Assembly: GCF_900199205.1 (NCBI RefSeq)
Contig: NZ_OBMJ01000001.1
Span: 4,281,001 to 4,345,000 of the forward strand
Source of the DNA: Streptomyces sp. 1331.2
Lineage (GTDB): Bacteria; Actinomycetota; Actinomycetes; Streptomycetales; Streptomycetaceae
Reading direction: 5' to 3'
Length of the DNA stretch: 64,000 bases
Position 1 is the stretch's first letter; every line of letters starts with the position of its first letter. Under the pieces are notes generated by a model. The model ran no database searches and had not been told where the DNA came from. It was given only the letters and a program-made list of their open reading frames with translations. The translations under genes and the position numbers were made by a program. This document shows positions 1 to 64,000 of this stretch, one piece after another.

Positions 1-1481
1 CCGTGCGCAGCCACTGTCCGGCCGCCGTGCAGGTGCACACCCCGGCCGCCGAGGGCGCCGACTTCGACCTCGCCAAGCTGGTCGCCGAGGCCGTCCGCTC
101 CGGCAAGCACGTGGTCCGCACCGTCGACGGCGACCCTGGCCTGGACGGCTGCGCCGCCGAGGAGATGCTCAGCTGCGCGGGCGACGGGATCCCCTTCGAG
201 GTGATCCCCGGCGTCGCCCAGTCGGTCGGCGTCCCGGCGTACGCGGGCGTCCCGCTGCGGGCCGGGGCCGGCACCGACGTGCGCTTCGTGGACGGCGCCC
301 AGCTGCTGTCCGGCGGCCCGGTGGACCTGGGCGGCGCGGAGACCACCCTGGTGGTCCGCACCACCCTGGGCCAGCTGCCGGCCACCGCGGGCGCGCTGGT
401 CTCCAACGGCCGCAAGCCGGAGTCGGCGCTGAGCGCGACGCTCTCCGGCACCACCACCCGCCAGCGGACCTTCACCTCCACCCTGGCCGGCATCGCGGCC
501 GACCTGAAGGCCGCCCGGGTGCTGCCCTCGCCGGTCTCCGCCCCGGTCGACCCGGCCACCTCGGTGATAGCCGTGGTGGGCGAGCAGGTCGCCCACCGGG
601 CCTCGCACTCCTGGTTCGAGACCAAGCCGCTGTTCGGCTGGAACGTCCTCGTGCCGCGCACCAAGGAGCAGGCCACCGGCCTGTCCGAGCAGCTGCGCTC
701 GTACGGCGCGGTGCCGCAGGAGGTGCCGACCATCGCGGTCGAGCCGCCGCGCACCCCGCAGCAGATGGAGCGGGCCATCAAGGGCCTGGTCACCGGCCGC
801 TACGAGTGGATCGCCTTCACCTCGGTGAACGCGGTGCGCGCGGTCCGGGAGAAGTTCGAGGAGTACGGCCTGGACGCCCGCGCGTTCGCCGGGATCAAGG
901 TCGCGGCGGTCGGCGAGACCACCGCGCAGGCCCTGGTGGACTTCGGTGTGAAGCCGGACCTGGTGCCCTCCGGCGAGCAGTCCGCCGCCGGTCTGCTGGA
1001 GGACTGGCCGCCGTACGACCCGGTCTTCGACCCGATCGACCGGGTGCTGCTGCCGCGCGCCGACATCGCCACCGAGACCCTGGTGGCCGGCCTGGTCGAG
1101 CTCGGCTGGGAGGTCGACGACGTGACGGCGTACCGGACGGTGCGCGCCTCGCCGCCGCCGGCCGAGACCCGCGAGGCGATCAAGGGCGGCGGCTTCGACG
1201 CGGTGCTGTTCACCTCGTCCTCGACCGTCCGGAACCTGGTCGGCATCGCGGGCAAGCCGCACAACGTCACGGTCATCGCCTGCATCGGCCCGGCGACCGC
1301 CAAGACCGCCGAGGAGCACGGCCTGCGGGTCGACGTGATGGCCCCGGCGCCGTCGGCGGCCGCGCTGGCCCAGGCGCTGGCAGACTTCGGGGCCAAGCGC
1401 CGTGACACCGCGACGGCGGCGGGCGAGCCGGTCTACCGGCCGAGCGAGCGCCGCCCGGGCTCGCGCCGCAAGGCCCGCTGA
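1..1481 (+). CDS. hemD: Uroporphyrinogen-III synthase fused to a degenerate methyltransferase domain, 5' end cut off
   Basis: Converts hydroxymethylbilane to uroporphyrinogen III in cytoplasmic tetrapyrrole synthesis. Reading frame 3 is open from the window edge, so the true start lies upstream; a GTG at base 3 is probably internal. The first ~190 residues resemble a tetrapyrrole methylase-like (SUMT) domain but the usual glycine-rich loop reads [13 protein letters not shown], so the methyltransferase activity is doubtful. From about residue 205 a complete HemD domain follows ([17 protein letters not shown], then [11 protein letters not shown] and [13 protein letters not shown]), ending in a basic tail. 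The same fused architecture is usual in streptomycetes. hemB follows 71 bases downstream on the same strand, so the two are likely one operon with hemA/hemC upstream of the window. Confidence 0.93.
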
Positions 1482-1552
1482 CCCTCAACCAGGGTGCCGG
1501 GGGCGGCAGTTCGTCGCCCCCGGCACTGTACGACCGTTCGGAGAGAGAAGCC

Positions 1553-2533
1553 GTGTCCGCTGAATTCCCGTACGTACGCCCGCGCCGACTGCGGCAGAGC
1601 CCGGCGATGCGCCGGCTGGTCGCCGAGACCCGGCTGCACCCGGCGGAGCTGATCCTGCCCGCCTTCGTCAGCGAGGGCATCACCGCGCCGAAGCCGATCA
1701 CCTCGATGCCCGGCGTGGTCCAGCACACCCGGGACACCCTGCGGAAGGCCGCGGTGGAGGCCGCCGAGGCCGGCGTGGGCGGCATCATGCTGTTCGGCCT
1801 GCCCGAGGTGAAGGACGCCGTCGGCTCCGAGGGGACGAACCCGGACGGGATCCTGCAGCAGGCCATCCGCGACGTGGTCGCCGAGGTCGGCGACCAGCTG
1901 GTGGTCATGTCGGACCTCTGCCTGGACGAGTTCACCGACCACGGCCACTGCGGCGTGCTGGCCGAGGACGGCAGCGTGGACAACGACGCGACCCTGGAGC
2001 GCTACGCCGAGATGGCCGTGGTCCAGGCCGAGGCAGGCGTCCACGTGGTCGGCCCGTCGGGGATGATGGACGGTCAGATCGCGGTCATCCGCCGGGCGTT
2101 GGACGGGGCCGGCCACCAGGACGTCAGCATCCTCGCCTACACCGCCAAGTACGCCTCCGCGCTGTACGGCCCGTTCCGCGAGGCCGTCAACTCCTCGCTC
2201 AAGGGCGACCGCAAGAGCTACCAGCAGGACCCGGCCAACGCCCGCGAGGCGCTGCGCGAGCTGGAGTTGGACCTCGCCGAGGGCGCGGACATGGTGATGG
2301 TGAAGCCCGCCATGCTGTACCTGGACGTGCTGCGGCAGGTCGCCGACGTCTCCCCGGTGCCGGTGTCCGCCTACCAGATCTCCGGCGAGTACGCGATGGT
2401 GGAGGCCGCCGCCGCCAACGGCTGGATCGAGCGCGAGCGCACCATCCTGGAGACGCTCACCTCCATCCGCCGGGCCGGTGCCGAGCAGATCCTCACCTAC
2501 TGGGCCGTGGAAGCGGCCCGGTTGCTCAAGTAG
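1553..2533 (+). CDS. hemB: Delta-aminolevulinic acid dehydratase (porphobilinogen synthase)
   Basis: Condenses two 5-aminolevulinate molecules to porphobilinogen in the cytoplasm. The 326-residue length is normal for the family. The metal-site segment [14 protein letters not shown] lies near residues 120-133, with two cysteines as in zinc-type enzymes. The Schiff-base lysines sit in [12 protein letters not shown] (about 198) and [11 protein letters not shown] (about 250). The start is GTG at 1553, preceded by the purine-rich ggagagagaag. It is the last gene of the hem operon, followed at once by a strong hairpin terminator. hemL, which makes its substrate, lies about 11 kb downstream. Confidence 0.96.
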
Positions 2534-2550
2534 CAGGCGCCGCAACGCAG

Positions 2551-2590
2551 AAGGCCGGGCCGTTCCCCTCGCGGGGAGCGGCCCGGCCTT
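2551..2590. terminator. Bidirectional terminator hairpin after hemB
   Basis: Two 18-base arms (2551-2568 and 2573-2590) pair with one mismatch around a 4-base loop. It lies between convergent hemB and the small secreted gene at 2599-2865, so it can serve both strands. Confidence 0.85.
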
Positions 2591-2598
2591 CCCGTTTG

Positions 2599-2865
2599 CT
2601 ACATCCAGCCCTTGATGTGGGCGAAGCCCTCGCCGCCGCCGACGATGTCGGTGGAGGTGGCGGCGACGGCACCGAAGCCGCCCGCGGCGGTGTCCGTGGT
2701 GTGGGCGATGCCGAAGCCCTCGGCCGCCAGGAACGGCTGGTTCGCGGTGGCGGCGAACGAGCCGCCGCCGACCAGGCCGGCGTGGGCGAAGGCCGGGGTG
2801 GCGGCGCCCGCGAGTGCCAGTGCGGCGGTGGCGGTCAGCGCGGCCTTGGCCAGCATGCTCTTCAT
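2599..2865 (-). CDS. Small secreted protein of unknown function
   Basis: 88 residues beginning MKSMLAKAALTATAALALAG. The N-terminus is a clear Sec signal peptide, predicted to be cut after PAFA near residue 27, leaving a mature chain of about 61 residues. That chain is Gly/Ala rich (HAGLVGGGSF near the start, GGGEGFAHIKGWM at the end) with no cysteine. I do not recognise a family. An in-frame ATG further upstream would add a basic leader, but the chosen ATG places the signal peptide at the N-terminus and follows a purine-rich agagagggc. It adjoins the rodlin genes on the same strand, suggesting a cell-surface role during aerial growth. That role is inference from position only. Confidence 0.75.
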   Translation of the reverse strand: MKSMLAKAALTATAALALAGAATPAFAHAGLVGGGSFAATANQPFLAAEGFGIAHTTDTAAGGFGAVAATSTDIVGGGEGFAHIKGWM

Positions 2866-3017
2866 GGATCTGCCCTCTCTCTGGGAGCGCCCGCTCGGAC
2901 GCTCTGACACGTGTTCACATCCGTTCGTCCGGCCGCGCGCCCCGCGCCGGCCCGGACGAGCGGTCACCCGGCCGGTCCGCGCTGCGGCGGCCGTCCGGAC
3001 ACTTCGTCCGCCAAGCC

Positions 3018-3055
3018 CGGAGGGCCCGGGGAGACCTTCCTCCCCGGGCCCTCCG
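3018..3055 (-). terminator. Terminator after the rodlin pair
   Basis: Perfect 15-base GC-rich arms (3018-3032 and 3041-3055) around an 8-base loop, 20 bases past the stop codon of the second rodlin gene. Confidence 0.75.
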
Positions 3056-3074
3056 TCCGTGCCATGCCCCTTGA

Positions 3075-3419
3075 TCAGCCGATCAGGTGCGAGACGCCCG
3101 CGTCGCCCGAGGACTGGGTGTTCTGGCCGACGTTGCAGATCTGCTTCGGGGTGCTGTTCAGGACCGGAACCTCGACCGGAACCGCGACGCCGATCACGCC
3201 GACGGCGATGTTGTGGACCTCCGGCAGGCAGATGTTCGCGTTGTCCAGGGTGTGGAAGTTCGGGCTGCCGTTGCCGTGGGTGCCGGTCTGGTTGGTGCCG
3301 CCGTTGCCCTGGACGGAGGTGGCGGCGCCGTCCGAGTCGACGATGGCGGAGGCCGAGCCGGCGGACATCGCGATGGCGGCGGCGGCCAGGCCGGCGGCGG
3401 CGAGGGACTTCTTGATCAT
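3075..3419 (-). CDS. Rodlin, second gene of the pair
   Basis: 114-residue exported protein of the rodlin (RdlA/RdlB) family, which organises chaplin fibrils into rodlets on aerial hyphae and spores. The signal peptide MIKKSLAAAGLAAAA ends near SASA (residue 25). The mature part keeps the family order: an NGxG segment (VQGNGGTN), SPNFHTLDNANICLPEV, the hydrophobic VGVIGVAVPVEVPVLN, a second cysteine (KQICNVGQ) and a C-terminal GDAGVSHLIG. It is closely similar to the gene 81 bases upstream. The gap holds only a small inverted repeat (3442-3459), so both are probably cotranscribed. A gagagga ribosome site precedes ATG. The symbol is left blank because A/B orthology cannot be judged here. Confidence 0.85.
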   Translation of the reverse strand: MIKKSLAAAGLAAAAIAMSAGSASAIVDSDGAATSVQGNGGTNQTGTHGNGSPNFHTLDNANICLPEVHNIAVGVIGVAVPVEVPVLNSTPKQICNVGQNTQSSGDAGVSHLIG

Positions 3420-3500
3420 TTCCGGTTTTCCTCTCGGGGGTGAATCGGGGGAGCGATTCGTGGGTGGATCGGGGGGTGGTGCAGGGAGCTGAACGGAGCG

Positions 3501-3845
3501 TCAGCCGATCAGGTGGGACACGCCCGCGTCGCCGTGGCTCTGGGTGCCCTGGCCCTGGGTGCAGTACTGCTTGCCACCGCTGTTGGCGATCGGGACCTCG
3601 ACCGGGACGGCCACCCCGAGCACGCCGACGGCGATGTTGTGGATCTCGGGGAGGCAGACGTTCGCGTTGTCCAGGAAGTGGAAGTTCGGGCTGTTGTTCC
3701 CGACCGTTCCGGTGAAGTTGGTGCCGCCGTTGCCCTCGATGGAGGCTGCGGCGCCGTCCGCGTCACCGATGGCCGAGGCGGGCGCGGCTGCGGCGGCCAG
3801 CGCGGCGACGGCCAGGCCGGCAGCGGCGAAGGACTTCTGGATCAT
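3501..3845 (-). CDS. Rodlin, first gene of the pair
   Basis: Also 114 residues, starting MIQKSFAAAGLAVAALAA with signal cleavage near PASA. The mature domain tracks the neighbouring rodlin: IEGNGGTNFTG, NSPNFHFLDNANVCLPEI, VGVLGVAVPVEVPI, a second cysteine in KQYCTQG, and the same GDAGVSHLIG end. I chose the internal ATG at 3845 over a longer in-frame start because it places the signal peptide first and follows agagaggga. A sigma-BldN-like promoter lies about 90 bases upstream (3934-3961). Tandem rodlins beside chaplins are also known from S. coelicolor. Confidence 0.86.
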   Translation of the reverse strand: MIQKSFAAAGLAVAALAAAAAPASAIGDADGAAASIEGNGGTNFTGTVGNNSPNFHFLDNANVCLPEIHNIAVGVLGVAVPVEVPIANSGGKQYCTQGQGTQSHGDAGVSHLIG

Positions 3846-3933
3846 GGGGAGATCCCTCTCTGAAATGCTCTTGGATTCCGTGCGTACAACGCGTAGAACG
3901 CTCAGACCCGGTCTGCAGTCACTGACGTCCAGA

Positions 3934-3961
3934 TCAAAGAATGACGGCACGGAAGGTTACG
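3934..3961 (-). promoter_or_regulatory. Sigma-BldN-like promoter for the rodlin pair
   Basis: On the minus strand, CGTAAC (3961-3956), a 16-base spacer and CTTTGA (3939-3934). The consensus I recall for sigma-BldN (bldM and chaplin promoters) is CGTAAC, 16 bases, CGTTGA. The -35 is exact, the -10 is 5 of 6, and the spacing is exact. The start codon at 3845 lies about 88 bases downstream. Confidence 0.65.
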
Positions 3962-4039
3962 GGGATTTTTGAAAAGAGTCCGGGAGACACGACGAAGGGG
4001 GGTTTCCGGTCGGATTATTAGGCCGATCCGGTTAACCGC

Positions 4040-4068
4040 CGCAATCCGTCCTCCTGCTCACTCGTTGA
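4040..4068 (+). promoter_or_regulatory. Possible sigma-BldN-like promoter for the exported protein at 4146
   Basis: CGCAAT (4040-4045), a 17-base spacer and an exact CGTTGA -10 (4063-4068), 78 bases before the ATG. The -35 is only 4 of 6 and the spacer one base long, so this is weaker than the rodlin site. The 300-base gap 3846-4145 holds this and the rodlin promoter, and a GGTTAACC palindrome near 4030. Confidence 0.4.
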
Positions 4069-4145
4069 GGCAGATTGCTTTCCGGCTGCGCCCGCGCAGC
4101 CCTTCCTCAGTGATCCCCTGTACGGACAGCAGAACGGTGAAAAGC

Positions 4146-4865
4146 ATGAAGTTCTCCAAGCGGGCCGGCGCGATGCTGCTGGCGGTCGGTGCGGGCATGC
4201 TCGCCTCCCAGGGCGCGGCCTCCGCCGCCCCGGTCGGCCCCGAACAGGTCGGGGCCCTGGAGGACGCGCTGGCCACCCAGCAGGTCCCCGCGGACGTACC
4301 GCTCACTCCGCTGGGCAGCCACGTCTCGGCCGGCATCCCGGCCTCGCTGCTGATGCCGCCGGTGCCCGGCCGGACCACCAGCACCAGCACCGAGCTGGTC
4401 CCGGAGCGGATCGTCCCCCAGCTGAGCACCGGCAAGGTCGGCCCGAGCGCCAAGGCCGAGCTGCCGCTCCCGCTGGTCGACCAGGGCGCCGACCTCGGGC
4501 AGGTGCTGCTGGACGCCCCGGCCGCGCCGCTGCGCGCCGACACCCCCGGCCTCACCCTCGGCAAGCCGCTCTCGCTCGCCCAGGACGGCGCGGGCCAGCT
4601 CGCCGGTGGCCGGCTCCGGGTGGACGAGGTCGACCCGCGGCTGCTCACCGGCGCCGTGCAGGTCGTCCCCGGGGCCAATGCGAGCCTCGGCAGCGAGGAG
4701 CACCGGCTCTCGGTCACCGACGAGGTGGACGACCTGACCATGACCACCGCGGCGACGGCCACCGGCGTGGTCCAGCAGACCGGCCTGGCCGACCCGGCGG
4801 CCACCACCGCCACGGCCACCGGTGTGCTGCGGCAGACCGGGCTGACCGACCTCACCCGGCTCTGA
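4146..4865 (+). CDS. Exported protein of unknown function in the chaplin/rodlin island
   Basis: 239 residues starting MKFSKRAGAMLLAVGAGMLA, a Sec signal peptide ending near GAASA (residue 27). The mature protein is Pro/Leu/Ala/Thr rich, cysteine-free and has no domain I recognise. The C-terminus carries an imperfect duplication, ATATGVVQQTGLADP and then ATATGVLRQTGLTD. A longer in-frame start at 3969 would give a basic leader with no role, so the ATG at 4146 is preferred. It is divergent from the rodlins and has a BldN-like -10 upstream. It may be another surface component made during aerial development, which is inference from context. Confidence 0.78.
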   Translation: MKFSKRAGAMLLAVGAGMLASQGAASAAPVGPEQVGALEDALATQQVPADVPLTPLGSHVSAGIPASLLMPPVPGRTTSTSTELVPERIVPQLSTGKVGPSAKAELPLPLVDQGADLGQVLLDAPAAPLRADTPGLTLGKPLSLAQDGAGQLAGGRLRVDEVDPRLLTGAVQVVPGANASLGSEEHRLSVTDEVDDLTMTTAATATGVVQQTGLADPAATTATATGVLRQTGLTDLTRL

Positions 4866-4892
4866 TCCGGCTCCGCCCCGGGCGGCAGCACA

Positions 4893-4936
4893 CCGGAGCC
4901 CGGCACCCGCCGTACGGGCGGGGTGCCGGGCTCCGG
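4893..4936. terminator. Bidirectional terminator between convergent exported-protein genes
   Basis: Arms of about 19 bases (from 4893 and up to 4936) pair around a short GTAC loop with one bulged G. It lies between the convergent genes 4146-4865 and 4966-5346. Confidence 0.8.
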
Positions 4937-4965
4937 CGCGTCCGGACCCTCGGCCCGGCCGGGGC

Positions 4966-5346
4966 TCAGCCCGGCAGGACGCCGGTCAGCCCGCCGACCA
5001 GCGGGAGGTCCTTGACGCCGCCGCCCGCGCTCAGCGGACCGGTCAGCGTGCCGGTGCCGATCGGGGCCAGGCCCTGGTCCGGCTGGACGGTCGCGCCGTT
5101 GTTGAGCACGTCGGCCGAGGAGTTCGCCCACGGGTCCAGACGCAGGCCCTTGAGCGGCGCGATGCCGTAGCCGAGGCCGGAGGTCGTCCCGTTCAGCGCC
5201 TGGCCGACGTCGGTCCTGGCCAGCGTGGCCGGCCCGGCCGGGGCCTGGCCGGCCGGGGCGGTGGCGGCCTGCGCCGAACCGGCGCCGAGCAGCACCACGG
5301 CACCGACGGCGGCGGCCAGACCGGCCCCGCTCTGCTTCGAAACCAT
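4966..5346 (-). CDS. Small exported Gly/Leu/Pro-rich protein of unknown function
   Basis: 126 residues starting MVSKQSGAGLAAAVGAVVLLG, a signal peptide cut near AQAA (about residue 27). The mature chain of about 100 residues has no cysteine and alternates Gly, Leu and Pro, ending GGVKDLPLVGGLTGVLPG. No family recognised. The ATG at 5346 is preceded by aaggg at good spacing; the longer upstream frame lacks coding character. It lies between two terminators (4893-4936 and 5401-5432), so it is probably transcribed alone. Its position among chaplins and rodlins is the only functional clue. Confidence 0.75.
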   Translation of the reverse strand: MVSKQSGAGLAAAVGAVVLLGAGSAQAATAPAGQAPAGPATLARTDVGQALNGTTSGLGYGIAPLKGLRLDPWANSSADVLNNGATVQPDQGLAPIGTGTLTGPLSAGGGVKDLPLVGGLTGVLPG

Positions 5347-5400
5347 GCGGATCACCCTTCGGTGGATCGGAGGTCCCGGACGGCCGTCCGGGGATGCCGA

Positions 5401-5432
5401 ACTGCCCCCCGGCCGGCTGGTCGGGGGGCAGT
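5401..5432 (-). terminator. Terminator after the chaplin pair
   Basis: Perfect 10-base arms, ACTGCCCCCC and GGGGGGCAGT, around a 12-base loop, 28 bases past the stop of the chaplin at 5460-5729. Confidence 0.7.
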
Positions 5433-5459
5433 ACGGCCGGATCACGTGCCGATCGGGGA

Positions 5460-5729
5460 TCAGCAGTTGTCCGCCGGCGGCGGGGGCAGCTCGACGTTGG
5501 CGCAGCTGTTGCCGAAGGCCGGGTTCAGCGCGCCGATCACGTTGACGGTGTTGCCGCACAGGTTGATCGGGATGTGGATCGGCACCTGGATCTGGTTGCC
5601 GGAGATGACGCCGGGGGAGCCGGCGGCGACGCCCTCGGCGCCCGCGCTCGCGGCGGCGGAGCCTGCCGCGCCCAGCACCAGGCCGGCAGCGGCGGCGGAG
5701 AGGACGGCGGCCTTCTTCACGTTCTGCAT
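5460..5729 (-). CDS. Short chaplin with an extra proline-rich, cysteine-ended tail
   Basis: Chaplins are secreted amyloid-forming proteins that coat aerial hyphae. This 89-residue protein has a signal peptide (MQNVKKAAVLSAAAAGLVLG, cut near AAASA) and one chaplin domain: AAGSPGVISGNQIQVPI, LCGNTVNVIGALNPAFGN, SCAN. The two domain cysteines are present. Unlike its two neighbours it does not stop after SCAN but continues VELPPPPADNC, giving a third cysteine as the final residue. The ATG follows gaggagatc. It lies 109 bases after another chaplin on the same strand; a hairpin (arms 5765-5772 and 5789-5796) sits in the gap. Confidence 0.88.
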   Translation of the reverse strand: MQNVKKAAVLSAAAAGLVLGAAGSAAASAGAEGVAAGSPGVISGNQIQVPIHIPINLCGNTVNVIGALNPAFGNSCANVELPPPPADNC

Positions 5730-5838
5730 GGGGGTTGATCTCCTCGATCACACACGGGTGGAGCGTGCCGCGCTCCGGCACTGTGGTGCGCGGCACGTGC
5801 TCGGTGAGTCAGCTGTCGCCGGTGCGGCGACCGCCGCT

Positions 5839-6081
5839 TCAGCCGATGTTGGCGCAGCTGTTGCCGAACGCCGGGTTCAGGATCGTGATGAGCCCGATGG
5901 TGTTGCCGCAGACGTTGACCGGAATGTGCACCGGGATCTGGATCTGGTTGCCGGAGAGCACGCCCGGGGAGCCGGCGGCCACGCCCTCGGCGCCCGCGCT
6001 GGCGAACGCGCCGCCGGCGGCACCGAGCACCAGGCCGGTGGCGGCCAGCGACAGGGCGGCGGCCTTCTTGATGTTGCGCAT
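5839..6081 (-). CDS. Short chaplin
   Basis: 80 residues: signal peptide MRNIKKAAALSLAATGLVLG cut near AFASA, then a single chaplin domain (AAGSPGVLSGNQIQIPV, VCGNTIGLITILNPAFGN, SCANIG) with both conserved cysteines. This is the ChpH-like short form, with no LPXTG sorting signal. The ATG at 6081 follows a strong ggaggaaag. It is the first gene of a two-chaplin unit reading leftward and diverges from the third chaplin at 6668. Confidence 0.9.
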   Translation of the reverse strand: MRNIKKAAALSLAATGLVLGAAGGAFASAGAEGVAAGSPGVLSGNQIQIPVHIPVNVCGNTIGLITILNPAFGNSCANIG

Positions 6082-6667
6082 GATGTCTTTCCTCCGATTT
6101 CCGCCCGACGGAAGGGAATTGTCGGGAGCCAGGCGAGCGGGAATACTCGCCCCAGGTCTTCTGGGATTGCCGTGATTGTCACTCGGACGGCGCACACCGG
6201 CGTGTTCCGCCCATGGCTCGGGCGTGGACGCAGCCGCCGTGTTGCAGCGCCTCTCGAAATCCCTTCCGCACGGCCGGGAGAGTTTCGGACAAAGGCGCGA
6301 CCAGGTGGAATTCCCGGTCAGACGTTCCGGCAGGGATTGCCGGACGCCGCGTTCGGGAGGCCCGCCACGAGACCCGAGCCGCCGGTGGCCGCGTTGCCGA
6401 CGACGCCGTGGGCGAGCTTGCGCATGAGCGGTACTCGATTCGTGTTGTGGGGGCCGGTGGACCGGGTTCCGTGAGGGAGAACGAGGCACCGCGCGCGGGG
6501 AAACGGTCCGGCTTCCTGATCACCCGAATGCCGGTCGCGGCTGCCCGGCGCGGGCGCTGTTGCGCCAGACGGGTGACAGTGCGCTCACCGTCGCAACCGG
6601 TTCGGGGAGGTCTCGTTCTTGATGTCGCACTCCCCGTGCATCTCTGTTGAACAGTCAGGAGGCTCGC
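6082..6667. other. Divergent intergenic region between chaplins, with a possible tiny ORF
   Basis: This 586-base gap carries promoters for both flanking chaplins. On the minus strand a 35-residue ORF (6425-6318) reads MRKLAHGVVGNAATGGSG and ends LPNAASGNPCRNV, which faintly echoes the chaplin end LNPAFGNSCAN. It has no obvious ribosome site or signal peptide, so it may be a decayed chaplin 3' end or chance. Nothing else with coding character was seen. Confidence 0.35.
6592..6619 (+). promoter_or_regulatory. Sigma-BldN-like promoter for the plus-strand chaplin
   Basis: CGCAAC (6592-6597), a 16-base spacer and CGTTCT (6614-6619). Against CGTAAC/CGTTGA this is 5 of 6 and 4 of 6 with exact spacing, about 48 bases before the start codon at 6668. 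Confidence 0.5.
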
Positions 6668-6907
6668 ATGAGCATCAAGAAGACCGCCGCTGTCGGCGCG
6701 GCCGTGGTGGGCATCGTGGCCGCCGGCGCCGGCACCGCGATGGCCAGCTCCGGCGCCGAGGGCGTCGCGGCCGGTTCCCCCGGTGTCATCTCGGGCAACC
6801 AGATCCAGATCCCGGTGCACATTCCGGTCAACCTCTGCGGCAACTCCGTCGACGTCGTCGGACTGCTGAACCCGGCGTTCGGCAACCACTGCGTCAACGC
6901 GGGCTGA
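6668..6907 (+). CDS. Short chaplin
   Basis: 79 residues: signal peptide MSIKKTAAVGAAVVGIVAAG cut near AMASS, then one chaplin domain (AAGSPGVISGNQIQIPV, LCGNSVDVVGLLNPAFGN, HCVNAG) with two cysteines. I start at the ATG at 6668 rather than an in-frame one seven codons earlier, because AGGAGG lies at 6658-6663, just before it. It is monocistronic, between a BldN-like promoter and a strong terminator. Confidence 0.9.
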   Translation: MSIKKTAAVGAAVVGIVAAGAGTAMASSGAEGVAAGSPGVISGNQIQIPVHIPVNLCGNSVDVVGLLNPAFGNHCVNAG

Positions 6908-6930
6908 GTCCGTACCCGGTTCGGCCGGTG

Positions 6931-6978
6931 AGAGCCGCCGCTCCGCGCTTCCCTCCTGGGGCGCGGGGCGGCGGCTCT
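6931..6978 (+). terminator. Terminator after the plus-strand chaplin
   Basis: 18-base arms (6931-6948 and 6961-6978) with one mismatch and a 12-base loop. Confidence 0.75.
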
Positions 6979-7030
6979 TCGCCTGCCCGGGTGGTTGGTG
7001 CACCGTCAGTTCCCCGCGCTGTCACAAGCC

Positions 7031-7059
7031 TTGTTGCGTTACTTGTCAGTACCTAGAAT
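7031..7059 (+). promoter_or_regulatory. HrdB-type promoter for the SGNH hydrolase
   Basis: TTGTTG (7031-7036), a 17-base spacer and TAGAAT (7054-7059), close to the housekeeping TTGACA/TATAAT pattern. Start codon at 7152, leaving a leader of roughly 85 bases. Confidence 0.55.
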
Positions 7060-7151
7060 GCGAGACCTGCTCACCTTTTCAGCTCCTCTCCTGCACCGCG
7101 CCGCTCGGCGCCCCCGCCAGGGCGGTCCCCCACCCCCGCAAGGAGTCGCGT

Positions 7152-8834
7152 GTGATCAGGTCACGACTGTCGGCGGCACGGCGCCATGGGAGGCCGGCGG
7201 GCCGCTCCCGGTACGCCGCACTGCTCGCCACCGGCACCCTCGTCGCCACCCTCGGCCTGGCCGGCGCCCCCGCCGCCCTCGCCGATTCCGCCCCGGCCCC
7301 GGCCCCGGTCGGTGCCCGTCCGGCCGCGGTCGTCGCCCTCGGCGACAGCGCCATCTCCGGGGAGGGCGCCGGCACCGACACCAACGACGGCTACTTCCCG
7401 GAGACCGACAGCCCCACCAATTACTGCCACCGGCACCCCAAGTCGGAGATCTTCGTCACCGACATCCCGGGGGTCACCCCGATCGACCTCGCCTGCTCCG
7501 GCGCCCAGACCGGCGACCTGGTCAGCGACCCGGAACTGGCGAAGATCACCGGCCCGGGCTTCGGCGACTTCGGCGAGCCCAAACAGGACGTCAAACTCGC
7601 CGACACGGCCGCCAAGTACGACGTCAAGATGGTCGTCGTCACGATCGGTGCCAACGACGACTTCGACTTCAGCGGGATCATGATGCACTGCCTGGCGCAG
7701 TACTTCCCGGTCCCCAAGGACCAGGGCTGCCGCGACACCATCGGCAGCGACGAGATCCGCCGGCGGGCCAAGGGCGTCCAGCCCAAGGTCGTCGCGGCGC
7801 TGCAGAACATCCGGCAGACCATGCGCAGGGCCGGCTACGCCGACTCCTCGTACCAGCTGGTCTACCAGTCGTACTTCAACCCGATCACCCCGGACATCCG
7901 GCGCAACGACTACCTCGGCAAGGTCGCCGACGGCTGTCCGGCCTTCCCCGAGGACCTCGCCTGGGGGCACAACTGGGTGGTGCCGACCCTCAGTGACGCG
8001 CTGCGCGGGGCAGCCGAGCAGGTGCCCGGCGTCCGGTACCTGGACCAGCGACGGGTCTCCTTCGGCCACGAGGTCTGCGCGGAGTGGACGAGCTCCCCGT
8101 ACGAGTACAGCAACGGGGACGTCATCAACCTCTCCGAGTGGGTGCGCAACGGCTGCGACTCGCAGATCGGCATCCCCGGGCTGTGCATGAACATGGTCCG
8201 CCAGTCGTACCACCTGCGGGTGGCCGGCTACCGCGGCGAGGGCGTCTGCCTCGGCCAGTTCTACGCCCGGCCCGACCTCGCCCAGGCGTACTGCACGCTC
8301 AACCAGCAGAACACCACCTCGATCCAGCCGCTGACCCCCGGGCAGCCCTTCGCGGACGTCCCCGAGGACGGCGCCTGGTACCAGCTCACCAACGCGGCCA
8401 CCGGCAACGTCCTCGACCTCACCGGCGGCGGCACCTACGGCGACTCCACCGACGGCCGGCCCGCGATCAGCTACCCGGCCACCGGCAGCCTCAACCAGTC
8501 CTTCGTGCTGGAGGCCAAGGCCGGCGGCAGCTACGAGCTCGACTTCAGCGGCAACCGCGCCATGTGCCTGGACGCCAACGCCGCCTCCACCGCCCCCGGC
8601 ACCCGGATCCAGCAGTGGGGCTGCAACGGCGGCGGCAACCAGCACTGGGTGTTCAAGCCGACCGGCGACGGCCGCTACAAGGTCGCCGACTCCGCCGACC
8701 CCTCCAAGGTCCTCGCCGCCGCCCCCACCCTCGACGCCAAGGGCAACCCCTACATCGAACTCGCCCAGGACACCGGCGCCCCCACCCAACTCTGGCAACT
8801 CACCAAGCTCGGCATCGTCTACGTCAAGGGCTGA
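7152..8834 (+). CDS. Secreted SGNH/GDSL hydrolase with C-terminal ricin-type lectin domain
   Basis: Extracellular esterase/lipase-like enzyme, 560 residues. An Arg-rich signal peptide (RRHGRPAGRSRYAALLATG) is cut near ALA-DS at about residue 45. The SGNH blocks are visible: VVALGDSAISGEG (nucleophile Ser near 64), the CSGAQT region, TIGANDDFDF (block III, near 166), and a late SYHLRVAGY that may carry the catalytic His. Residues from about 415 form a ricin B lectin domain with LDLTGG, QQWGCNGGGNQHW and QLWQL repeats, suggesting polysaccharide binding. The start is GTG, ten bases after aaggag. It lies alone between a promoter and a terminator. The substrate cannot be told. Confidence 0.88.
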   Translation: MIRSRLSAARRHGRPAGRSRYAALLATGTLVATLGLAGAPAALADSAPAPAPVGARPAAVVALGDSAISGEGAGTDTNDGYFPETDSPTNYCHRHPKSEIFVTDIPGVTPIDLACSGAQTGDLVSDPELAKITGPGFGDFGEPKQDVKLADTAAKYDVKMVVVTIGANDDFDFSGIMMHCLAQYFPVPKDQGCRDTIGSDEIRRRAKGVQPKVVAALQNIRQTMRRAGYADSSYQLVYQSYFNPITPDIRRNDYLGKVADGCPAFPEDLAWGHNWVVPTLSDALRGAAEQVPGVRYLDQRRVSFGHEVCAEWTSSPYEYSNGDVINLSEWVRNGCDSQIGIPGLCMNMVRQSYHLRVAGYRGEGVCLGQFYARPDLAQAYCTLNQQNTTSIQPLTPGQPFADVPEDGAWYQLTNAATGNVLDLTGGGTYGDSTDGRPAISYPATGSLNQSFVLEAKAGGSYELDFSGNRAMCLDANAASTAPGTRIQQWGCNGGGNQHWVFKPTGDGRYKVADSADPSKVLAAAPTLDAKGNPYIELAQDTGAPTQLWQLTKLGIVYVKG

Positions 8835-8849
8835 CGAGGACATGGACGT

Positions 8850-8884
8850 GATCCGCCGCCGCCCCGCCAGGGCGGCGGCGGATC
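8850..8884 (+). terminator. Terminator after the SGNH hydrolase
   Basis: Perfect 15-base arms (8850-8864 and 8870-8884) with a 5-base loop, 15 bases past the stop. Confidence 0.8.
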
Positions 8885-9005
8885 GGTTTCCGGCAAGGGA
8901 GCCACGGGTGCGCCGGGCCCGGCGAGGCGTGCCGTAGGCTCTCGGGGACATCGTTGCGCCGGAGCCGCGCGGACCAGGAGCGGGGCGGGGGAGTACCGAC
9001 AGCAC

Positions 9006-10286
9006 ATGAGCACGGCATCGAGCACCGAGTCGTCCAGCACCGAGCCCGGGGCGTCCGCCGCGCTGCCGAGCGCGCCGTCCGAGGAGCGGGCGGGCCGGGC
9101 GCCCGGGCGGTTCGGGGCGCTGGTGGACCGCTTCGCGCCCGCGCTGGGCGCCTACGCGGTGGTCAAGGCCACCGGCCTGACCGTCTTCCTGCTGCTGCTC
9201 TCGCACACCGGCGACTACCTGAAGAAGCAGCCGGGCCGCGGCGGCGGCGCCAACCCCTGGGACGTGCTGAGCACCTGGGACGGCGTCTGGTACCAGCGGA
9301 TCGCCGAGAACGGCTACAACCCGCAGCTGATCCCGCTGCACGGCTTCCCGCTCGCCACCTACTACGAGAACTCGGCCGCCTTCTTCCCGCTCTACCCGTG
9401 GCTGATGCGGCTGGTCGGCGCGGTCACCGGGCTCGGCTCGTACGGGTCCGGGATCGTGGTCTCGGTGCTCGCCTCGCTGGTCGCGGCGGCCGGGATCTTC
9501 GCGATCGCCGAGCGGCTGGGCGGCTTCCGGGCGGGGGTGACGGCCGCGGTGATCTGGGGCCTGTTCCCGGGCTCCGGCGTGGAGTGGGCGGTCTACTCGG
9601 ACTCGCTGTTCGTCGCGCTGTCCGCCTGGGCCTGCTACTGCGTGATGACCCGCCGCTGGGTCGCGGCCGGCCTGCTGGCGCTGGTGGCGGGCCTAAACCG
9701 GCCGACGGCCGCCGCGCTGATCGCCGCCGTCTCGATCGCCGCGCTGGTCGCGCTGGTGCGCCGCACCGACGGCGTGGCCCGCCCGCTGACCGCGATGCTG
9801 ATCACTCCCTGGGGGCTGGTCGGCTACGTCGCCTGGGTCGGCTGGAAGATGGGCGACTGGGGCGGCTACTTCAAGCTCCAGCGCGGAGCCTGGAACCGCT
9901 ACTTCGACGGCGGTGCCTCCACCCTGCGCACGATCATGGACGTGATCACCGGCCACTGGGACTTCTGGCAGTCCAACCCCGTCCCGGACCTGATCGCCAT
10001 CGCCCTGCTGATCGCCCTGCCCGGCCTGCTGGTGCTGCTCTGGCGCGCCCGGCCGCCGCTGGTGCTGTGGGTCTACACCGCGCTGACCATCATCACCGCG
10101 CTCAGCAGCAACCAGATCTTCGGCAACATCTCGCGCTACCTGCTGCCGGCCTTCCCGCTCTGCATCGGCCTGGCGTTCGCGCTGCGCCGGGTGCGGACCT
10201 CCTCGCTGGTCGGGCTGTTCGCGATGCCCGCGATCGCGGCGGGCTGGTACGCGGGCTATGCGCTGTTCGAGTTGGGCATCCCGTAG
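9006..10286 (+). CDS. PIG-V-like integral membrane mannosyltransferase
   Basis: 426 residues with a disordered Ser/Ala-rich N-terminus (about 1-40) and roughly nine to eleven hydrophobic segments. The segment STWDGVWYQRIAENGY near residue 96 is the conserved first-loop motif of the PIG-V/GPI mannosyltransferase 2 family found in actinobacteria; these are GT-C type enzymes expected to use polyprenyl-linked sugar donors at the outer membrane face. The later SSNQIFGNISRYLLPAFPL also fits. Acceptor unknown. It reads toward the MarR gene, 63 bases away, but that gene has its own operator-like repeat. Confidence 0.75.
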   Translation: MSTASSTESSSTEPGASAALPSAPSEERAGRAPGRFGALVDRFAPALGAYAVVKATGLTVFLLLLSHTGDYLKKQPGRGGGANPWDVLSTWDGVWYQRIAENGYNPQLIPLHGFPLATYYENSAAFFPLYPWLMRLVGAVTGLGSYGSGIVVSVLASLVAAAGIFAIAERLGGFRAGVTAAVIWGLFPGSGVEWAVYSDSLFVALSAWACYCVMTRRWVAAGLLALVAGLNRPTAAALIAAVSIAALVALVRRTDGVARPLTAMLITPWGLVGYVAWVGWKMGDWGGYFKLQRGAWNRYFDGGASTLRTIMDVITGHWDFWQSNPVPDLIAIALLIALPGLLVLLWRARPPLVLWVYTALTIITALSSNQIFGNISRYLLPAFPLCIGLAFALRRVRTSSLVGLFAMPAIAAGWYAGYALFELGIP

Positions 10287-10298
10287 ACCCGGCTTTGG

Positions 10299-10339
10299 TT
10301 GGCAACGGGATCATCCGGCAGCAGACGGGCCGTTGCTAA
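10299..10339 (+). promoter_or_regulatory. Inverted repeat before the MarR gene
   Basis: TTGGCAACG (10299-10307) and CGTTGCTAA (10331-10339) are inverted repeats with one mismatch, ending 10 bases before the ATG. This could be an autoregulatory operator. The spacing of 23 bases is wide for a single MarR dimer site. Confidence 0.35.
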
Positions 10340-10349
10340 CCTCGGGCGT

Positions 10350-10838
10350 ATGACGACGACCCCGCCCGTGCGCCAGATCCGCGACATCTCCGGCCTGCTG
10401 GACCACGCGAGCCACGTGCTGGCGACCCGGATGGCGGCCGCCTTCACCGAGCTCGGGATCACCCCCCGCGCGTACTGCGTGCTGTTCCACGCGCAGGAGG
10501 CCGAGCGCACCCAGATCCAGCTGGCCGAGCTGTCGGACCTGGACAAGACCACCATGGTGGTCACCGTCGACGAGCTGGAGAAGGCGGGCCTGGCGGAGCG
10601 CCGCCCGTCCGCGACCGACCGCCGGGCCCGGATCATCTCGGTCACCGAGGCGGGCGAGCGGGCCGTGGTGCAGGGCACCGCGATCGCCGACCGGGTGCAC
10701 CGCGAGCTGCTGGATTCGCTGCCGCAGCCCGAGCGCGAGGTCTTCGTCTCGGCCCTGACCCACCTGGTGGAGGACCACCTCGCGGAGCCGGTGGAGAGCG
10801 AGCGGACCGTACGCCGGGCCCGGCGGTCCCGCGGGTGA
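10350..10838 (+). CDS. MarR-family transcriptional regulator
   Basis: 162-residue winged-helix repressor. The DNA-binding part runs about residues 35-100: TPRAYCVLFHAQEAE, LAELSDLDKTTMVVTVDELE, then the wing RRPSATDRRARIISVTEAG. The ATG at 10350 is chosen over an in-frame start 17 codons earlier because that would run into the inverted repeat. Leader space is short, so the transcript may be leaderless. It precedes a DHA2 efflux pump by 115 bases on the same strand, the usual MarR repressor and drug exporter arrangement. The ligand is unknown. Confidence 0.88.
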   Translation: MTTTPPVRQIRDISGLLDHASHVLATRMAAAFTELGITPRAYCVLFHAQEAERTQIQLAELSDLDKTTMVVTVDELEKAGLAERRPSATDRRARIISVTEAGERAVVQGTAIADRVHRELLDSLPQPEREVFVSALTHLVEDHLAEPVESERTVRRARRSRG

Positions 10839-10953
10839 GGCACCTCCCGAGGCGCTGCAGCCCCTCACCCAAGCTGCTCCCGAGATAGATAGTCCCGAAC
10901 AAAACAATCTGATAGCGTTCCTACCCGGTACCCAACGAACCGGGAGAACCGCC

Positions 10954-12393
10954 ATGACCACGCACGCCCCCGCCGCGCCCCCCACGGCCCCCACGGCCCC
11001 CGCCCGCTCCCGCACCCTCGCCCTCGCGGTGCTCTGCGCGGGCATGCTGATGATCATCCTGGACGGCTCGATCGTCACCGTGGCACTGCCCGCCATCCAG
11101 GACGACCTGCACTTCTCGCCCGCCGACCTGACCTGGACGGTCAACGCCTACCTGATCGCCTTCGGCGGCCTGCTCCTGCTCGCCGGCCGGCTCGGCGACC
11201 TGATCGGCCGCAAGCGGGTGTTCGTCGCCGGGCTCGCCCTCTTCACCGCGGCCTCCCTGCTCTGCGCCCTCGCCACCGGGCAGGGAATGCTGATCGCCGC
11301 CCGCTTCCTGCAGGGCATCGGCGGCGCGATGGCCTCCTCGGTCAGCCTCGGCATGATCGTCACGCTCTTCCCCGAGCCGCGCGAACGCGGCCGCGCCATC
11401 GGCGCGTTCAGCTTCGTCGGCGCGGCCGGTGCCTCGATCGGCCAGGTCCTCGGCGGGGTGCTCACCGAGGCCCTCGACTGGCACTGGATCTTCCTGATCA
11501 ACCTGCCGCTCGGCCTCACCGCCGCCCTGCTCGCCGTCCGGGTGCTGGAGGCCGACCGCGGCCCTGGTCTGCGGGCCGGCGCCGACGCCCTCGGCGCCGC
11601 GCTGATCACCGCCGCCCTGATGCTCGGCATCTACACCATCGTCGGCGCCGCCGGGCACGGTTGGGCCTCCGCCCGCACCCTCGGCCTCGGCGCGCTCTCG
11701 CTCGCCCTGCTGGCCTGCTTCCTGCTCCGCCAGGCCCGGGCGGCCCAACCCCTGCTCCCGCTGCGGATGTTCCGCTCACGCAACGTCTCCGGCGCCAACC
11801 TGGTGCAGATCCTGACCATCTCCGGGATGTTCGGCTTCCAGATCATCGTCGCGCTCTACATGCAGCAGGTCCTCCGCTACGGCGCGGCCGCCACCGGCCT
11901 GGCGATGCTGCCGGCAGCCGTCGCGATCGGCGCGGTCTCGCTGCTGCTCTCCGCCCGGCTGAGCGCAAGGTTCGGCGAGCGCGGCGTCCTGCTGGCGGGC
12001 CTGGCCCTGCTGCTCGCCGCGCTCGGCCTGCTGGTCCGGCTGCCGACCGACGCCGACTACGTCGTCCACCTGCTGCCGACGATGCTGCTCGTCTCCGGTG
12101 GCGGCCTGGTGCTGTCCACGCTCGCCGTCCTCGGCATGTCGGGCGCCGGACCGCAGGACGCGGGCACCGCCTCGGGCCTGTTCAACACCACCCAGCAGGT
12201 CGGCGGGGCACTCGGGGTCGCCGTCCTCACCACGCTCGCGGGCGGCCGCACCGCGGCGCTGACCGCGGCCGGGCACCCCGCCGCCGAGGCGCTCACGGCC
12301 GGCTTCCGGCTCGCCTTCGCGGTGGCCGCGGGCCTGTTGGCGGTGGCCCTGCTGCTCGCCGCCGCGGTGCTGCGATCGCCCGCCAGGAGTTGA
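10954..12393 (+). CDS. MFS multidrug efflux transporter, DHA2 (EmrB/QacA) family
   Basis: 479 residues with 14 expected membrane segments. Motif A is visible in [16 protein letters not shown], the family start in [17 protein letters not shown], and motif C-like [15 protein letters not shown]. It should export hydrophobic drugs or secondary metabolites using the proton gradient. The upstream 115 bases contain repeated GATAG elements (about 10886-10913) that may be regulator sites. It is probably controlled by the adjacent MarR protein. A short palindrome TTGACG-aag-CGTCAA overlaps the stop codon. Confidence 0.9.
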
Positions 12394-12478
12394 CGAAGCG
12401 TCAATCAGCCTCGCCCCGGCCCGCGTTCGGCGGAGTCGGGGTGAAGCATTGCGGCTGCGGCTGCGGCTGCGTCTGCGG

Positions 12479-12961
12479 TTACGGCCAGACCAGGCAGTAC
12501 AGCTGGTGCCCGGCGTCGTGCAGCCGGTTGGCGAAGTCCTGCCACTCGTGCAGCATGCTGTAGATCACGAAGGCGTCCCGCGGCCCGCGCCGGTCCGGCA
12601 CGGTGGACCAGATGAAGGCGGCGGCGCCGAGCTCGGTCTCGTCGGCCTTGCGGAGCGGTTCGACGACGTTGTGCGGGAGCTGGACCACGGCGTAGTCCGG
12701 GTGCAGCACGATGAGCTCCAGCGGCGGCACCTGGTGCAGCGGGACGCCCTGGATGCCGGTGAGGACCATGGCGCTCATGGTCTCCGGTTTGATCTTGGTG
12801 GAGAGGTGGCCGGTGGGGGAGCCGCTGGTCTCCATCAGGTCGCCGAGCCGCCCCAGCGAGCCGAGCTCGCCGGCGTCCAGGCCGAGCCCGCCGGGGCCGA
12901 GCGCGGTGGGGACTCTCGCGGCGGTCGCACGGTCCGGGGCCCCGAAGTACTTGTAGGTCAC
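12479..12961 (-). CDS. Conserved hypothetical protein convergent to the efflux pump
   Basis: 160 residues starting from GTG at 12961 ([10 protein letters not shown]...). The frame is open about 100 codons further up, but that part is low-complexity Arg/Gly/Ala and I judge it noncoding or a disordered extension. The conserved-looking core contains [50 protein letters not shown] and ends [13 protein letters not shown]. No signal peptide, membrane segment or catalytic motif is evident. A similar protein lies beside hemL in other streptomycetes as far as I recall. Function unknown. Beyond its 3' end is a short GGCTGC repeat run (12453-12475). Confidence 0.7.
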
Positions 12962-13399
12962 CCCCACGCGTCCCTCACCCCGCCTCTCACCGCCGCGACG
13001 ACCACGACCCGTACCCGCTCCCGTACCCCCGCGTGCGGCCTCGGCGGGCCTGCGGGAGCCCCCCGCGGCCTCGTCGTAGCCGTCCTGCGCCTCGGACACT
13101 CGGACCATCCTCACCGGAATTCGCCGGAATCGACAGACCCCCGCACGTCCGGCGTCCCTCCGGACGTGCTCCTTACCCGTCATGCGCCGCCGTACCCACT
13201 CGCGGTACGCGGCAGTCCTCTCCACACCCCTGCACACAACCGGAGCGATCGCGCACTCTGTGTGCACAGTCTGACGTGCCCGCCCCGCGGAGCCGTCAGC
13301 GGCCCCGCTGTAGGGACAACCGTACAGACAACAGTGCCCGGATCATCGTTCCAGATGATCGGGTCCGACATGCAGAGCGCAAGGACACGATTTGAGACC
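12962..13399. other. Intergenic region upstream of hemL with an imperfect palindrome
   Basis: 438 bases between the start of the divergent hypothetical gene and hemL. An imperfect palindrome has arms CCCGGATCATC (13337-13347) and GATGATCGGG (13354-13363), ending 36 bases before the hemL ATG. TGTGCACA occurs near 13260. No clear -35/-10 pair was found. Part of 12962-13267 could be an N-terminal extension of the hypothetical gene. Confidence 0.4.
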
Positions 13400-14728
13400 A
13401 TGTCTCACGTGAGCTACCCCTACGAAGCCCCCCAGTCCCAGTCGCTGTTCGATCGCGCCTCCGTGGTGACGCCCGGCGGCGTCAACTCGCCGGTGCGCGC
13501 CTTCCGCGCGGTCGGCGGCACGCCGCGCTTCATGGTGTCCGGCACCGGCCCCTACCTCACCGACGCCGACGGCCGCGAGTACGTCGACCTGGTGTGCTCG
13601 TGGGGTCCGATGATCCTCGGCCACGCGCACCCCGCGGTGATCGACGCCGTCCAGCAGGCCGTCACCCGCGGCACCTCCTTCGGTACGCCCGGCCAGGGCG
13701 AGGTCGAACTGGCCGAGGAGATCGTCGCCCGGGTCGCCCCGGTCGAGCAGGTCCGCCTGGTCTCCTCCGGCACCGAGGCCACCATGTCCGCGATCCGGCT
13801 GGCCCGCGGCTTCACCGGCCGCGCGAAGGTGGTGAAGTTCGCCGGCTGCTACCACGGTCACGTGGACGCCCTGCTGGCCGCCGCCGGTTCCGGCGTGGCC
13901 ACCTTCGGCCTGCCGGACACCCCTGGCGTCACCGGCGCCCAGGCCGGCGACACCATCGTGCTGCCGTACAACGACCTGGCCGCCGTCGAGCGGGCCTTCG
14001 CGGCCCACCCGGGCGAGATCGCCTGCGTGATCACCGAGGCCTCGCCCGGCAACATGGGCGTCGTCCCGCCGCTGCCCGGCTTCAACGGCGGCCTGGCCCG
14101 GCTCTGCCGGGAGAACGGCGCGCTGTTCATCTCCGACGAGGTGATGACCGGCTTCCGCGTCTCCAAGGCTGGCTGGTACGGCCTGGAGGCGGCGAACGAG
14201 GGCTGGGCGCCGGACCTGCTGACCTTCGGCAAGGTCATGGGCGGCGGCTTCCCGGCCGCGGCCTTCGGCGGCCGCGCCGACGTGATGGCGTACCTGGCCC
14301 CGGCCGGCCCGGTCTACCAGGCCGGCACCCTGTCCGGGAACCCGATCGCCACCGCGGCCGGCCTGGCCCAGCTGCGCGGCTGCACCGGCGAGGCGTACGC
14401 GACGGTGGACAAGGTCGCCGCCGAGGTGTCCGGCCTGGTCTCCGAGGCGCTGACCAAGGAGGGCGTGGTGCACCGGCTGCAGACCGCCGGGAACATGTTC
14501 TCGGTGTTCTTCACCGAGGCCGCCGTCACGAACTACGACGAGGCGAAGACCCAGGAGGCGTACCGTTTCACCGCCTTCTTCCACGCGATGCTGGCCGAGG
14601 GCGTCTACCTGCCTCCGTCCGCCTTCGAGTCCTGGTTCGTCTCGGCGTCCCACGACGAGCGGGCGATCGAGCGGATCGCCGCCGCCCTCCCGGCCGCCGC
14701 GCGCGCCGCTGCCGCCGCCACGGCCTAG
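13400..14728 (+). CDS. hemL: Glutamate-1-semialdehyde 2,1-aminomutase
   Basis: PLP enzyme converting glutamate-1-semialdehyde to 5-aminolevulinate, the substrate of HemB. At 442 residues it is normal length. Recognisable segments are [12 protein letters not shown] near the start, [28 protein letters not shown], and the PLP lysine in [18 protein letters not shown] (about residue 277). I chose the ATG at 13400 because the protein then begins close to the family start; the frame is open far upstream but without coding character. It lies 29 bases before the histidine phosphatase gene and heads the region leading into cytochrome c maturation, consistent with a heme link. Confidence 0.96.
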
Positions 14729-14757
14729 TCCAATCCGAGCCCAGGAGCAGTAGAGAA

Positions 14758-15441
14758 GTGACCGCCAAAGAGATCACCGTCGTCCACCTGATGCGGCACG
14801 GTGAGGTGCACAACCCGGAGGGCATCCTGTACGGGCGCCTGCCGGGCTACCGGCTGTCCGAGCTGGGCCGGCAGATGGCCGACCGGGTGGCCGAGGACCT
14901 GGCCGACCGGGACATCACCCACGTGGTGGCCTCGCCGCTGGAGCGGGCCCAGGAGACCGCCGAGCCGATCGCCAAGGCGCACGGCCTGGACGTCGCGGCG
15001 GACGCGCGGCTGATCGAGGCGGAGAACATCTTCGAGGGCAAGACCTTCGGCGTCGGCGACGGCTCGCTGCGCAACCCGGGGTACTGGAAGTACCTCACCA
15101 ACCCGTTCAAGCCCTCGTGGGGCGAGCCCTACCTCGACCAGGTGGTGCGGATGATGGGCGCGCTGGGCGCCGCCCGGGACGCCGCGCGCGGGCACGAGGC
15201 GGTCTGCGTCAGCCACCAGCTGCCGATCTGGATCGTCCGTTCCTTCGTCGAGCGCCGCCGGCTCTGGCACGACCCGCGCAACCGGCAGTGCTCGCTGGCC
15301 TCGCTGACCAGCTTCACCTTCGAGGGCGACCGGATCGTCTCGGTCGGCTACCGCGAGCCGGCCCGCGACCTGCTGCCCGCGCACCTGGTGGGCAAGGGCC
15401 GCAAGGGCGACAAGCCGGTGGGCAAGAGCTTCGGCGCCTAG
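14758..15441 (+). CDS. Histidine phosphatase (phosphoglycerate mutase-like) family protein
   Basis: 227 residues. The catalytic motif LMRHGEVHNP lies near residue 11, with the second His likely in CVSHQLPIW near residue 155. The start is GTG at 14758, ten bases after AGGAG. This branch includes phosphatases and mutases acting on many small phosphorylated substrates, so the substrate is not determined. The same gene order (hemL, this gene, then ccs genes) is, to my knowledge, conserved in Streptomyces, which suggests coordinated expression with hemL. The C-terminus is Lys-rich (GKGRKGDKPVGKSFGA). Confidence 0.85.
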   Translation: MTAKEITVVHLMRHGEVHNPEGILYGRLPGYRLSELGRQMADRVAEDLADRDITHVVASPLERAQETAEPIAKAHGLDVAADARLIEAENIFEGKTFGVGDGSLRNPGYWKYLTNPFKPSWGEPYLDQVVRMMGALGAARDAARGHEAVCVSHQLPIWIVRSFVERRRLWHDPRNRQCSLASLTSFTFEGDRIVSVGYREPARDLLPAHLVGKGRKGDKPVGKSFGA

Positions 15442-15515
15442 CCCCTCGAACGGGGCGTGCGAGCGGCGTCACACGCCCGCGCGTACGGCGCATAAGCGGT
15501 AGGTAAGTATGACTT

Positions 15516-15545
15516 CGGGTCACCCGGCGGGCGCCGGGTGACCCG
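15516..15545 (+). terminator. Terminator between the hemL unit and the ccs operon
   Basis: Perfect 13-base arms (15516-15528 and 15533-15545) with a 4-base loop, followed by ATTTC. Confidence 0.75.
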
Positions 15546-15628
15546 ATTTCGTCGCAGGTCAGAGGCGGTGCGACGCGCAAGGCAGGACCCCCCCGAACCT
15601 GCCCGGAACTCCATGCGAAACTTTTCAC

Positions 15629-16246
15629 ATGTCTGCCATGACGCGCCCCCGTCCCCGTGTCGCCGCAGCCGCTGCCGCCACCGCCGCCGCCGCTGCGCTC
15701 GCCCTCACCGGATGCTCCTCCGCGGGCTCGTCGGGCAGCGGCGAGGGCCAGGTCGGCTTCGTCACGGTCAAGGGCACCAACCTGTCGAAGGCGGACGCCG
15801 GCCGGCGCGGGGACGCCCCGGACATCACCGGGGAGACCCTGGAGGGCGCCCCGGCCAAGCTCTCCGACTACCGGGGCAAGGTCGTGGTGCTGAACGTCTG
15901 GGGCTCCTGGTGCGGGCCGTGCCGGGCCGAGGCGAAGAGCCTGCAGGCCGTCTCGGAGAAGTACAAGGACCAGGGCGTCCAGTTCCTCGGCATCAACACC
16001 CGGGACACCGAGAAGGGCAACGCCGTCCGATTCGAGCAGGAGCAGGGCGTCACCTACCCCAGCATCTTCGACCCGGCCGGCACCCAGCTGCTCAAGTTCC
16101 CCAAGGGCAGCCTCAACCCGCAGTCCATCCCGACCACGCTGATCGTCGACCGCGACGGCAAGCTGGCGGCCCGCGCCGTCGGCGGCACCACCGAGGACGC
16201 GCTGGAGTCGATCCTGCAGCCGGTGGTCGCGGAGCAGAAGCAGTGA
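15629..16246 (+). CDS. resA: ResA/TlpA-like thiol-disulfide oxidoreductase lipoprotein
   Basis: Extracytoplasmic thioredoxin-fold protein that keeps apocytochrome c heme-binding cysteines reduced. 205 residues. The signal ends in a lipobox (ALALTGCSS, Cys near 30), so it is membrane anchored. The active site WGSWCGPCRAEAK is at about residues 91-102, and the cis-Pro region is SIPTTLIVD. The start is ATG at 15629; a second in-frame ATG three codons later is possible and neither has a strong ribosome site, so a leaderless transcript is possible. It is translationally coupled to ccdA (GTGA overlap), heading a four-gene operon. Confidence 0.92.
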   Translation: MSAMTRPRPRVAAAAAATAAAAALALTGCSSAGSSGSGEGQVGFVTVKGTNLSKADAGRRGDAPDITGETLEGAPAKLSDYRGKVVVLNVWGSWCGPCRAEAKSLQAVSEKYKDQGVQFLGINTRDTEKGNAVRFEQEQGVTYPSIFDPAGTQLLKFPKGSLNPQSIPTTLIVDRDGKLAARAVGGTTEDALESILQPVVAEQKQ

Positions 16247-17034
16247 GCCTGCCGCCCCTGCAGCCGGCCGCGCTCCACCTGGCCGACACCACCTCGACCG
16301 TGCAGAGCGGCGCCCTGCTGGTCGCCGCCCCGGTCGCGCTGCTGGCGGGGCTGGCGTCGTTTTTCTCGCCCTGCGTGCTGCCGCTGGTCCCCGGCTACCT
16401 CTCGTACGTGACCGGGTTCTCCGCCGCCGACCTCGCGGACGCCCGCGGCACCCGGCGCGGCCGGATGCTGCTCGGCGTGGTGCTGTTCATCCTCGGCTTC
16501 ACCGCGGTGTTCGTCTCCACCGGCGCCCTGTTCGGCTACTTCGGCCAGGAGCTGCAGGACTACAAGCGGACCATCAACCTCGTGCTGGGCTCGCTCACCG
16601 TCCTGATGGGCCTGGCCTTCATGGGCCTGGTGCCCGGGCTGAGCATGCGCGAGGTCCGCTCGCACCGCCGCCCGGCCGTCGGCCTGCTGGGCGCCCCGAT
16701 GCTCGGGGTGGTCTTCGGCGTCGGCTGGACGCCCTGCATGGGACCCACCCTGACCGCCGTGCAGAACCTGGCGCTCAACCAGGCCGACGCCCAGCGCGGC
16801 GCGCTGCTGACGACCTTCTACTGCCTGGGCCTCGGCGTACCGTTCATCCTGGCCGCGGTGGCCTTCCGCCGGGCGCTGGGCGCCTTCGGGTGGGTCAAGC
16901 AGCACTACCCGCTCGTGATGCGGATCGGCGGCGGCATGCTCGTCGCGGTCGGTCTGCTGCTCGTCACCGGGGTCTGGGACTCCATGATGAGCCAGCTGCA
17001 GTCCTGGACCGCCGACTTCCGGATCGGAATCTGA
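16243..17034 (+). CDS. ccdA: Cytochrome c biogenesis protein CcdA
   Basis: Membrane electron carrier passing reducing equivalents from cytoplasmic thioredoxin to ResA outside. 263 residues with about six hydrophobic segments. The two redox cysteines are in SFFSPCVLPLVPGYLSY (about residue 44) and VGWTPCMGPTL (about 165). The GTG start overlaps the resA stop by four bases. It ends two bases before resB. Confidence 0.94.
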   Translation: MSLPPLQPAALHLADTTSTVQSGALLVAAPVALLAGLASFFSPCVLPLVPGYLSYVTGFSAADLADARGTRRGRMLLGVVLFILGFTAVFVSTGALFGYFGQELQDYKRTINLVLGSLTVLMGLAFMGLVPGLSMREVRSHRRPAVGLLGAPMLGVVFGVGWTPCMGPTLTAVQNLALNQADAQRGALLTTFYCLGLGVPFILAAVAFRRALGAFGWVKQHYPLVMRIGGGMLVAVGLLLVTGVWDSMMSQLQSWTADFRIGI

Positions 17035-17036
17035 CC

Positions 17037-18773
17037 GTGAGCAACACCACGACCGAGACCGAGCAGCCGCCGGCGCCGGACGACAGCGCCGCCGAGCGGC
17101 TCAGCACCGCACCGGTCGAGTCCGACGGCCCGACCGGCATCGGGGCGTTCGGCTGGGCGCGCTGGATGTGGCGCCAGCTGACCTCCATGCGGGTCGCCCT
17201 GATCCTGCTCTTCCTGCTCTCGCTGGCCGCCATCCCCGGCTCGCTGATCCCGCAGTACCAGAACGGCCAGGGCCAGCTGAAGGTCGAGGCCTGGAAGGCG
17301 CAGCACACCACGGTCGCGCCGATCTACGAGAAGCTCCAGCTGTTCGACGTCTACAGCTCGATCTGGTTCTCCGCGATCTACATCCTGCTGTTCGTCTCGC
17401 TGGCCGGCTGCATCGTCCCGCGCACCTGGCAGTTCGTCGGCGTGCTGCGCGCCCAGCCGCCGGCCGCGCCGCGCAACCTGACCCGGATGCCGGTCCACGC
17501 GGCCTGGCGCACCGGGGCGGACCCCGCGGCGGTGAACGCCGCCGCGCACCGGCTGCTGCGCAAGCGCGGCTTCCGCGCCGACCTGTCCGGCGGCGCGGTG
17601 GCCGCCGAGAAGGGCTACCTGCGCGAGGTCGGCAACCTGCTCTTCCACCTGTCGCTGTTCGCCCTGCTCGGCGGGTTCGCCTGGGCCAGCCTGGCGTCGG
17701 GCACCGGCGGCAAACTGATGGTCGAGGGCGAGGGCTACTCGAACACCATCACCCAGCTCGACGACTTCAACGGCACCCGGTTCTACGGCAGCCAGGACCT
17801 CGACCCGTTCTACCTGAAGCTGGACGGCTTCACCTCGAAGTTCCAGACCAACGGCGACCAGATCGGCGCCGCCCGGCAGTTCACCGCGAACGTCGAGTAC
17901 TACGCGGGCAGCGACGCGTCGAAGCTGAAGAAGTCGACGATCGAGGTCAACCACCCGCTGGAGATCGGCGGCAGCAAGGTCTTCCTGATCGGCCACGGCT
18001 ACGCCCCGGTCGTCACCGTCCGCAACGGCAAGGGCGACGTCGTCTACCAGGGCGCCGTCCCCTTCCTGCCGCAGGACGGCAACCTGACCTCCACCGGCGT
18101 CGTGAAGGTCTCCGACTACGGTCTGGGCCCGGACGGCAACAAGACCCAGATGGGCTTCTCCGGCTTCTTCCTGCCGACCGCGCCGCTGAGCTTCGAGGGC
18201 ACCGGCCCGGTCTCGCTGTTCCCCGGCGACGCCGCCCCCGAGCTGGTGCTGAACGCCTTCTCGGGCGACCTCGGCACCGACTCCGGCCTGCCGCAGAACG
18301 TCTACCAGCTCAACACCCGCAAGCTCACCCAGCTGACCCAGGACGGCCAGCCGGCCAAGGCCCGGCTCAAGCCCGGTCAGGGCTGGAACCTCCCCGACGG
18401 CTACGGCTCCGTCACCTTCGAGGGCTACAAGCAGTGGGCCAGCTTCAACGTCTCGCACCGCCCCGGCAACGCGATCGCCCTGACCGGCGCCGTCCTGGCG
18501 ATCCTCGGCCTGATCGGCTCGCTGTTCATCCAGCGCCGCCGGATCTGGGTGCGGGCGGTCGCCCTGCCCGGCGGCGGCACCCAGGTGGAGCTGGCGGGCC
18601 TGGCCCGCAGCGAGTCGGCGAAGATCGCCGAGGAGCTGGCCGAACTCGCGGTGGACCTCCAGGACGACGCCCCCGCCTCCGCGGACGCCGCCGCGCCCGA
18701 CGCCGTACCCGACGACCCCGAGGCCGAGGCCTCGGACCCCGCAGTCCCTGCCGACCAGAACTCCAAGGAGTAG
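17037..18773 (+). CDS. resB: Cytochrome c biogenesis protein ResB (Ccs1)
   Basis: Component of the System II heme lyase that, with CcsA, moves heme across the membrane and attaches it to apocytochrome c. 578 residues. An acidic N-terminal stretch precedes membrane segments near residues 55-75 and 110-135 (FSAIYILLFVSLAGCIVPRTW), another pair near 200-225 flanks the LLFHLSLFALLGGFAW segment, followed by a large extracytoplasmic domain and a final helix near 480 (GAVLAILGLIGSLFIQRRR). The C-terminal tail is Ala/Asp/Pro rich and probably disordered. GTG start two bases after ccdA; ccsA begins three bases after the stop. Confidence 0.94.
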   Translation: MSNTTTETEQPPAPDDSAAERLSTAPVESDGPTGIGAFGWARWMWRQLTSMRVALILLFLLSLAAIPGSLIPQYQNGQGQLKVEAWKAQHTTVAPIYEKLQLFDVYSSIWFSAIYILLFVSLAGCIVPRTWQFVGVLRAQPPAAPRNLTRMPVHAAWRTGADPAAVNAAAHRLLRKRGFRADLSGGAVAAEKGYLREVGNLLFHLSLFALLGGFAWASLASGTGGKLMVEGEGYSNTITQLDDFNGTRFYGSQDLDPFYLKLDGFTSKFQTNGDQIGAARQFTANVEYYAGSDASKLKKSTIEVNHPLEIGGSKVFLIGHGYAPVVTVRNGKGDVVYQGAVPFLPQDGNLTSTGVVKVSDYGLGPDGNKTQMGFSGFFLPTAPLSFEGTGPVSLFPGDAAPELVLNAFSGDLGTDSGLPQNVYQLNTRKLTQLTQDGQPAKARLKPGQGWNLPDGYGSVTFEGYKQWASFNVSHRPGNAIALTGAVLAILGLIGSLFIQRRRIWVRAVALPGGGTQVELAGLARSESAKIAEELAELAVDLQDDAPASADAAAPDAVPDDPEAEASDPAVPADQNSKE

Positions 18774-18776
18774 ACG

Positions 18777-19907
18777 GTGCACCTCGCCTCGGCGGTCGAC
18801 CCACAGCTGGCCGACCTCTCCAACAAGCTGATCTATTCGGCGATGGCGGTCTACACGCTCGCCATGTTCGCCCACATGATCGAGTGGACCTTCGGAAGCA
18901 AGGGCGCCGTCGCCGTCCGCTCGAAGGAGCAGTCCGGCAGTCTGGCCGAGACCGTCGCCACGGCCGGGAAGAAGACCGGGAAGACGGTCACCGTCACCGT
19001 GGCGGGCGCCGGCGGCGGCACCACCACGCTCACCCGCACCGCGATCGCGGGCGAGGGCGCGACGGTGGTCACCAGCGGGCGCGGCGCCGAGGAGGAGGAC
19101 GGCCCGGGCGCGGCCGGCACCAGCGAGAAGGCCGACCTGGCCGGCCGGATCGCCGTGTCGCTCACCGTCCTGGCGGCGCTGCTGCACGGCGGCGGCATCG
19201 TCGCCCGCGGCCTGTCGGTGTCCCGCTGGCCGTGGGGCAACATGTACGAGTTCTCCTGCGCCTTCGCCTTCGCCATGACGGCGGCGTACCTGGTCCTGCT
19301 GGCCGCGCGGAAGAACGTCCGCTGGCTCGGCCTGCCGGTCGTCCTCGCGGTGCTGCTGACCCTCGGCATCGCCACCCAGGTGCTGTACACCGACTCCGAG
19401 CAGCTCGTCCCGGCACTGCACTCGTACTGGCTGGCGATCCACGTCTCCACCGCGATCTTCTGCGGCGGCTCCTTCTACGCGGCGTTCATCGCCACGCTGC
19501 TGTACCTGGGCAAGGACTCCTTCGACAAGCGGATGGCGGCCGGCCTGACCACCGGCCCGCTGGGCACCTCGGCCTCGATCTGGCGCCGGCTGCCCGCCAC
19601 GGCCACCTTCGACAAGCTGTCCTACCGGATCAACGCCCTGGTCTTCCCGCTCTGGACCTTCACCATCATCGCGGGCTCGATCTGGGCCGAGGCCGCCTGG
19701 GGCAAGTACTGGGAGTGGGACCCGAAGGAGACCTGGTCGTTCATCACCTGGGTCGCCTACGCCTGCTACCTGCACGCCCGCGCGACGGCCGGCTGGAAGG
19801 GCCGCAAGGCCGCCTACCTGGCGCTGGCGGCCTTCGCCTGCTGGCTCTTCAACTACTACGGCGTGAACATCTTCGTCACCGGCAAGCACTCGTACGCGGG
19901 GATCTGA
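18777..19907 (+). CDS. ccsA: Cytochrome c biogenesis protein CcsA/ResC
   Basis: Heme-handling membrane subunit partnering ResB. 376 residues with about eight membrane segments. The tryptophan-rich WWD signature is GKYWEWDPKETWSFITW near residues 303-320, with heme-ligand histidines expected in the flanking loops (LHGGGIVARGL, HSYWLAIHVS, FVTGKHSYAG). An unusual polar insert of roughly 80 residues (about 42-122) rich in Thr, Gly and Glu follows the first helix; it contains TVTVTVAGAGGGTTTL and is probably a cytoplasmic linker. GTG start. Last gene of the operon, followed by a terminator. Confidence 0.94.
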   Translation: MHLASAVDPQLADLSNKLIYSAMAVYTLAMFAHMIEWTFGSKGAVAVRSKEQSGSLAETVATAGKKTGKTVTVTVAGAGGGTTTLTRTAIAGEGATVVTSGRGAEEEDGPGAAGTSEKADLAGRIAVSLTVLAALLHGGGIVARGLSVSRWPWGNMYEFSCAFAFAMTAAYLVLLAARKNVRWLGLPVVLAVLLTLGIATQVLYTDSEQLVPALHSYWLAIHVSTAIFCGGSFYAAFIATLLYLGKDSFDKRMAAGLTTGPLGTSASIWRRLPATATFDKLSYRINALVFPLWTFTIIAGSIWAEAAWGKYWEWDPKETWSFITWVAYACYLHARATAGWKGRKAAYLALAAFACWLFNYYGVNIFVTGKHSYAGI

Positions 19908-19926
19908 CCGGGGCGCAAACACCCAC

Positions 19927-19959
19927 CGGCCCGGCTTTCCGCGAGAGGTAGCCGGGCCG
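19927..19959 (+). terminator. Terminator of the ccs operon
   Basis: Perfect 10-base arms CGGCCCGGCT and AGCCGGGCCG around a 13-base loop, 20 bases past the ccsA stop. Confidence 0.65.
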
Positions 19960-20029
19960 CGGTGCGACAGGGGTAGTTCGTGCCGGCCGTCCGTGCCGGT
20001 ACGGGGAGGAACGAGGAGGAAATCGCGCA

Positions 20030-20440
20030 ATGGAGTGCGACGAGGTCATGCTGACCGTCCGAATCACCGCCGCCGAGCGCATGCTGCTCCGCCGGCTCGC
20101 CCAGGGACACCGGAGCGACGTCTCCGAGGTGGTGGCCGACGCTCTGCTGGACATCATTCCCACGCTCAGCGCGCCGGGGGACGCCTACCGACTGCTGGGG
20201 GCGCTCGCGATGCCCGCGCCGTGCGCCCTGACGGTCTGGCTGCCGAACCCGTTGGCCGACCTGCTGGTGCCCGGCGCGGCCCGGATCGCGCAGATCACCG
20301 ACGTCCGGATCGAGTCGGCCAGCGCCGCCCTGGGGGCCGCGCTGCGGCTCTGGCTCGCCCAGGACCCGGTCAGGCTGGCGGCCAACCTCAGCGTGATGCA
20401 CGCCGGGCGGCGGCCCGCCTCGGCGCTGGTGGCCGCCTGA
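20030..20440 (+). CDS. Hypothetical protein, possibly a small DNA-binding protein
   Basis: 136 residues, ATG nine bases after AGGAGG (20015-20020). No signal peptide or membrane helix. The N-terminal segment (MLTVRITAAERMLLRRLAQG, then SDVSEVVADALLDIIP) has the strand and two-helix look of a ribbon-helix-helix domain, which I offer only as a structural guess. The rest is Leu/Ala rich (ALTVWLPNPLADLLVPGAA, AALGAALRLWLAQDP). It is convergent with the afsA homologue, 22 bases apart. Function not recognised. Confidence 0.65.
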   Translation: MECDEVMLTVRITAAERMLLRRLAQGHRSDVSEVVADALLDIIPTLSAPGDAYRLLGALAMPAPCALTVWLPNPLADLLVPGAARIAQITDVRIESASAALGAALRLWLAQDPVRLAANLSVMHAGRRPASALVAA

Positions 20441-20462
20441 CGGGGGCACCTGTCCGAACGCC

Positions 20463-21557
20463 TCAGCTCGCCAGCGGCAGCCGGCTGCCGGCGAGGCCCG
20501 GCGCGGCGGGGCGGCCGTCGAGGGCGTCCCGCCGCGCCGGTACCGCGGGGCCCTCGGCGGGCCCGTCCACCGGGCCGCCCAGCGGTTCGGTGAGCAGCCG
20601 GCACTCGGCCGCCGTCCGCCCGTCCTGGAGCAGCTGGACCCGGACGGGCAGCCGGCGGCCGTCCGCGGCCGGTTCGGGGACGGCCCGGACGAAGCAGGGG
20701 CGGTCCAGCTCTATGTAGTGGTCGAAGGCGGTGACCAGCTCGACCGGGACGACCGGCTCGGGGTGGCGCAGCCGCTGGGCGGCTTGCCTGGCGGCCTCCA
20801 GCACCAGCATCCCGGGCACGTGGTCCAGCGCGTGGTCGAACAGCACCGGGTGCGCGGCGTCGGCGCGCAGCACCCAGGTGTCCGGCCGCAGGGTCGGGCT
20901 GAGCACCACGTCCGCGGGCTGCGCCCGGCCGACGAGCTCGGGCGCGGTGGGGGCGGGCGGGAGCAGCGGGGTGACGGCGTGCCGGCCGGCCCCGCGCAGC
21001 CGGTCGTACGAGGCGGGGGAGAGCACCCGCAGCTGGCCCGAGCCGCGGCCGATCGGCCGGCCGTCCCGGGTGATGTCGGCGTGCACCCGCAGCGAGACCA
21101 GCCGGCCGTGCCGCATCCGGACGTCCTCGCAGCCGACGGCGAGCATCAGCGAGGCCGGTTCCGTGCCGACGGCCAGGCCGGGCAGGCCGGGGCCGGCGAG
21201 CGCGTAGGAGAGGTCCTCCATGACGAAGTGGTGGCCGCGCGGCACCCCGAACCCGGCGTGGCCGATCAGCAGCCCGGCCTGCCGGACGGTCTCGGCCATC
21301 AGCACCGGGTCGTGGTAGCGGTCGCCGGGAAGCCGGTAGAAGCCGTGCAGCCGGGGCCACTGGGCGCCGAGCAGGAAGTCGTACGGGCCGGTGGCCTGCC
21401 AGCCGGTGAGGAAGACCTCGGAGACCGAGGCGCGGTGCACCAGGTGCCGGGAGACGGTCCGGTCGTGGAAGTCGTAGCCGGTGCCGGTGCCGGTGCCCGG
21501 CCCGGGGCCGGGGTGGGCGTACGGGCCGTGCGGGTCCGGCTCTACGATCGATGGCAT
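20463..21557 (-). CDS. AfsA-family gamma-butyrolactone biosynthesis protein
   Basis: AfsA/ScbA enzymes join dihydroxyacetone phosphate to a beta-ketoacyl chain, the key step to A-factor-type signals. 364 residues, slightly longer than typical (about 300). After a Gly/Pro-rich N-terminus two AfsA hotdog repeats are seen: the first from about residue 40 (RHLVHRASVSEVFLTGW, HDPVLMAETVRQAGLL), the second from about 205 (DVVLSPTLRPDTWVLR, VLFDHALDHVPGMLVLEAAR). The C-terminal ~45 residues are Gly/Pro/Ala rich. The ATG at 21557 is preferred over longer frames. Two ARE-type operators lie in its upstream region and a receptor-type TetR gene is divergent, so it is probably repressed by a butyrolactone receptor. 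Confidence 0.9.
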   Translation of the reverse strand: MPSIVEPDPHGPYAHPGPGPGTGTGTGYDFHDRTVSRHLVHRASVSEVFLTGWQATGPYDFLLGAQWPRLHGFYRLPGDRYHDPVLMAETVRQAGLLIGHAGFGVPRGHHFVMEDLSYALAGPGLPGLAVGTEPASLMLAVGCEDVRMRHGRLVSLRVHADITRDGRPIGRGSGQLRVLSPASYDRLRGAGRHAVTPLLPPAPTAPELVGRAQPADVVLSPTLRPDTWVLRADAAHPVLFDHALDHVPGMLVLEAARQAAQRLRHPEPVVPVELVTAFDHYIELDRPCFVRAVPEPAADGRRLPVRVQLLQDGRTAAECRLLTEPLGGPVDGPAEGPAVPARRDALDGRPAAPGLAGSRLPLAS

Positions 21558-21614
21558 GACTGGCCCCCGCTCCCAGGGTGTCGGTCGAGCGGCCGCCATG
21601 GACGCCCGAGCAAA

Positions 21615-21638
21615 ACATACATACCACCCGGTTTCTGT
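21615..21638 (+). promoter_or_regulatory. ARE-like operator proximal to the afsA homologue
   Basis: ACATACATACCACCCGGTTT (21615-21634) matches every fixed base of the autoregulatory element core recognised by ArpA/BarA-type receptors (A-A-W-A-C, A-C-Y, C-G-G-T-T-T at the consensus positions). It ends in CTGT and lies 58-81 bases upstream of the afsA start. Confidence 0.7.
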
Positions 21639-21782
21639 CCTGCGACTGGGGTGCCCCGGCCGCACGGCCCGCGCGATCACGCTACCCCGTTGTGGGCTGC
21701 GGCGATGCCCCGCAGGGCAGCCGCAGACCTTGGGCGGGGGACCGTCCCCGCTGGACGGCGGGGACGAAACAGGCGCTAGATT

Positions 21783-21802
21783 AGATACCAACCATGCGGT
21801 TT
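21783..21802 (+). promoter_or_regulatory. ARE-like operator distal to the afsA homologue
   Basis: AGATACCAACCATGCGGTTT again matches all fixed positions of the 20-base ARE core. It sits about 117 bases before the plus-strand TetR gene and 226 bases before afsA, so it may control either or both. The whole 361-base gap 21558-21918 is regulatory; no other feature was seen in it. Confidence 0.7.
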
Positions 21803-21918
21803 CGGCCGGTGCCGTCCGCATGCGAGCGCCGCTCCTGGCCGGGGGCGCGCGCCGACAGCAGCCGGGCGGGGCGGGGATCACGCCCGGGTGGAATCCGGTT
21901 CGGTCCGGAGGGGGGCCA

Positions 21919-22545
21919 GTGGTCAAGCAGGAACGGGCTGGGCGGACCCGGCAGGCCGTGCTGCTCGCCGCGGCGGAGACCTTCGCACGGGTGGGCTTCG
22001 AAGCCGCCAGCCTGGTCGACATCAGCCGGCGGGCCGGGGTCAGCAAGGGCGCCCTCTACTTCCACTTCGTGTCCAAGCAGGCCCTCGCCGACGGCGTGCG
22101 CCGCGCCGCCGGACGGGAGATCGGCTCGGCCGCGCTGCGCGCCCTGCGCGCCGACGGCCCGGCCCTCCAGGGACTGATCGACCTCTCGCACGAGCTGGCC
22201 CGGATGCTGCGCGAGGACGTGGTGGTGCGGGCCGGCGTCCGGCTCGGCCGCAGGGGGCCGAGCCGGGAGGACACCCCGGGCGCCCCGCCCGGGCCCGACG
22301 CCACCTGGCGCAGCCTCACCGCCGTCGTCCAGCGGCTGCTGGACCGCGCGGCCGAGGCCGGCGAGCTGCACCCCGGGGTGGACCGGCGGGCCGCCGCCGA
22401 GCTGCTCACCTCGGTGGCGGCGGGGCAGGTGCTGCTGGCGGGCGAGGAGGGCGACCGGCCCCGGCCGGAGGCGGTGCGGCGAGTCTGGACGGCTGCGCTG
22501 CCGGCCCTGGTGGCCGCGGACCGCCGGGCCGGCTACCGGCTCTGA
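21919..22545 (+). CDS. TetR-family regulator of the gamma-butyrolactone receptor type
   Basis: 208 residues. The helix-turn-helix (SLVDISRRAGVSKGALYFHFVSKQALADGV, residues about 31-60, given here as its span) ends in the GALYFHF motif typical of the ArpA/ScbR family, as does VVRAGVRLGRRG near residue 102. A tryptophan at about position 130 may correspond to the ligand-pocket Trp of true receptors. The GTG start follows ggagggggg at ideal spacing. It is divergent from the afsA homologue, with two ARE-like sites between, and may be the local receptor or a pseudo-receptor. Confidence 0.87.
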   Translation: MVKQERAGRTRQAVLLAAAETFARVGFEAASLVDISRRAGVSKGALYFHFVSKQALADGVRRAAGREIGSAALRALRADGPALQGLIDLSHELARMLREDVVVRAGVRLGRRGPSREDTPGAPPGPDATWRSLTAVVQRLLDRAAEAGELHPGVDRRAAAELLTSVAAGQVLLAGEEGDRPRPEAVRRVWTAALPALVAADRRAGYRL

Positions 22546-22584
22546 ACGACCCCGCCGTACGTCGGAACGCCACGGGTGCGGGCC

Positions 22585-23202
22585 TCAGGAGGGGGTGCGC
22601 TCGGCCACGCTCAGCCGGGCGAGCGCGTGCGGCTGGACCAGGCCGGGCAGCAGCAGCGTCCACAGGTCGGCCATCCGCTGGATCAGGTCCTGCCGGTCGG
22701 CCAGCACTTGGGAGCTCAGCTGGATCCCGGTGACGGCCCCGGTGATCACCCCGGAGGCGGCGACCAGGTCGATGCCCGGGTGGAGGTCACCGGCGTCCCG
22801 GGCCTGCTCCAGCAGCGCCCGGACCAGGTCCATCCAGCCCTGGTAGGCCGCGATCTGCGGCTGGGTGAAGCTGCCGTGTTCGATCGTCAGCCGGATGCTG
22901 CCGCGCACCAGCGGATCGGACTGCAGCGCGCGGGCGAAGGCGTACCCGAGGTCGATCAGGTTCTGCACCGAGCTGTCCGAGGCCGGCTCCCAGCCGGCGA
23001 TCCAGGCGCCCTGCCCCTCGATGACGGCGAGCGCCAGCTCCTCCTTGGAGCGGAAGTGGAAGTACAGCGCGCCCTTGGTGACGCCGGCGCGGTCCAGGAT
23101 CTCGGACATCGTGGCGGCGGCGTAGCCGCGCTCGTCGAAGACCTCGGCCGCCGCGAGCAGCACCGTCTGGCGGGTCGCCAGCGCGCGGGCCTGCCTGGCC
23201 AT
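22585..23202 (-). CDS. Second gamma-butyrolactone receptor-like TetR regulator
   Basis: 205 residues starting MARQARALATRQTVLLAAAE, with GVTKGALYFHFRSKEELALAV, closely resembling the N-terminus of ArpA/ScbR receptors. A tryptophan at about residue 123 (YQGWMDLV) fits the conserved ligand-pocket position. The ATG at 23202 follows GGGAGG; the longer frame upstream would read through an ARE-like site. Convergent with the other TetR gene, 39 bases apart. The ARE-like site at 23275-23294 suggests autoregulation. Of the two regulators this one looks more like a canonical signal receptor. Confidence 0.88.
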   Translation of the reverse strand: MARQARALATRQTVLLAAAEVFDERGYAAATMSEILDRAGVTKGALYFHFRSKEELALAVIEGQGAWIAGWEPASDSSVQNLIDLGYAFARALQSDPLVRGSIRLTIEHGSFTQPQIAAYQGWMDLVRALLEQARDAGDLHPGIDLVAASGVITGAVTGIQLSSQVLADRQDLIQRMADLWTLLLPGLVQPHALARLSVAERTPS

Positions 23203-23274
23203 CGCAGCCTCCCTGGGAAGTTCTGGTACCTCGGCAGCGGCCGATCCTATGGGGGCCGACGGGGCGGCGGAGGC

Positions 23275-23294
23275 ATACCGTCCAGTAGGCATCC
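23275..23294 (-). promoter_or_regulatory. Degenerate ARE-like operator upstream of the second TetR gene
   Basis: On the minus strand GGATGCCTACTGGACGGTAT matches 11 of 14 fixed ARE positions, including AC-Y and CGGT at correct spacing. It lies 73-92 bases before the start codon at 23202. Confidence 0.45.
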
Positions 23295-23322
23295 TACCGA
23301 GCCGCCCGGGGCCGGGTACGCC

Positions 23323-23359
23323 CGACGGCCGGTCACCCGGGCGGGGTGACCGGCCGTCG
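23323..23359 (-). terminator. Terminator of the acyl-CoA carboxylase operon
   Basis: Perfect 16-base arms (23323-23338 and 23344-23359) with a 5-base loop, 29 bases past the stop of the epsilon subunit gene. Confidence 0.75.
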
Positions 23360-23388
23360 ACGGACGCCGCGGTGCGTCAGAGCGTGTC

Positions 23389-23598
23389 TCAGGCGGCCTG
23401 CTGCCAGCTGACCGGCGAGAAGTAGGCCGGGCGGCGCTCCAGGCGGTGCCAGGTGGCGATCGGCTCGACCGGGGCGGTGGCGGCGGCCTGCTGCGCGGCG
23501 GCGGCGCGCGCCATCAGGACGGCGGTCAGGGCGGCGAGTTCCTCGTCGCTGAGGCTGCCGCGGACGATGCGGACGAGGGGTTCGGCGGAAGCGGTCAT
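23389..23598 (-). CDS. Acyl-CoA carboxylase epsilon subunit
   Basis: 69-residue protein with the epsilon-subunit layout: PLVRIVRGSLSDEELAALTAVL at the start, an Ala-rich stretch, then IATWHRLERRPAYFSPVSWQQAA, where the conserved W-x-RPA part is visible. These small subunits bind the carboxyltransferase beta subunit and stimulate the complex in streptomycetes. It follows the beta subunit gene by 72 bases on the same strand and ends before a terminator, so the two form an operon. Confidence 0.88.
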   Translation of the reverse strand: MTASAEPLVRIVRGSLSDEELAALTAVLMARAAAAQQAAATAPVEPIATWHRLERRPAYFSPVSWQQAA

Positions 23599-23670
23599 GT
23601 CCTGGTTTCTCCCCCGGTGGCTGTGGTGTGAGGTGGTGGCCGGTGCGGCGTGCTGCGGTGGACCGCGCTG

Positions 23671-25272
23671 CTACATCGGCGGGTTGCCGTGCTTGCGGCT
23701 GGGCAGGTCGGCGTGCTTGGTGCGGAGCATGGCCAGGGCGGAAGCGATCACCTGGCGGGTCTCGGCCGGGTCGATGACGTCGTCCACGAGGCCGCGCTCG
23801 GCCGCGTAGTACGGGTGCATCAGCTCGTTCTTGTATTCCTTGATCTTCTGGGCGCGCATCGCGTCCGGGTCCTCGGCGGCGTTGATCTCGCGCCGGAAGA
23901 TGACGTTGGCGGCGCCCTCGGCACCCATCACGGCGATCTCGTTGGTCGGCCAGGCGTAGGACAGGTCGGCGCCGATGGAGCGGGAGTCCATCACGATGTA
24001 GGCGCCGCCGTAGGCCTTGCGCAGGATCAGCGAGATGCGCGGCACGGTGGCGTTGCAGTACGCGTACAGCAGCTTGGCGCCGTGGCGGATGATGCCGCCG
24101 TGCTCCTGGTCGACGCCGGGCAGGAAGCCGGGGACGTCCAGCAGGGTGAGCAGCGGGATGTTGAAGGCGTCGCACATCTGGACGAAGCGCGCGGCCTTCT
24201 CGCTGGCGTTGATGTCCAGCACGCCGGCCAGCGACTGCGGCTGGTTGGCGATGATGCCGGTGACGTGGCCGTCGACGCGGGCGAGCACGCAGAGCACGTT
24301 GGTGGCCCAGCGCTCGTGGACCTCCAGGTACTCGCCGTGGTCGACGATCTCCTCGATCACCTTGCGCATGTCGTACGGGCGGTTGCCGTCGGCGGGCACC
24401 AGGTCCAGCAGGCTGTCGTTGCGGCGCTCGACCGGGTCCTCGGTGACGACGGACGGCGGCATCTCGCGGTTGTTCTGCGGCAGCAGCGACAGGAGGTAGC
24501 GGACCTCCTCGATGCAGGACTGCTCGTCGTCGTAGATGAAGTGGGCGACACCGGAGACGCCGGCGTGCACGTCGGCGCCGCCGAGGCCGTTCTGGGTGAT
24601 CTTCTCGCCGGTCACGGCCTGGACCACGTCCGGGCCGGTGATGAACATCTGCGAGGTCTCGCGGACCATGAAGACGAAGTCGGTCAGCGCGGGGGAGTAC
24701 GCGGCGCCGCCGGCGCACGGGCCGAGCATCACCGAGATCTGCGGGATGACGCCGGAGGCCTTGGTGTTGCGCTGGAAGATGCCGCCGTAGCCGGCGAGGG
24801 CGGTGACGCCCTCCTGGATGCGGGCGCCGGCGCCGTCGTTCAGCGAGACCAGCGGCGCACCGGCCGCGATGGCCATGTCCATGATCTTGTGGATCTTCTG
24901 CGCGTGGGCCTCGCCCAGGGCGCCGCCGAAGATCCGGAAGTCGTGCGCGTAGGTGAAGACGGTGCGGCCGTGGACGGTGCCCCAGCCGACGACGACGCCG
25001 TCGGTGTGCGGCTTCTTGGCCTCCAGGCCGAAGCCCTGGGCGCGGTGCCGGCGCAGCGGCTCGACCTCGCGGAAGGAGCCCTCGTCCAGCAGCAGCTCGA
25101 TGCGCTCGCGGGCGGTCAGCTTGCCCTTGGCGTGCTGGGCCTCGGTCGCCTTGTCGCTGGGGCCGCGGAGGACCTGCTCGCGCAGCTCGTGCAGCTCGGC
25201 GACCCGCCCGCGGGCGTCGGCCGGGACCTCGGGGACCTCGCCGTCGACCGGCGCCTCATGCACAACCGTCAT
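23671..25272 (-). CDS. Acyl-CoA (propionyl-CoA) carboxylase beta subunit
   Basis: Carboxyltransferase making methylmalonyl-CoA or malonyl-CoA from carboxybiotin, supplying fatty acid and polyketide precursors. 533 residues, normal for AccB/PccB. The two crotonase-fold halves are visible: GAGARIQEGVTALAGYG and GPCAGGAAYSPALTDF in the first, VPGFLPGVDQEHGGIIRHGAK and KAYGGAYIVMDSRSIGAD in the second; the Asp in the latter region is the usual chain-length determinant position, favouring propionyl-CoA specificity. The ATG at 25272 is chosen over an upstream TTG because GGAG lies nine bases before it. The biotinylated alpha subunit is not in this window. Confidence 0.93.
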   Translation of the reverse strand: MTVVHEAPVDGEVPEVPADARGRVAELHELREQVLRGPSDKATEAQHAKGKLTARERIELLLDEGSFREVEPLRRHRAQGFGLEAKKPHTDGVVVGWGTVHGRTVFTYAHDFRIFGGALGEAHAQKIHKIMDMAIAAGAPLVSLNDGAGARIQEGVTALAGYGGIFQRNTKASGVIPQISVMLGPCAGGAAYSPALTDFVFMVRETSQMFITGPDVVQAVTGEKITQNGLGGADVHAGVSGVAHFIYDDEQSCIEEVRYLLSLLPQNNREMPPSVVTEDPVERRNDSLLDLVPADGNRPYDMRKVIEEIVDHGEYLEVHERWATNVLCVLARVDGHVTGIIANQPQSLAGVLDINASEKAARFVQMCDAFNIPLLTLLDVPGFLPGVDQEHGGIIRHGAKLLYAYCNATVPRISLILRKAYGGAYIVMDSRSIGADLSYAWPTNEIAVMGAEGAANVIFRREINAAEDPDAMRAQKIKEYKNELMHPYYAAERGLVDDVIDPAETRQVIASALAMLRTKHADLPSRKHGNPPM

Positions 25273-25723
25273 CTCGAACCACTCCAAGGGTGAGGGAACT
25301 GTCCGACAGCCAACGTCTGCTGTGCCCCCGGCCGCGAATCACTTTCTTCACTTATGACTGTACGAGGGGCCGTGCGCTGGTTTCGGCGTCGATTCCGTAC
25401 AAGGTCGGGTTCGTTTAGCTGTCAGGGCTGCACAGAAGAGGGCGCACCGGGGCGGGAGCGCTCCGTGTTCGTTCGAATACGGGGGGTTGTCGCAAAGGTG
25501 ACAGTCAGATGATCTGTGTGTGAAGAAAAGCGCAGGTCAGGGCCATCCCGCGGCCGTACGGGCCGGTCGTCCCGGGGGCCGCCTTCGTCCCGCCCGGGTC
25601 AAGGGTCCCGGTCGAGGCCATGTGGGTGAGCGGGCGTTCAGTCGTAGGGAAGCGCCAAAAACGCCGCAGCCCACCCGGGGCCGCCCGGGTGGGCTGTTGG
25701 AGGGAGGGCGCGAACCGCCGTGA
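25273..25723. other. Intergenic region upstream of the carboxylase operon
   Basis: 451 bases with no convincing gene. A 67-codon Arg/Gly-rich plus-strand frame (25520-25723) lacks coding features. The carboxylase promoter should lie in the first 200 bases; I see no clear consensus. A terminator hairpin stands near the right end. Confidence 0.5.
25667..25696 (-). terminator. Terminator of the PLDc_N-domain gene
   Basis: Perfect 13-base arms (25667-25679 and 25684-25696) with a 4-base loop, about 28 bases beyond the stop of the minus-strand gene at 25724-26155. Confidence 0.75.
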
Positions 25724-26155
25724 TCAGCTCTTCCTGCCGTCCTCGGGCTCGTCCCGGTCCCGCAGCTCCTGCTCCCGGCGGCGCAGATCGGCCTCCCACT
25801 GCTTGAGCATGTCCTCGTGCTCGTTGTTGCCCTTCTTCAACGAGGCGAGGAATTCGGGGTCGTCGTCCGGCGCGAGCGGGCGCCCGCCGCGCGCGGACGG
25901 GTGGCCGGTTCGGCCCGCGCGGCCGTCGGCGGCCGGCTGCCCCGGGTGCCCGTCGGCGGCGGTCCGCAGGAAGCCGCGCTGCTTGCCCGCGATCAGCCAG
26001 GCGATCGGGCCCAGCGGCGGGAAGAGCAGCACGATCAGCACCCAGACCACCTTCGGCAGGTGCCGCACCTCGTCCTCGGGGGTGGTCAGGCAGTCGACGA
26101 ACGCCCAGACCCAGAGCGCGAGCGGAAGGACGACGGTCAGCAGAATCCGCAACAT
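25724..26155 (-). CDS. Membrane protein with PLDc_N (phospholipase D nuclease N-terminal-like) domain
   Basis: 143 residues. Two membrane helices (residues about 4-22 and 36-56) enclose VDCLTTPEDEVRHLPKVVW, followed by PPLGPIAWLIAGKQR, which is the small PLDc_N module. The cytoplasmic tail is Arg/Gly/Pro rich and ends in a charged helix (EHEDMLKQWEADLRRREQEL). No phospholipase catalytic domain is attached, so enzymatic activity is not expected. Related genes sit next to the menaquinone genes in other streptomycetes as I recall. The ATG follows ggggggagat. It is divergent from mqnL. Confidence 0.82.
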   Translation of the reverse strand: MLRILLTVVLPLALWVWAFVDCLTTPEDEVRHLPKVVWVLIVLLFPPLGPIAWLIAGKQRGFLRTAADGHPGQPAADGRAGRTGHPSARGGRPLAPDDDPEFLASLKKGNNEHEDMLKQWEADLRRREQELRDRDEPEDGRKS

Positions 26156-26248
26156 GGCTGCGATCTCCCCCCAACGGGCGGCGGTGGCGGGCGCCTTCCC
26201 GGGGCCCTTGACGCAAGCCAGGCTATCGGGTGGCGGATACTGACAGGC

Positions 26249-27706
26249 ATGGCATACGACGATCTCCGCTCGTTTCTCCGGGCCCTCGACCGTGAAGGCG
26301 ACCTCAAGCGCATCAAGGCGGAGGTCGACCCCCACCTGGAGATCGGCGAGATCGTCGACCGGGTGCAGAAGGCCAAGGGCCCCGCGCTGCTCTTCGAGAA
26401 CGTCAAGGGCTCGTCGATGCCGCTCGCGATGAACGTCTTCGGCACCGAGCGGCGCCTGGCCAAGGCGCTCGGCCTCAAGGGCCCGGACGACATCGCCGAG
26501 AAGATCGCCGGCCTGCTCAAGCCCGAACTGCCGCAGGGCTTCACCGGTTTCCGCGACGCCTTCGGCAAGCTCGCCTCGATGGCGCACGTCCCGCCCAGGC
26601 ACGTGAAGTCCGGCGACGCGCCGGTCCAGGAGGTCGTGCTCACCGGCGAGGACGTCAACCTGGACGAGCTGCCCGCCCTCTTCACCTGGCCGCTGGACGG
26701 CGGCTCCTTCTTCAACCTGGGCCTCACCCACACCAAGGACCCGGACACCGGCATCCGCAACCTGGGCCTCTACCGGCTCCAGCGGCACGACCGCCGCACC
26801 ATCGGCATGCACTGGCAGATCCACAAGGACAGCCGCAACCACTACGCGGTGGCGGCCAAGCGCGGCGAACGCCTCCCGGTCGCGATCGCCTTCGGCTGCC
26901 CGCCGGCCGTCACCTACGCGGCCACCGCGCCGCTGCCCGGGGACATCGACGAGTACCTCTTCGCCGGCTTCGTCGCCGGGGAGCGGGTGCGGATGGTCGA
27001 CTGCAAGACCGTGCCGCTGCAGGTCCCGGCCGACGCCGAGGTGGTCCTGGAGGGCTGGCTGGAGCCCGGCGAGATGCTGCCCGAGGGCCCGTTCGGCGAC
27101 CACACCGGCTTCTACACCCCGCAGGAGCCCTTCCCGGCGCTGACGATCGACTGCGTGACGATGCGCCGCCGTCCGATCCTGCAGTCCATCGTGGTCGGCC
27201 GCCCGCCGACGGAGGACGGCCCGCTGGGCAAGTTCACCGAGCGCTTCTTCCTGCCGCTGCTGAAGATCATCATCCCGGACATCGTCGACTACGACCTGCC
27301 CGAGGCCGGCGGCTTCCACAACTGCGTGATCGTCTCGATCGACAAGAAGTACCCCAAGCACGCCCAGAAGACGATGCACGCCATCTGGGGCGCCCACATG
27401 ATGTCGCTCACCAAGCTGATCATCGTGGTGGACGCCGACTGCGACGTGCACGACTACCAGGAAGTCGCCTGGCGGGCCTTCGGCAACGTCGACTACAGCC
27501 GGGACCTCACCGTGGTCGAGGGCCCGGTGGACCACCTGGACCACGCCTCGTACCAGCAGTTCTGGGGAGGCAAGGCCGGCATCGACGCCACCCGGAAACT
27601 CCCCGAGGAGGGCTACACCCGGGACGGCGGCTGGCCGGAGATGGTGTCCTCCGACCCGGCGACGGCTGCGCTGGTCTCCCGGCGCTGGAAGGAATACGGA
27701 CTGTGA
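26249..27706 (+). CDS. mqnL: UbiD-family decarboxylase of the futalosine menaquinone pathway
   Basis: 485 residues, full length for UbiD proteins, which use prenylated FMN to decarboxylate aromatic or unsaturated acids. The N-terminal domain begins AYDDLRSFLRALDREGDLKR. The prFMN/metal-binding residues are expected in RNLGLYRLQRHD (about 170) and in EMLPEGPFGDHTGFY (about 276-290), which carries the acidic catalytic residues. It is translationally coupled to the UbiA-type prenyltransferase, and the UbiX-type cofactor maker is 3.5 kb away. That grouping matches the mqnL/P/M set of S. coelicolor, acting late in menaquinone synthesis on dihydroxynaphthoate intermediates. Confidence 0.9.
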   Translation: MAYDDLRSFLRALDREGDLKRIKAEVDPHLEIGEIVDRVQKAKGPALLFENVKGSSMPLAMNVFGTERRLAKALGLKGPDDIAEKIAGLLKPELPQGFTGFRDAFGKLASMAHVPPRHVKSGDAPVQEVVLTGEDVNLDELPALFTWPLDGGSFFNLGLTHTKDPDTGIRNLGLYRLQRHDRRTIGMHWQIHKDSRNHYAVAAKRGERLPVAIAFGCPPAVTYAATAPLPGDIDEYLFAGFVAGERVRMVDCKTVPLQVPADAEVVLEGWLEPGEMLPEGPFGDHTGFYTPQEPFPALTIDCVTMRRRPILQSIVVGRPPTEDGPLGKFTERFFLPLLKIIIPDIVDYDLPEAGGFHNCVIVSIDKKYPKHAQKTMHAIWGAHMMSLTKLIIVVDADCDVHDYQEVAWRAFGNVDYSRDLTVVEGPVDHLDHASYQQFWGGKAGIDATRKLPEEGYTRDGGWPEMVSSDPATAALVSRRWKEYGL

Positions 27707-28602
27707 TGAGCACGGCCGCAGTTGAGACCCCCGGGCGCACGAAGGCCTTCCTGCGCCTGGTGATGATCGAGCACTCGGTCTTCGCCCTGCCCTTCGCGTA
27801 CATCGCCGCGCTGACGGCCATGTTCCTCGCCGACAAGCGGGTGCACTGGGGCGAGTTGTTCATCGTCACGGTGTGCATGGTCGGCCTGCGCACCTTCGCC
27901 ATGGCGGCGAACCGGATCATCGACCGCGAGATCGACGCCCGCAACCCGCGCACCGCCTCGCGCGAACTCGTCACCGGCGCCGTCTCGTTGAAGACCGCGT
28001 ACGTCGGCTCCGCCGTCGCCCTGGTGGTCTTCCTCGGCGCGGCCGCGCTGCTCAACCCGCTCTGCCTGGCGCTCGCGCCGGTGGCCGTCGTGCCGATGGT
28101 CGTCTACCCGTACGGCAAGCGGTTCACCGACTTCCCGCAGGCGATCCTCGGCCTGGCCCAGGCGATGGGCCCGGTCGGCGCCTGGCTCGCGGTGACCGGC
28201 ACGTGGTCCTGGGACGCCGCCGTCCTCGGCGGCGCGGTCGGCATCTGGATCGGCGGCTTCGACCTCATCTACGCCTGCCAGGACGTCGAGTCCGACCGCG
28301 AGAACGGTGTCGGCTCGCCGCCGGCCCGCTTCGGCGTGCCGGCGGCGATCCGGGGCGCGCGGGTGTGCCACGTCCTCACGACGCTTCTGCTGGGCTGGTT
28401 CGCGGTGCTCACCGACGCCGGTGTGGCGTTCTGGATCGGCCTCGCGGTCGTCGCGGGCGCGTTCGTGTACGAGCACACCATCGTGAAGCCGAACGACCTG
28501 TCGAAGCTCAACCGCGCGTTCTTCCAGACGAACAGCTTCGTCGGCATTTCGCTGTTCTTCTTCGCGCTGGTGGACCTGCTCCTTCGTGGGCTCGGAATCT
28601 GA
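27706..28602 (+). CDS. mqnP: UbiA-family prenyltransferase of the futalosine menaquinone pathway
   Basis: Integral membrane enzyme attaching a polyprenyl chain to the naphthoate ring. 298 residues with about eight or nine hydrophobic segments. Both Asp-rich metal and diphosphate sites are visible: NRIIDREIDARNPRTASREL (about 68-87) and YACQDVESDRENGVGS (about 189-204). The ATG at 27706 overlaps the mqnL stop by one base (TGATG); an in-frame GTG one codon earlier is an alternative. Convergent with an alpha/beta hydrolase. Confidence 0.92.
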   Translation: MSTAAVETPGRTKAFLRLVMIEHSVFALPFAYIAALTAMFLADKRVHWGELFIVTVCMVGLRTFAMAANRIIDREIDARNPRTASRELVTGAVSLKTAYVGSAVALVVFLGAAALLNPLCLALAPVAVVPMVVYPYGKRFTDFPQAILGLAQAMGPVGAWLAVTGTWSWDAAVLGGAVGIWIGGFDLIYACQDVESDRENGVGSPPARFGVPAAIRGARVCHVLTTLLLGWFAVLTDAGVAFWIGLAVVAGAFVYEHTIVKPNDLSKLNRAFFQTNSFVGISLFFFALVDLLLRGLGI

Positions 28603-28676
28603 TTCCCACGAGGCCGCTGTTCGTCCGAGCTCACTCGCGGTCGTCGGACCGGCGGGAGTCCGGGTCCTGCTTCGCA

Positions 28677-29432
28677 TCAGTTGTGGAGGAAGGCCTCCAG
28701 GGACGCGGCCAGGGCGACCGGGGTCTCGTACATCGGGTAGTGGCCGGTGCCGCTGAGCTCCTCCAGCACGGCGTTGGGGTAGTGGGTGAGGAAGGTGGCG
28801 CGCATGACGTCGGCGGTGAGGGCGAGGTCGTGTTCGCCGACGATCACCTTGACCGGGACGGGATTGCCGTTGATCCGGCGTTCCAGGTCGGCGGTGGTCC
28901 AGTCGCGGACGTAGCCGGCGAAGGCCTCGCGGGTGGAGAGCTGCAGCGACTGGTCGACCATGCGGTCGAGCCAGACCCGGCCGGCCCGCTGCCCGGTGAC
29001 CAGGTCGAGGATCGCCAGGCGCTTCTCCCGGTCCTCTGAGGCGCCGTGGAACAGCGCCTCGCCGGCCTCGTCCAGCGGGTAGGCGCCGGCCGGCACCGGG
29101 GCCAGGCCGACCAGCTTGCGCACCCGCAGCGGCGCCTCGGCGAGGACCTGCTGGGCCGCCTTGCCGCCCATCGAGTGGCCGACCACCGAGAAGCGCTCCC
29201 AGCCGAGTTGGTCGGCGAGGGCGAGGGCGTCGGTGGCGATCTCGGCGAGCGTGTAGTCGCCGGTGACGTCCTTGCGCCGGCCGTAGCCGCGGTAGTCGAG
29301 GAAGGCGTAGCTGAAGGCGCGGCCGTCGAGGTAGTCGAGGAAGGGGCCCCAGCCGGCGCTGGTGCCGAACCAGTCGTGCAGGACCAGGACGTGGTGGTCG
29401 CCGGTGCCGGTCATGCGGTGGGGGATCGTCAT
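28677..29432 (-). CDS. Alpha/beta hydrolase
   Basis: 251 residues with a complete triad pattern: nucleophile elbow VVGHSMGGKA (Ser near 94), acid in VIVGEHDLAL and His in SGTGHYPMYE. The oxyanion segment is LHDWFGTSAGW. No signal peptide, so cytoplasmic. The ATG at 29432 follows ggggggaacg; the longer in-frame start lacks one. It lies among the menaquinone genes on the opposite strand. Many family members hydrolyse esters or epoxides, so the substrate is unknown. Confidence 0.85.
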   Translation of the reverse strand: MTIPHRMTGTGDHHVLVLHDWFGTSAGWGPFLDYLDGRAFSYAFLDYRGYGRRKDVTGDYTLAEIATDALALADQLGWERFSVVGHSMGGKAAQQVLAEAPLRVRKLVGLAPVPAGAYPLDEAGEALFHGASEDREKRLAILDLVTGQRAGRVWLDRMVDQSLQLSTREAFAGYVRDWTTADLERRINGNPVPVKVIVGEHDLALTADVMRATFLTHYPNAVLEELSGTGHYPMYETPVALAASLEAFLHN

Positions 29433-29567
29433 GCCGTTGGTCGTTCCCCCCGGGCCGCCCGTCCGAACCGCCGGCCGAACCACCGGCAGGACCCGGGCCG
29501 GACTGAGTCCGGCCGGACACCTCTTGCGGCCCGATCGGCGGGTCCCGGTAGAGGAGTTGGCGAGCTG

Positions 29568-30284
29568 TCAGTCGAGCACGATGCGGTCGCCGACGCGCAG
29601 GCGGCCCGGGGCGGCGACCTCGGCGAGGGCGTCGAGGCGGCCGTCGTGGGCGTGCACGACGGCCTTGAGGATCTCGGGTGCGTGCGGCAGTCCGGGCTGC
29701 GGGGCACCGGTCATCGTGCAGCGCTCGCTGGAGGTGACGAAGGCGAGCCGGGCGCTGCCGGGGGCCTCGCCGCGGGCCTGGCGGCCGAACCAGTCGTCCT
29801 CGACGAAGGGCGGGGTGCCGGGCGGGGTGCGCAGCACGACGTTGGGGCGGAAGCGGCGTTCGTCGACGGCGGCGAACGGGACGGCCTCGCGGATCCAGTC
29901 CAGGGTGGCGGTGGTGAGCACGCTGACCGGCAGCCGGTCGAAGTGCGAAACGGCGTCCTCGCGGGCGAGTTCGACGTCCTCGCGCTGGAGGTAGGCGCGC
30001 AGGAAGGCGGTCGGCCGGTCGACCGGGCGGCCGAGCGGGTCGAACAGTTCGGGGCCGTCGATCCGGTGGCCGAGCCGGGCGGAGAGGCGGAGCAGGCCGT
30101 CCATCCGCCGGAAGCGGCGGGTGTTCTTGCCGGAGCCGAGCTTCCCGGCCGCGTCGCGGACGGCGTAGAGGCGGTCGCCGGCGAGGCCGCGCTCGTCCAC
30201 CTCGACGGAGTCGAGCCGCTCGCCGCCGGTGGATTTCACGGGGTAGCGCCAGAGTCGCTCGATCACTCCGATGATCTCTGCCAT
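29568..30284 (-). CDS. MOSC-domain protein
   Basis: 238 residues starting MAEIIGVIERLWRYPVKSTG. The N-terminal MOSC beta-barrel part (YPVKSTGGERLDSVEVDERGL, given by its span 14-34) is followed by the MOSC core FRPNVVLR, DDWFGRQARGEAP and SERCTMTGAPQPG, whose cysteine is the likely molybdenum/sulfur-binding residue. Family members act on molybdenum cofactor sulfuration or N-hydroxylated compounds. No partner gene for molybdenum metabolism is nearby. Same strand as the hydrolase and cyclase-family genes, with gaps of about 100-135 bases. Confidence 0.85.
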   Translation of the reverse strand: MAEIIGVIERLWRYPVKSTGGERLDSVEVDERGLAGDRLYAVRDAAGKLGSGKNTRRFRRMDGLLRLSARLGHRIDGPELFDPLGRPVDRPTAFLRAYLQREDVELAREDAVSHFDRLPVSVLTTATLDWIREAVPFAAVDERRFRPNVVLRTPPGTPPFVEDDWFGRQARGEAPGSARLAFVTSSERCTMTGAPQPGLPHAPEILKAVVHAHDGRLDALAEVAAPGRLRVGDRIVLD

Positions 30285-30385
30285 GGCCGGACAGCCTAGT
30301 GGCGCCACCGGGGGATGGTCTAGACCAAGTCCCGTACGGGCGGGGGCGATCCGGCGGGTGGACGGGCGCCTCGGCCGGTGCGGGG

Positions 30386-31147
30386 TCAGCCCAGCCGGGC
30401 CACCGCCCGTACCGGGGCGCCGTCCGCTGCGACCAGCCGCAGCGGGAACAGCGAGACCTCCACCGGGCGGCCGGCCTGCTGCGCCTCCAGCAGTGCCCGC
30501 AGGTCGGTCAGGTTCTCGGCGATCACCCCGCCGCCGGGCGCCCCCAGCAGCACCCGGTGCGCGGCGAGCGACGGCTCCTCGGCGGGCCCTCCTCCGGGTG
30601 CGTCGTGCTCGTCGGCGAGATCGGCGAGCAGCGCGGCCACCGCCGGGTCGCCCGGGCCCGGGTCGGGGGTCGGATCCACGCTCAGCGCGTCCACCCCGAC
30701 GGTGCGCACCCCGGCGGCGACGATCGCCTCCGCGGCCTCCGGGGTCAGGCTGGGGTGGGCGAGGTAGGTGTCGGTGCCCCAGTGCCGGGCCCAGCCGGTG
30801 GCCAGCAGCAGCACGGTGCCCTCGCCGGAGTACGCGGCCCGCTCCAGCGCGGGCGCCAACTGCTCGGGGGTGACGGCCGTCCGGGGCTCCAGCCCGCGCA
30901 GGTCGGCGAGGACGGCCGGGCCGGTGAACCGCTCCAGCGGCAGTCCGTCCAGGGTCGGCCAGGTCACGTCCACGTGGTACGGCGCGTCCACGTGCGTCCC
31001 GGACTGCGAGCCGAGGTGCAGGGCCAGCACGTTCACCCCGGCGGTGGCGGTGGTGAGCGCGGGCTCCAGCAGGACGGCCGGATCGCCGGGGTAGACCGGC
31101 ATCGCGGTGGTCACCTGATGGGTGAGGTCGACGAGGGTCGCTGCCAT
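30386..31147 (-). CDS. Cyclase-family (kynurenine formamidase-like) hydrolase
   Basis: 253 residues. The metal-binding signature SQSGTHVDAPYHV lies near residues 48-60, and a second conserved part is VGVDALSVDP (about 152). The family includes KynB formamidases and isatin or polyketide-cyclase-like hydrolases. The loop around residues 165-190 (DEHDAPGGGPAEEPSLAAH) is Gly/Pro rich. The ATG at 31147 is 65 bases from the divergent mqnM start, so both share a regulatory interval. Substrate not inferable. Confidence 0.85.
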   Translation of the reverse strand: MAATLVDLTHQVTTAMPVYPGDPAVLLEPALTTATAGVNVLALHLGSQSGTHVDAPYHVDVTWPTLDGLPLERFTGPAVLADLRGLEPRTAVTPEQLAPALERAAYSGEGTVLLLATGWARHWGTDTYLAHPSLTPEAAEAIVAAGVRTVGVDALSVDPTPDPGPGDPAVAALLADLADEHDAPGGGPAEEPSLAAHRVLLGAPGGGVIAENLTDLRALLEAQQAGRPVEVSLFPLRLVAADGAPVRAVARLG

Positions 31148-31212
31148 GCCCCCATCCTTCCAGGGGGACCGCGGATGCGGCCCTGCCGGGGGAAGCCGGA
31201 TAGAAATGCCCC

Positions 31213-31890
31213 ATGGGAACTGCGAAGCGTCAGCCGTGGGTGGTCGGGGTCTCGGGAGCGTCGGGGACGCCGTACGCGGCCTCGGTGATCCGGGGTCTGC
31301 TGGCCGCCGGGGAGGCGGTGGACCTCGTGGTGAGCCGGGCCGCCCGGCTCACCATCCTGGACGAGACCGGCATCTCCTTCCGGGACGCCCACTGGCGCAC
31401 CGACCTGGGCGCCTGGCTGGCCGTCGACGAGAGCGGCCTGGAGGACGTCCGCTACTGGCCCCCCGGGGACTTCGCGGCCGGCCCGTCCAGCGGCTCGTAC
31501 CCCGCCAAGGGCATGCTGGTGGTGCCCGCGACCACCGGCGCGGTGGCCGGGATCGCGCTCGGGCTGAGCAAGGACCTGTTGCAGCGGGTCGCCAGCGTCA
31601 CCCTCAAGGAGCGCCGTCCGCTCGTCGTCTGCGTGCGCGAGACACCACTCAACGGGGTGACGTTGAAGCACTTGGTGGAACTCGACGCGCAGGGCGCCGT
31701 CGTGCTCCCCGCCTCGCCCGGTTTCTACGCCGGCGGCTCCACCGTGCGCGAACTCGTGGATTTCGTGGCCGGAAGGGTGCTGGACGCCGTCGGCGTGCCG
31801 CATTCCCTGTACCTGCGCTGGGAAGGGGAGTTGGGGGCGGCGGCCCGCCGGAGCGACACCGGTGGCGCCGCAACTGCTGAGGGGGAGTAA
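31213..31890 (+). CDS. mqnM: UbiX-family FMN prenyltransferase of the menaquinone pathway
   Basis: 225 residues; makes prenylated FMN, the cofactor for the UbiD-type MqnL. The flavin-binding start VVGVSGASGTPYAASVIRGL (residues 11-30), the SSGSYPAKGMLVVPATTGAVAG region and VVCVRETPLNGVTLKHL are characteristic. The C-terminal ~20 residues (ARRSDTGGAATAEGE) extend past the usual end. It diverges from the cyclase gene and is separated from the mqnL-mqnP pair by three minus-strand genes. Confidence 0.93.
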   Translation: MGTAKRQPWVVGVSGASGTPYAASVIRGLLAAGEAVDLVVSRAARLTILDETGISFRDAHWRTDLGAWLAVDESGLEDVRYWPPGDFAAGPSSGSYPAKGMLVVPATTGAVAGIALGLSKDLLQRVASVTLKERRPLVVCVRETPLNGVTLKHLVELDAQGAVVLPASPGFYAGGSTVRELVDFVAGRVLDAVGVPHSLYLRWEGELGAAARRSDTGGAATAEGE

Positions 31891-31922
31891 GGAGACCGAG
31901 GGCGGGAGAGTATCTTCTCTGC

Positions 31923-31967
31923 GATATCCGGGTCTTTCGGCGCACGGCGCCTTTGAATCCGGATAAT
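31923..31967. promoter_or_regulatory. Nested inverted repeat between mqnM and the Lrp gene
   Basis: Outer arms GATATCCGG (31923-31931) and CCGGATAA (31959-31966) enclose an inner GGCGC-acg-GCGCC hairpin. It could be an Lrp-type operator with dyad symmetry or a structured terminator for mqnM; the sequence does not decide. Confidence 0.4.
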
Positions 31968-32009
31968 GATCTGTGGGTCTGGAGAGGTTCGGAAGGACGC
32001 GGACGGTAT

Positions 32010-32468
32010 ATGGACACGGTGGACAGACAGCTCATCCAGGCGCTCCGGGAGAACGGCCGTGCGTCCTACGCCGAGCTGGGCCGGCTGGTCGGACTCTCCG
32101 GCCCGAGCGTCACGGACCGGATCAACCGCCTGGAACAGGCCGGGGTGATCACCGGCTACCGGGCGACGGTCAACCCGGCCTCGCTCGGCTTCGGCGTCAC
32201 GGCCCTGATCGGCCTCCAGCTCACGGACGCCGCGGACCACGAGGACGTCGCGTTCCGGCTGAAGGACCTCAACGAGGTCGAGGACTGCTGGTTCATCGCG
32301 GGTGACGACTCCTACATGCTCAAGGTCCGGGTGGCCGACGTGGCCGGCCTGGAGTCGGTGGTGAAGCGGATCTCGGGCACGAAAGGCGTGGCCCGGACCC
32401 GCACCACCGTCGTACTCTCCACGAAGTGGGAGAACCGGGTGAGTGAACTTCCTCCTGTAGGAGAGTGA
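32010..32468 (+). CDS. Lrp/AsnC-family transcriptional regulator
   Basis: 152 residues. Winged helix in residues about 1-60 (TVDRQLIQALRENGRASYAE, then LVGLSGPSVTDRINRLEQAG), followed by the ligand-binding RAM domain (ADHEDVAFRLKDLNEVEDCW, then DDSYMLKVRVADVAGLE). The ATG at 32010 is chosen because the protein then begins at the helix-turn-helix as in the family. Three bases separate it from the PLP-dependent dehydratase gene, so the two are coupled and the regulator probably responds to an amino acid metabolised by that enzyme. A dyad element lies upstream (31923-31967). Confidence 0.9.
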   Translation: MDTVDRQLIQALRENGRASYAELGRLVGLSGPSVTDRINRLEQAGVITGYRATVNPASLGFGVTALIGLQLTDAADHEDVAFRLKDLNEVEDCWFIAGDDSYMLKVRVADVAGLESVVKRISGTKGVARTRTTVVLSTKWENRVSELPPVGE

Positions 32469-32471
32469 CGC

Positions 32472-33434
32472 ATGGCACTGGTCGGTCTGGAGGAGCTGCG
32501 CGCTGCTCGGCAGCGGATCGCGGGGGTCGCCGTGCGCACCCCGCTGGTTCCCGCCCCCTGGGCGGCCGAGGGGGAGCGGCGGCTCTGGCTCAAGCCCGAG
32601 AACCTCCAGCCGACCGGGGCCTTCAAGACCCGCGGCGCCTTCAACCGGCTGGCCGCGCTCGGCGAGGCCGAGCGGGCCCGCGGCGTGGTCGCCCAGTCGA
32701 GCGGCAACCACGCGCAGGCGGTGGCGTACGCGGCCCGGATCCTCGGCATCAAGGCCGTGATCGTGATGCCGGACACCTCGCCTGCGGTGAAGGTGGACGC
32801 CACCCGGGGCTTCGGCGCCGAGGTGGTACTGGTGTCCCCCGCGGAGCGGGACACCCTGCCGGGCGAGCTGGCGGAGAAGCACGGCTACGTCTGGGTGCCC
32901 CCGTACGACGACCCGTTCGTCATCGCGGGCCAGGGCACGGTCGGCCTGGAGATCGCCGAGGACGCCCCGGCCGAGCTGGACACCGTCCTGGTACCGGTCA
33001 GCGGTGGCGGCCTGATCGGCGGGACGGCGGCCGCGCTCAAGCTGACCCGCCCGGGCATCCGGGTGATCGGCGTGGAGCCCGAGCTGGCCGCCGACGCGCA
33101 GGCGAGCCTGCGCTCCGGTCGCCGGGTGGAGTGGCCGGTCGCCGACACCTACCGGACGATCGCGGACGGCCTGCGCACCCCGTCCGTCGGCGCGCTGCCC
33201 TACGAGCACATCACCGCCTACGTGGACGACATCGTCACCGTCACCGAGGACGAGATCCGCGCCACCGTCGCTCTGCTGGCCCGCCGCGGCCGGCTGGTAG
33301 CCGAGCCCTCGGGCGCGGTCGCCCCGGCCGCGTACTTCCACCGCGCCGCCGAGACCGGCGGCCAGGCGGTGGCGGCCGTGGTCAGCGGCGGCAACATCGA
33401 GCCCGCCCTGCTCGCGGAGCTCCTGTCGGCGTAG
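32472..33434 (+). CDS. PLP-dependent threonine/serine dehydratase-like enzyme
   Basis: 320 residues, a fold-type II catalytic domain alone with no C-terminal regulatory ACT domain. The PLP lysine lies in [17 protein letters not shown] (about residue 53), the substrate loop in [15 protein letters not shown], and the phosphate-binding glycine loop in [16 protein letters not shown]. Catalytic-only forms include catabolic threonine ammonia-lyases and serine dehydratases or racemases, and I cannot choose between them. ATG with a tgtAGGAGagtgac ribosome site inside the end of the preceding Lrp gene. Confidence 0.87.
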
Positions 33435-33485
33435 GCGTACGCTCGTTCCGGCAAGGAATCGAAGTCGGAGGAGGCGGGGCACCGC

Positions 33486-34649
33486 ATGGACGCAGGGCTC
33501 AAGCGCGAGCTGGAGGCGAAGGTCTACGCGGGTGAGCGGCTGACCCGCGAGGACGGGATCGCGCTCTACGAGAGCGACGACCTGGCCTGGCTGGGCGGGC
33601 TGGCCCACCACGTGCGGACGCGCAAGAACGGTGACGTCGTCCACTTCAACGTCAACCGCCACCTCAACATGACCAACGTGTGCAGCGCCTCCTGCGCGTA
33701 CTGCTCGTTCCAGCGCAAGCCGGGCGAGAAGGACGCCTACACGATGCGCATCGAGGAGGCCGTCCGGCTCGCCAAGGCGATGGAGGTCGAGTCCCTCACC
33801 GAGCTGCACATCGTCAACGGCCTGCACCCGACCCTGCCGTGGCGCTACTACCCGCGCTCGCTGCGGGAGCTGAAGGCGGCGCTGCCGAACGTCTCGCTGA
33901 AGGCCTTCACCGCCACCGAGATCCACTGGTTCGAGAAGATCAGCGGCCTGTCCGCCGACGAGATCCTGGACGAGCTGATCGACGCCGGCCTGGAGTCGCT
34001 GACCGGCGGCGGCGCGGAGATCTTCGACTGGGAGGTCCGCCAGCACATCGTCGACCACGACACCCACTGGGAGGACTGGTCGCGGATCCACCGCCTCGCG
34101 CACGCCAAGGGCCTCAAGACGCCGGCCACCATGCTGTACGGCCACATCGAGGAGCCCCGCCACCGGGTGGACCACGTGCTGCGGCTGCGCGAGCTGCAGG
34201 ACGAGACCGGCGGATTCCAGGTCTTCATCCCGCTGCGCTACCAGCACGACTTCCACGACTCCAAGGACGGCGTCGTACGCAACAAGCTGATGGCCCGCAC
34301 CGAGATGGCCACCGGCGCCGAGGCGCTGAAGACCTTCGCGGTCTCCCGGCTGCTCTTCGACAACGTGCCGCACGTCAAGGTCTTCTGGGTGATGCACGGC
34401 GTCACCACTGCCCAGCTGGCGCTCAGCCACGGCGCGGACGACATGGACGGCTCGGTGGTCGAGTACAAGATCACCCACGACGCGGACAACTTCGGCACCC
34501 CGAACAAGCTCGGCCGTGACGACCTGCTCGGCCTGATCCGCGACGCCGGCTTCCGCCCGGTCGAGCGCAACACCCGCTACGAGGTCATCCGCGAGTACGA
34601 GGGCCCGGACCCGATGCGCCGCGAGGCCCCGCAGGCGATGCGCCTCTGA
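33486..34649 (+). CDS. mqnE: Aminofutalosine synthase
   Basis: Radical SAM enzyme joining 3-enolpyruvyl-benzoate to S-adenosylmethionine, giving aminofutalosine, the first committed step of the futalosine menaquinone route. 387 residues, full length. The [4Fe-4S] motif CSASCAYCSFQR is near residues 65-76, and the protein contains family segments THGADDMDGSVVEYKITH-like (318-334) and LGRDDLLGLIRDAGFRPVER near the end. ATG after ggaggagg. It follows the dehydratase by 51 bases and ends at a strong terminator. Confidence 0.95.
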   Translation: MDAGLKRELEAKVYAGERLTREDGIALYESDDLAWLGGLAHHVRTRKNGDVVHFNVNRHLNMTNVCSASCAYCSFQRKPGEKDAYTMRIEEAVRLAKAMEVESLTELHIVNGLHPTLPWRYYPRSLRELKAALPNVSLKAFTATEIHWFEKISGLSADEILDELIDAGLESLTGGGAEIFDWEVRQHIVDHDTHWEDWSRIHRLAHAKGLKTPATMLYGHIEEPRHRVDHVLRLRELQDETGGFQVFIPLRYQHDFHDSKDGVVRNKLMARTEMATGAEALKTFAVSRLLFDNVPHVKVFWVMHGVTTAQLALSHGADDMDGSVVEYKITHDADNFGTPNKLGRDDLLGLIRDAGFRPVERNTRYEVIREYEGPDPMRREAPQAMRL

Positions 34650-34675
34650 CACCCCGTCCGACCTGCGGACCTTCC

Positions 34676-34710
34676 CCGCCGCCCGGGCCGCCTGCAGGCC
34701 CGGGCGGCGG
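34676..34710 (+). terminator. Terminator after mqnE
   Basis: Perfect 14-base arms (34676-34689 and 34697-34710) around a 7-base loop, 27 bases past the stop. Confidence 0.8.
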
Positions 34711-34777
34711 CGTCTTCACGGCCTCCGCACCCGCCCCGGGTTTACCAACGGGTACGGCGTTTGGCAGGATCGACAGC

Positions 34778-36073
34778 ATGTCCGGTTCTCATCGCGCCAC
34801 CGAGTACCCGCCGTACCAGCCGATGCAGGAGCCGGTGTACGGGGTGCCGCAGCAGCCGTATGAGCAGTCGTACGAGCAGCCGCACCCCTCCTACGAGGCG
34901 TACGGGCAGCCCGCCCCGCAGGAGTACGGCCAGGGCGGGTACCAGTCGTACCAGTCGTACCAGCAGAGCCCTGACGGGTACGTCGAGGCGTACGACCAGC
35001 CGTTCCAGCCGTACGGGGCGGAGCCGGAGCAGTTCCACCAGGAGCCGGTGTACGAGCCGGAGCCGGTCTACGGGCAGTCCGAGCCGGTCTACCAGCACTC
35101 CGAGCCGGTGTACGAGCCGGAACCGGCCTACGAGCCCGAGCCGGTCTACGTGCCCGAGCCGCTCGCCCCCGTCGTGCCCGTGGCGGCCGCCGCCCCCGTT
35201 TCGGGATCCAGGGCCGCCGCCCGCGGCCGGCGCCGCAAGGCGAAGCAGAAACGTCACGGCAAGGCGGTGATGGCCGGCACCGCGCTGCTGGTCGCCGCCA
35301 CCGCCGGCTGGTACGCCGTCGGCCAGAACGACGCCAAGCCCGGCCTCACCGCCGCCGACGGCCCCGGCCCGGAGGGCGTCAACAAGCCCGACCAGCCCGC
35401 CCCCGCCGCCGCCCAGGCCGCCGCCGACCGCCAGTCCGCGCCCGCGGCCGCCGCCCGCGGCGAGGCCCGCGCGGACCTCTCGGTGGCCGCGATACCCGGC
35501 CTCGGCGCCACCTTCACCGCGAAGATCCCCGCCGAGACCACCCAGGTCGTGGTCGCCTCCGGCGCCGACCGGAACACCGACAAGAACACCGTCGTCCTCT
35601 GGACCCGCACCCCCGAGGGCCGCTGGCTGGCCGGCGAGACCTGGCAGGGCCACAACGGCAAGAACGGCTGGACCGCCGACCACAACGAAGGCGACCTGCG
35701 CAGCCCGATCGGCGTCTACAGCCTCACCGACGCGGGCGGCCGCAAGGACGACCCGGGCAGCAAGCTCCCGTACGACAAGGACCCGAGCTTCGTCGTCTCC
35801 GGCACCGGCTTCTTCGGCGACCAGCTGGCCGGCTCCTTCGACTACGTGGTCGCGATCAACTACAACCGGGTGGCCGGCAACTCCCCGCTCGACACCCGCC
35901 GCCCGATGGGCGCCAGGAAGGGCGGCGGCATCTGGCTCCACGTGGACCACGACGGCCCCACCCACGGCTGCGTGTCGATCCCCGAGGACAAGATGGCCCA
36001 GCTGATCCGCACCCTGGACCCGGCCGCCCACCCCGTCATCGTGATGGGCGACGCGCCGACGCTGGCCACCTGA
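34778..36073 (+). CDS. L,D-transpeptidase-like membrane protein with a Tyr/Glu/Pro repeat N-terminus
   Basis: 431 residues in three parts. Residues about 1-130 are a low-complexity region built on Tyr, Gln, Glu and Pro, with repeats such as EPVYEPEPVYGQSEPVY. A basic stretch (RRRKAKQKRHGK) then precedes a single membrane helix near residue 170. The outside part ends in a YkuD-like catalytic region with WLHVDHDGPTHGCVSIPED (His and Cys in HGC near 397), typical of enzymes making 3-3 peptidoglycan cross-links. The repeat region would be cytoplasmic. Compared with classical YkuD proteins the spacing before HGC is less familiar, so enzymatic activity is likely but not certain. Confidence 0.8.
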   Translation: MSGSHRATEYPPYQPMQEPVYGVPQQPYEQSYEQPHPSYEAYGQPAPQEYGQGGYQSYQSYQQSPDGYVEAYDQPFQPYGAEPEQFHQEPVYEPEPVYGQSEPVYQHSEPVYEPEPAYEPEPVYVPEPLAPVVPVAAAAPVSGSRAAARGRRRKAKQKRHGKAVMAGTALLVAATAGWYAVGQNDAKPGLTAADGPGPEGVNKPDQPAPAAAQAAADRQSAPAAAARGEARADLSVAAIPGLGATFTAKIPAETTQVVVASGADRNTDKNTVVLWTRTPEGRWLAGETWQGHNGKNGWTADHNEGDLRSPIGVYSLTDAGGRKDDPGSKLPYDKDPSFVVSGTGFFGDQLAGSFDYVVAINYNRVAGNSPLDTRRPMGARKGGGIWLHVDHDGPTHGCVSIPEDKMAQLIRTLDPAAHPVIVMGDAPTLAT

Positions 36074-36198
36074 CCCCGGCGGAAGCCCGACGGCCCGGGC
36101 GCCGCACGGCCCCTTGTGGATCTCCTACAGATCGCGGGGCCGGATCCTGTCGCCGGTCGTGCCCCGCTGACCAGCGGGTAACCCGGTTCCATGGCACC

Positions 36199-37143
36199 AT
36201 GAGCGGTTCTCGCATTGTGGCACTCGGCCACTACCAGCCCCCCAAGGTCCTCACCAACGACGACCTGGCGGCGCTCGTCGACACCGACGACGAGTGGATC
36301 CGCACCCGGGTGGGCATCCGTACCCGGCACATTGCCGAGGGCGAGAGCCTGGTCGACCTCGCCACCGAGGCCGCGCAGAAGGCGCTCGCCAACAGCGGCC
36401 GCACGGCGGAGGAGATCGACCTCGTCGTGGTCGCCACCTGCACCGCGATCGAGCGCAGCCCCAACACCGCCGCGGCCGTGGCCGCCCGGCTGGGGGTGCG
36501 CACCCCCGCCGCGTACGACATCAACACGGTCTGCTCCGGCTTCTCGTACGCCCTGGCCACCGCCGACCACGCGATCCGGGCCGGCGCGGCCCGCCGCGCG
36601 CTGGTGATCGGCGCCGAGCGGATGTCCGACACGCTGGACTGGACCGACCGCTCCACCTGCGTGATCTTCGGCGACGGTGCGGGCGCCGCGGTGGTCGAGG
36701 CCCAGGAGGACGGCGCCGAGCCCGGCATCGGGCCGGTGGTCTGGGGCTCCGAGCCGGAGAAGGGCGACGCCGTGGTGATCACCGGCTGGGATCCGGTGAT
36801 CAGTCAGCAGGGCCAGTCGGTGTTCCGCTGGGCCACCACCCAGCTCGCCCCGCTCGCCCGGCAGGCCTGCGAGCGGGCCGGGATCGACCCGTCCGAGCTG
36901 AAGGGCTTCGTCCCGCACCAGGCCAACCTGCGGATCATCGACGCGATCGCCAAGAAGCTGGGCCTCGGTGACGCGGTGGTGGCCCGGGACGTGGTCGACT
37001 CCGGCAACACCTCGGCCGCCTCCATCCCGCTGGCCTTCTCCAAGCTGGTCGAGCGCGGCGAGCTCTCGCCCGGCGACCCGGTCCTGCTCTTCGGCTTCGG
37101 CGGCGGCCTCGCCTACGCGGGCCAGGTCGTCCGCTGCCCGTAA
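36199..37143 (+). CDS. Beta-ketoacyl-ACP synthase III (KAS III) family protein
   Basis: 314 residues with the complete catalytic triad: Cys in INTVCSGFSYA (about 112), His in FVPHQANLRI (about 240) and Asn in DSGNTSAASIP (about 269). KAS III enzymes start fatty acid chains by condensing acetyl- or branched acyl-CoA with malonyl-ACP. No other fab genes are present here, so this is a stand-alone copy that may prime a specialised lipid or metabolite. Starts at ATG 36199 and is followed by a very strong terminator. Confidence 0.9.
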   Translation: MSGSRIVALGHYQPPKVLTNDDLAALVDTDDEWIRTRVGIRTRHIAEGESLVDLATEAAQKALANSGRTAEEIDLVVVATCTAIERSPNTAAAVAARLGVRTPAAYDINTVCSGFSYALATADHAIRAGAARRALVIGAERMSDTLDWTDRSTCVIFGDGAGAAVVEAQEDGAEPGIGPVVWGSEPEKGDAVVITGWDPVISQQGQSVFRWATTQLAPLARQACERAGIDPSELKGFVPHQANLRIIDAIAKKLGLGDAVVARDVVDSGNTSAASIPLAFSKLVERGELSPGDPVLLFGFGGGLAYAGQVVRCP

Positions 37144-37189
37144 CTCCACACGGTCCCGCCGCGGAGGCGAGCGGGCGAGTAGCAGCAAA

Positions 37190-37237
37190 ATGCCGGTGGG
37201 CGGGCACCCCTTGCACGGGGTGCCCGCCCACCGGCAT
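37190..37237. terminator. Strong terminator after the KAS III gene
   Basis: Perfect 21-base arms (37190-37210 and 37217-37237) around TTGCAC. It is preceded by AAAA, so it can also serve the minus-strand TetR gene at 37355-38002. Confidence 0.9.
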
Positions 37238-37354
37238 GTCTGGCGCGCTTGCGGTACGTCGGCGGACCTCCCCCGAGGACACGGCCGCCGTCCGTCGTTC
37301 CCCGGACAGGAGGCCGGGGCTGCGCGCGGAGCGGATGGTGGGTCGGCGGTGGGT

Positions 37355-38002
37355 CTACTTGGGCGGCTTCTTGCCGGTGACGCCCAGGTACACCAAGGGA
37401 GCGAGGTTGGGCTTGAGGTCCTTGACCTTGACGCCCCAGGAGGTGAAGGCCTTCTGGTGCTCGGCCGCCGATGCGAGCAGCGAGACCAGGGCCCCGGCCA
37501 CGGCGTTGGGGTCGAGCGACTTGTCGGCCTGACCCTTCGCCTGGAGTTCCTTGACGGCCTCCGCGAGCGGCTTGGCGACCGCGTTGAGGACCGTCATGCG
37601 GATCTTGAAGAACCGCTTGTCCCCTTCGGCGGCACCGAGCGTGACCACTCGGAGAATGGCGTCGTTCTTGCGCCAGAAGGCGAGGAATCCGTCGACCAGT
37701 TCTTCCGAAGTGGTCGGTCCGGACTTCCCTGCCCAGGACTTTCCGGCCACCAGCTCTTTGAGGGTGTCGGCGTCCTTGGCCATTTCCTCGGCGATTTCGA
37801 GGACTGCGCCCTCGACATCCGGGAAGTACTGGTAGAAGGTCGCGGGGGAGGTACCCGCCATACGGGCGACGTCGATGACCTTGACGTCCCGATAGGGCGA
37901 CGTGCTGAGCATCTCGCGGAGGCAGTCGAGCAGCTTCTGCCGCGTCTCCTGTCCGCGTCGCCCGGCGACGCGACCGTCGACGGTGCGAACTTGTCCTGTC
38001 AT
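37355..38002 (-). CDS. TetR-family transcriptional regulator
   Basis: 215 residues. The helix-turn-helix is KVIDVARMAGTSPATFYQYF (about residues 40-59), preceded by ETRQKLLDCLREML. The C-terminal ligand domain is Ala/Lys/Leu rich and gives no ligand clue. The last residues (VTGKKPPK) are basic. It starts at ATG 38002 and lies between the KAS III gene, convergent, and the Ser/Thr kinase, divergent. It has lower GC at the third position than most neighbours in its N-terminal half. Confidence 0.88.
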   Translation of the reverse strand: MTGQVRTVDGRVAGRRGQETRQKLLDCLREMLSTSPYRDVKVIDVARMAGTSPATFYQYFPDVEGAVLEIAEEMAKDADTLKELVAGKSWAGKSGPTTSEELVDGFLAFWRKNDAILRVVTLGAAEGDKRFFKIRMTVLNAVAKPLAEAVKELQAKGQADKSLDPNAVAGALVSLLASAAEHQKAFTSWGVKVKDLKPNLAPLVYLGVTGKKPPK

Positions 38003-38449
38003 GCCGTCAGCTTACCGTGGCAAGATCTTGGCGCGATTCGGTGATGCGACTATTACTCCGCACGGGGGGTTGGTATAGCGGCATGAACCGCTTCGGACGG
38101 ATATTCACCGGGCTCTGAAGGGCCTGTTGAAGCCCCCCCGTGTGCTTTCGATCTCGCAGCGTGACGGCGAGTCCGCTGAGGGATGGTCGTGTGACAGAGC
38201 GTGACGAACTTGGGTCGGTGGCGAACCGTCCGGAAGTGGACGGTCCGGCGGGTCCGGCGCAAGCCGCGGCCGGAGCGGACGTCAGAATCCGGCCGTTCCG
38301 TCCGCGCTGACCAGGGGCCCGCCCGGCGGGTCGTCCGCTCGGGTCGGCGGGCCCTCCGAGCGGGGGAGGTTGGAGATGCACCGGGCGGCATTGGAGAATC
38401 GGGTCCGGCACCACGCGGCGGGTGCGGACAACGGGGAGGTGGCAGCGGA
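38003..38449. other. Divergent region between the TetR and kinase genes
   Basis: 447 bases. A 39-codon ORF on the plus strand (GTG at 38191 to stop at 38310) follows a GAGGGA ribosome-like site and reads VTERDELGSVANRPEVDG at its start; it could be an upstream peptide but its codon bias is weak. No clear operators or terminators seen. Confidence 0.35.
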
Positions 38450-40840
38450 GTGGACCAGCTGACGGCGCACGATCCGAGGCGGATCGGGCCCTTCGAGGTG
38501 CTGGGGCGGCTCGGCGCGGGTGGGATGGGGCTGGTCTACCTGGCGCGCTCCGCGGCCGGCCGACGGGTGGCCATCAAGACCGTCCGGGCGGAGCTGGCCG
38601 AGGACGACCTGTTCCGCGTCCGCTTCGCCCGGGAGATCGCGGCCGCCAAGACGGTCGGCGGCTTCTACACGGCGGCCGTGGTGGACGCCGACGCGGACGC
38701 CCGGGTGCCCTGGCTGGCCACCGCGTACATCCCGGCCCCCTCGCTGGAGGACCTGGTCGAGGACTGCGGCCCGCTGCCGGTGGAGGCCACCCGCTGGCTG
38801 GTCGCCGGCATCGCGGAGGCCCTGGAGTCCATCCACGCGGCCGGACTGATCCACCGCGACCTCAAGCCCTCCAACGTCCTGGTGGTCGAGGACGGGCCGA
38901 AGGTGATCGACTTCGGCATCGCGGCCGGGGTCTCCAGCACCCGGCTCACCATGACCAACGTCGCGGTCGGCACCCCCGCCTACATGTCCCCCGAGCAGGC
39001 CCGGGACAGCCGGACCGTCCGGGGCGCCAGCGACGTCTTCTCGCTCGGCTCGCTGATGGTCTTCTGCGCCACCGGCCACCCGCCGTACCGGGGCTCCAAC
39101 CCGGTCGAGACGGTGTTCCAGCTGCTGCGCGAGGAGCCGGACCTGACCGGCATGCCGCCGGAGCTGATGGACCTGGTCCGGGCCTGCATGCAGCAGGCGC
39201 CCGAGCGCAGGCCCACCCCGGCGCAGATCCAGGCCGAGCTGGCCCCGCACCTCTTCTCCCGGGACGACGCCTCCGGCGAGGCCAGCGACTGGCTCCCCGC
39301 CAACGCGCTGGAGCTGATCGAGCGCAAGCGCGGCCGCCGGCAGACCGCGCCGCCGCCCCGGGCCGCGCACGGCCCGTCCGAGCCGCCGCAGTCCCACCCG
39401 CACCCGCACGCGCCCCCGCCGCACCCGCAGCAGTCCCACGGGCCGGCCGACCCGCGCACCAACCCGGGCGGGCGGCACGCGCAGTCGCCGGCCGGGCCGG
39501 TGCACAGCGCGCCGCAGCCGGGCCACGCCTCCGACGCCGAGATCCCGACCGCGAAGATCGCCGCCCCGAACCGGCACCGCGCGCCCGCCGGCAGCGGCGA
39601 CGTCGAGGTGCAGCTGTCCGGCGCCTCGGTGCGGATAGGCCCGGGGCCGCGCGCCGAGCACGAGCAGCCCGGCCCGAACACCGCTCCGGCCGCGACCGAC
39701 TGGGTCCGCCGGACGGCCCCCACCCCGCCGCCCGTGCCGGCCCCGGCCGCCCGCTGGCGCCCCTGGCGGTTCCGGATGTCCAACGACGTCTGGGGCACCC
39801 CGCTCGTCGCCGACGGCACGCTCTTCGTCTCCAGCTTCGAGGTGCACGCGCTGGACATCGGCTCCGGCGAGCGCCGCTACAAGACCCGGGACGTCGCCTG
39901 GGCGCTCGCGGTGGACGCCGGCCGGGTGCACGCCGCCGACGGCCCGCACCTGTACACCGTGGACGCCGCGGACGGCACCGAGCGCTGGCGCACCTCGCTG
40001 GAGGGCTGGGTCTACTCGCTCTCCGCCGCCGACGGCGTGCTCTGCTGCGGCATCAGGGGCGGCGGCGTCCAGCTGCGCTCGGCCGCCAACGGCGCCGAGC
40101 TGTGGCGGGCCGACGACGCCCAGCAGGACTACGAGAACCCGCAGTCCGGCCCTGTCCTGGTGGGCGGCGCCGCCTACTACTACGGCGCCGGGCGGCTGCG
40201 CTGCATCGACCCGCGCGGCGCCGGCCTGCGCTGGTCGTTCCCGGTCGGCGAGGACGTGCCCTCGCACCCGGTCGAGCGCGGCGGCGTGCTGTACGTGACG
40301 GCCGGCACCCGGGTGTACGCGCTGGACGCGGCCAGCGGGGCCGAGCGCTGGCGCTTCGAGGCCCCGGTGGTGCTGTTCACCCCGCCGGCCCTGGACGCCG
40401 ACGCGGTCTACGTGGCCGACTACCTGGGCACCGTCTACGCGCTGGACGCGGCCACCGGCCTGGACCGCTGGCGCGGGGTCACCGGCAGCCGCCAGGGCGC
40501 CGAGCCGGTGGTGGTCGGGGACGGCATGGTGCTGGTCGGCAGCGGCGAGGTGCTGTACGCCTTCGAGGCGGCGACCGGCCGGGAGCGCTGGCGCTACACC
40601 GCCCGCGGCGAGATCGTCGGCTCCCCGGCGGTGGCCGACGGCCTGGTGCACCTGGGCAGCCGGGACCACTCGCTGCACACCCTGGACCTGGCGAGCGGTC
40701 AGCTGCGCTGGGAGCTCGGCACCAAGGGCGAGCTCACCGGTTCACCGGTGGCGGTCGGCGGGCGGGTCTTCGTCGGCTCCAAGGACCGCTGCGTCTACGC
40801 GCTGGACGCCTTCTACGGCACGGCCGTCCCGGTGCGCTGA
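38450..40840 (+). CDS. AfsK-type Ser/Thr protein kinase with PQQ-like beta-propeller
   Basis: 796 residues. An N-terminal Hanks-type kinase (about 10-275) has the glycine loop LGAGGMGLVYLAR, invariant Lys in VAIKTV, catalytic loop IHRDLKPSNVLV (about 134), DFG in VIDFGIAAG and the APE-equivalent YMSPEQAR. A long His/Pro/Gln-rich linker (about 295-440) leads to a C-terminal beta-propeller of repeated PQQ-like blades (ERWRFEA, TGLDRWRG, TGRERWRY, SGQLRWEL). No membrane helix is obvious, as in AfsK. AfsK-type kinases phosphorylate AfsR and act in secondary metabolism and hyphal growth. GTG start ten bases after ggggagg; I keep this start because the upstream frame is Arg-rich and unlike a kinase. 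Confidence 0.87.
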   Translation: MDQLTAHDPRRIGPFEVLGRLGAGGMGLVYLARSAAGRRVAIKTVRAELAEDDLFRVRFAREIAAAKTVGGFYTAAVVDADADARVPWLATAYIPAPSLEDLVEDCGPLPVEATRWLVAGIAEALESIHAAGLIHRDLKPSNVLVVEDGPKVIDFGIAAGVSSTRLTMTNVAVGTPAYMSPEQARDSRTVRGASDVFSLGSLMVFCATGHPPYRGSNPVETVFQLLREEPDLTGMPPELMDLVRACMQQAPERRPTPAQIQAELAPHLFSRDDASGEASDWLPANALELIERKRGRRQTAPPPRAAHGPSEPPQSHPHPHAPPPHPQQSHGPADPRTNPGGRHAQSPAGPVHSAPQPGHASDAEIPTAKIAAPNRHRAPAGSGDVEVQLSGASVRIGPGPRAEHEQPGPNTAPAATDWVRRTAPTPPPVPAPAARWRPWRFRMSNDVWGTPLVADGTLFVSSFEVHALDIGSGERRYKTRDVAWALAVDAGRVHAADGPHLYTVDAADGTERWRTSLEGWVYSLSAADGVLCCGIRGGGVQLRSAANGAELWRADDAQQDYENPQSGPVLVGGAAYYYGAGRLRCIDPRGAGLRWSFPVGEDVPSHPVERGGVLYVTAGTRVYALDAASGAERWRFEAPVVLFTPPALDADAVYVADYLGTVYALDAATGLDRWRGVTGSRQGAEPVVVGDGMVLVGSGEVLYAFEAATGRERWRYTARGEIVGSPAVADGLVHLGSRDHSLHTLDLASGQLRWELGTKGELTGSPVAVGGRVFVGSKDRCVYALDAFYGTAVPVR

Positions 40841-40841
40841 G

Positions 40842-40872
40842 CCGGTGCCTTGAACCGGTGCCTTGAACCGGT
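40842..40872 (+). repeat. 13-base tandem repeat after the kinase gene
   Basis: CCGGTGCCTTGAA occurs twice directly (40842-40854, 40855-40867) and a third copy begins at 40868. It starts two bases after the stop codon. Confidence 0.9.
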
Positions 40873-40873
40873 A

Positions 40874-40901
40874 CGGCGGCGGGGCGGGCGCCCCGCCGCC
40901 G
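40874..40901. terminator. Terminator between the kinase and galE genes
   Basis: 13-base GC-only arms (40874-40886 and 40889-40901) form a tight hairpin between convergent genes. Confidence 0.6.
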
Positions 40902-40943
40902 TGGCGGACGGCTCAGGAGCGGGCTCGGGCCCGGCTCAGGAGC

Positions 40944-41930
40944 TCAGGCCTTGCGGGCCTCGGGGTGGCGGCTGCACCAGCCCTCCCACGCGGAGGCCAC
41001 CATCTCCTCCACGCCGTGGCGCGCGGTCCAGTCCAGCTCGCGGTGGATCAGGTCGGCGGAGGCCACCACCCGGGCGGGGTCACCGGGGCGGCGGGGCGTC
41101 ACCTCGGCGGTGGTGTCGTAGCCGGTCACCTTGCCGATCACCTCCAGCATCTCCTTGACGCTGACGCCCTCGCCGCGGCCGATGTTGAGCACCAGCGTGG
41201 TCTCCCCGGCCGGGTCGGCGGCCAGTCGCTTGGCGGCCGCCACGTGCGCCGAGGCGATGTCGGAGACGTGGATGAAGTCGCGCACGCAGGTGCCGTCCGG
41301 CGTCGGGTAGTCGCCGCCGAAGATCCGCGGGGCCTGGCCCGCGGTCAGCCGCTCGAACACCATCGGGATCAGGTTGAACACGCCGGCGTCGGAGAGCTCG
41401 GGGGAGGCGGCACCGGCCACGTTGAAGTAGCGCAGGGCCACGGTGGACATGCCGTACGCCTTGCCGGCCGCGGCGACCAGCCACTCGCCGGCCAGCTTGG
41501 TCTCGCCGTACGGGCTCATCGGGTCGCAGGGGGTCGACTCGGTGACCAGGTCGACGTCCGGCATGCCGTAGACGGCGGCGGAGGAGGAGAACAGGAAGCG
41601 CTTGACCCCGCCTTCGGCGGCCGCCTCCAGGACGGTCTGCAGGCCGATCACGTTCTCGCGGTAGTACAGGAAGGGCTGCTCGACCGACTCGCCGACCTGC
41701 TTCTTGGCGGCGAAGTGCAGGACGCCCTGGACGCCGTGCTCGCGGATCGCGGCGTCCAGGACGCTGCGGTCCAGGGTGGAGCCCTCGACCAGGACGACGT
41801 CGGACGGCAGGCGGGTGGCGTCGCCGGTGCTGAGGTCGTCCAGGACGACGACGCGCTCACCGGCGTCGAGCAGCTGGCGGACGACGTGTCCGCCGATGTA
41901 TCCGGCACCGCCGGTGATCAACCAAGTCAT
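40944..41930 (-). CDS. galE: UDP-glucose 4-epimerase
   Basis: Interconverts UDP-glucose and UDP-galactose in the cytoplasm. 328 residues, normal for GalE. The Rossmann motif is WLITGGAGYIGGHV at the start, with DDLSTG closing the NAD site; the catalytic SSSAAVYG and the Tyr-x-x-x-Lys motif in SPYGETKLAGE (about 139-149) are present, as is ALRYFNVAGA. It starts at ATG 41930, divergent from the HtrA gene with 166 bases between. No other gal genes adjoin. Confidence 0.93.
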   Translation of the reverse strand: MTWLITGGAGYIGGHVVRQLLDAGERVVVLDDLSTGDATRLPSDVVLVEGSTLDRSVLDAAIREHGVQGVLHFAAKKQVGESVEQPFLYYRENVIGLQTVLEAAAEGGVKRFLFSSSAAVYGMPDVDLVTESTPCDPMSPYGETKLAGEWLVAAAGKAYGMSTVALRYFNVAGAASPELSDAGVFNLIPMVFERLTAGQAPRIFGGDYPTPDGTCVRDFIHVSDIASAHVAAAKRLAADPAGETTLVLNIGRGEGVSVKEMLEVIGKVTGYDTTAEVTPRRPGDPARVVASADLIHRELDWTARHGVEEMVASAWEGWCSRHPEARKA

Positions 41931-42096
41931 GTGCTGATCCTAGGCGTTCGGATCCGGTCGACTTTCCGGCCGTGTTCCGGTCGATTTTTCGGGCGAGTCC
42001 GGCCAGCGAATCGGATAAATCGGTGAAATGCTGACAAAGATTTCCGTGTCCTCATGCCCGCGCTCCTCGGCGTGGTGACGAATCGGAGGCAGCCAG

Positions 42097-43251
42097 GTGA
42101 GCCGCAAGAAGGAACACAACCGCCCCCTGCCGGCCGGGCCCCGTCCGACCGGGCCCAAGGCGGTGCCCGGGGGGCGGTGGCCGGCGGCGGTCGCGGTCGC
42201 GGTGGCTACCGCACTGACCCTCGCCGGCTGCAGCAGCGGCTCGTCCTCCTCGGCCTCCTCCGCTTCCTCGCCCTCGGCCGGCGCCAAGCAGGCCTCCTCG
42301 GCCCCGACGCAGGGCGCCAACCAGCTGCAGGACGCCTACCAGAAGGTGATCGCCGACGTGCTGCCCTCGGTGGTGCAGATCACCACCGGCGACAGCCTCG
42401 GCTCCGGGATCGTCTACGACGACAAGGGCGACATCGTCACCAACGCCCACGTGGTCGGAACCGCGAACACCTTCACCGTGACCCTCGCCAACAGCACCAA
42501 GGCGCTGGACGCCACGCTGGTCGGCAGCTACCCCGACTCCGACCTCGCGGTGATCCGGCTGAGCAGCCCGCCCGGTGGCCTCAAGCCCGCGACCTTCGGC
42601 GACTCCTCCAAGGTCGAGCTCGGCCAGATCACCCTCGCCATGGGCAGCCCGCTCGGACTCTCCAGCAGCGTCACCCAGGGCATCGTCTCGGCCATCGGCC
42701 GGACCGTCTCCGAACCCCAGGGCCCCGGCTCGCCCGGCGCCACCATCGGCAACATGGTGCAGACCTCGGCCGCGATCAACCCGGGCAACAGCGGCGGCGC
42801 GCTGGTCAACCTGGACAGCCAGGTGATCGGCATCAACACGCTCGCCGCGACCGAGCCGCAGGCCAACGGCGCCGCCGCCCCCGGCATCGGCTTCGCCATC
42901 CCGGCGAGCACCATCACCAACATCGCCGGCCAGCTGATCAAGCAGGGCAAGGTCACCAACTCCGGCCGGGCCGCGCTCGGCATCACCGCCCGGACCAGCT
43001 TCAACCAGCAGTTCCAGCCGGCCGGAGCGGTCATCGTGGCGGTCAGCCCGTCCGGCGCGGCCGCCGCGGCGGGGCTGCAGCCCGGGGACGTCATCACCAG
43101 GATCGGCGACACCCCGGTCGACTCGCTGAACGCGCTCACCACCGCGCTCGCCTCGCTCACCCCGGGCAGCAAGGTCACCGTCACCTACCTCAGGGACGGC
43201 AACTCCATGACCGCCGACGTCACCCTCGGCACGCTGGAGACCACCTCCTAG
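42097..43251 (+). CDS. HtrA/DegP-type serine protease with PDZ domain, lipoprotein
   Basis: 384 residues. The signal segment ends in a lipobox (LTLAGCSSG, Cys near 47), followed by a Ser/Ala-rich linker. The trypsin-like triad is His in TNAHVVG (about 117), Asp in SDLAVIRL (about 149) and Ser in NPGNSGGALV (about 231). One PDZ domain occupies about 290-380 (GAAAAAGLQPGDVITRIGD). It should degrade or chaperone misfolded envelope proteins outside the membrane. GTG start after aggtg. Convergent with the histidine kinase gene, with a strong terminator between. Confidence 0.93.
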   Translation: MSRKKEHNRPLPAGPRPTGPKAVPGGRWPAAVAVAVATALTLAGCSSGSSSSASSASSPSAGAKQASSAPTQGANQLQDAYQKVIADVLPSVVQITTGDSLGSGIVYDDKGDIVTNAHVVGTANTFTVTLANSTKALDATLVGSYPDSDLAVIRLSSPPGGLKPATFGDSSKVELGQITLAMGSPLGLSSSVTQGIVSAIGRTVSEPQGPGSPGATIGNMVQTSAAINPGNSGGALVNLDSQVIGINTLAATEPQANGAAAPGIGFAIPASTITNIAGQLIKQGKVTNSGRAALGITARTSFNQQFQPAGAVIVAVSPSGAAAAAGLQPGDVITRIGDTPVDSLNALTTALASLTPGSKVTVTYLRDGNSMTADVTLGTLETTS

Positions 43252-43333
43252 CCGTAGGACCCCTGGCCCCGGTGCGGCGGGCCGGGCCGCACGCCGCGCA
43301 AGGGTTCCGCGGGCCGGCTGCCGCACCGGATCG

Positions 43334-43373
43334 GCGCCGGGCCCCCGTCACTGCCTCGACGGGGGCCCGGCGC
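43334..43373. terminator. Bidirectional terminator between the HtrA and histidine kinase genes
   Basis: Perfect 16-base arms (43334-43349 and 43358-43373) with an 8-base loop and TTCTTGT after the right arm. Confidence 0.85.
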
Positions 43374-43416
43374 TTCTTGTCGTCCTCGGTGTGTCCTCGA
43401 TGTCGGCCTCGGCGGG

Positions 43417-44643
43417 TCAGCGGCGGGCGGTGTGGGTGCGCCAGGGCAGTTCGACGGTGACGGTGGTGGGGCCGCCCTCCGGGCTGTCCACCAGGAAGAC
43501 CCCGTCCACCGCGCGGATCCGCTCGGCCAGCCCGGCCAGGCCGCTGCCCGGGTAGGGGGCCGCGCCGCCCCGGCCGTCGTCCTGGACCAGCACCATCAGC
43601 TGGTCGTCCGAGCGCCAGACGTCGACCGAGGCGGTGCGGGCGCCCGCGTGCTTGGAGACGTTGGTCAGCAGCTCGCTGACGGTGAAGTACGCGATGCCCT
43701 CGACCGCCGAGTCCGGGCGCTGCGGCTCGCCGTCGGGGCCGGCCAGGTCGACCTTCACCTTGACCCCGCCGGGGACGGTGCAGCGGGCGGACACCGCGGA
43801 GAGCGCGGCGTCCAGGCCGCGGTCGGTGAGCACCGCCGGGTGGATGCCGCGGGCCAGGTCGCGCAGCTCCTGCAGGGCCAGCTTCACCTCGCCGTGCGCG
43901 TTGTCGACCATCTTCGCGGCGGCCGCCATGTCCTCCTCGGTCTCCACCTCGCGCAGCCGCTCCTTGGCCATGCCGAGGTCCATCGCCAGCGCGACCAGCC
44001 GGGCCTGGGCGCCGTCGTGCAGGTCGCGCTCGATCCGGCGCAGGTCGGCGGCGGCGGTGTCGACGACGGTGCCGCGGTCGTCCTCCAGCTCGCGCACCCG
44101 CTCGGCGAGATCGCCCCCGGGGAAGAGCAGCGACTCGATCAGGATCCGGTCGATCGCCGCCAGGCCGCGGATCACCCAGGGCAGCACCGGCCACATCACC
44201 ACGACCGCGACCAGGGTGACGGTGAAGCTGAGGATGCCCCAGGGCAGCATCAGCACGTTGTAGAGCGCGGTGCGCCAGTTCAGCAGGTCGGTGAGGTGGG
44301 CGATGGTGAAGCCGACCACGCCCGGGCGGCGCGGCTGCACCGGCTGCGGCTCGCGGATCCCGGAGCCGTACACCGCCCGGGCCCGGCGCCGGCCCAGCGC
44401 GCCCAGGGAGCGCTGGGCGGCCAGCCCGCCGGCCAGCAGAGGCAGGCCGACCACGGTCACCGACAGCCCCAGGCCGACCGAGAGCGTCACGACCGCCAGG
44501 ACGAAGCCCGCGATGCCCAGCGGCAGGTTCAGCAGCAGCCGCCCGGCCTGGCGCCACATCCGGGCGCCGTACAGCGGCGGGCGCTCCATCCGGGCGTCCT
44601 GCTCCTTGATGGCGTCCACGGCGCGGCGGTGCAGCGGCTTCAT
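43417..44643 (-). CDS. Two-component sensor histidine kinase (HisKA_3 type) with no adjacent regulator
   Basis: 408 residues. An N-terminal membrane sensor module has two hydrophobic pairs (about 35-75 and 125-160) like the PspC/DUF-type sensor domain of streptomycete NarL-class kinases. The dimerisation box RRIERDLHDGAQARLVAL carries the phospho-accepting His near residue 208, and the HATPase has SELLTNVSKHAGA (N box) and DDGRGGA (G1). Ends in LPWRTHTARR. It starts at ATG 44643 and is divergent from the nuo operon. No response regulator gene is present within this window next to it, whereas such kinases are normally paired. Confidence 0.9.
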   Translation of the reverse strand: MKPLHRRAVDAIKEQDARMERPPLYGARMWRQAGRLLLNLPLGIAGFVLAVVTLSVGLGLSVTVVGLPLLAGGLAAQRSLGALGRRRARAVYGSGIREPQPVQPRRPGVVGFTIAHLTDLLNWRTALYNVLMLPWGILSFTVTLVAVVVMWPVLPWVIRGLAAIDRILIESLLFPGGDLAERVRELEDDRGTVVDTAAADLRRIERDLHDGAQARLVALAMDLGMAKERLREVETEEDMAAAAKMVDNAHGEVKLALQELRDLARGIHPAVLTDRGLDAALSAVSARCTVPGGVKVKVDLAGPDGEPQRPDSAVEGIAYFTVSELLTNVSKHAGARTASVDVWRSDDQLMVLVQDDGRGGAAPYPGSGLAGLAERIRAVDGVFLVDSPEGGPTTVTVELPWRTHTARR

Positions 44644-44872
44644 CCGGATCTACCGTCCCTCTTGATCGTGTGACTGGACCAAGCTTCCCGAACCGGGGGC
44701 GGTGGGGGCCATGGGGGTGATACATCTTCCAGGCCGGGGGTTATCCCCACCCCGGCCCGGCCGCCGTCCCGGTCGCCGGGTGTTCACCGGGGTGTCCACG
44801 CGGTGTCCACGGGGCGTCTTGCGGAGCGGGCAGGGTTCGGGCGGAGTTCGGCCGTCCCCTTAGACTCACGCA

Positions 44873-44901
44873 TTGGCCGTGGTTGTGATCGTGGCTATGA
44901 C
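44873..44901 (+). promoter_or_regulatory. Candidate promoter of the nuo operon
   Basis: TTGGCC (44873-44878), a 17-base spacer and TATGAC (44896-44901), each 4 of 6 to the housekeeping consensus. The ATG of nuoA is 65 bases downstream. A TTAGACT element near 44860 is an alternative -10. The remaining 323-base gap 44644-44966 also holds a short inverted repeat near 44735-44760. Confidence 0.4.
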
Positions 44902-44966
44902 CGTGCGAAGAAACGTCGTAGAACTGCCTTGAGGGGCGGATTCACGGCCGAGGTGGAGGCGAAGGC

Positions 44967-45383
44967 ATGGAGGGGCAGCACGCGGCTGCCGTCGTGGCCG
45001 GACCGGCGGCCGGCAGCGGCTACTTCGACGCGTACGCCGCGATGGGCCTGCTGGCCGTCGTCGGGGTGCTCTTCGTCACCGTGGCGTTCACCGCCAACCG
45101 TCTGCTGCGGCCGGTGGTGTACTCGCCCGAGAAACTCCTCGCCTACGAGTGCGGTGTGGACCCGGTGGGCGAGGACTGGGCGCACACCCAGATCCGCTAC
45201 TACGTGTACGCCTTCCTGTACGTGATCTTCGCGGTCGACGCGATCTACCTGTTCCCGTGGGCGACGGTCTTCGCCACCGCCGGGTACGGCGCCGGAACGC
45301 TGATCGAGATGTTCCTCTTCATCGGCTTCCTCGCGGTCGGGCTGCTCTACGCCTGGAAGAAGGGCGTTCTGGAATGGACGTGA
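44967..45383 (+). CDS. nuoA: NADH-quinone oxidoreductase-like subunit A
   Basis: Small membrane subunit of the complex I proton-pumping arm. 138 residues with three hydrophobic helices (about 25-45, 80-100, 108-130). The conserved loop is [14 protein letters not shown], with the Cys-Gly pair, and a C-terminal [11 protein letters not shown]. The ATG follows ggagg. First gene of a ten-gene operon in which nearly all neighbours overlap by a few bases; this gene overlaps nuoB by ten bases. Confidence 0.94.
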
Positions 45384-46024
45384 CGCACTCCCACCCGCAC
45401 TCCCACGGCGCGCAGGGCGGCCCCGTCCCGCTCGGCCTGCCGGACCCGGCCCGCCCGGGCGCCGTCGAGCGCCGCGGCATCGGCCCGCTGGCCCGGCTCG
45501 CGCCGGACCCGGTCAAGGTGGTGCTCAACTGGGGCCGCCGCTACAGCCTCTGGTGCTTCAACTTCGGCCTGGCCTGCTGCGCGATCGAGTTCATCGCCGC
45601 GTCCATGGCCAAGCACGACTTCATCCGGATGGGCGTCATCCCGTTCGCGCCGGGGCCCCGGCAGGCGGACCTGATGATCGTCTCCGGGACGGTCACCGAC
45701 AAGATGGCGCCCGCCGTCAAGCGCCTCTACGAGCAGATGCCCGAGCCGAAGTACGTGATCTCCTTCGGCGCCTGCTCCAACTCCGGCGGGCCCTACTGGG
45801 ACTCGTACTCGGTCACCAAGGGCGTGGACCAGATCATCCCGGTCGACGTCTACGTGCCCGGCTGCCCGCCCCGGCCCGAAGCGCTGCTCCAGGGCATCCT
45901 CAAGCTGCAGGAGAAGATCGCCGAGGAGTCGCTGCCCGGCCGCTACACCGCCCCGGCGGCGCCCGCCGCGGCGCTGCGGCGTCCGCTGGTCGCCGGGCCT
46001 TCGAACGAGGGAGCGGTGTCGTGA
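45374..46024 (+). CDS. nuoB: NADH-quinone oxidoreductase-like subunit B
   Basis: Iron-sulfur subunit holding cluster N2 beside the quinone site. 216 residues. All four cluster cysteines are present: the CC pair in [10 protein letters not shown] (about 76), GACSNSGG (about 141) and [10 protein letters not shown] (about 171). An extra N-terminal stretch is His-rich ([11 protein letters not shown]), and the C-terminus has an Ala/Pro tail. In ordinary complex I NuoB contacts NuoC and NuoD; here NuoD is absent from the operon. Ends overlapping nuoC by four bases (GTGA). Confidence 0.94.
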
Positions 46025-47121
46025 CCACGGCAGAGGAGTACGCGGCGTCGGTCGGGGAGTGGGCGACCGGCGCCGAGGCGTACGGGCTGATCACCGTCGA
46101 CGTCCCGGCCGAGCACTGGGTCGAGGCGCTCACCAACGCCCGGGACGCCCTGGGCCTCGGCTTCTTCGACTGGCTGAGCGCCGTCGACGAGCTCGCCGAG
46201 GGCTTCTCCGTGGTCGCGCACCTGGCCGCCGTCCAGGCGCCGGGCGTGCGGCACCTCGCGCTGCGCACCAGGCTGCCGCGCGACGGGGCGGCCCTGCCGA
46301 GCGCCGTCGCCGTCTACGCCGGTGCCGCCTGGCACGAGCGCGAGACGCACGAGATGTTCGGCATCGACTTCCCCGGGCACCCCCACCTGGTCACCCTGCT
46401 GCTGCCGGACGGCTTCGAGGGGCACCCGCTGCGCAAGGAGTTCGTGCTCGCGGCCCGGGTCGCCAAGGACTGGCCGGGCGCCAAGGAGCCGGGCGAGTCG
46501 GACCACGGGGGCGGGCCGGCCCGGCGCAAGATGCAGCCGGCCGGCGTGCCGGACCCGAACGAGTGGGGGCCGCTCAAGGGCACCCTGCCGCCGGTCGCCG
46601 AGCGGCCCGCGCGCGGTGCGCGGGCGGCGGGTGCGGCGGCGCGCACGCCTCGGGCGGCGGGTGCTGCCGGTGCTGCCGCTGCCGGCGGTGCTGCTGCCGC
46701 TGCCGAGGGTGCGCCCGTCCGGGCCGACCGGCCGCGGCGGACGCGCTCGGTGTCGGAGGGCTCGGCGAGCCAGGAGGCTCCTGCCGCTGCTGCTCCTGCC
46801 GGTGCTCCTGCCGTCCCCGCTTCGGCTGAGGAGGCGCCGCCGGTGCGGGCGGACCGGCCGCGGCGGACGCGATCCGTCTCCGACGGGTCGGTCAGCCAGG
46901 CCGCCGACGAGGCGACGCCCGGGCGCCCGGCCCCCGCGCGGCCCTCCTCCTCAGACGCGCCCTGGCACAACCCGGTGCCGGCCCACGAGGAGAAGCCCTC
47001 GGGCGAGCCGGACGCGGGCAAGCCGGACGCGGGCGAGAAGGACGCGGACGAGCAGGCTGCGCCGGGGCAGCAGGACGAGACGGCGGCCGACCCGGCCGAC
47101 CGGGACGGAGACGGCACGTGA
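46021..47121 (+). CDS. nuoC: NADH-quinone oxidoreductase-like subunit C with long low-complexity tail
   Basis: 366 residues, roughly twice the usual NuoC. Residues about 1-165 are the NuoC domain, with the signature [19 protein letters not shown] and [16 protein letters not shown]. From about 190 the protein is Ala/Pro/Asp/Glu rich and contains two copies of [15 protein letters not shown]-like sequence (about 237 and 277), each followed by a SQ. It is not a NuoCD fusion; no NuoD features are seen. Proteins of this kind in complex I dock on NuoB and NuoD. GTG start overlapping nuoB, and a GTGA overlap with nuoH. Confidence 0.87.
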
Positions 47122-48077
47122 ACCTGCTCGACACGCTGCTGCGCTGCGTCGCCACCCTCGTCGTCTTCCTGGTCTTCCCGCTGGTCATCGGCCAGACCGA
47201 GCACAAGGTGATGGCGCACATGCAGGGCCGGCTCGGCCCGATGTACGCGGGTGGCTTCCACGGCTGGGCGCAGCTCGTCGCGGACGGCGTGAAGTTCGCG
47301 CAGAAGGAGGACATCGTCCCGGCCGGGGCGGACCGCCGGATCTTCCAGCTGGCACCGGCCGTCTCGCTGCTGCCGTACCTGTTCGTGCTGCTGGCGATCC
47401 CGGTCGGGCCGGACGGCTTCGTCGGCCAGGCGATCGACGCCGGGTTGTTCTTCGTGCTGGCCGTGATGGGCGTCGGCGTGATCGGCAAGCTGATGGCCGG
47501 CTGGGCCTCGGCGAACAAGTTCTCGCTGCTCGGCGGTCTGCGGACGGCCGCGCAGCTGATGTCGTACGAGCTGCCGATGGTGCTGGCGGCGGCCTCGGTG
47601 GCGATGGCCGCCGGCACCCTCTCGCTGCCCGGGATCGTGGACGCCTGGGAGTGGTACTGGCTGCCCTGGCAGATCATCGGTGCGTTCGTCTTCTTCACGG
47701 CCGGTCTGGCCGAGCTGCAGCGCCCGCCGTTCGACATGCCGGTCGCCGACTCGGAGATCATCTTCGGCGCGTACACCGAGTACACCGGCCTGCGGTTCGC
47801 GCTCTTCCTGCTGTCCGAGTACGTGGGCATCCTCGTGGTGTCCGCGCTGACCGCGGTGCTCTTCCTGGGCGGCTGGCACGGGCCGATGCCGGACCAGCTC
47901 GGCTGGCTCTGGATGATCCTCAAGACCTTCGCGCTGGCCTTCGTGGTCATCTGGCTGCGGGTCACCTACCCGCGGCTGCGCGAGGACCAGCTGATGCGCT
48001 TCGCGTGGACGGTGCTGATCCCGCTCGCCCTGGTCCAGCTGGCCCTCACCGGCATCATCAAGGTGGCGATCTCATGA
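47118..48077 (+). CDS. nuoH: NADH-quinone oxidoreductase-like subunit H
   Basis: Membrane subunit linking the quinone chamber to the proton channels. 319 residues with about eight helices. The conserved loops [49 protein letters not shown] and [16 protein letters not shown] are all intact, so a functional quinone-side channel is expected. GTG start inside the end of nuoC; overlaps nuoI by four bases (ATGA). Confidence 0.95.
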
Positions 48078-48640
48078 GTTTTCCCGGTGTCGGCCTCGCC
48101 AAGGGGCTGGGCGTGACTCTGCGGACGATGACGAAGAAGAGCGTCACCGCGCAGTACCCCGACGTGCAGCCGGTGCTGCCGCCGCGTTCGCGCGGCGTCA
48201 TCGCGCTGCTGGAGGAGAACTGCACGGTGTGCATGCTCTGCGCGCGCGAGTGCCCCGACTGGTGCATCTACATCGACTCCCACAAGGAGACGCTGCCGGC
48301 CGCCGAGCCGAACGCCCGGGCCCGCACCCGCAACGTGCTGGACCGGTTCGCCATCGACTTCTCGCTCTGCATGTACTGCGGTATCTGCATCGAGGTCTGC
48401 CCCTTCGACGCACTGTTCTGGTCCCCGGAGTTCGAGTACGCCGAGACGGACATCCACGAGCTGACCCACGAGCGGGAGAAGCTCCGCGAGTGGATGTGGA
48501 CCGTTCCCGCGCCGCCGGCCCTGGACCCGGCGGCCGAGGAGCCCAAGGAGATCGCCACCGCGCGCAAGGCGGCGGACAAGCTGGCTGCTGCTGCCACTGC
48601 GGCGGCGGAGGTTCCGGAAGGGAAGGGTGACGACGCATGA
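48074..48640 (+). CDS. nuoI: NADH-quinone oxidoreductase-like subunit I
   Basis: Ferredoxin-like subunit with two [4Fe-4S] clusters (N6a, N6b) that deliver electrons to NuoB. 188 residues. The cluster motifs are [14 protein letters not shown] (about 55) and [18 protein letters not shown] (about 99), all eight cysteines present. An Ala-rich tail of about 40 residues ([17 protein letters not shown]) follows the core. Overlaps nuoJ by four bases. Confidence 0.95.
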
Positions 48641-49386
48641 GTACGGCCGCCACGCTTCTCGCGGCGACCGGCTCGTTGGAGCCGGCCGCCCGTTCGTTCC
48701 TGTCCCCGACCGGGCAGGAGATCGTCTTCCTGCTGGTCGGCATCGCCGTGCTCGGCTCGGCCGTGGTCGCCGTGACCACCAAGCAGCTGGTGCACGCCGC
48801 GCTCTGGCTGGTCGTCGCGCTCGGCGGGCTGGCGGTGGAGTTCCTGCTGCTCACGGCCGAGTTCATCGCCTGGGTGCAGGTGCTGATCTACCTCGGCTCG
48901 GTGGTCGTCCTGGTGCTGTTCGGGCTGATGCTCACCAAGGCGCCGATCGGGCGCTCGCCGGACGCCGACTCCAAGAACCGCTGGGTGGCCCTGGCCGTGG
49001 CGCTGGCCTCGGCCGGGACGCTGGTCACGCTGGTGGTCGACGCCTTCCGGACCTCCTGGATCGACCTCGGCGCGGGCGGCGGCTCCGCCGCCGTCACCGG
49101 GGCGAGCCTGTTCCGGAACTGGGTGCTGCCCTTCGAGGCGCTGTCCGTCCTGCTGCTGGCGGCGCTGGTCGGCGCGATCGTGCTGTCGCGCGGCTCGAAG
49201 CGCCGGGTGCCGGCGCCCCGGGCCGGCAAGCTGCGCCCCGGGCGGCCGGTCGGGTCGAACGGGACGGTGGCCGCGACCGCGCCCCGGGCCGAGGCACCTG
49301 CTGCAGCGTCTGCTGCGTCTGCTGCTTCGGCCGCACCTGCTGCGCCCGCTGCGCCCGCTGCGCCCGCCGCGTCGGAGGAGAGCTGA
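48637..49386 (+). CDS. nuoJ: NADH-quinone oxidoreductase-like subunit J
   Basis: Membrane subunit, 249 residues with five hydrophobic helices in the first 190 (for example [19 protein letters not shown] and [19 protein letters not shown]). The last ~60 residues are Ala/Pro low complexity (repeats of [14 protein letters not shown]) and probably cytoplasmic and disordered. ATGA overlap with nuoI; its stop overlaps the nuoK ATG by one base. Confidence 0.93.
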
Positions 49387-49760
49387 TGCATCTCGTCTAC
49401 CCCGTCGTCCTCGCCGCGCTGCTGTTCGCCGTCGGCGTGTACGGCGTGCTCGCCCGGCGCAACGCCGTCCTGGTGCTGATGTCGGTCGAGCTGATGCTCA
49501 ACGCCGTCAACCTCAACCTGGTCGCCGTCGACGCCTGGCTGCGCGACTCGCTGCACGCCGGGCAGGCGCTCACCCTGTTCACCATCACCGTCGCCGCCGC
49601 CGAGATCGGGCTGGGGCTCGCCATCGTCCTGCTGCTGTTCCGTGCCCGGGGCACCGCGGACATCGACCGGGCCACCGCGCTCGGCGACCCGGCCGAGCCG
49701 TTCGCCACCGAGGAGGCGCCGAACGGAGCCGAGGCGCTGAAGGGCCAGGCCGCCGCATGA
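49386..49760 (+). CDS. nuoK: NADH-quinone oxidoreductase-like subunit K
   Basis: 124 residues with three helices. The proton-channel glutamates lie in [17 protein letters not shown] and [19 protein letters not shown], both conserved. A polar tail of about 25 residues ([20 protein letters not shown]) extends past the usual end. ATGA overlap with nuoL. Confidence 0.94.
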
Positions 49761-51862
49761 ACCTCGCCCTGCCCGTACTCGTCCCCGCGCTGCCCGCGCT
49801 CGGCGCCGCCGCGACCCTGGCCGTCGGCAAGAAGGCGCCCGGCCTGGCCCGGCCGCTGGCCATCGTCCCGGTCGCCGTCTCGGCGGTGCTCGCCCTGGTG
49901 GTCGCCCTCCAGCTCGGCACCGGCCAGGCGCTCGACGCGGCCACCCGGCTCACCCCGACCGGCGGCCCGGACATCGCGCTCGCCCTCCACCTGGACGGCT
50001 TCAGCTCGCTGATCTCCGTGCTGGTCGGCCTGGTCGCCACCTGCGTCCAGGTCTACTCGACCGCGTACCTGAAGCACGACCCGCGCTACCCCTCGTACGC
50101 GGCCCTGGTCTCGCTGTTCACCGCGGCGATGTTCCTGGTGGTCTACTCGGGTGACCTGATCGTGCTGCTGGTCGGCTGGGAGGTCATGGGCCTGTGCTCG
50201 TACTTCCTGATCGGCCACCACTGGGAGACCGCCGACGCCCGGTCGGCCTCGCTCAAGGCCTTCCTGGTCACCAAGCTCGGCGACGTGCCGTTCCTGTTCG
50301 GGATCTTCCTGCTCGGCGCGGACGCCGGCAGCTTCCGGATCCCGGACGTACTGGCCGCCGCGGGTGAGGGCAGGCTCGGCCACCCGACGCTGATCGCGCT
50401 GCTGCTGCTCGCCGGGGTCGCCGGGAAGAGCGCACAGTTCCCGCTGCACACCTGGCTCCCGGACGCGATGGCCGGCCCGACCCCGGTCTCCGCGCTGATC
50501 CACGCCGCCACCATGGTCGCGGCCGGCATCTACCTCGTCGCCCGGCTGCTGCCGGTCTTCCTGCTGTCGGGCGCGGCGCTGGTCGTGCTGGCGGTGATGG
50601 CCGCCGTGACGATGATCGGCTCGGCGCTGTGCGCGCTCGCCCAGGACGACCTCAAGCGGGTGCTCGCCTACTCCACCGTCGGCCAGCTCGGCTACATGGC
50701 CGGCGCACTGGCCGCCGGGGACCGCGAGGCCGCCGTGTTCCACCTGGTCAGCCACGGCGCGTTCAAGGCGCTGCTGTTCCTGGCCGCCGGCGTGGTGATC
50801 CACGCCGCGCACACCAACTCGATCTCCGCGATGTCCCGGATTCCCGGGCTGCGCAAGCGCGTTCCGGACGCCTACTGGACGATGGGCATCGCGCTCGTCG
50901 CCCTGGTCGGGCTGCCGCCGTTCTCCGGCTTCTTCAGCAAGGAGGCGGTGCTGACCGCCGCCGAGCACGCCGCCAACGGCGAGGCGCTCACCAACGGCCT
51001 CGGCCCGGCCTCGGCGGTGCCGGAAGCCGCCGGGTGGATCGTGCTGATCTCCGCCGGGCTCACCGCGCTGCTCACCGCCGCGTACGCGACCAGGCTCTAC
51101 CTCGTCGCCTTCCACAGCCCGGCCGGTGCCGCCGCGGCCGCACCGCAGGTGCTGCCCGACGCCGACCGCGCCACGGCGACGGCAACGACCGCAGCCGCGA
51201 CCGCAGCAACGACCGCGGCCGTCGCGGCCGACCACGAGGCGGACGCGCCGTACTCGCCCGAGGCGGACGAGGCCGACCCGGCCACCGCCGAACCGCCCGC
51301 GATGCGCTGGCCGCTCTGGGTGCTGGCCGTGCCGACCATGGCCTTCGGCATCGCCGGCCTGCGCTCGGACTGGCTGCCCGCGCTGCTGGACGGCGGCACT
51401 CTGCGGCCCTCCGCGGTCACCGCCGTCACCGGCACCGGGCTCGCCGTGGTCGGCGTGCTCGCCGCGTACGGCGCCTGGCGCTCGGCGACCGCCCGGCTGG
51501 GCACCGGCCGGCCCGCCCCGGCCGTCGCCGGCCGGGTGCCCGAGCAGGCCGGGGCGCCGGCCGCCGAGGTGATCGTCGCCGACCCCGGCCGCACCCTGCT
51601 CGGCCCGCTGTTCGGCCCCGCCCGGCACGGCTTCGGCGTCGACCGGCTGTACCACCTGCTGTTCGTCCGCCCGGTGGCCGCCGCCGCCCGACTGGTCCGC
51701 TTCCTCGACCGCGAGGTCGTCGAGGGCTACGTGCAGGGCAGCGGGATCGGCGCCAACCTGCTCGGCCGGGCCGTCCGGCTCGCCCAGACCGGCAACGCGC
51801 AGACCTACCTCAGCGCGCTGCTCGCCGCCGTCGTCCTGCTGGCCGTCCTGGTGGCGGTGTAG
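49757..51862 (+). CDS. nuoL: NADH-quinone oxidoreductase-like subunit L
   Basis: Large antiporter-like proton-pumping subunit, 701 residues. The key motifs are [17 protein letters not shown] (with the channel Glu), [41 protein letters not shown] and [18 protein letters not shown] low-complexity Ala/Thr insert near residues 470-510 ([19 protein letters not shown]) lies in a loop. The C-terminal long amphipathic helix region is present (about 600-660, [15 protein letters not shown]). nuoM follows 49 bases later. Confidence 0.94.
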
Positions 51863-51911
51863 CGGTGCCGTCCTCCACCTCCGTTTCGCCTACTGTCGCC
51901 GGGAGCCTCCG

Positions 51912-53540
51912 ATGAACGCAGTCCTCATCGCCCTCCTGGTACTGCCGCTGCTCGGCGCCGCGCTCACCCTGGCCCCGGTGTTCGGGGCGGACCGGGCCGT
52001 CGCCGACCGGCGGGCGCTGCGCCTGAACTCCGTCGTCACCGGCGCTGTGCTCCTGCTCACCGTCGTCCTCGCGGCCGGCTTCGACCACGACGAACCCGCC
52101 CGGATGCAGGCCACCACCGACGTGTCCTGGATCCCGGCCCTGCACGTGCGCTTCCACCTCGGCGTGGACGGCGTCTCACTGCCGCTGATCGTGCTGACCG
52201 CACTGCTCACCTTCCTCTGTGCGCTCTACTCGGAGAAGCGGCTGCCGAACGGGGACGCCCGGGGCGGAGCCCCTGATGAGCCCCGTCCCTCCGCTCAGGC
52301 CTTCGTCGGGCTGTTCCTCCTCCTCGAAGTCGGCATGCTCGCCACCTTCGCGGTGCTGGACCTCCTGCTCTTCTTCCTGGCCTTCGAGATCGTGCTGATC
52401 CCGATGTACTTCCTGATCGCCCGCTGGGGGAGCGGCGCCAAGGCCCCGGCCGCCAACCGGTTCATCCTCTACACGCTGCTCGGTTCGGCCGTCATGCTGC
52501 TCGGCTTCCTGCTGATCGGCAGCAAGGCCGGCACCTTCGACATGCAGGCCCTGGCCGCCGCGCACGGCAGCGGGCTGAGCCACACCACCCAGGTGATCGC
52601 CGCACTGGCGATCCTGGTCGGCCTCGCGGTCAAGGCCCCCGCCTGGCCGCTGCACAGCTGGCTCCCCGACGCGCACACCGCCGCCCCGACGGTGGGCTCG
52701 GTGCTGCTCGCCGGCGTGCTGCTGAAGATGGGTACGTACGGTCTCGTCCGCGTCCTCCTCCCGATCGTGCCGGGCGGCACCACCACGCTCGCCCCCTACC
52801 TGGGCGCCTTCGCGGCCGTCGGCATCGTCTACGGCTCGCTGGCCTGTCTGGCGCTCGCCCTCCCGTCGCCCACCACCACCCTTCTTTCGAAGCGCTCCGC
52901 GGCCTCCGGTTCCGGATCCAAGGGCGACCTCAAGCGCCTGATCGCGTACTCCTCCGTCGGCCACATGGGCTTCGTGCTGCTGGGCATCGCCTCCCTCACC
53001 CCGGTGGGCGTCAACGGCGCGCTGTTCGCGAACATCGCCCACGGCCTGATCACCGGCCTGCTGTTCTTCGTCGTCGGTGCCGTCAAGGACCGCTACGGCA
53101 CGGCGGACCTCGACACCCTCTCCGGCGCCACCGGCGCAGCCCTGTACGGGCGGGCACCACGGCTCGGCGCACTGCTCGCCTTCGCCGCCGTCGCCAGCCT
53201 CGGCCTGCCCGGCCTGGCCGGCTTCTGGGGCGAGCTGCTCGCCATGTTCGGCGCGTTCGACCCCGCCGAGGGGCTGTCCCGCCCCGCCTTCGTCACCTAC
53301 ATGGTCCTGGCCGGCCTCGGCACCCTCCTCACCGCCGCGTACCTGCTGATCGTGGTCAAGCGCGTCTGCATGGGCGATCCCGAGCAGCCCGCGCCGGTGG
53401 CCGAGGTGGCCGACCTGCGCCCGTACGAGGCCGTCAGCTGGATGCCGCTGGCCGCGCTCACCCTGCTCGCCGGCCTCTGGCCCGCGCTGCTGCTCGGCCT
53501 CTCGAACCCGGCCGTCAAGCACCTCCTCGGAGGTGGCTGA
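51912..53540 (+). CDS. nuoM: NADH-quinone oxidoreductase-like subunit M
   Basis: 542-residue antiporter-like subunit. FHLGVDGVSLPLIVLTALLT, FEIVLIPMYFLI (channel Glu), WPLHSWLPDAHTAAPTVGSV, and GDLKRLIAYSSVGHMGFV are intact. Two insertions relative to typical NuoM are visible: a polar loop around 110-125 (LPNGDARGGAPDEPRPSA) and a Ser/Thr-rich loop just before the GDLKRL motif (LPSPTTTLLSKRSAASGSGS, about 317-336). Both are in loops, so function should be kept. nuoN begins two bases after. Confidence 0.93.
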   Translation: MNAVLIALLVLPLLGAALTLAPVFGADRAVADRRALRLNSVVTGAVLLLTVVLAAGFDHDEPARMQATTDVSWIPALHVRFHLGVDGVSLPLIVLTALLTFLCALYSEKRLPNGDARGGAPDEPRPSAQAFVGLFLLLEVGMLATFAVLDLLLFFLAFEIVLIPMYFLIARWGSGAKAPAANRFILYTLLGSAVMLLGFLLIGSKAGTFDMQALAAAHGSGLSHTTQVIAALAILVGLAVKAPAWPLHSWLPDAHTAAPTVGSVLLAGVLLKMGTYGLVRVLLPIVPGGTTTLAPYLGAFAAVGIVYGSLACLALALPSPTTTLLSKRSAASGSGSKGDLKRLIAYSSVGHMGFVLLGIASLTPVGVNGALFANIAHGLITGLLFFVVGAVKDRYGTADLDTLSGATGAALYGRAPRLGALLAFAAVASLGLPGLAGFWGELLAMFGAFDPAEGLSRPAFVTYMVLAGLGTLLTAAYLLIVVKRVCMGDPEQPAPVAEVADLRPYEAVSWMPLAALTLLAGLWPALLLGLSNPAVKHLLGGG

Positions 53541-53542
53541 CC

Positions 53543-55135
53543 GTGCTCGCAGCCCAGACCGCCGCACTCGGACCTCACTCCACGGGGCAGCACACTGTGA
53601 CCTCCCTCGCCGTAGCCAACCCGGGCAGCCTGATCCAGTCCGTGGACTGGGTGGCGATCGCGCCCCCGCTGATCGCCGCCGTGGCCGCCCTCGCCGTGCT
53701 GGTCACGGACCTGTTCCTGCCAGAGCGGCACAAGAAGTGGCTCGGCCGCCTCACCGCGGCCGGACTCGCCCTCGCCCTCATCGCACTCCTCCCCCTCACC
53801 GGTGGGTCACCCCGAGCGACCTTCTGCGTGCAGAACGTAGCAGGGGGGTCTGACAACGGCGGCTGCTCCTACGTCGCCGACCACTTCGCCCTGGTCTTCC
53901 AGCTGCTCGCCCTCGGCGGCGCGCTGATCGCCGCCCTGCTCTCGGCCCACGCCGTCGAGGACGACGACCTGCCGCGCGGCGAGTACTGGTTCCTGCTGCT
54001 CTCCAGCGCCACCGGCGCCGCCCTGCTGCCCGCCTCCCGCGACCTCGCCACCATGGTGATCGCCCTGGAGGTCGCCTCGTTGCCCGCCTTCGCCCTGGTC
54101 GCGCTGCGCCGGGACGGCCGGGGCGCCGAGGCCGCGCTCAAGTTCTTCGTCTCCTCCGTCACCGCCACCGCCGTGATGCTGCTCGGCATCGGCTTCGTCT
54201 ACGCCGCGAGCGGCAGCCTGCACCTGGCCGCCGTCGCCCAGGGCCTGGAGCACGCCCCCGGGCAGCTCAAGCCGCTCGCCGAGGCGGGGGCGGTGCTGAC
54301 CCTGGTCGGCTTCGCGTTCAAGGTCGCCGCCGTCCCGTTCCACTTCTGGGTGCCCGACACCTACACCGGTGCCCCGCTGCCCGTCGCCGGCTACCTCTCG
54401 GTGGTCGGAAAGGCGGCCGGCCTCTCCGGGCTCGCGCTCGCCACCACCATCGCCTTCCGCCCGTACGCCCACACCTGGGGGCTGGTGCTCGCGGTGCTGG
54501 CCGCCGTCACCATGACCGTCGGCAACGTCGGCGCGCTGCGGCAGCGCTTCGACACCCGGTACAGCGCGGTGCGGCTGCTCGCCTGGTCCTCGGTCGGTCA
54601 GGCCGGGTACCTGCTGGTGCCGCTCGCCGCGGCCGGCTACGCGCCCACCGGGGCCGACCCGCTCGGCGCCACCGCCGCGTACGCGCTGATCTACGGCGTG
54701 GTGAACCTCGGCGCCTTCGGGGTGGTCGCGGCGGTCGGCCGGCGGGCCGGGACCAGCGTGGACGACTTCCGCGGCCTGTTCGCCCGCCGCCGCTGGACGG
54801 CGCTGGCCCTCGCCTTCTTCCTGCTCTGCCTGGCCGGGCTGCCGCCGGGCGTGATCGGCCTGTTCGGCAAGGTCGTGGTGTTCCGCGCGGCCGTCGACGC
54901 CGGGCTGGGCTGGCTGGCCGTGGTGATGGCCGCCAACGTGGTCGTCGCTCTGTACTACTACCTGCTGTGGACGGCGCGGCTGTTCGCCCCCGTGGGCGAC
55001 GGTGCGCAGGCGCCGGACGAGCGCCGCCTGCCGGTCAGCCTGACCGCGACGCTGGGGCTCACCGCCTCCGCCGCGATCGTCCTCTCGGTGGCACCCCAGC
55101 TGGTCCTCCAGGTCGCGGGCGGCTCACTGTTCTGA
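53543..55135 (+). CDS. nuoN: NADH-quinone oxidoreductase-like subunit N
   Basis: 530-residue antiporter-like subunit, last of the operon. Family segments include [20 protein letters not shown] (channel Glu), [23 protein letters not shown] and [18 protein letters not shown] polar loop with two cysteines ([16 protein letters not shown], about 94-110) sits between early helices and is less GC-biased than its surroundings. GTG start two bases after nuoM; an alternative start lies at an in-frame GTG 19 codons later. htpX follows after 184 bases. Confidence 0.93.
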
Positions 55136-55319
55136 GCCGGCGCCGCCCGGGCGGGAGCGGCGCGGCGGACAGTGCGGTGCCGCGGTGGCGGGTCGCGATG
55201 GCGTGGCGCGGTGGTGTCACGTCGGTCACAAGGGAACAAGGTCCCTGGCCCCGCCCGTTGAGCGGGCAAGAGGGACGAGGCAGAAAGGGCTTCCCCACCG
55301 CACCACAGGAGGGCCTGAC

Positions 55320-56183
55320 GTGCACCGCCGGCACAACGGACTGAGGACCGCCGTCCTGCTCGGGGGCCTCTCGGCGCTGATCCTGGTGATCGGCAGCTTC
55401 TTCGGCCGCACCGGCCTCGTGATCGCCCTGCTGATCGCCCTCGGGACCAACGCCTACGCCTACTGGAACAGTGACAAGCTCGCGCTGCGGGCCATGCGGG
55501 CCCGGCCGGTCAGCGAGTTCGAGGCGCCCCAGCTGTACCGGATCGTGCGCGAGCTCTCCACCTCGGCCCGGCAGCCGATGCCCCGCCTCTACATCTCCCC
55601 GACCCCGGCCCCGAACGCCTTCGCCACCGGCCGCAACCCGCGCAACGCGGCGGTCTGCTGCACGGAGGGCATCCTTCGGATCCTGGACGAACGCGAACTG
55701 CGGGGCGTGCTCGGGCACGAGCTGAGCCACGTCTACAACCGGGACATCCTGATCTCCTCGGTCGCCGGGGCGCTCGCCTCGGTGGTGATGTTCCTGGTGA
55801 ACTTCGCCTGGCTGATCCCGTTCGGGCGGGACGACGACGAGGACGGCCCGGGGCTGTTCGGGATGCTCGCCATCATGATCCTCGGACCGCTCGCGGCCGG
55901 GCTGATCCAGATGGCGGTCAGCCGCTCCCGCGAGTACCAGGCCGACGCCGACGGCGCCCGGATCACCGGCGACCCGCTCGCCCTCGCCAGCGCCCTGCGC
56001 AAGCTCGACGCCGGCACCCGGCAACTCCCCCTCCCGCCCGAGCCCCAGCTCCAGACGGCGAGCCACATGATGATCGCCAGCCCTTTCCGGCCGGGCGAGG
56101 CCGGGGCGAGGCTGTTCTCCACCCACCCGCCGATGGCGGAGCGGATCGCCCGGCTGGAGGGGATGGCGGGGCGCGGGCGGTAG
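55320..56183 (+). CDS. htpX: HtpX-like membrane zinc metalloprotease
   Basis: M48-family protease for quality control of membrane proteins. 287 residues. Two N-terminal helices (about 10-45), zinc motif [14 protein letters not shown] (His near 131 and 135), further helices around 150-200, and the third ligand Glu in [13 protein letters not shown]. The GTG start follows aggaggg. Positioned directly after the nuo operon on the same strand, as in other streptomycetes to my knowledge. This may reflect a role in turnover of respiratory membrane subunits, which is inference. Confidence 0.92.
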
Positions 56184-56230
56184 GGGCCGCTGCCCGGGGC
56201 GGCGTGGCCGTGGTGGGGTGTCCGTCGGGG

Positions 56231-57685
56231 TCAGGGGGCCGATTTCTCGTACGCCGTGCGGAGGCGGTGGATGCCGTCGACGAGTTGGGCGGGGTTCTCG
56301 GCGGCGGCGTAGCTGAGGCGCAGGTGCGGGGCCGGGGGTTCGGCGGCGTGGTACGGGCGGCCGGGGGTGATCTGGACGCCGGCGCGCAGGGCGTCGGCGG
56401 TGAGGGCGCCGTCGTCGGTGCCGTCCGGGAGGGTCAGCCACAGGTGGTAGCCGCCGGGGCGGTGGGTGGTGAGGAAGCCGGGCAGCTCGCGGTGCAGGGC
56501 GGCGACGGCGGCGGTGCGGCGGTCGCGCAGTTCGGCGCCGAGGGTGCGCAGGTGGCGGGCCCAGGCCGGGTCGGCGACGAGTTCCAGCGTCGCCTCCTGG
56601 AGCGGGCGGGGTACGAAGAAGCTGTCCACGACCTGGGTGGCCCGCAGCCGGGCGAGGGCCGGGCCGCGGGCGGTGAGGGCGCCGACCCGCAGGTTGGGGG
56701 AGGCGGCCTTGGTGAGCGAGCGCAGGTGCACCACGACGCCGTCCTGGTCCTCGGCGGCGAGCGGTCGGGGCAGCGCGGGGGAGTCGGCGTGTACCAGCAG
56801 CCGGGCGAAGTCGTCCTCGACCACGAAGGCCCCGGCCGCCCGGGCGATCCGCAGCACGTCGGCCCGTCGGGCGGGGGAGAGTACGGCGCCGGTGGGGTTC
56901 TGGAACAGCGGCTGGCAGACGAAGACCCGGGCCCGGGTGGCGGCGAAGGCGTCCGCCAGCAGGTCGGTGCGGACGCCGTCGGCGTCGATCGGGACGGGGA
57001 CGGGGCGCAGTCCGGCCGCCCGGATGACGGCCAGGATGCCCGAGTACGTCGGCGACTCGACCAGGACGGGTGCGCCGGGTGCGGCGAGCGCGCGCATGGC
57101 GACGGTGAGCCCGCCCTGGCCGCCGGAGGTGATCAGGACGTCCCCGGCGCCGATCGGTCCGCCGTGACCGCCGATGTCGCGGGCGAACCAGCCGCGCAGT
57201 TCGGTGAGGCCGTCGGTGGGCGGCCGGTTCCAGGCACCCGGGCGTCGGCCGGCCCGGGCGAGGACGGCGGCGAGCAGGCGCTCGGGCAGCATCGAGGCGT
57301 GCGGGTACCCGCTGTTGAGGTCGATCACGTCGGGCGGCGGCACCCGGAGGGTGGCGAACACCGGGGCGGCGAGCAGGTCGCGCGGGCCGGAGTCGGCGCT
57401 GAGCGCGATCTCCTGCCAGGAGAGGTCGCCGGTTCGTCCGGCCGGTGCGGCGGGGACGGCCGGGGCCGCGGCGAAGGCTGCCGCCCGGAACACCCCCGCG
57501 CCCGGCCGGGAGACCACCAGGCCCTCGGCCACGAGCACCGCGATGGCCCGGGAGACCGTCACCGGGCTGACCTGGTGGCGCTCCGTCAGGGCCCGGCTGG
57601 AGGGCAGCTTCCGTCCCTCCGGGTAGCGCTCGACCTCCCGCCGCAGACTGTCGGCGAGTTCGGTCACACTGCTACGCTCGTTCAT
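56231..57685 (-). CDS. MocR-type GntR/aminotransferase-fusion regulator
   Basis: 484 residues. The N-terminal GntR winged helix (about 5-75: KLPSSRALTERHQVSPVTVS, then AIAVLVAEGLVVSRPG) is fused to a class I aminotransferase-like domain with the PLP segment LRSLTKAASPNLRVGAL (Lys near 327) and VFVCQPLFQNPTGAVLS. MocR proteins usually bind PLP and an amine ligand and control a neighbouring gene. The ATG at 57685 is chosen because the helix-turn-helix then starts correctly. Its start overlaps that of the divergent DMT gene by two bases, and a perfect palindrome lies just upstream. Confidence 0.9.
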   Translation of the reverse strand: MNERSSVTELADSLRREVERYPEGRKLPSSRALTERHQVSPVTVSRAIAVLVAEGLVVSRPGAGVFRAAAFAAAPAVPAAPAGRTGDLSWQEIALSADSGPRDLLAAPVFATLRVPPPDVIDLNSGYPHASMLPERLLAAVLARAGRRPGAWNRPPTDGLTELRGWFARDIGGHGGPIGAGDVLITSGGQGGLTVAMRALAAPGAPVLVESPTYSGILAVIRAAGLRPVPVPIDADGVRTDLLADAFAATRARVFVCQPLFQNPTGAVLSPARRADVLRIARAAGAFVVEDDFARLLVHADSPALPRPLAAEDQDGVVVHLRSLTKAASPNLRVGALTARGPALARLRATQVVDSFFVPRPLQEATLELVADPAWARHLRTLGAELRDRRTAAVAALHRELPGFLTTHRPGGYHLWLTLPDGTDDGALTADALRAGVQITPGRPYHAAEPPAPHLRLSYAAAENPAQLVDGIHRLRTAYEKSAP

Positions 57686-58592
57686 GACGGAACAAGATAG
57701 CGCTATCCGCCCCGCAGCAGTAGCACCGCAGCAGGACCGGACCTCCGGTACCGCTCTCGCCGCCCTCGGGGTGGCCTCCTTCTCGCTCAGCTTCCCCGCC
57801 ACCGCGTGGTCCCTGACCGGCTTCGGCCCGTGGTCCTCGACCGGCCTGCGCGGCGTCCTGGCCGCGGTGCTGGCCGGGCTCTACCTGCTGGCCTCCGACG
57901 CCCCGCTGCCGACGCGGCGGCAGTGGCCCGGCCTGCTGGTGGTCTCCGCCGGCTGCGTGCTCGGCTTCCCGCTGCTGACCACGCTCGCCCTGCGTACCTC
58001 CTCGACCGCCCACTCGGCGGTGGTCATCGGCGTCCTGCCGCTGGCCACCGCGGTGGTCTCGGCGGTGCGGACGGGGCGTCGGCCGTCCCGGGCGTTCTGG
58101 GCGGCGGCGCTGGCCGGGGCGTCGGCCGTACTCGTCTTCACCCTGCTGCAGAGCCACGGGCGGCCGACCGTCGCCGACCTCTACCTGTTCGTCGGGCTGG
58201 TGGTCTGCGCCGCCGGGTACGCGGAGGGCGGGCGGCTGTCCCGGGACCTGCCGGGCGCCCAGGTGATCGCCTGGGCGGTGCTGGCAGCGCTGCCGGTGAT
58301 GGCGCTGACCTCGGCGTTCGGGCTGTCCACCGAGCCGGTGCGGTTCGGCGCGAAGGCGGTGGCGGGGCTGTTGTACATCGCGGGGGTGTCGCAGTTCGGA
58401 GGGTTCGTGCTCTGGTACCGGGGGATGGCCGGGATCGGGGTGCCGAGGGCCAGTCAGCTGCAGTTGGCGCAGCCGCTGCTGACGCTGGTCTGGTCGGTGC
58501 TGCTGCTCGGCGAGGACCTGCCGGCGGCTGCGCCGGTCACGGCGGTGGTGGTGCTGGTCTGCATCGCGGTGACCCAGCGCGCCCGGACCTGA
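57684..58592 (+). CDS. EamA/DMT-superfamily transporter
   Basis: 302 residues with ten hydrophobic helices in two EamA repeats (first LAALGVASFSLSFPATAW; second begins near DLYLFVGLVVCAAGYAEG), ending SQLQLAQPLLTLVWSVLLLGEDLPAAAPV, the typical repeat end. It should export a small metabolite or amino acid. ATG at 57684 shares two bases with the MocR start codon on the other strand; no ribosome site, so it is probably leaderless with TACGCT (57673-57678) as -10. The divergent regulator likely controls it. The stop codon lies inside a 22-base tandem repeat. Confidence 0.85.
   Translation: MTEQDSAIRPAAVAPQQDRTSGTALAALGVASFSLSFPATAWSLTGFGPWSSTGLRGVLAAVLAGLYLLASDAPLPTRRQWPGLLVVSAGCVLGFPLLTTLALRTSSTAHSAVVIGVLPLATAVVSAVRTGRRPSRAFWAAALAGASAVLVFTLLQSHGRPTVADLYLFVGLVVCAAGYAEGGRLSRDLPGAQVIAWAVLAALPVMALTSAFGLSTEPVRFGAKAVAGLLYIAGVSQFGGFVLWYRGMAGIGVPRASQLQLAQPLLTLVWSVLLLGEDLPAAAPVTAVVVLVCIAVTQRART
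57696..57707. promoter_or_regulatory. Perfect 12-base palindrome, candidate MocR operator
   Basis: GATAGCGCTATC, 10 bases inside the DMT start and 11 bases upstream of the MocR ATG on the other strand. It overlaps the expected -10 region of the MocR gene. Confidence 0.55.
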
Positions 58593-58653
58593 GCCGCCGT
58601 ACGCCCGGACCTGAGCCGCCGTACGCCCGGACCTGAGCCGCCGTACGCCCGGA
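58581..58653 (+). repeat. 22-base tandem repeat at the end of the DMT gene
   Basis: Three exact copies of a 22-base unit beginning GCCCGGACCTGAGCCGCC (58581-58602, 58603-58624, 58625-58646) and a partial fourth. Each copy contains a TGA; the first is the DMT stop. GTAC-centred sequence continues to about 58720. Confidence 0.92.
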
Positions 58654-58816
58654 GGCGGGCCGTACGGCCGTCCGGCTGCGGTCTGCCGTACGGCCCCCCG
58701 GGCCCGCGCCGTACGCCCGGAACCCTTGCGCGGCCCGGTTCGGCGCGGCCCCTCGCTCGTTAGGATGAAGGCGCGCCCGTCGGTCCGGGCGCGGCATCCG
58801 GAGGGAGTGGGCCGTC

Positions 58817-59278
58817 ATGGCAGACGAGAGGCACGCCCCGGCGACCGGGGACGCGCCGGCCCGACGACGCGGTCAGGGCGAGCTGGAGGCGCAGGTGCTG
58901 GCGGTGCTCCAGCAGGCGCCCGGCCCGGCCTCCGCCGGGTGGGTCCAGGAGCGCCTGGACGGCGACCTGGCGTACACCACGGTGATGACCATCCTGTCCC
59001 GGCTGCACGCCAAGAACGCCGTCTCCCGGACCCGTTCCGGCCGCTCCTACCTGTGGCAGGCCTCCGCCGACGCCGCCGGGCTGGCGGCGCTGCGGATGCG
59101 CCGGATGCTCGACGGGGAGGCGGACCGGGACGCCGTCCTGGCCAGTTTCGTCAGCGCGCTGCTGCCGCACGACGAGGAACTGCTGCGGGCGCTGCTCGAC
59201 GCCGCGTCCACCGGCCCGGAGACGTCCGCCGATCCGGAGACGTCCGCCGATCCGGCAGCGACCGACCGTGAGAGCTGA
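58817..59278 (+). CDS. BlaI/MecI-family transcriptional repressor
   Basis: 153 residues. The winged helix reads QGELEAQVLAVLQQAPGPAS, then LAYTTVMTILSRLHAKNAVSR, the family recognition helix, followed by GRSYLWQASAD. The C-terminus contains an exact duplication ETSADPETSADP, encoded by an 18-base direct repeat (59218-59235, 59236-59253). It is followed after three bases by an M56 metallopeptidase, the classic BlaI/BlaR1-like repressor and sensor pair. No beta-lactamase or PBP gene is nearby, so its target is unclear. Confidence 0.9.
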   Translation: MADERHAPATGDAPARRRGQGELEAQVLAVLQQAPGPASAGWVQERLDGDLAYTTVMTILSRLHAKNAVSRTRSGRSYLWQASADAAGLAALRMRRMLDGEADRDAVLASFVSALLPHDEELLRALLDAASTGPETSADPETSADPAATDRES

Positions 59279-59281
59279 CCC

Positions 59282-60238
59282 GTGGGCTTCTTCGTCTTCC
59301 TCCCGCTCGTCCTGCCGCTCACCGCGGTACCGATCGCACGCCTGACCGAGCAGCACCTGCACCCGCGCGGCGCGGCCCGGCTGATGACCGTGATCAGCGC
59401 GGTGATGGCGGTGTGCAGCGTGCTCTGCCTCGGGCTGATCGGGGTCGTCGGCACCGCGCAGATCCCCGGCAACCCGCTGCCGGACAGCTGGTCCGACCCG
59501 GAGGTGCGGGCCGCGCTGCCGTACCACGAGACGGTCGGCACGGCCGCGATGTGGTTGCTGGCGCTGGTGTGCTTCGCCTGCGCCCGGACGGTCGTCCGGC
59601 ACCTGCGGGTGCGCGCCCGGGCCCGCCGGGCGCTGGCCGGACTGCCCGCCGGTACCGGGCCGTCCGACGACCTCGCGGTGCTGCCGGACCGCAGCCCGTA
59701 CGCCTACGCGCTGCCCGGCTCGCCCGGGCGGGTGGTGGTCTCCACCGGGATGCTGGACGGCCTCGCCGCGGACGAGCGCGAGGCGCTGCTCGCGCACGAG
59801 CGGGCGCACCTGCGCCACCGCCACCACCGGTACCTGCTGACCACCCAGCTCGCCGCCTGCGTCAACCCCTTCCTGCGGCCGCTGCAGGACGCGGTGGCGT
59901 ACAGCGCGGAGCGGTGGGCGGACGAGGACTCGGCGCAGGCCGTGGGGGACCGCCGGATCACCGCGCGGGCGGTGGCCCGGGCGGCCCTGGTCTCGCACGC
60001 CGTGCCGGCGCCCGGCTTCGCGGCCTTCGCCGCCCCGGCCGCCGCGGCCGGACCGGTGCCGCGCCGGGTGGCGGCGCTGCTCGGCCCGGTGCCGACCTCC
60101 CGCAACTGGCCGCCGGCCAAGACCCCGGCGGGCCTGGCGGCGATGGTCGCCGCGGCGGGTACGGCGGCGTCGGCGCTGTGCGCGCTCAACGCCGCCGTGG
60201 CGCTGCTGGTGGTGCTGAAGGCCGTCACCCCGCTGTAG
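59282..60238 (+). CDS. M56-family membrane metallopeptidase (BlaR1-like without sensor domain)
   Basis: 318 residues, about four membrane helices. The zinc motif is LLAHERAHLRHRHHRYL (HExxH as HERAH, near 172-176), with Glu in YSAERWADEDSA as the third-ligand region. It lacks the C-terminal penicillin-sensor domain of BlaR1, so it probably cleaves the BlaI-type repressor in response to another signal. GTG start three bases after the BlaI gene. Last gene of this pair. Confidence 0.88.
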   Translation: MGFFVFLPLVLPLTAVPIARLTEQHLHPRGAARLMTVISAVMAVCSVLCLGLIGVVGTAQIPGNPLPDSWSDPEVRAALPYHETVGTAAMWLLALVCFACARTVVRHLRVRARARRALAGLPAGTGPSDDLAVLPDRSPYAYALPGSPGRVVVSTGMLDGLAADEREALLAHERAHLRHRHHRYLLTTQLAACVNPFLRPLQDAVAYSAERWADEDSAQAVGDRRITARAVARAALVSHAVPAPGFAAFAAPAAAAGPVPRRVAALLGPVPTSRNWPPAKTPAGLAAMVAAAGTAASALCALNAAVALLVVLKAVTPL

Positions 60239-60261
60239 TGCAGGGCCGACGCCCTGACCGC

Positions 60262-60522
60262 TCAGAGCGGCGCGGCCAGTTCGTCGAGGGCTGCCTCGGC
60301 CGCCGCCGGTGACTCGACGGCGAGCGGGTGGAGGCCGTTCAGCGCGGGGGCGTCCGAGGCCCGGGTGAGCTCGGCGGTGACGACGTGCAGGAGCCCGGCC
60401 GTGCTGCCGGAGTGTGCCGACGCTGCGGGAGTGTGCCGACGCGGCGCCGACCGCTCAGGGGGTCGGCCGGCGCCGCGCCAGTCGAGGTGGCGCCGCCCGA
60501 GGTGGCGCCAGGCGGCGGTGCG
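60262..60522 (-). pseudogene. Decayed coding remnant upstream of nothing recognisable
   Basis: The minus-strand frame ending TGA at 60264-60262 is open to 60522 but has no ATG, GTG or TTG start. Its last ~48 codons look like a real protein end (GLLHVVTAELTRASDAP, then LNGLHPLAVESPAAAEAALD) with normal third-position GC. Upstream the sequence breaks into short direct repeats (GGAGTGTGCCGACG twice, GAGGTGGCGCC twice, GGCGGCGGTGCGTCA twice). This looks like the 3' end of a gene eroded by slippage or deletion. The parent family is not recognised. It fills most of the 299-base gap 60239-60537. Confidence 0.4.
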
Positions 60523-60537
60523 TCAGGCGGCGGTGCG

Positions 60538-61542
60538 TCAGTCGGCGATGCGGACGAGCATCTTGCCGGTGTTGGCCCCGCGCAGCATGCCGAGGAACGC
60601 GTCCACCACACCGTCGAAGCCGTCCACGATCGTCTCGTCCGGGACGACGGCACCCGAGCGCAGGTGCGGGACGAGGAAGTCGTACAGTTCCGGCCGGGCG
60701 TCGAGGTGGTTGCGGACCAGGAAGCCCTCCAGCCGCAGGCTCTTGCCGACGACGTCGTAGAGGTTGCGCGGCGCGGGCGGCGGGGTCTGCGGGTTGTTGT
60801 ACTGGGCGACGGCGCCGCACCAGGCGATCCGGCCGTGGTCGCGCAGGGTGTCGATGGCGGCCGCGAGGTGGTCGCCGCCCACGTTGTCCAGGTAGACGTG
60901 CAGCCCCTCGGGGGCGGCCTCGCGCAGGCGGTCGGCGATCGGGCCGTCGTGGTAGTCGAAGGCGGCGTCGAAGCCGAGCTTCTCGGTGAGGTGGGCGGCC
61001 TTGGCGGCCGAGCCGGTGCTGCCGATGATCCGTCCGGCGCCGAGCAGCCGGGCGAGCTGTCCGGCGGCGGTGCCGACGCCGCCGGCGGCTGCCGAGATGA
61101 AGATCGTCTCGTCGGGCTGGAGCCGGGCGACCCGGGTCAGACCGACGAAGGCGGACAGGCCGGTGCCGCCGAGCACCGACAGGTGCGCGCTGAGCGGGAC
61201 GCCGTCGAACTCGGGCAGCACGAAGGAGCCTTCGGCGGTGACCACCGAGTGGGTGCGCCAGGCCTGGCGGTGGAGGATGACCGTCCCGACGGGCAGGGCG
61301 TCGGTCCGGGACTCCACCACCCGGCCGACGGTGCGGCCCTCCAACGGGGCGTGCAGGTCCCAGCCGCCCTCGTCCATCTCCTCGCGCATGTACGGGTCGA
61401 CGGACTGGTAGATGTTCTCGACCAGGGCCTCGCCCGCCGCGAGCGCCGGGATGCTCTCCTCGACGAAGGCGAAGTTCTCGGCGGTCGGCGCGCCGTCGGG
61501 GCGGGAGACCAGGTGGACGGCGCGGGCGGTGGGGCGGGACAT
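60538..61542 (-). CDS. NADP-dependent zinc-free MDR oxidoreductase
   Basis: 334 residues of the medium-chain dehydrogenase/reductase superfamily, leukotriene B4 12-hydroxydehydrogenase/curcumin-reductase type. The N-terminal substrate domain holds YQSVDPYMREEMDEGGW, the nucleotide fold ISAAAGGVGTAAGQLARLLG (about 145-165), and YLDNVGGDHLAAAIDTLRD follows. No zinc-ligand pattern. These enzymes reduce enone double bonds. The ATG at 61542 is used because the protein then begins at the domain start. Divergent from a LysR gene with an inverted repeat between, suggesting LysR control. Confidence 0.9.
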   Translation of the reverse strand: MSRPTARAVHLVSRPDGAPTAENFAFVEESIPALAAGEALVENIYQSVDPYMREEMDEGGWDLHAPLEGRTVGRVVESRTDALPVGTVILHRQAWRTHSVVTAEGSFVLPEFDGVPLSAHLSVLGGTGLSAFVGLTRVARLQPDETIFISAAAGGVGTAAGQLARLLGAGRIIGSTGSAAKAAHLTEKLGFDAAFDYHDGPIADRLREAAPEGLHVYLDNVGGDHLAAAIDTLRDHGRIAWCGAVAQYNNPQTPPPAPRNLYDVVGKSLRLEGFLVRNHLDARPELYDFLVPHLRSGAVVPDETIVDGFDGVVDAFLGMLRGANTGKMLVRIAD

Positions 61543-61622
61543 CGGTGCTCCGGACGGGTGAGGACGGGCGGGATGTGACCACCGTAGGAAGCGGGGGAGC
61601 GGTCGGGCAGGGGCATCCGTCG

Positions 61623-61641
61623 ATGGAACGGCGCTTTCCAT
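61623..61641. promoter_or_regulatory. Inverted repeat between the LysR and oxidoreductase genes
   Basis: ATGGAA (61623-61628), a 7-base spacer and TTCCAT (61636-61641): a perfect dyad in the T-N11-A form expected for LysR boxes. A half-site CGATGGA recurs at about 61651. LysR -10 candidate TAGATT at 61674-61679. Confidence 0.55.
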
Positions 61642-61686
61642 GAGCGGGATCGATGGATCGGCCCACCGGCCGATAGATTCGGGGGC

Positions 61687-62712
61687 ATGACCGATCTCGC
61701 CCCGCACGAGCTGCGGATCCTGGTCGCCGTCGACGAGGAGCAGAGCTTCACGGCGGCCGCCGCGCGCCTGGACACCACCCAGTCCGCCGTCTCGCACGCC
61801 GTGCGCGCCTGCGAGCGGAAGCTCGGGGCGGTGCTCTTCGAGCGCGGGCGCCACGGCGCACGCCCCACCGCGGCCGGCGCCCGCGCCGTGGCGTACGCCC
61901 GCCGGATCCTACGGCTGCTGGACGCGATCGGCCCAGAGGTCCGCGGCGCGGGCACGGGCGGGCCGTTGACCGGCACCCTGCGGATCGCCGCCTTCCGCAG
62001 CGCCGCCGCCCACCTGCTGCCGTCCGTCCTGGCCCGGCTCGCCGAGCGCCACCCCGGGCTCGGCACGCACGTCCGGATCGTCCGGGAGATCGGCCGCGGC
62101 ACCGCCGGGGAGGTCGCCGACGGCCGCGCCGACCTCGGGCTGGCCACTCTGGACGCCGGCGGCCCGCCGGCCGTGCCCGGGCTGGTCGCGGTGCGGCTGT
62201 ACGAGGAGGCGTACGCGCTCGCACACCCGCAGGGCCACCGGGCGCCGCGCGAGCTGCCGCTGGTCGACTGGGACGAGAACTGCGGCTCGTACACCCGGGA
62301 CTGGTGGCAGCGGCAGGACTGGATCCCGCCCGCGACCGTGAACGTGGAGGACGACACGGTGGCCCTCTCGCTGGTCGCCCAGGGCCTCGGCATGGCGATC
62401 ATGCCCCGGACCGCCCTGCTCGGCGCCCCGGCCGGGCTCGCCGTCACCGACCTCGGGCCGCGCCCGCCGAGCCGCTTCGTCGGGTACGTCACCACGCCCG
62501 AGCTGGCGGGGACGGCCGCCGTCCGGGCGCTGATCCGCGAACTGCGCGACGTCCCGCTGCCGGTGGGGCTGGCGCCCGCTCAGCTCGCGACGGCTACTCA
62601 GCTCTCGAAGACCGGTCAGCTCCCGGCGCCCGCTCAGCTCCCGGCGCCCGCTCGGCCCTCCACGGCCTCCCGGAGCCGCCGGAACTCCTCGGCCAGCGCG
62701 TCCAGCGTGTAG
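61687..62712 (+). CDS. LysR-family transcriptional regulator
   Basis: 341 residues. The N-terminal winged helix (ELRILVAVDEEQSFTAAAAR, then TQSAVSHAVRACERKLGAVL) and the substrate-binding domain (TLRIAAFRSAAAHLLPSVLA, DGRADLGLATL, VALSLVAQGLGMAIMPRTAL) are complete by about residue 300. The last ~40 residues (LPAPAQLPAPARPSTASRSR region) read antisense through an 18-base duplication and the 3' end of mug, so the stop seems to have been lost and replaced. Divergent from the MDR oxidoreductase. Short or no leader. Confidence 0.87.
   Translation: MTDLAPHELRILVAVDEEQSFTAAAARLDTTQSAVSHAVRACERKLGAVLFERGRHGARPTAAGARAVAYARRILRLLDAIGPEVRGAGTGGPLTGTLRIAAFRSAAAHLLPSVLARLAERHPGLGTHVRIVREIGRGTAGEVADGRADLGLATLDAGGPPAVPGLVAVRLYEEAYALAHPQGHRAPRELPLVDWDENCGSYTRDWWQRQDWIPPATVNVEDDTVALSLVAQGLGMAIMPRTALLGAPAGLAVTDLGPRPPSRFVGYVTTPELAGTAAVRALIRELRDVPLPVGLAPAQLATATQLSKTGQLPAPAQLPAPARPSTASRSRRNSSASASSV
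62617..62652 (+). repeat. 18-base direct duplication in the LysR/mug 3' overlap
   Basis: CAGCTCCCGGCGCCCGCT occurs twice in direct tandem (62617-62634 and 62635-62652). It covers the mug stop codon and encodes the QLPAPAQLPAPA of the LysR tail. Confidence 0.92.
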
Positions 62713-63248
62713 TGCGCGTTGAGCCCGCTGGGGTTGGGCAGCACCCACACCTCGGTGGAGCCGAGGCCCTCCGGCTGGCGCCCGATCGCGGCCCGCCGTT
62801 GCCCGAAGGCCGTCCGGTAGGCGCCGATGCCGAGCACGGCCAGCACCCGCGGGCGCAGCCGCAGCACCCGCTCGCGGAGCGCGGCGCCGCCCTCCCGCAG
62901 TTCCTCGGCGGTCAGCTCGTCCGCCTTGGCGGTGGTGCGCGGGGCGACGTTGGTGATGCCCAGGCCGAGCGCGAGCAGTTCGCCCTGTTCGTCCGGCCGG
63001 TACTGGCGCGGGGTGAAACCGGAGCGGTGCAGGGCGGGCCAGAAGCGGTTGCCGGGGCGGGCGAAGTGGTGCCCGGTGGCGCCGGACCACAGGCCCGGGT
63101 TGATGCCGCAGAACAGCACCCGCAGCCCGGGCCCGGTGACGTCCGGGATGGTGGTGTCCTTGGCGGCCAGCAGCTGTTCGGCGGTGGGTTTGGCGGCGGG
63201 TTTGGCGGCGGGCCGGGTGCTCGGCTCCCTCGGCGTCTGCGACTTCAC
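62634..63248 (-). CDS. mug: Mug-type G/U(T) mismatch-specific DNA glycosylase
   Basis: Removes uracil or thymine opposite guanine in DNA repair. 204 residues. A Pro/Lys-rich N-terminus (about 1-30) precedes the UDG-fold with motif FCGINPGLWSGATGHHFARP (about 47-66), which includes the family GINPG, and motif VLPNPSGLNAHY (about 172-183). The GTG start overlaps the stop of the upstream PAP2 gene (GTGA), so the two are cotranscribed. The 3' end overlaps the LysR frame by 79 bases. Confidence 0.92.
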   Translation of the reverse strand: MKSQTPREPSTRPAAKPAAKPTAEQLLAAKDTTIPDVTGPGLRVLFCGINPGLWSGATGHHFARPGNRFWPALHRSGFTPRQYRPDEQGELLALGLGITNVAPRTTAKADELTAEELREGGAALRERVLRLRPRVLAVLGIGAYRTAFGQRRAAIGRQPEGLGSTEVWVLPNPSGLNAHYTLDALAEEFRRLREAVEGRAGAGS

Positions 63249-64000
63249 CCGGCCAAGTCTGCCGTGCCCTTCGACGGCGTCGTACGGCGGCTGCGCAGCC
63301 ACCGCAGGCCGAACACCACCGCGGCCGCGTACGCCCAGCCGACGAAGACGTCGATGATGAAGTGCTCCGCGCCGTAGACCAGGGTGAAGGTCATCGCGAG
63401 CGGATAGCCGACCAGCACCGCCCGCAGCCAGGGCCGGGCGGTGGGCCAGAAGTGGAACAGCAGCATCGCCGGGTAGGCGGAGTGCAGCGAGGGCATCGCG
63501 GCGACGTCGTTGGCGAACTGACTGCCGTTCTCCAGCAGCGAGTCGGCCTGCGGGAGCCCGCTCGCCGAGATCACCTCCCAGACCACCCGGGACAGGTGCG
63601 GCAGGTTGCCCTGCTGGGCGACCAGCCACGGCGGGTCGGCCGGGTAGAGCAGGTAGGTGGCGAAGCCCGCGAAGGTGAGCGTCAGGTAGCAGGCGAGCAG
63701 TTGCCGGAACCGGTGGTGCGCGCGCCGCCAGAGCACCGCGAGCAGGAGGAAGACCACGAAGAAGTGCGAGAGGTAGACGCCCACCGCCGCGTAGTCGTAC
63801 CAGTGCGGCGAGCCGGGGGTGTAGAGGGCGTGCTGGAGCCGGACGGTCCAGGTCTCGCCGAAGCCCAGCGCCTCGTCGAAGCGCAGCTGTGGCAGCCAGT
63901 GCGGGGCCCACGGGGTGTGCGCGCCGTAGCCGCGCAGCAGCGAGTACGTCCACACCACGGCCATCACCGGGACCCAGTCGCGCAGGACCAGGAGGAAGCC
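63245..64000 (-). CDS. PAP2-family membrane phosphatase/phosphotransferase, N-terminus beyond the window
   Basis: The frame runs open from the right edge (GFLLVLRDWVPVMAVVW) so the protein is longer than the 251 residues seen. It has about five membrane segments. The inositolphosphotransferase/Aur1-like PAP2 signature is present: DVAAMPSLHSAYPAML and LVYGAEHFIIDVFVGW, giving the two catalytic histidines and the aspartate. It should dephosphorylate or transfer lipid phosphates at the outer membrane face. The mug start codon overlaps its stop. Confidence 0.86.
   Translation of the reverse strand, partial: GFLLVLRDWVPVMAVVWTYSLLRGYGAHTPWAPHWLPQLRFDEALGFGETWTVRLQHALYTPGSPHWYDYAAVGVYLSHFFVVFLLLAVLWRRAHHRFRQLLACYLTLTFAGFATYLLYPADPPWLVAQQGNLPHLSRVVWEVISASGLPQADSLLENGSQFANDVAAMPSLHSAYPAMLLFHFWPTARPWLRAVLVGYPLAMTFTLVYGAEHFIIDVFVGWAYAAAVVFGLRWLRSRRTTPSKGTADLAG

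Follow-up and report, generated by a model that had tools for sequence, protein, structure and literature searches.

Candidate accessory sheath proteins encoded at a rodlin and chaplin locus in Kitasatospora

Introduction

Rodlet layers are usually described as made of chaplins and rodlins, and chaplins carry a conserved cysteine pair. We analyzed a 64,000-nucleotide stretch of DNA (the window) in which genes of both families lie together with genes for three other exported proteins, here called U1, U2 and U3. Judged from its relatives, the host, a spore-forming soil bacterium, belongs to the genus Kitasatospora.

Like the chaplins (PF03777; ChpA-H of Streptomyces coelicolor), U1-U3 are exported, small and encoded side by side – though they lack the chaplin domain and cysteines, and U2 is longer and rich in proline and leucine. 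The link to the rodlins RdlA and RdlB (NF041022) is positional: the U1 gene follows the rodlin genes and the U2 gene diverges from them with a similar promoter-like element, whereas U1-U3 neither match NF041022 nor contain cysteine.

A further relevant locus is the Streptomyces interval between chaplin genes beside melC, whose genes we take, by locus order, to be SCO2702-SCO2704. Intervals of this type house a U2 homologue together with two unnamed proteins, X95 and Y219, and our literature search found no functional study of the SCO2702-SCO2704 genes. In the available excerpts of PMC5839063, SCO2704 is overexpressed in an argR mutant, with several rodlin and chaplin genes also up. By description, without any claim of kinship, U1-U3 can also be likened to NepA, a structural protein of the S. 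coelicolor spore wall (de Jong 2009, as cited in the excerpted text of PMC5693915), which likewise belongs to the surface of developing hyphae or spores but to neither the chaplins nor the rodlins. The chaplin genes of S. venezuelae are controlled by sigma-BldN, according to excerpts of PMC4125116 and PMC4255298.

Unnamed conserved exported proteins at a Kitasatospora sheath locus offer knock-out targets for the ordering, anchoring or limiting of fibrils, and one of the three, U2, also occurs at the Streptomyces-type chaplin locus. Judging from sequence, we see about an even chance that U1-U3 are three unrelated accessory sheath proteins, co-produced in aerial hyphae, rather than fibre subunits. 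We report gene content, synteny, co-occurrence and promoter-like and hairpin sequences, from which we infer the timing, location and molecular role of these proteins.

Organization of the locus

A first-pass annotation of the window had listed two rodlins, three short chaplins and three exported unknowns, on both strands between hemB and a lipase gene; all eight open reading frames were confirmed. Beyond hemB (1553-2533; PF00490 match) lies U1 (2599..2865, minus strand), which encodes an 88-amino acid exported protein with a glycine-rich mature part and comes after rodlin 1 (3075..3419, minus strand; NF041022 42.2 bits, E 7.2e-11) and rodlin 2 (3501..3845, minus strand; 41.2 bits, E 1.4e-10). 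Both scores fall below the curated NF041022 cut-off of 75 bits, so we regard these as divergent rodlins, and others like them may go unnamed in annotation for the same reason. U2 (4146..4865, plus strand) diverges from the rodlins and encodes a 239-amino acid exported Pro/Leu-rich protein. U3 (4966..5346, minus strand; 126 amino acids, exported) is the final gene of a chaplin run that contains short chaplin 1 (5460..5729, minus strand; PF03777 96.8 bits, cut-off 21 bits) and short chaplin 2 (5839..6081, minus strand; 93.3 bits); short chaplin 3 (6668..6907, plus strand; 99.8 bits) follows.

The edge of the island is marked by a gene for a GDSL-type lipase with ricin-lectin domains (7152..8834, plus strand), the ricin-lectin match being above cut-off and the Lipase_GDSL_2 match below it (26.2 bits vs 32.9). 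The signal peptides of U1, U2 and U3 were assigned by eye from signal-peptide-like N-termini. An Rfam scan of window positions 1-12000 gave no match, and a sigma-70 promoter scan found none.

U1, U2 and U3 are separate families

The small size of U1 and U3, their export and their location could suggest that U1-U3 are highly diverged chaplins or rodlins, a reading that their sequences make very improbable. Pfam searches gave no match at E<=1 for any of the three and NCBIfam searches nothing better than E 0.15; the rodlin_AB model NF041022 did not match U1-U3, and neither it nor PF03777 matched the members scanned from each of their families. U1, U2 and U3 in the window have no cysteine, the three window chaplins have two to three, and a single cysteine after residue 28 occurs in 3 of 103 orthologue rows. 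The first-pass view that these are not divergent chaplins therefore holds. The hits at E<=0.01 among scanned family members were one to Thiolase_C (1 of 25 U2 members, E 0.0081) and one to PspM (1 of 37 U3 members, E 0.0093). As far as sequence comparison goes, U1, U2 and U3 are mutually unrelated families that lack Pfam or NCBIfam models. Possible kinship between U1 and X95, U2 and U3, U1 and U3, and U1 and U2 was considered and rejected, the likeness being confined to the signal peptide.

Sortase-anchored wall proteins end in a sorting motif, a membrane span and a charged tail; no C-terminal tail of this type was seen in U1, U2 or U3 when read by eye. AlphaFold2 models of U2 and U3 were uninformative (mean pLDDT 50.7 and 49.0), the best Foldseek match to the U2 model had an E of 1.1, and a PDB sequence search returned no relative at E<=1.

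Conservation of the island in Kitasatospora

We observed the order hemB-U1-rdl-rdl-U2-U3-chaplins in the 20 Kitasatospora loci mapped, with genes missing in three: L160 and L161 lack rodlins and U1 (L161 ends at a contig end), and L157 lacks U1. Because this order recurs across the mapped loci, the arrangement is not due to chance. U2, U3, a rodlin and a chaplin occur together in 40 of 43 named loci, which come partly from the same genomes as the mapped loci and overlap the genome set used below (e.g., L175/G053, L205/G145, L212/G011), so that these counts are not independent.

U1 was found only in Kitasatospora, where it is present in 58 of 59 rodlin-bearing genomes vs 0 of 5 rodlin-less genomes; U2 is present in 61 of 64 Kitasatospora genomes. 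The absences are of several kinds, and may represent just three or four events: G087 and G189 have no island gene near hemB and lack the whole island, G069 retains chaplins and lacks rodlins and U1-U3, and two genomes lack rodlins and U1 only. In G036 and G147, U2, U3 and chaplins persist without rodlins. U1 would be a small, glycine-rich hydrophobic partner that depends on rodlins.

All three proteins evolve fast, with dN/dS values of 0.31-1.14 for U1, 0.49-0.74 for U2 and 0.35-0.62 for U3 (no control genes compared). Such rapid change would also be expected of secreted proteins that have no link to the sheath and stay together through block inheritance of the island, and the joint absence of the island in G087 and G189 and the placement of U3 elsewhere in another branch point the same way. 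We nonetheless consider this improbable: U2 accompanies chaplins or rodlins in two genomic settings (the hemB island and the chaplin-mel interval), G069 lacks U1-U3 jointly with the rodlins while retaining chaplins, and the promoter element of U2 resembles that of a rodlin. Since U1-U3 are largely kept with the genes for the water-repellent coat across close relatives, they probably serve that coat as auxiliary components.

U2 occurs in two chaplin-associated settings

A U2 profile detected homologues in 103 of 200 family genomes, of which 97 carry rodlins and 6 do not; another 63 have rodlins without a detectable U2, and 34 have neither. Co-occurrence of U2 with rodlins was significant overall (Fisher p 1.4e-7) and outside Kitasatospora (p 0.005), both values being uncorrected for phylogeny, as is the U1-rodlin comparison above. 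With 63 genomes that have rodlins and no detectable U2, and 6 of the reverse kind, rodlets do not generally require U2.

In the Streptomyces-type genera g7, g9 and g10, the U2 homologue adjoins chaplin and melC1/melC2 tyrosinase genes in 14 of 18 loci examined and lies between two chaplins in 13 of the 18, accompanied at the chaplin-melC interval by X95 and Y219. The exported U2 protein – flexible, acidic and Pro/Leu-rich – may organize or anchor rodlin/chaplin fibrils.

U3 follows a hairpin at the island and occurs elsewhere alone

In Kitasatospora and Streptacidiphilus, U3 is last after the chaplins and sits behind a hairpin, and all mapped U3 copies in these genera and in Peterkaempfera are at the chaplin island. 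Between the chaplin 1 stop and the U3 start of the window we identified a perfect 11-bp hairpin (5401..5432, minus strand; z -3.31 for a 113-nt region). A strong stem precedes U3 in 21 of 28 upstream regions in a per-sequence stem search against mononucleotide shuffles; RNAalifold on the U3-upstream alignment, in which several inputs cut through the stem, returned 0 consensus pairs. U3 would be transcribed from the chaplins through this hairpin, and hence be substoichiometric.

The first-pass annotation had proposed that all three proteins are further sheath parts, and that homologues lying mostly away from chaplin/rodlin loci would speak against this. For U3, such homologues were found in nine other genera: the flanks of the 29 copies examined there, each about 10 kb or shorter where a contig ends, carry no chaplin or rodlin gene. 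Linkage to and co-occurrence with chaplins and rodlins were observed for U1, for U2 and, in the island branch only, for U3. The proposal thus gains from the strong conserved linkage of U2 and U1 and is weakened for U3 outside the island genera. The neighbors of Streptomyces-type U3 in four loci read include two-component system genes and an ECF sigma factor gene, and sequence blocks upstream of the solo copies are conserved.

These neighbors, together with the tyrosinase genes beside Streptomyces-type U2, are what one might expect if U1-U3 were exported proteins developmentally co-regulated with the sheath but engaged in a different job (related to wall, spore coat or pigment), the locus and promoters merely being common. 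The persistence of U2, U3 and chaplins without rodlins in G036 and G147, and the presence of the lipase/lectin gene at 18 of 20 mapped Kitasatospora loci, would fit as well. Against this, U1 tracks rodlins, most of the U2 loci examined also carry rodlins or chaplins, and U2 is missing from the islands of Peterkaempfera griseoplana and L212, which have no rodlins; we regard a non-sheath job as possible, at clearly less than an even chance.

If U1-U3 are instead accessory sheath proteins, U3 may act at the surface as a conserved factor of low abundance across most Streptomycetaceae, with a gene that is able to reside outside the island as well. Tentatively, and with confidence short of even, we extend this to a sheath with more conserved protein classes than usually described. 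U2 would be an old rodlin/chaplin partner with a range covering Kitasatospora, Streptacidiphilus and some of Streptomyces; U3 would be a surface factor present almost universally at low dose, and in Kitasatospora read-through of the chaplin terminator hairpin would determine how much of it is made.

Promoter-like and regulator-like sequences

Upstream of rodlin 2 we observed an ECF-type promoter-like element, GTGACT-N-GCGTT (3897..3922, minus strand), presumably read by sigma-BldN. Similar elements precede U2 (GCAATC-N-TCGTTGA; 4041..4068, plus strand; model p = 0.0033) and chaplin 3 (GCAACC-N14-TCGTT; 6593..6617, plus strand; model p = 0.0047). U2 would thus be transcribed from a rodlin-like ECF promoter, probably by sigma-BldN, in the intergenic region that it has in common with the rodlins.

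The promoter model was trained on eight sites (seven rodlin and one chaplin), with background pieces of 150 bp vs 170 bp for orthologues. The element's form was read by eye off the sequences upstream of U1, U2, U3, rodlins and chaplins before scoring; it was thus chosen after U2 upstream sequences had been seen, and the U2 score is not fully independent. At p<0.01 the model scores U2 in 8 of 20 Kitasatospora orthologues, and none of 6 U2 orthologues outside Kitasatospora, 18 of U1 or 27 of U3. Within the window it favors a different rodlin 2 site, 115 nt upstream of the start (p 0.0027), and misses rodlin 1 (p 0.49), chaplin 1 (p 0.91) and chaplin 2 (p 0.92).

An initial promoter pattern, GTAAC-N-CGT, had one match among the 52 regions upstream of rodlins, had no match in the other sets, and was replaced. 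A looser regular expression also matches inside chaplin coding sequence (GTGATCGG...GGCGTT), so that its raw counts for U3 and chaplins cannot be taken as numbers of promoters. The strict pattern GCAACC-N-TCGTT occurs at five places genome-wide (controls 2), one of them at chaplin 3 and none at any further chaplin or at a rodlin. Of the remaining four places, three were read, and all three precede genes unlike sheath genes. By these results the element is too unspecific to be assigned to sigma-BldN.

We also searched for the BldM-WhiI group II motif, TGnnCCGnnCGGGTGA, as given in the excerpted text of PMC4125116. With 0-1 mismatch found in 13 of 1500 random 250-bp pieces as background, sites with one mismatch lie upstream of U1 (2964..2979, minus strand), chaplin 2 (6179..6194, minus strand) and chaplin 3 (6561..6576, plus strand).

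A conserved island with divergent rodlins

Every feature named in the first-pass annotation was found at its given position in the window (4.281-4.345 Mb of contig C1, in a genome of 8.43 Mb): hemB (1553-2533), three exported-type proteins termed U1 (2599-2865, minus strand), U2 (4146-4865, plus) and U3 (4966-5346, minus), rodlins 1 and 2 (3075-3419 and 3501-3845, minus), chaplins 1 to 3 (5460-5729 and 5839-6081, minus; 6668-6907, plus) and a lipase (7152-8834, plus). The gene set is real and conserved – the order hemD-hemB-U1-rodlins-U2-U3-chaplins recurs across 20 mapped Kitasatospora loci (below, G, L and g number genomes, mapped loci and genera), with the exceptions of L160 and L161, which lack rodlins and U1, and L157, which lacks U1. 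This order minus U1 also occurs in g3 (four loci) and g4 (one locus), and two g12 loci read hemB-U3-chaplins, with rodlin and U2 absent. In one g8 genome U2 adjoins two rodlins, and U3 is on a separate contig without chaplins. U2, U3, a rodlin and a chaplin are all carried by 40 of 43 named loci; the others are Peterkaempfera griseoplana and L212 (U3 and chaplins only) and L217 (U3 alone). U1, U2 and U3 are all absent from three of 64 Kitasatospora genomes: G069, where three chaplin ORFs and the lipase adjoin hemB and rodlins are also absent, and G087 and G189, where a search of 20 kb around hemB found no island gene. These genomes contain 7, 3 and 3 chaplin-domain matches, respectively. The lipase is GDSL-type with ricin-lectin domains; it borders the chaplins in 18 of the 20 mapped Kitasatospora loci and is retained in G069.

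Three of the seven chaplin-domain matches in the genome fall within the window. The window rodlins scored 42.2 and 41.2 bits against the NCBIfam rodlin model NF041022 – well under its cut-off of 75 – and are thus read as real but divergent. Automatic annotation may therefore overlook Kitasatospora rodlins of the kind at 3075-3845. Only 85 of 160 rodlin-positive genomes in the family exceed the cut-off. A 2013 review describes obvious rodlins as restricted to streptomycetes (PMC4255298).

Properties of U1, U2 and U3

The N-termini of U1, U2 and U3 are signal-peptide-like by eye, and all three proteins of the window are free of cysteine, as previously claimed. Pfam and NCBIfam searches gave no convincing match for these proteins or for their aligned families (17, 25 and 37 members); in the families, E<=0.01 was reached only by Thiolase_C (one of 25 U2 members) and PspM (one of 37 U3 members). 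Similarity among the three is confined to the signal peptide. AlphaFold2 confidence was low for U2 and U3 (pLDDT 50.7 and 49.0); the middle of the low-confidence U2 model is tentatively strand-rich, a fold search with this model returned no match, and neither did a PDB sequence search with U2 and U3. Mature U1 has a chaplin-like hydropathy (0.40; chaplins 0.32-0.63), unlike U2 (0.08; net charge -11) and U3 (0.12). Without control genes, dN/dS values of 0.31-1.14 (U1), 0.49-0.74 (U2) and 0.35-0.62 (U3) lead us to read all three as fast-evolving.

Co-occurrence with rodlins

Single-sequence searches of 200 Streptomycetaceae genomes detected U3 in 170 (61 of 64 Kitasatospora), U2 in 81 and U1 in 55, every one Kitasatospora. 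Profiles raised U2 to 103 genomes from 7 of 17 genera, among them 61 of the 64 Kitasatospora, and contributed U1 in G175, G177 and G197 among the 20 mapped loci. Rodlins occur in 160 genomes, including 59 of 64 Kitasatospora. Named relatives found via U3 were Kitasatospora, island-bearing strains called Streptomyces, Streptacidiphilus, Peterkaempfera and a single Streptomyces that lacks the island. From gene content, we infer Streptacidiphilus for g3 and a Streptomyces-type identity for g7, g9 and g10.

Co-occurrence with rodlins holds for U1 and U2. Within Kitasatospora, U1 is present in 58 of 59 genomes with rodlins (the exception is G145) and in none of five without (p 8e-7). U2 and rodlins occur together in 97 genomes, U2 only in 6 (G036, G147, G022, G023, G103 and G074, the last 76% complete), rodlins only in 63 and neither in 34, an association that is significant with kinship ignored (Fisher p 1.4e-7; p 0.005 outside Kitasatospora).

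U2 beside chaplins and melC genes

Among 25 U2-positive genomes of g7, g9 and g10, we inspected 18 loci. U2 adjoins melC1-melC2 and a chaplin in 14, and in 13 of these it is flanked by two chaplins; the fourteenth, L254, has a single chaplin and mel genes only. At the remaining loci (L248, L249, L250 and L255) U2 matches more weakly, and chaplins, mel genes, X95 and Y219 are all absent. X95 and Y219 are two further proteins with signal-like starts; their genes lie between the chaplins, next to U2 and melC, at 13 of the 18 loci (L148, at 11811-12098 and 12301-12960; L149, L243-L247, L251-L253 and L256-L258). X95 had no Pfam or NCBIfam match, and Y219 no NCBIfam match. Among the matches listed, 19 of the 25 genomes have a rodlin place; the distance between U2 and a rodlin is ~16-21 kb in 13 of them, and no listed rodlin is near U2 in six (G064, G086, G119, G132, G133 and G148).

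In S. coelicolor, we take the corresponding order to be chpG SCO2699, melC2 SCO2700, melC1 SCO2701 and chpF SCO2705, which would make U2 SCO2702. Literature searches for SCO2699/SCO2702 and SCO2702-2704 found no functional study. An argR mutant overexpresses SCO2704 among other genes, and chpA, B, C, D, G and both rodlins are raised there as well (PMC5839063).

U3 away from the island

Outside Kitasatospora, 109 genomes bear U3. Of 36 loci mapped, seven are islands (g3, g4 and g12) and 29 are solo copies away from any island, spanning nine genera (g6-g10, g14-g17). Neither chaplin nor rodlin lies within ~10 kb of the solo copies, with a shorter reach at the contig ends in L114, L120 and L121. 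Solo U3 in L119, L130, L131 and L140 is near adenosine deaminase, response regulator, histidine kinase and ECF sigma factor genes (identities profile-tested for L130 and L131 only), a set that resembles afsQ1/afsQ2/sigQ. A literature search for SCO4909-SCO4911 found nothing.

In a tree of 24 island and 29 solo U3 sequences (L156, L157, L159 and L161 excluded as badly started or near-copies), the two form clean groups with support of 100/99. A family profile found exactly one copy in each of 12 U3-bearing genomes (15 searched); single-sequence search gave two matches in four of 170 genomes, one a 32-residue fragment. The two groups and single copies fit one relocation of a single U3 gene over two paralogues.

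The proposal that all three proteins are further sheath parts holds in part: synteny and co-occurrence make U2 and U1 good candidates for sheath accessories. U3 is a putative broader surface protein, chaplin-tied in one branch only. Titles and abstract openings in the rodlin/chaplin literature (BldN, Kitasatospora, NepA/SapA, mel genes) revealed no paper on U1-U3.

Upstream elements

Chaplin and rodlin genes of S. venezuelae are driven by sigma-BldN (PMC4125116, PMC4255298). A two-box promoter model, built from seven rodlin sites and one chaplin site, matched upstream of U2 (p 0.0033), rodlin 2 (p 0.0027) and chaplin 3 (p 0.0047) in the window; U1, U3, rodlin 1, chaplin 1 and chaplin 2 gave p 0.27-0.94. 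At p<0.01 it matched 8 of 20 Kitasatospora U2 orthologues and 0 of 6 others, 0 of 18 U1 rows and 0 of 27 U3 rows. The test of U2 is not fully independent because the element form was chosen after U2 was also inspected, and sigma-BldN is a candidate factor for this element. Using the BldM-WhiI group II consensus from PMC4125116, we found sites with one mismatch upstream of window U1, chaplin 2 and chaplin 3 (0-1 mismatch in 13 of 1500 random pieces); at <=2 mismatches, 10 of 19 U1 rows had a site vs 164 of 1500 random pieces.

The gap between chaplin 1 and U3 holds an 11-bp perfect stem, and the fold of this 113-nt region is more stable than that of shuffled versions (z -3.31). Strong stems, reached by <=1 of 100 mononucleotide shuffles, occur in 21 of 28 U3 upstream regions, with differing sequences; some of the seven misses reflect misplaced U3 starts. 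RNAalifold found nothing in a poorly trimmed alignment of these regions. The stem of L125 and of L129 stops ~30 nt short of the U3 start, leaving little promoter room, and read-through from the chaplins would therefore be the simplest supply of U3.

Conserved blocks precede solo U3 (L112-L147): CAACTAC, partly accompanied by CGTTAC, and GAACTCACGG. A BldM group I site with <=3 mismatches lies upstream of 12 of 29 solo U3 copies vs 50 of 1500 random pieces.
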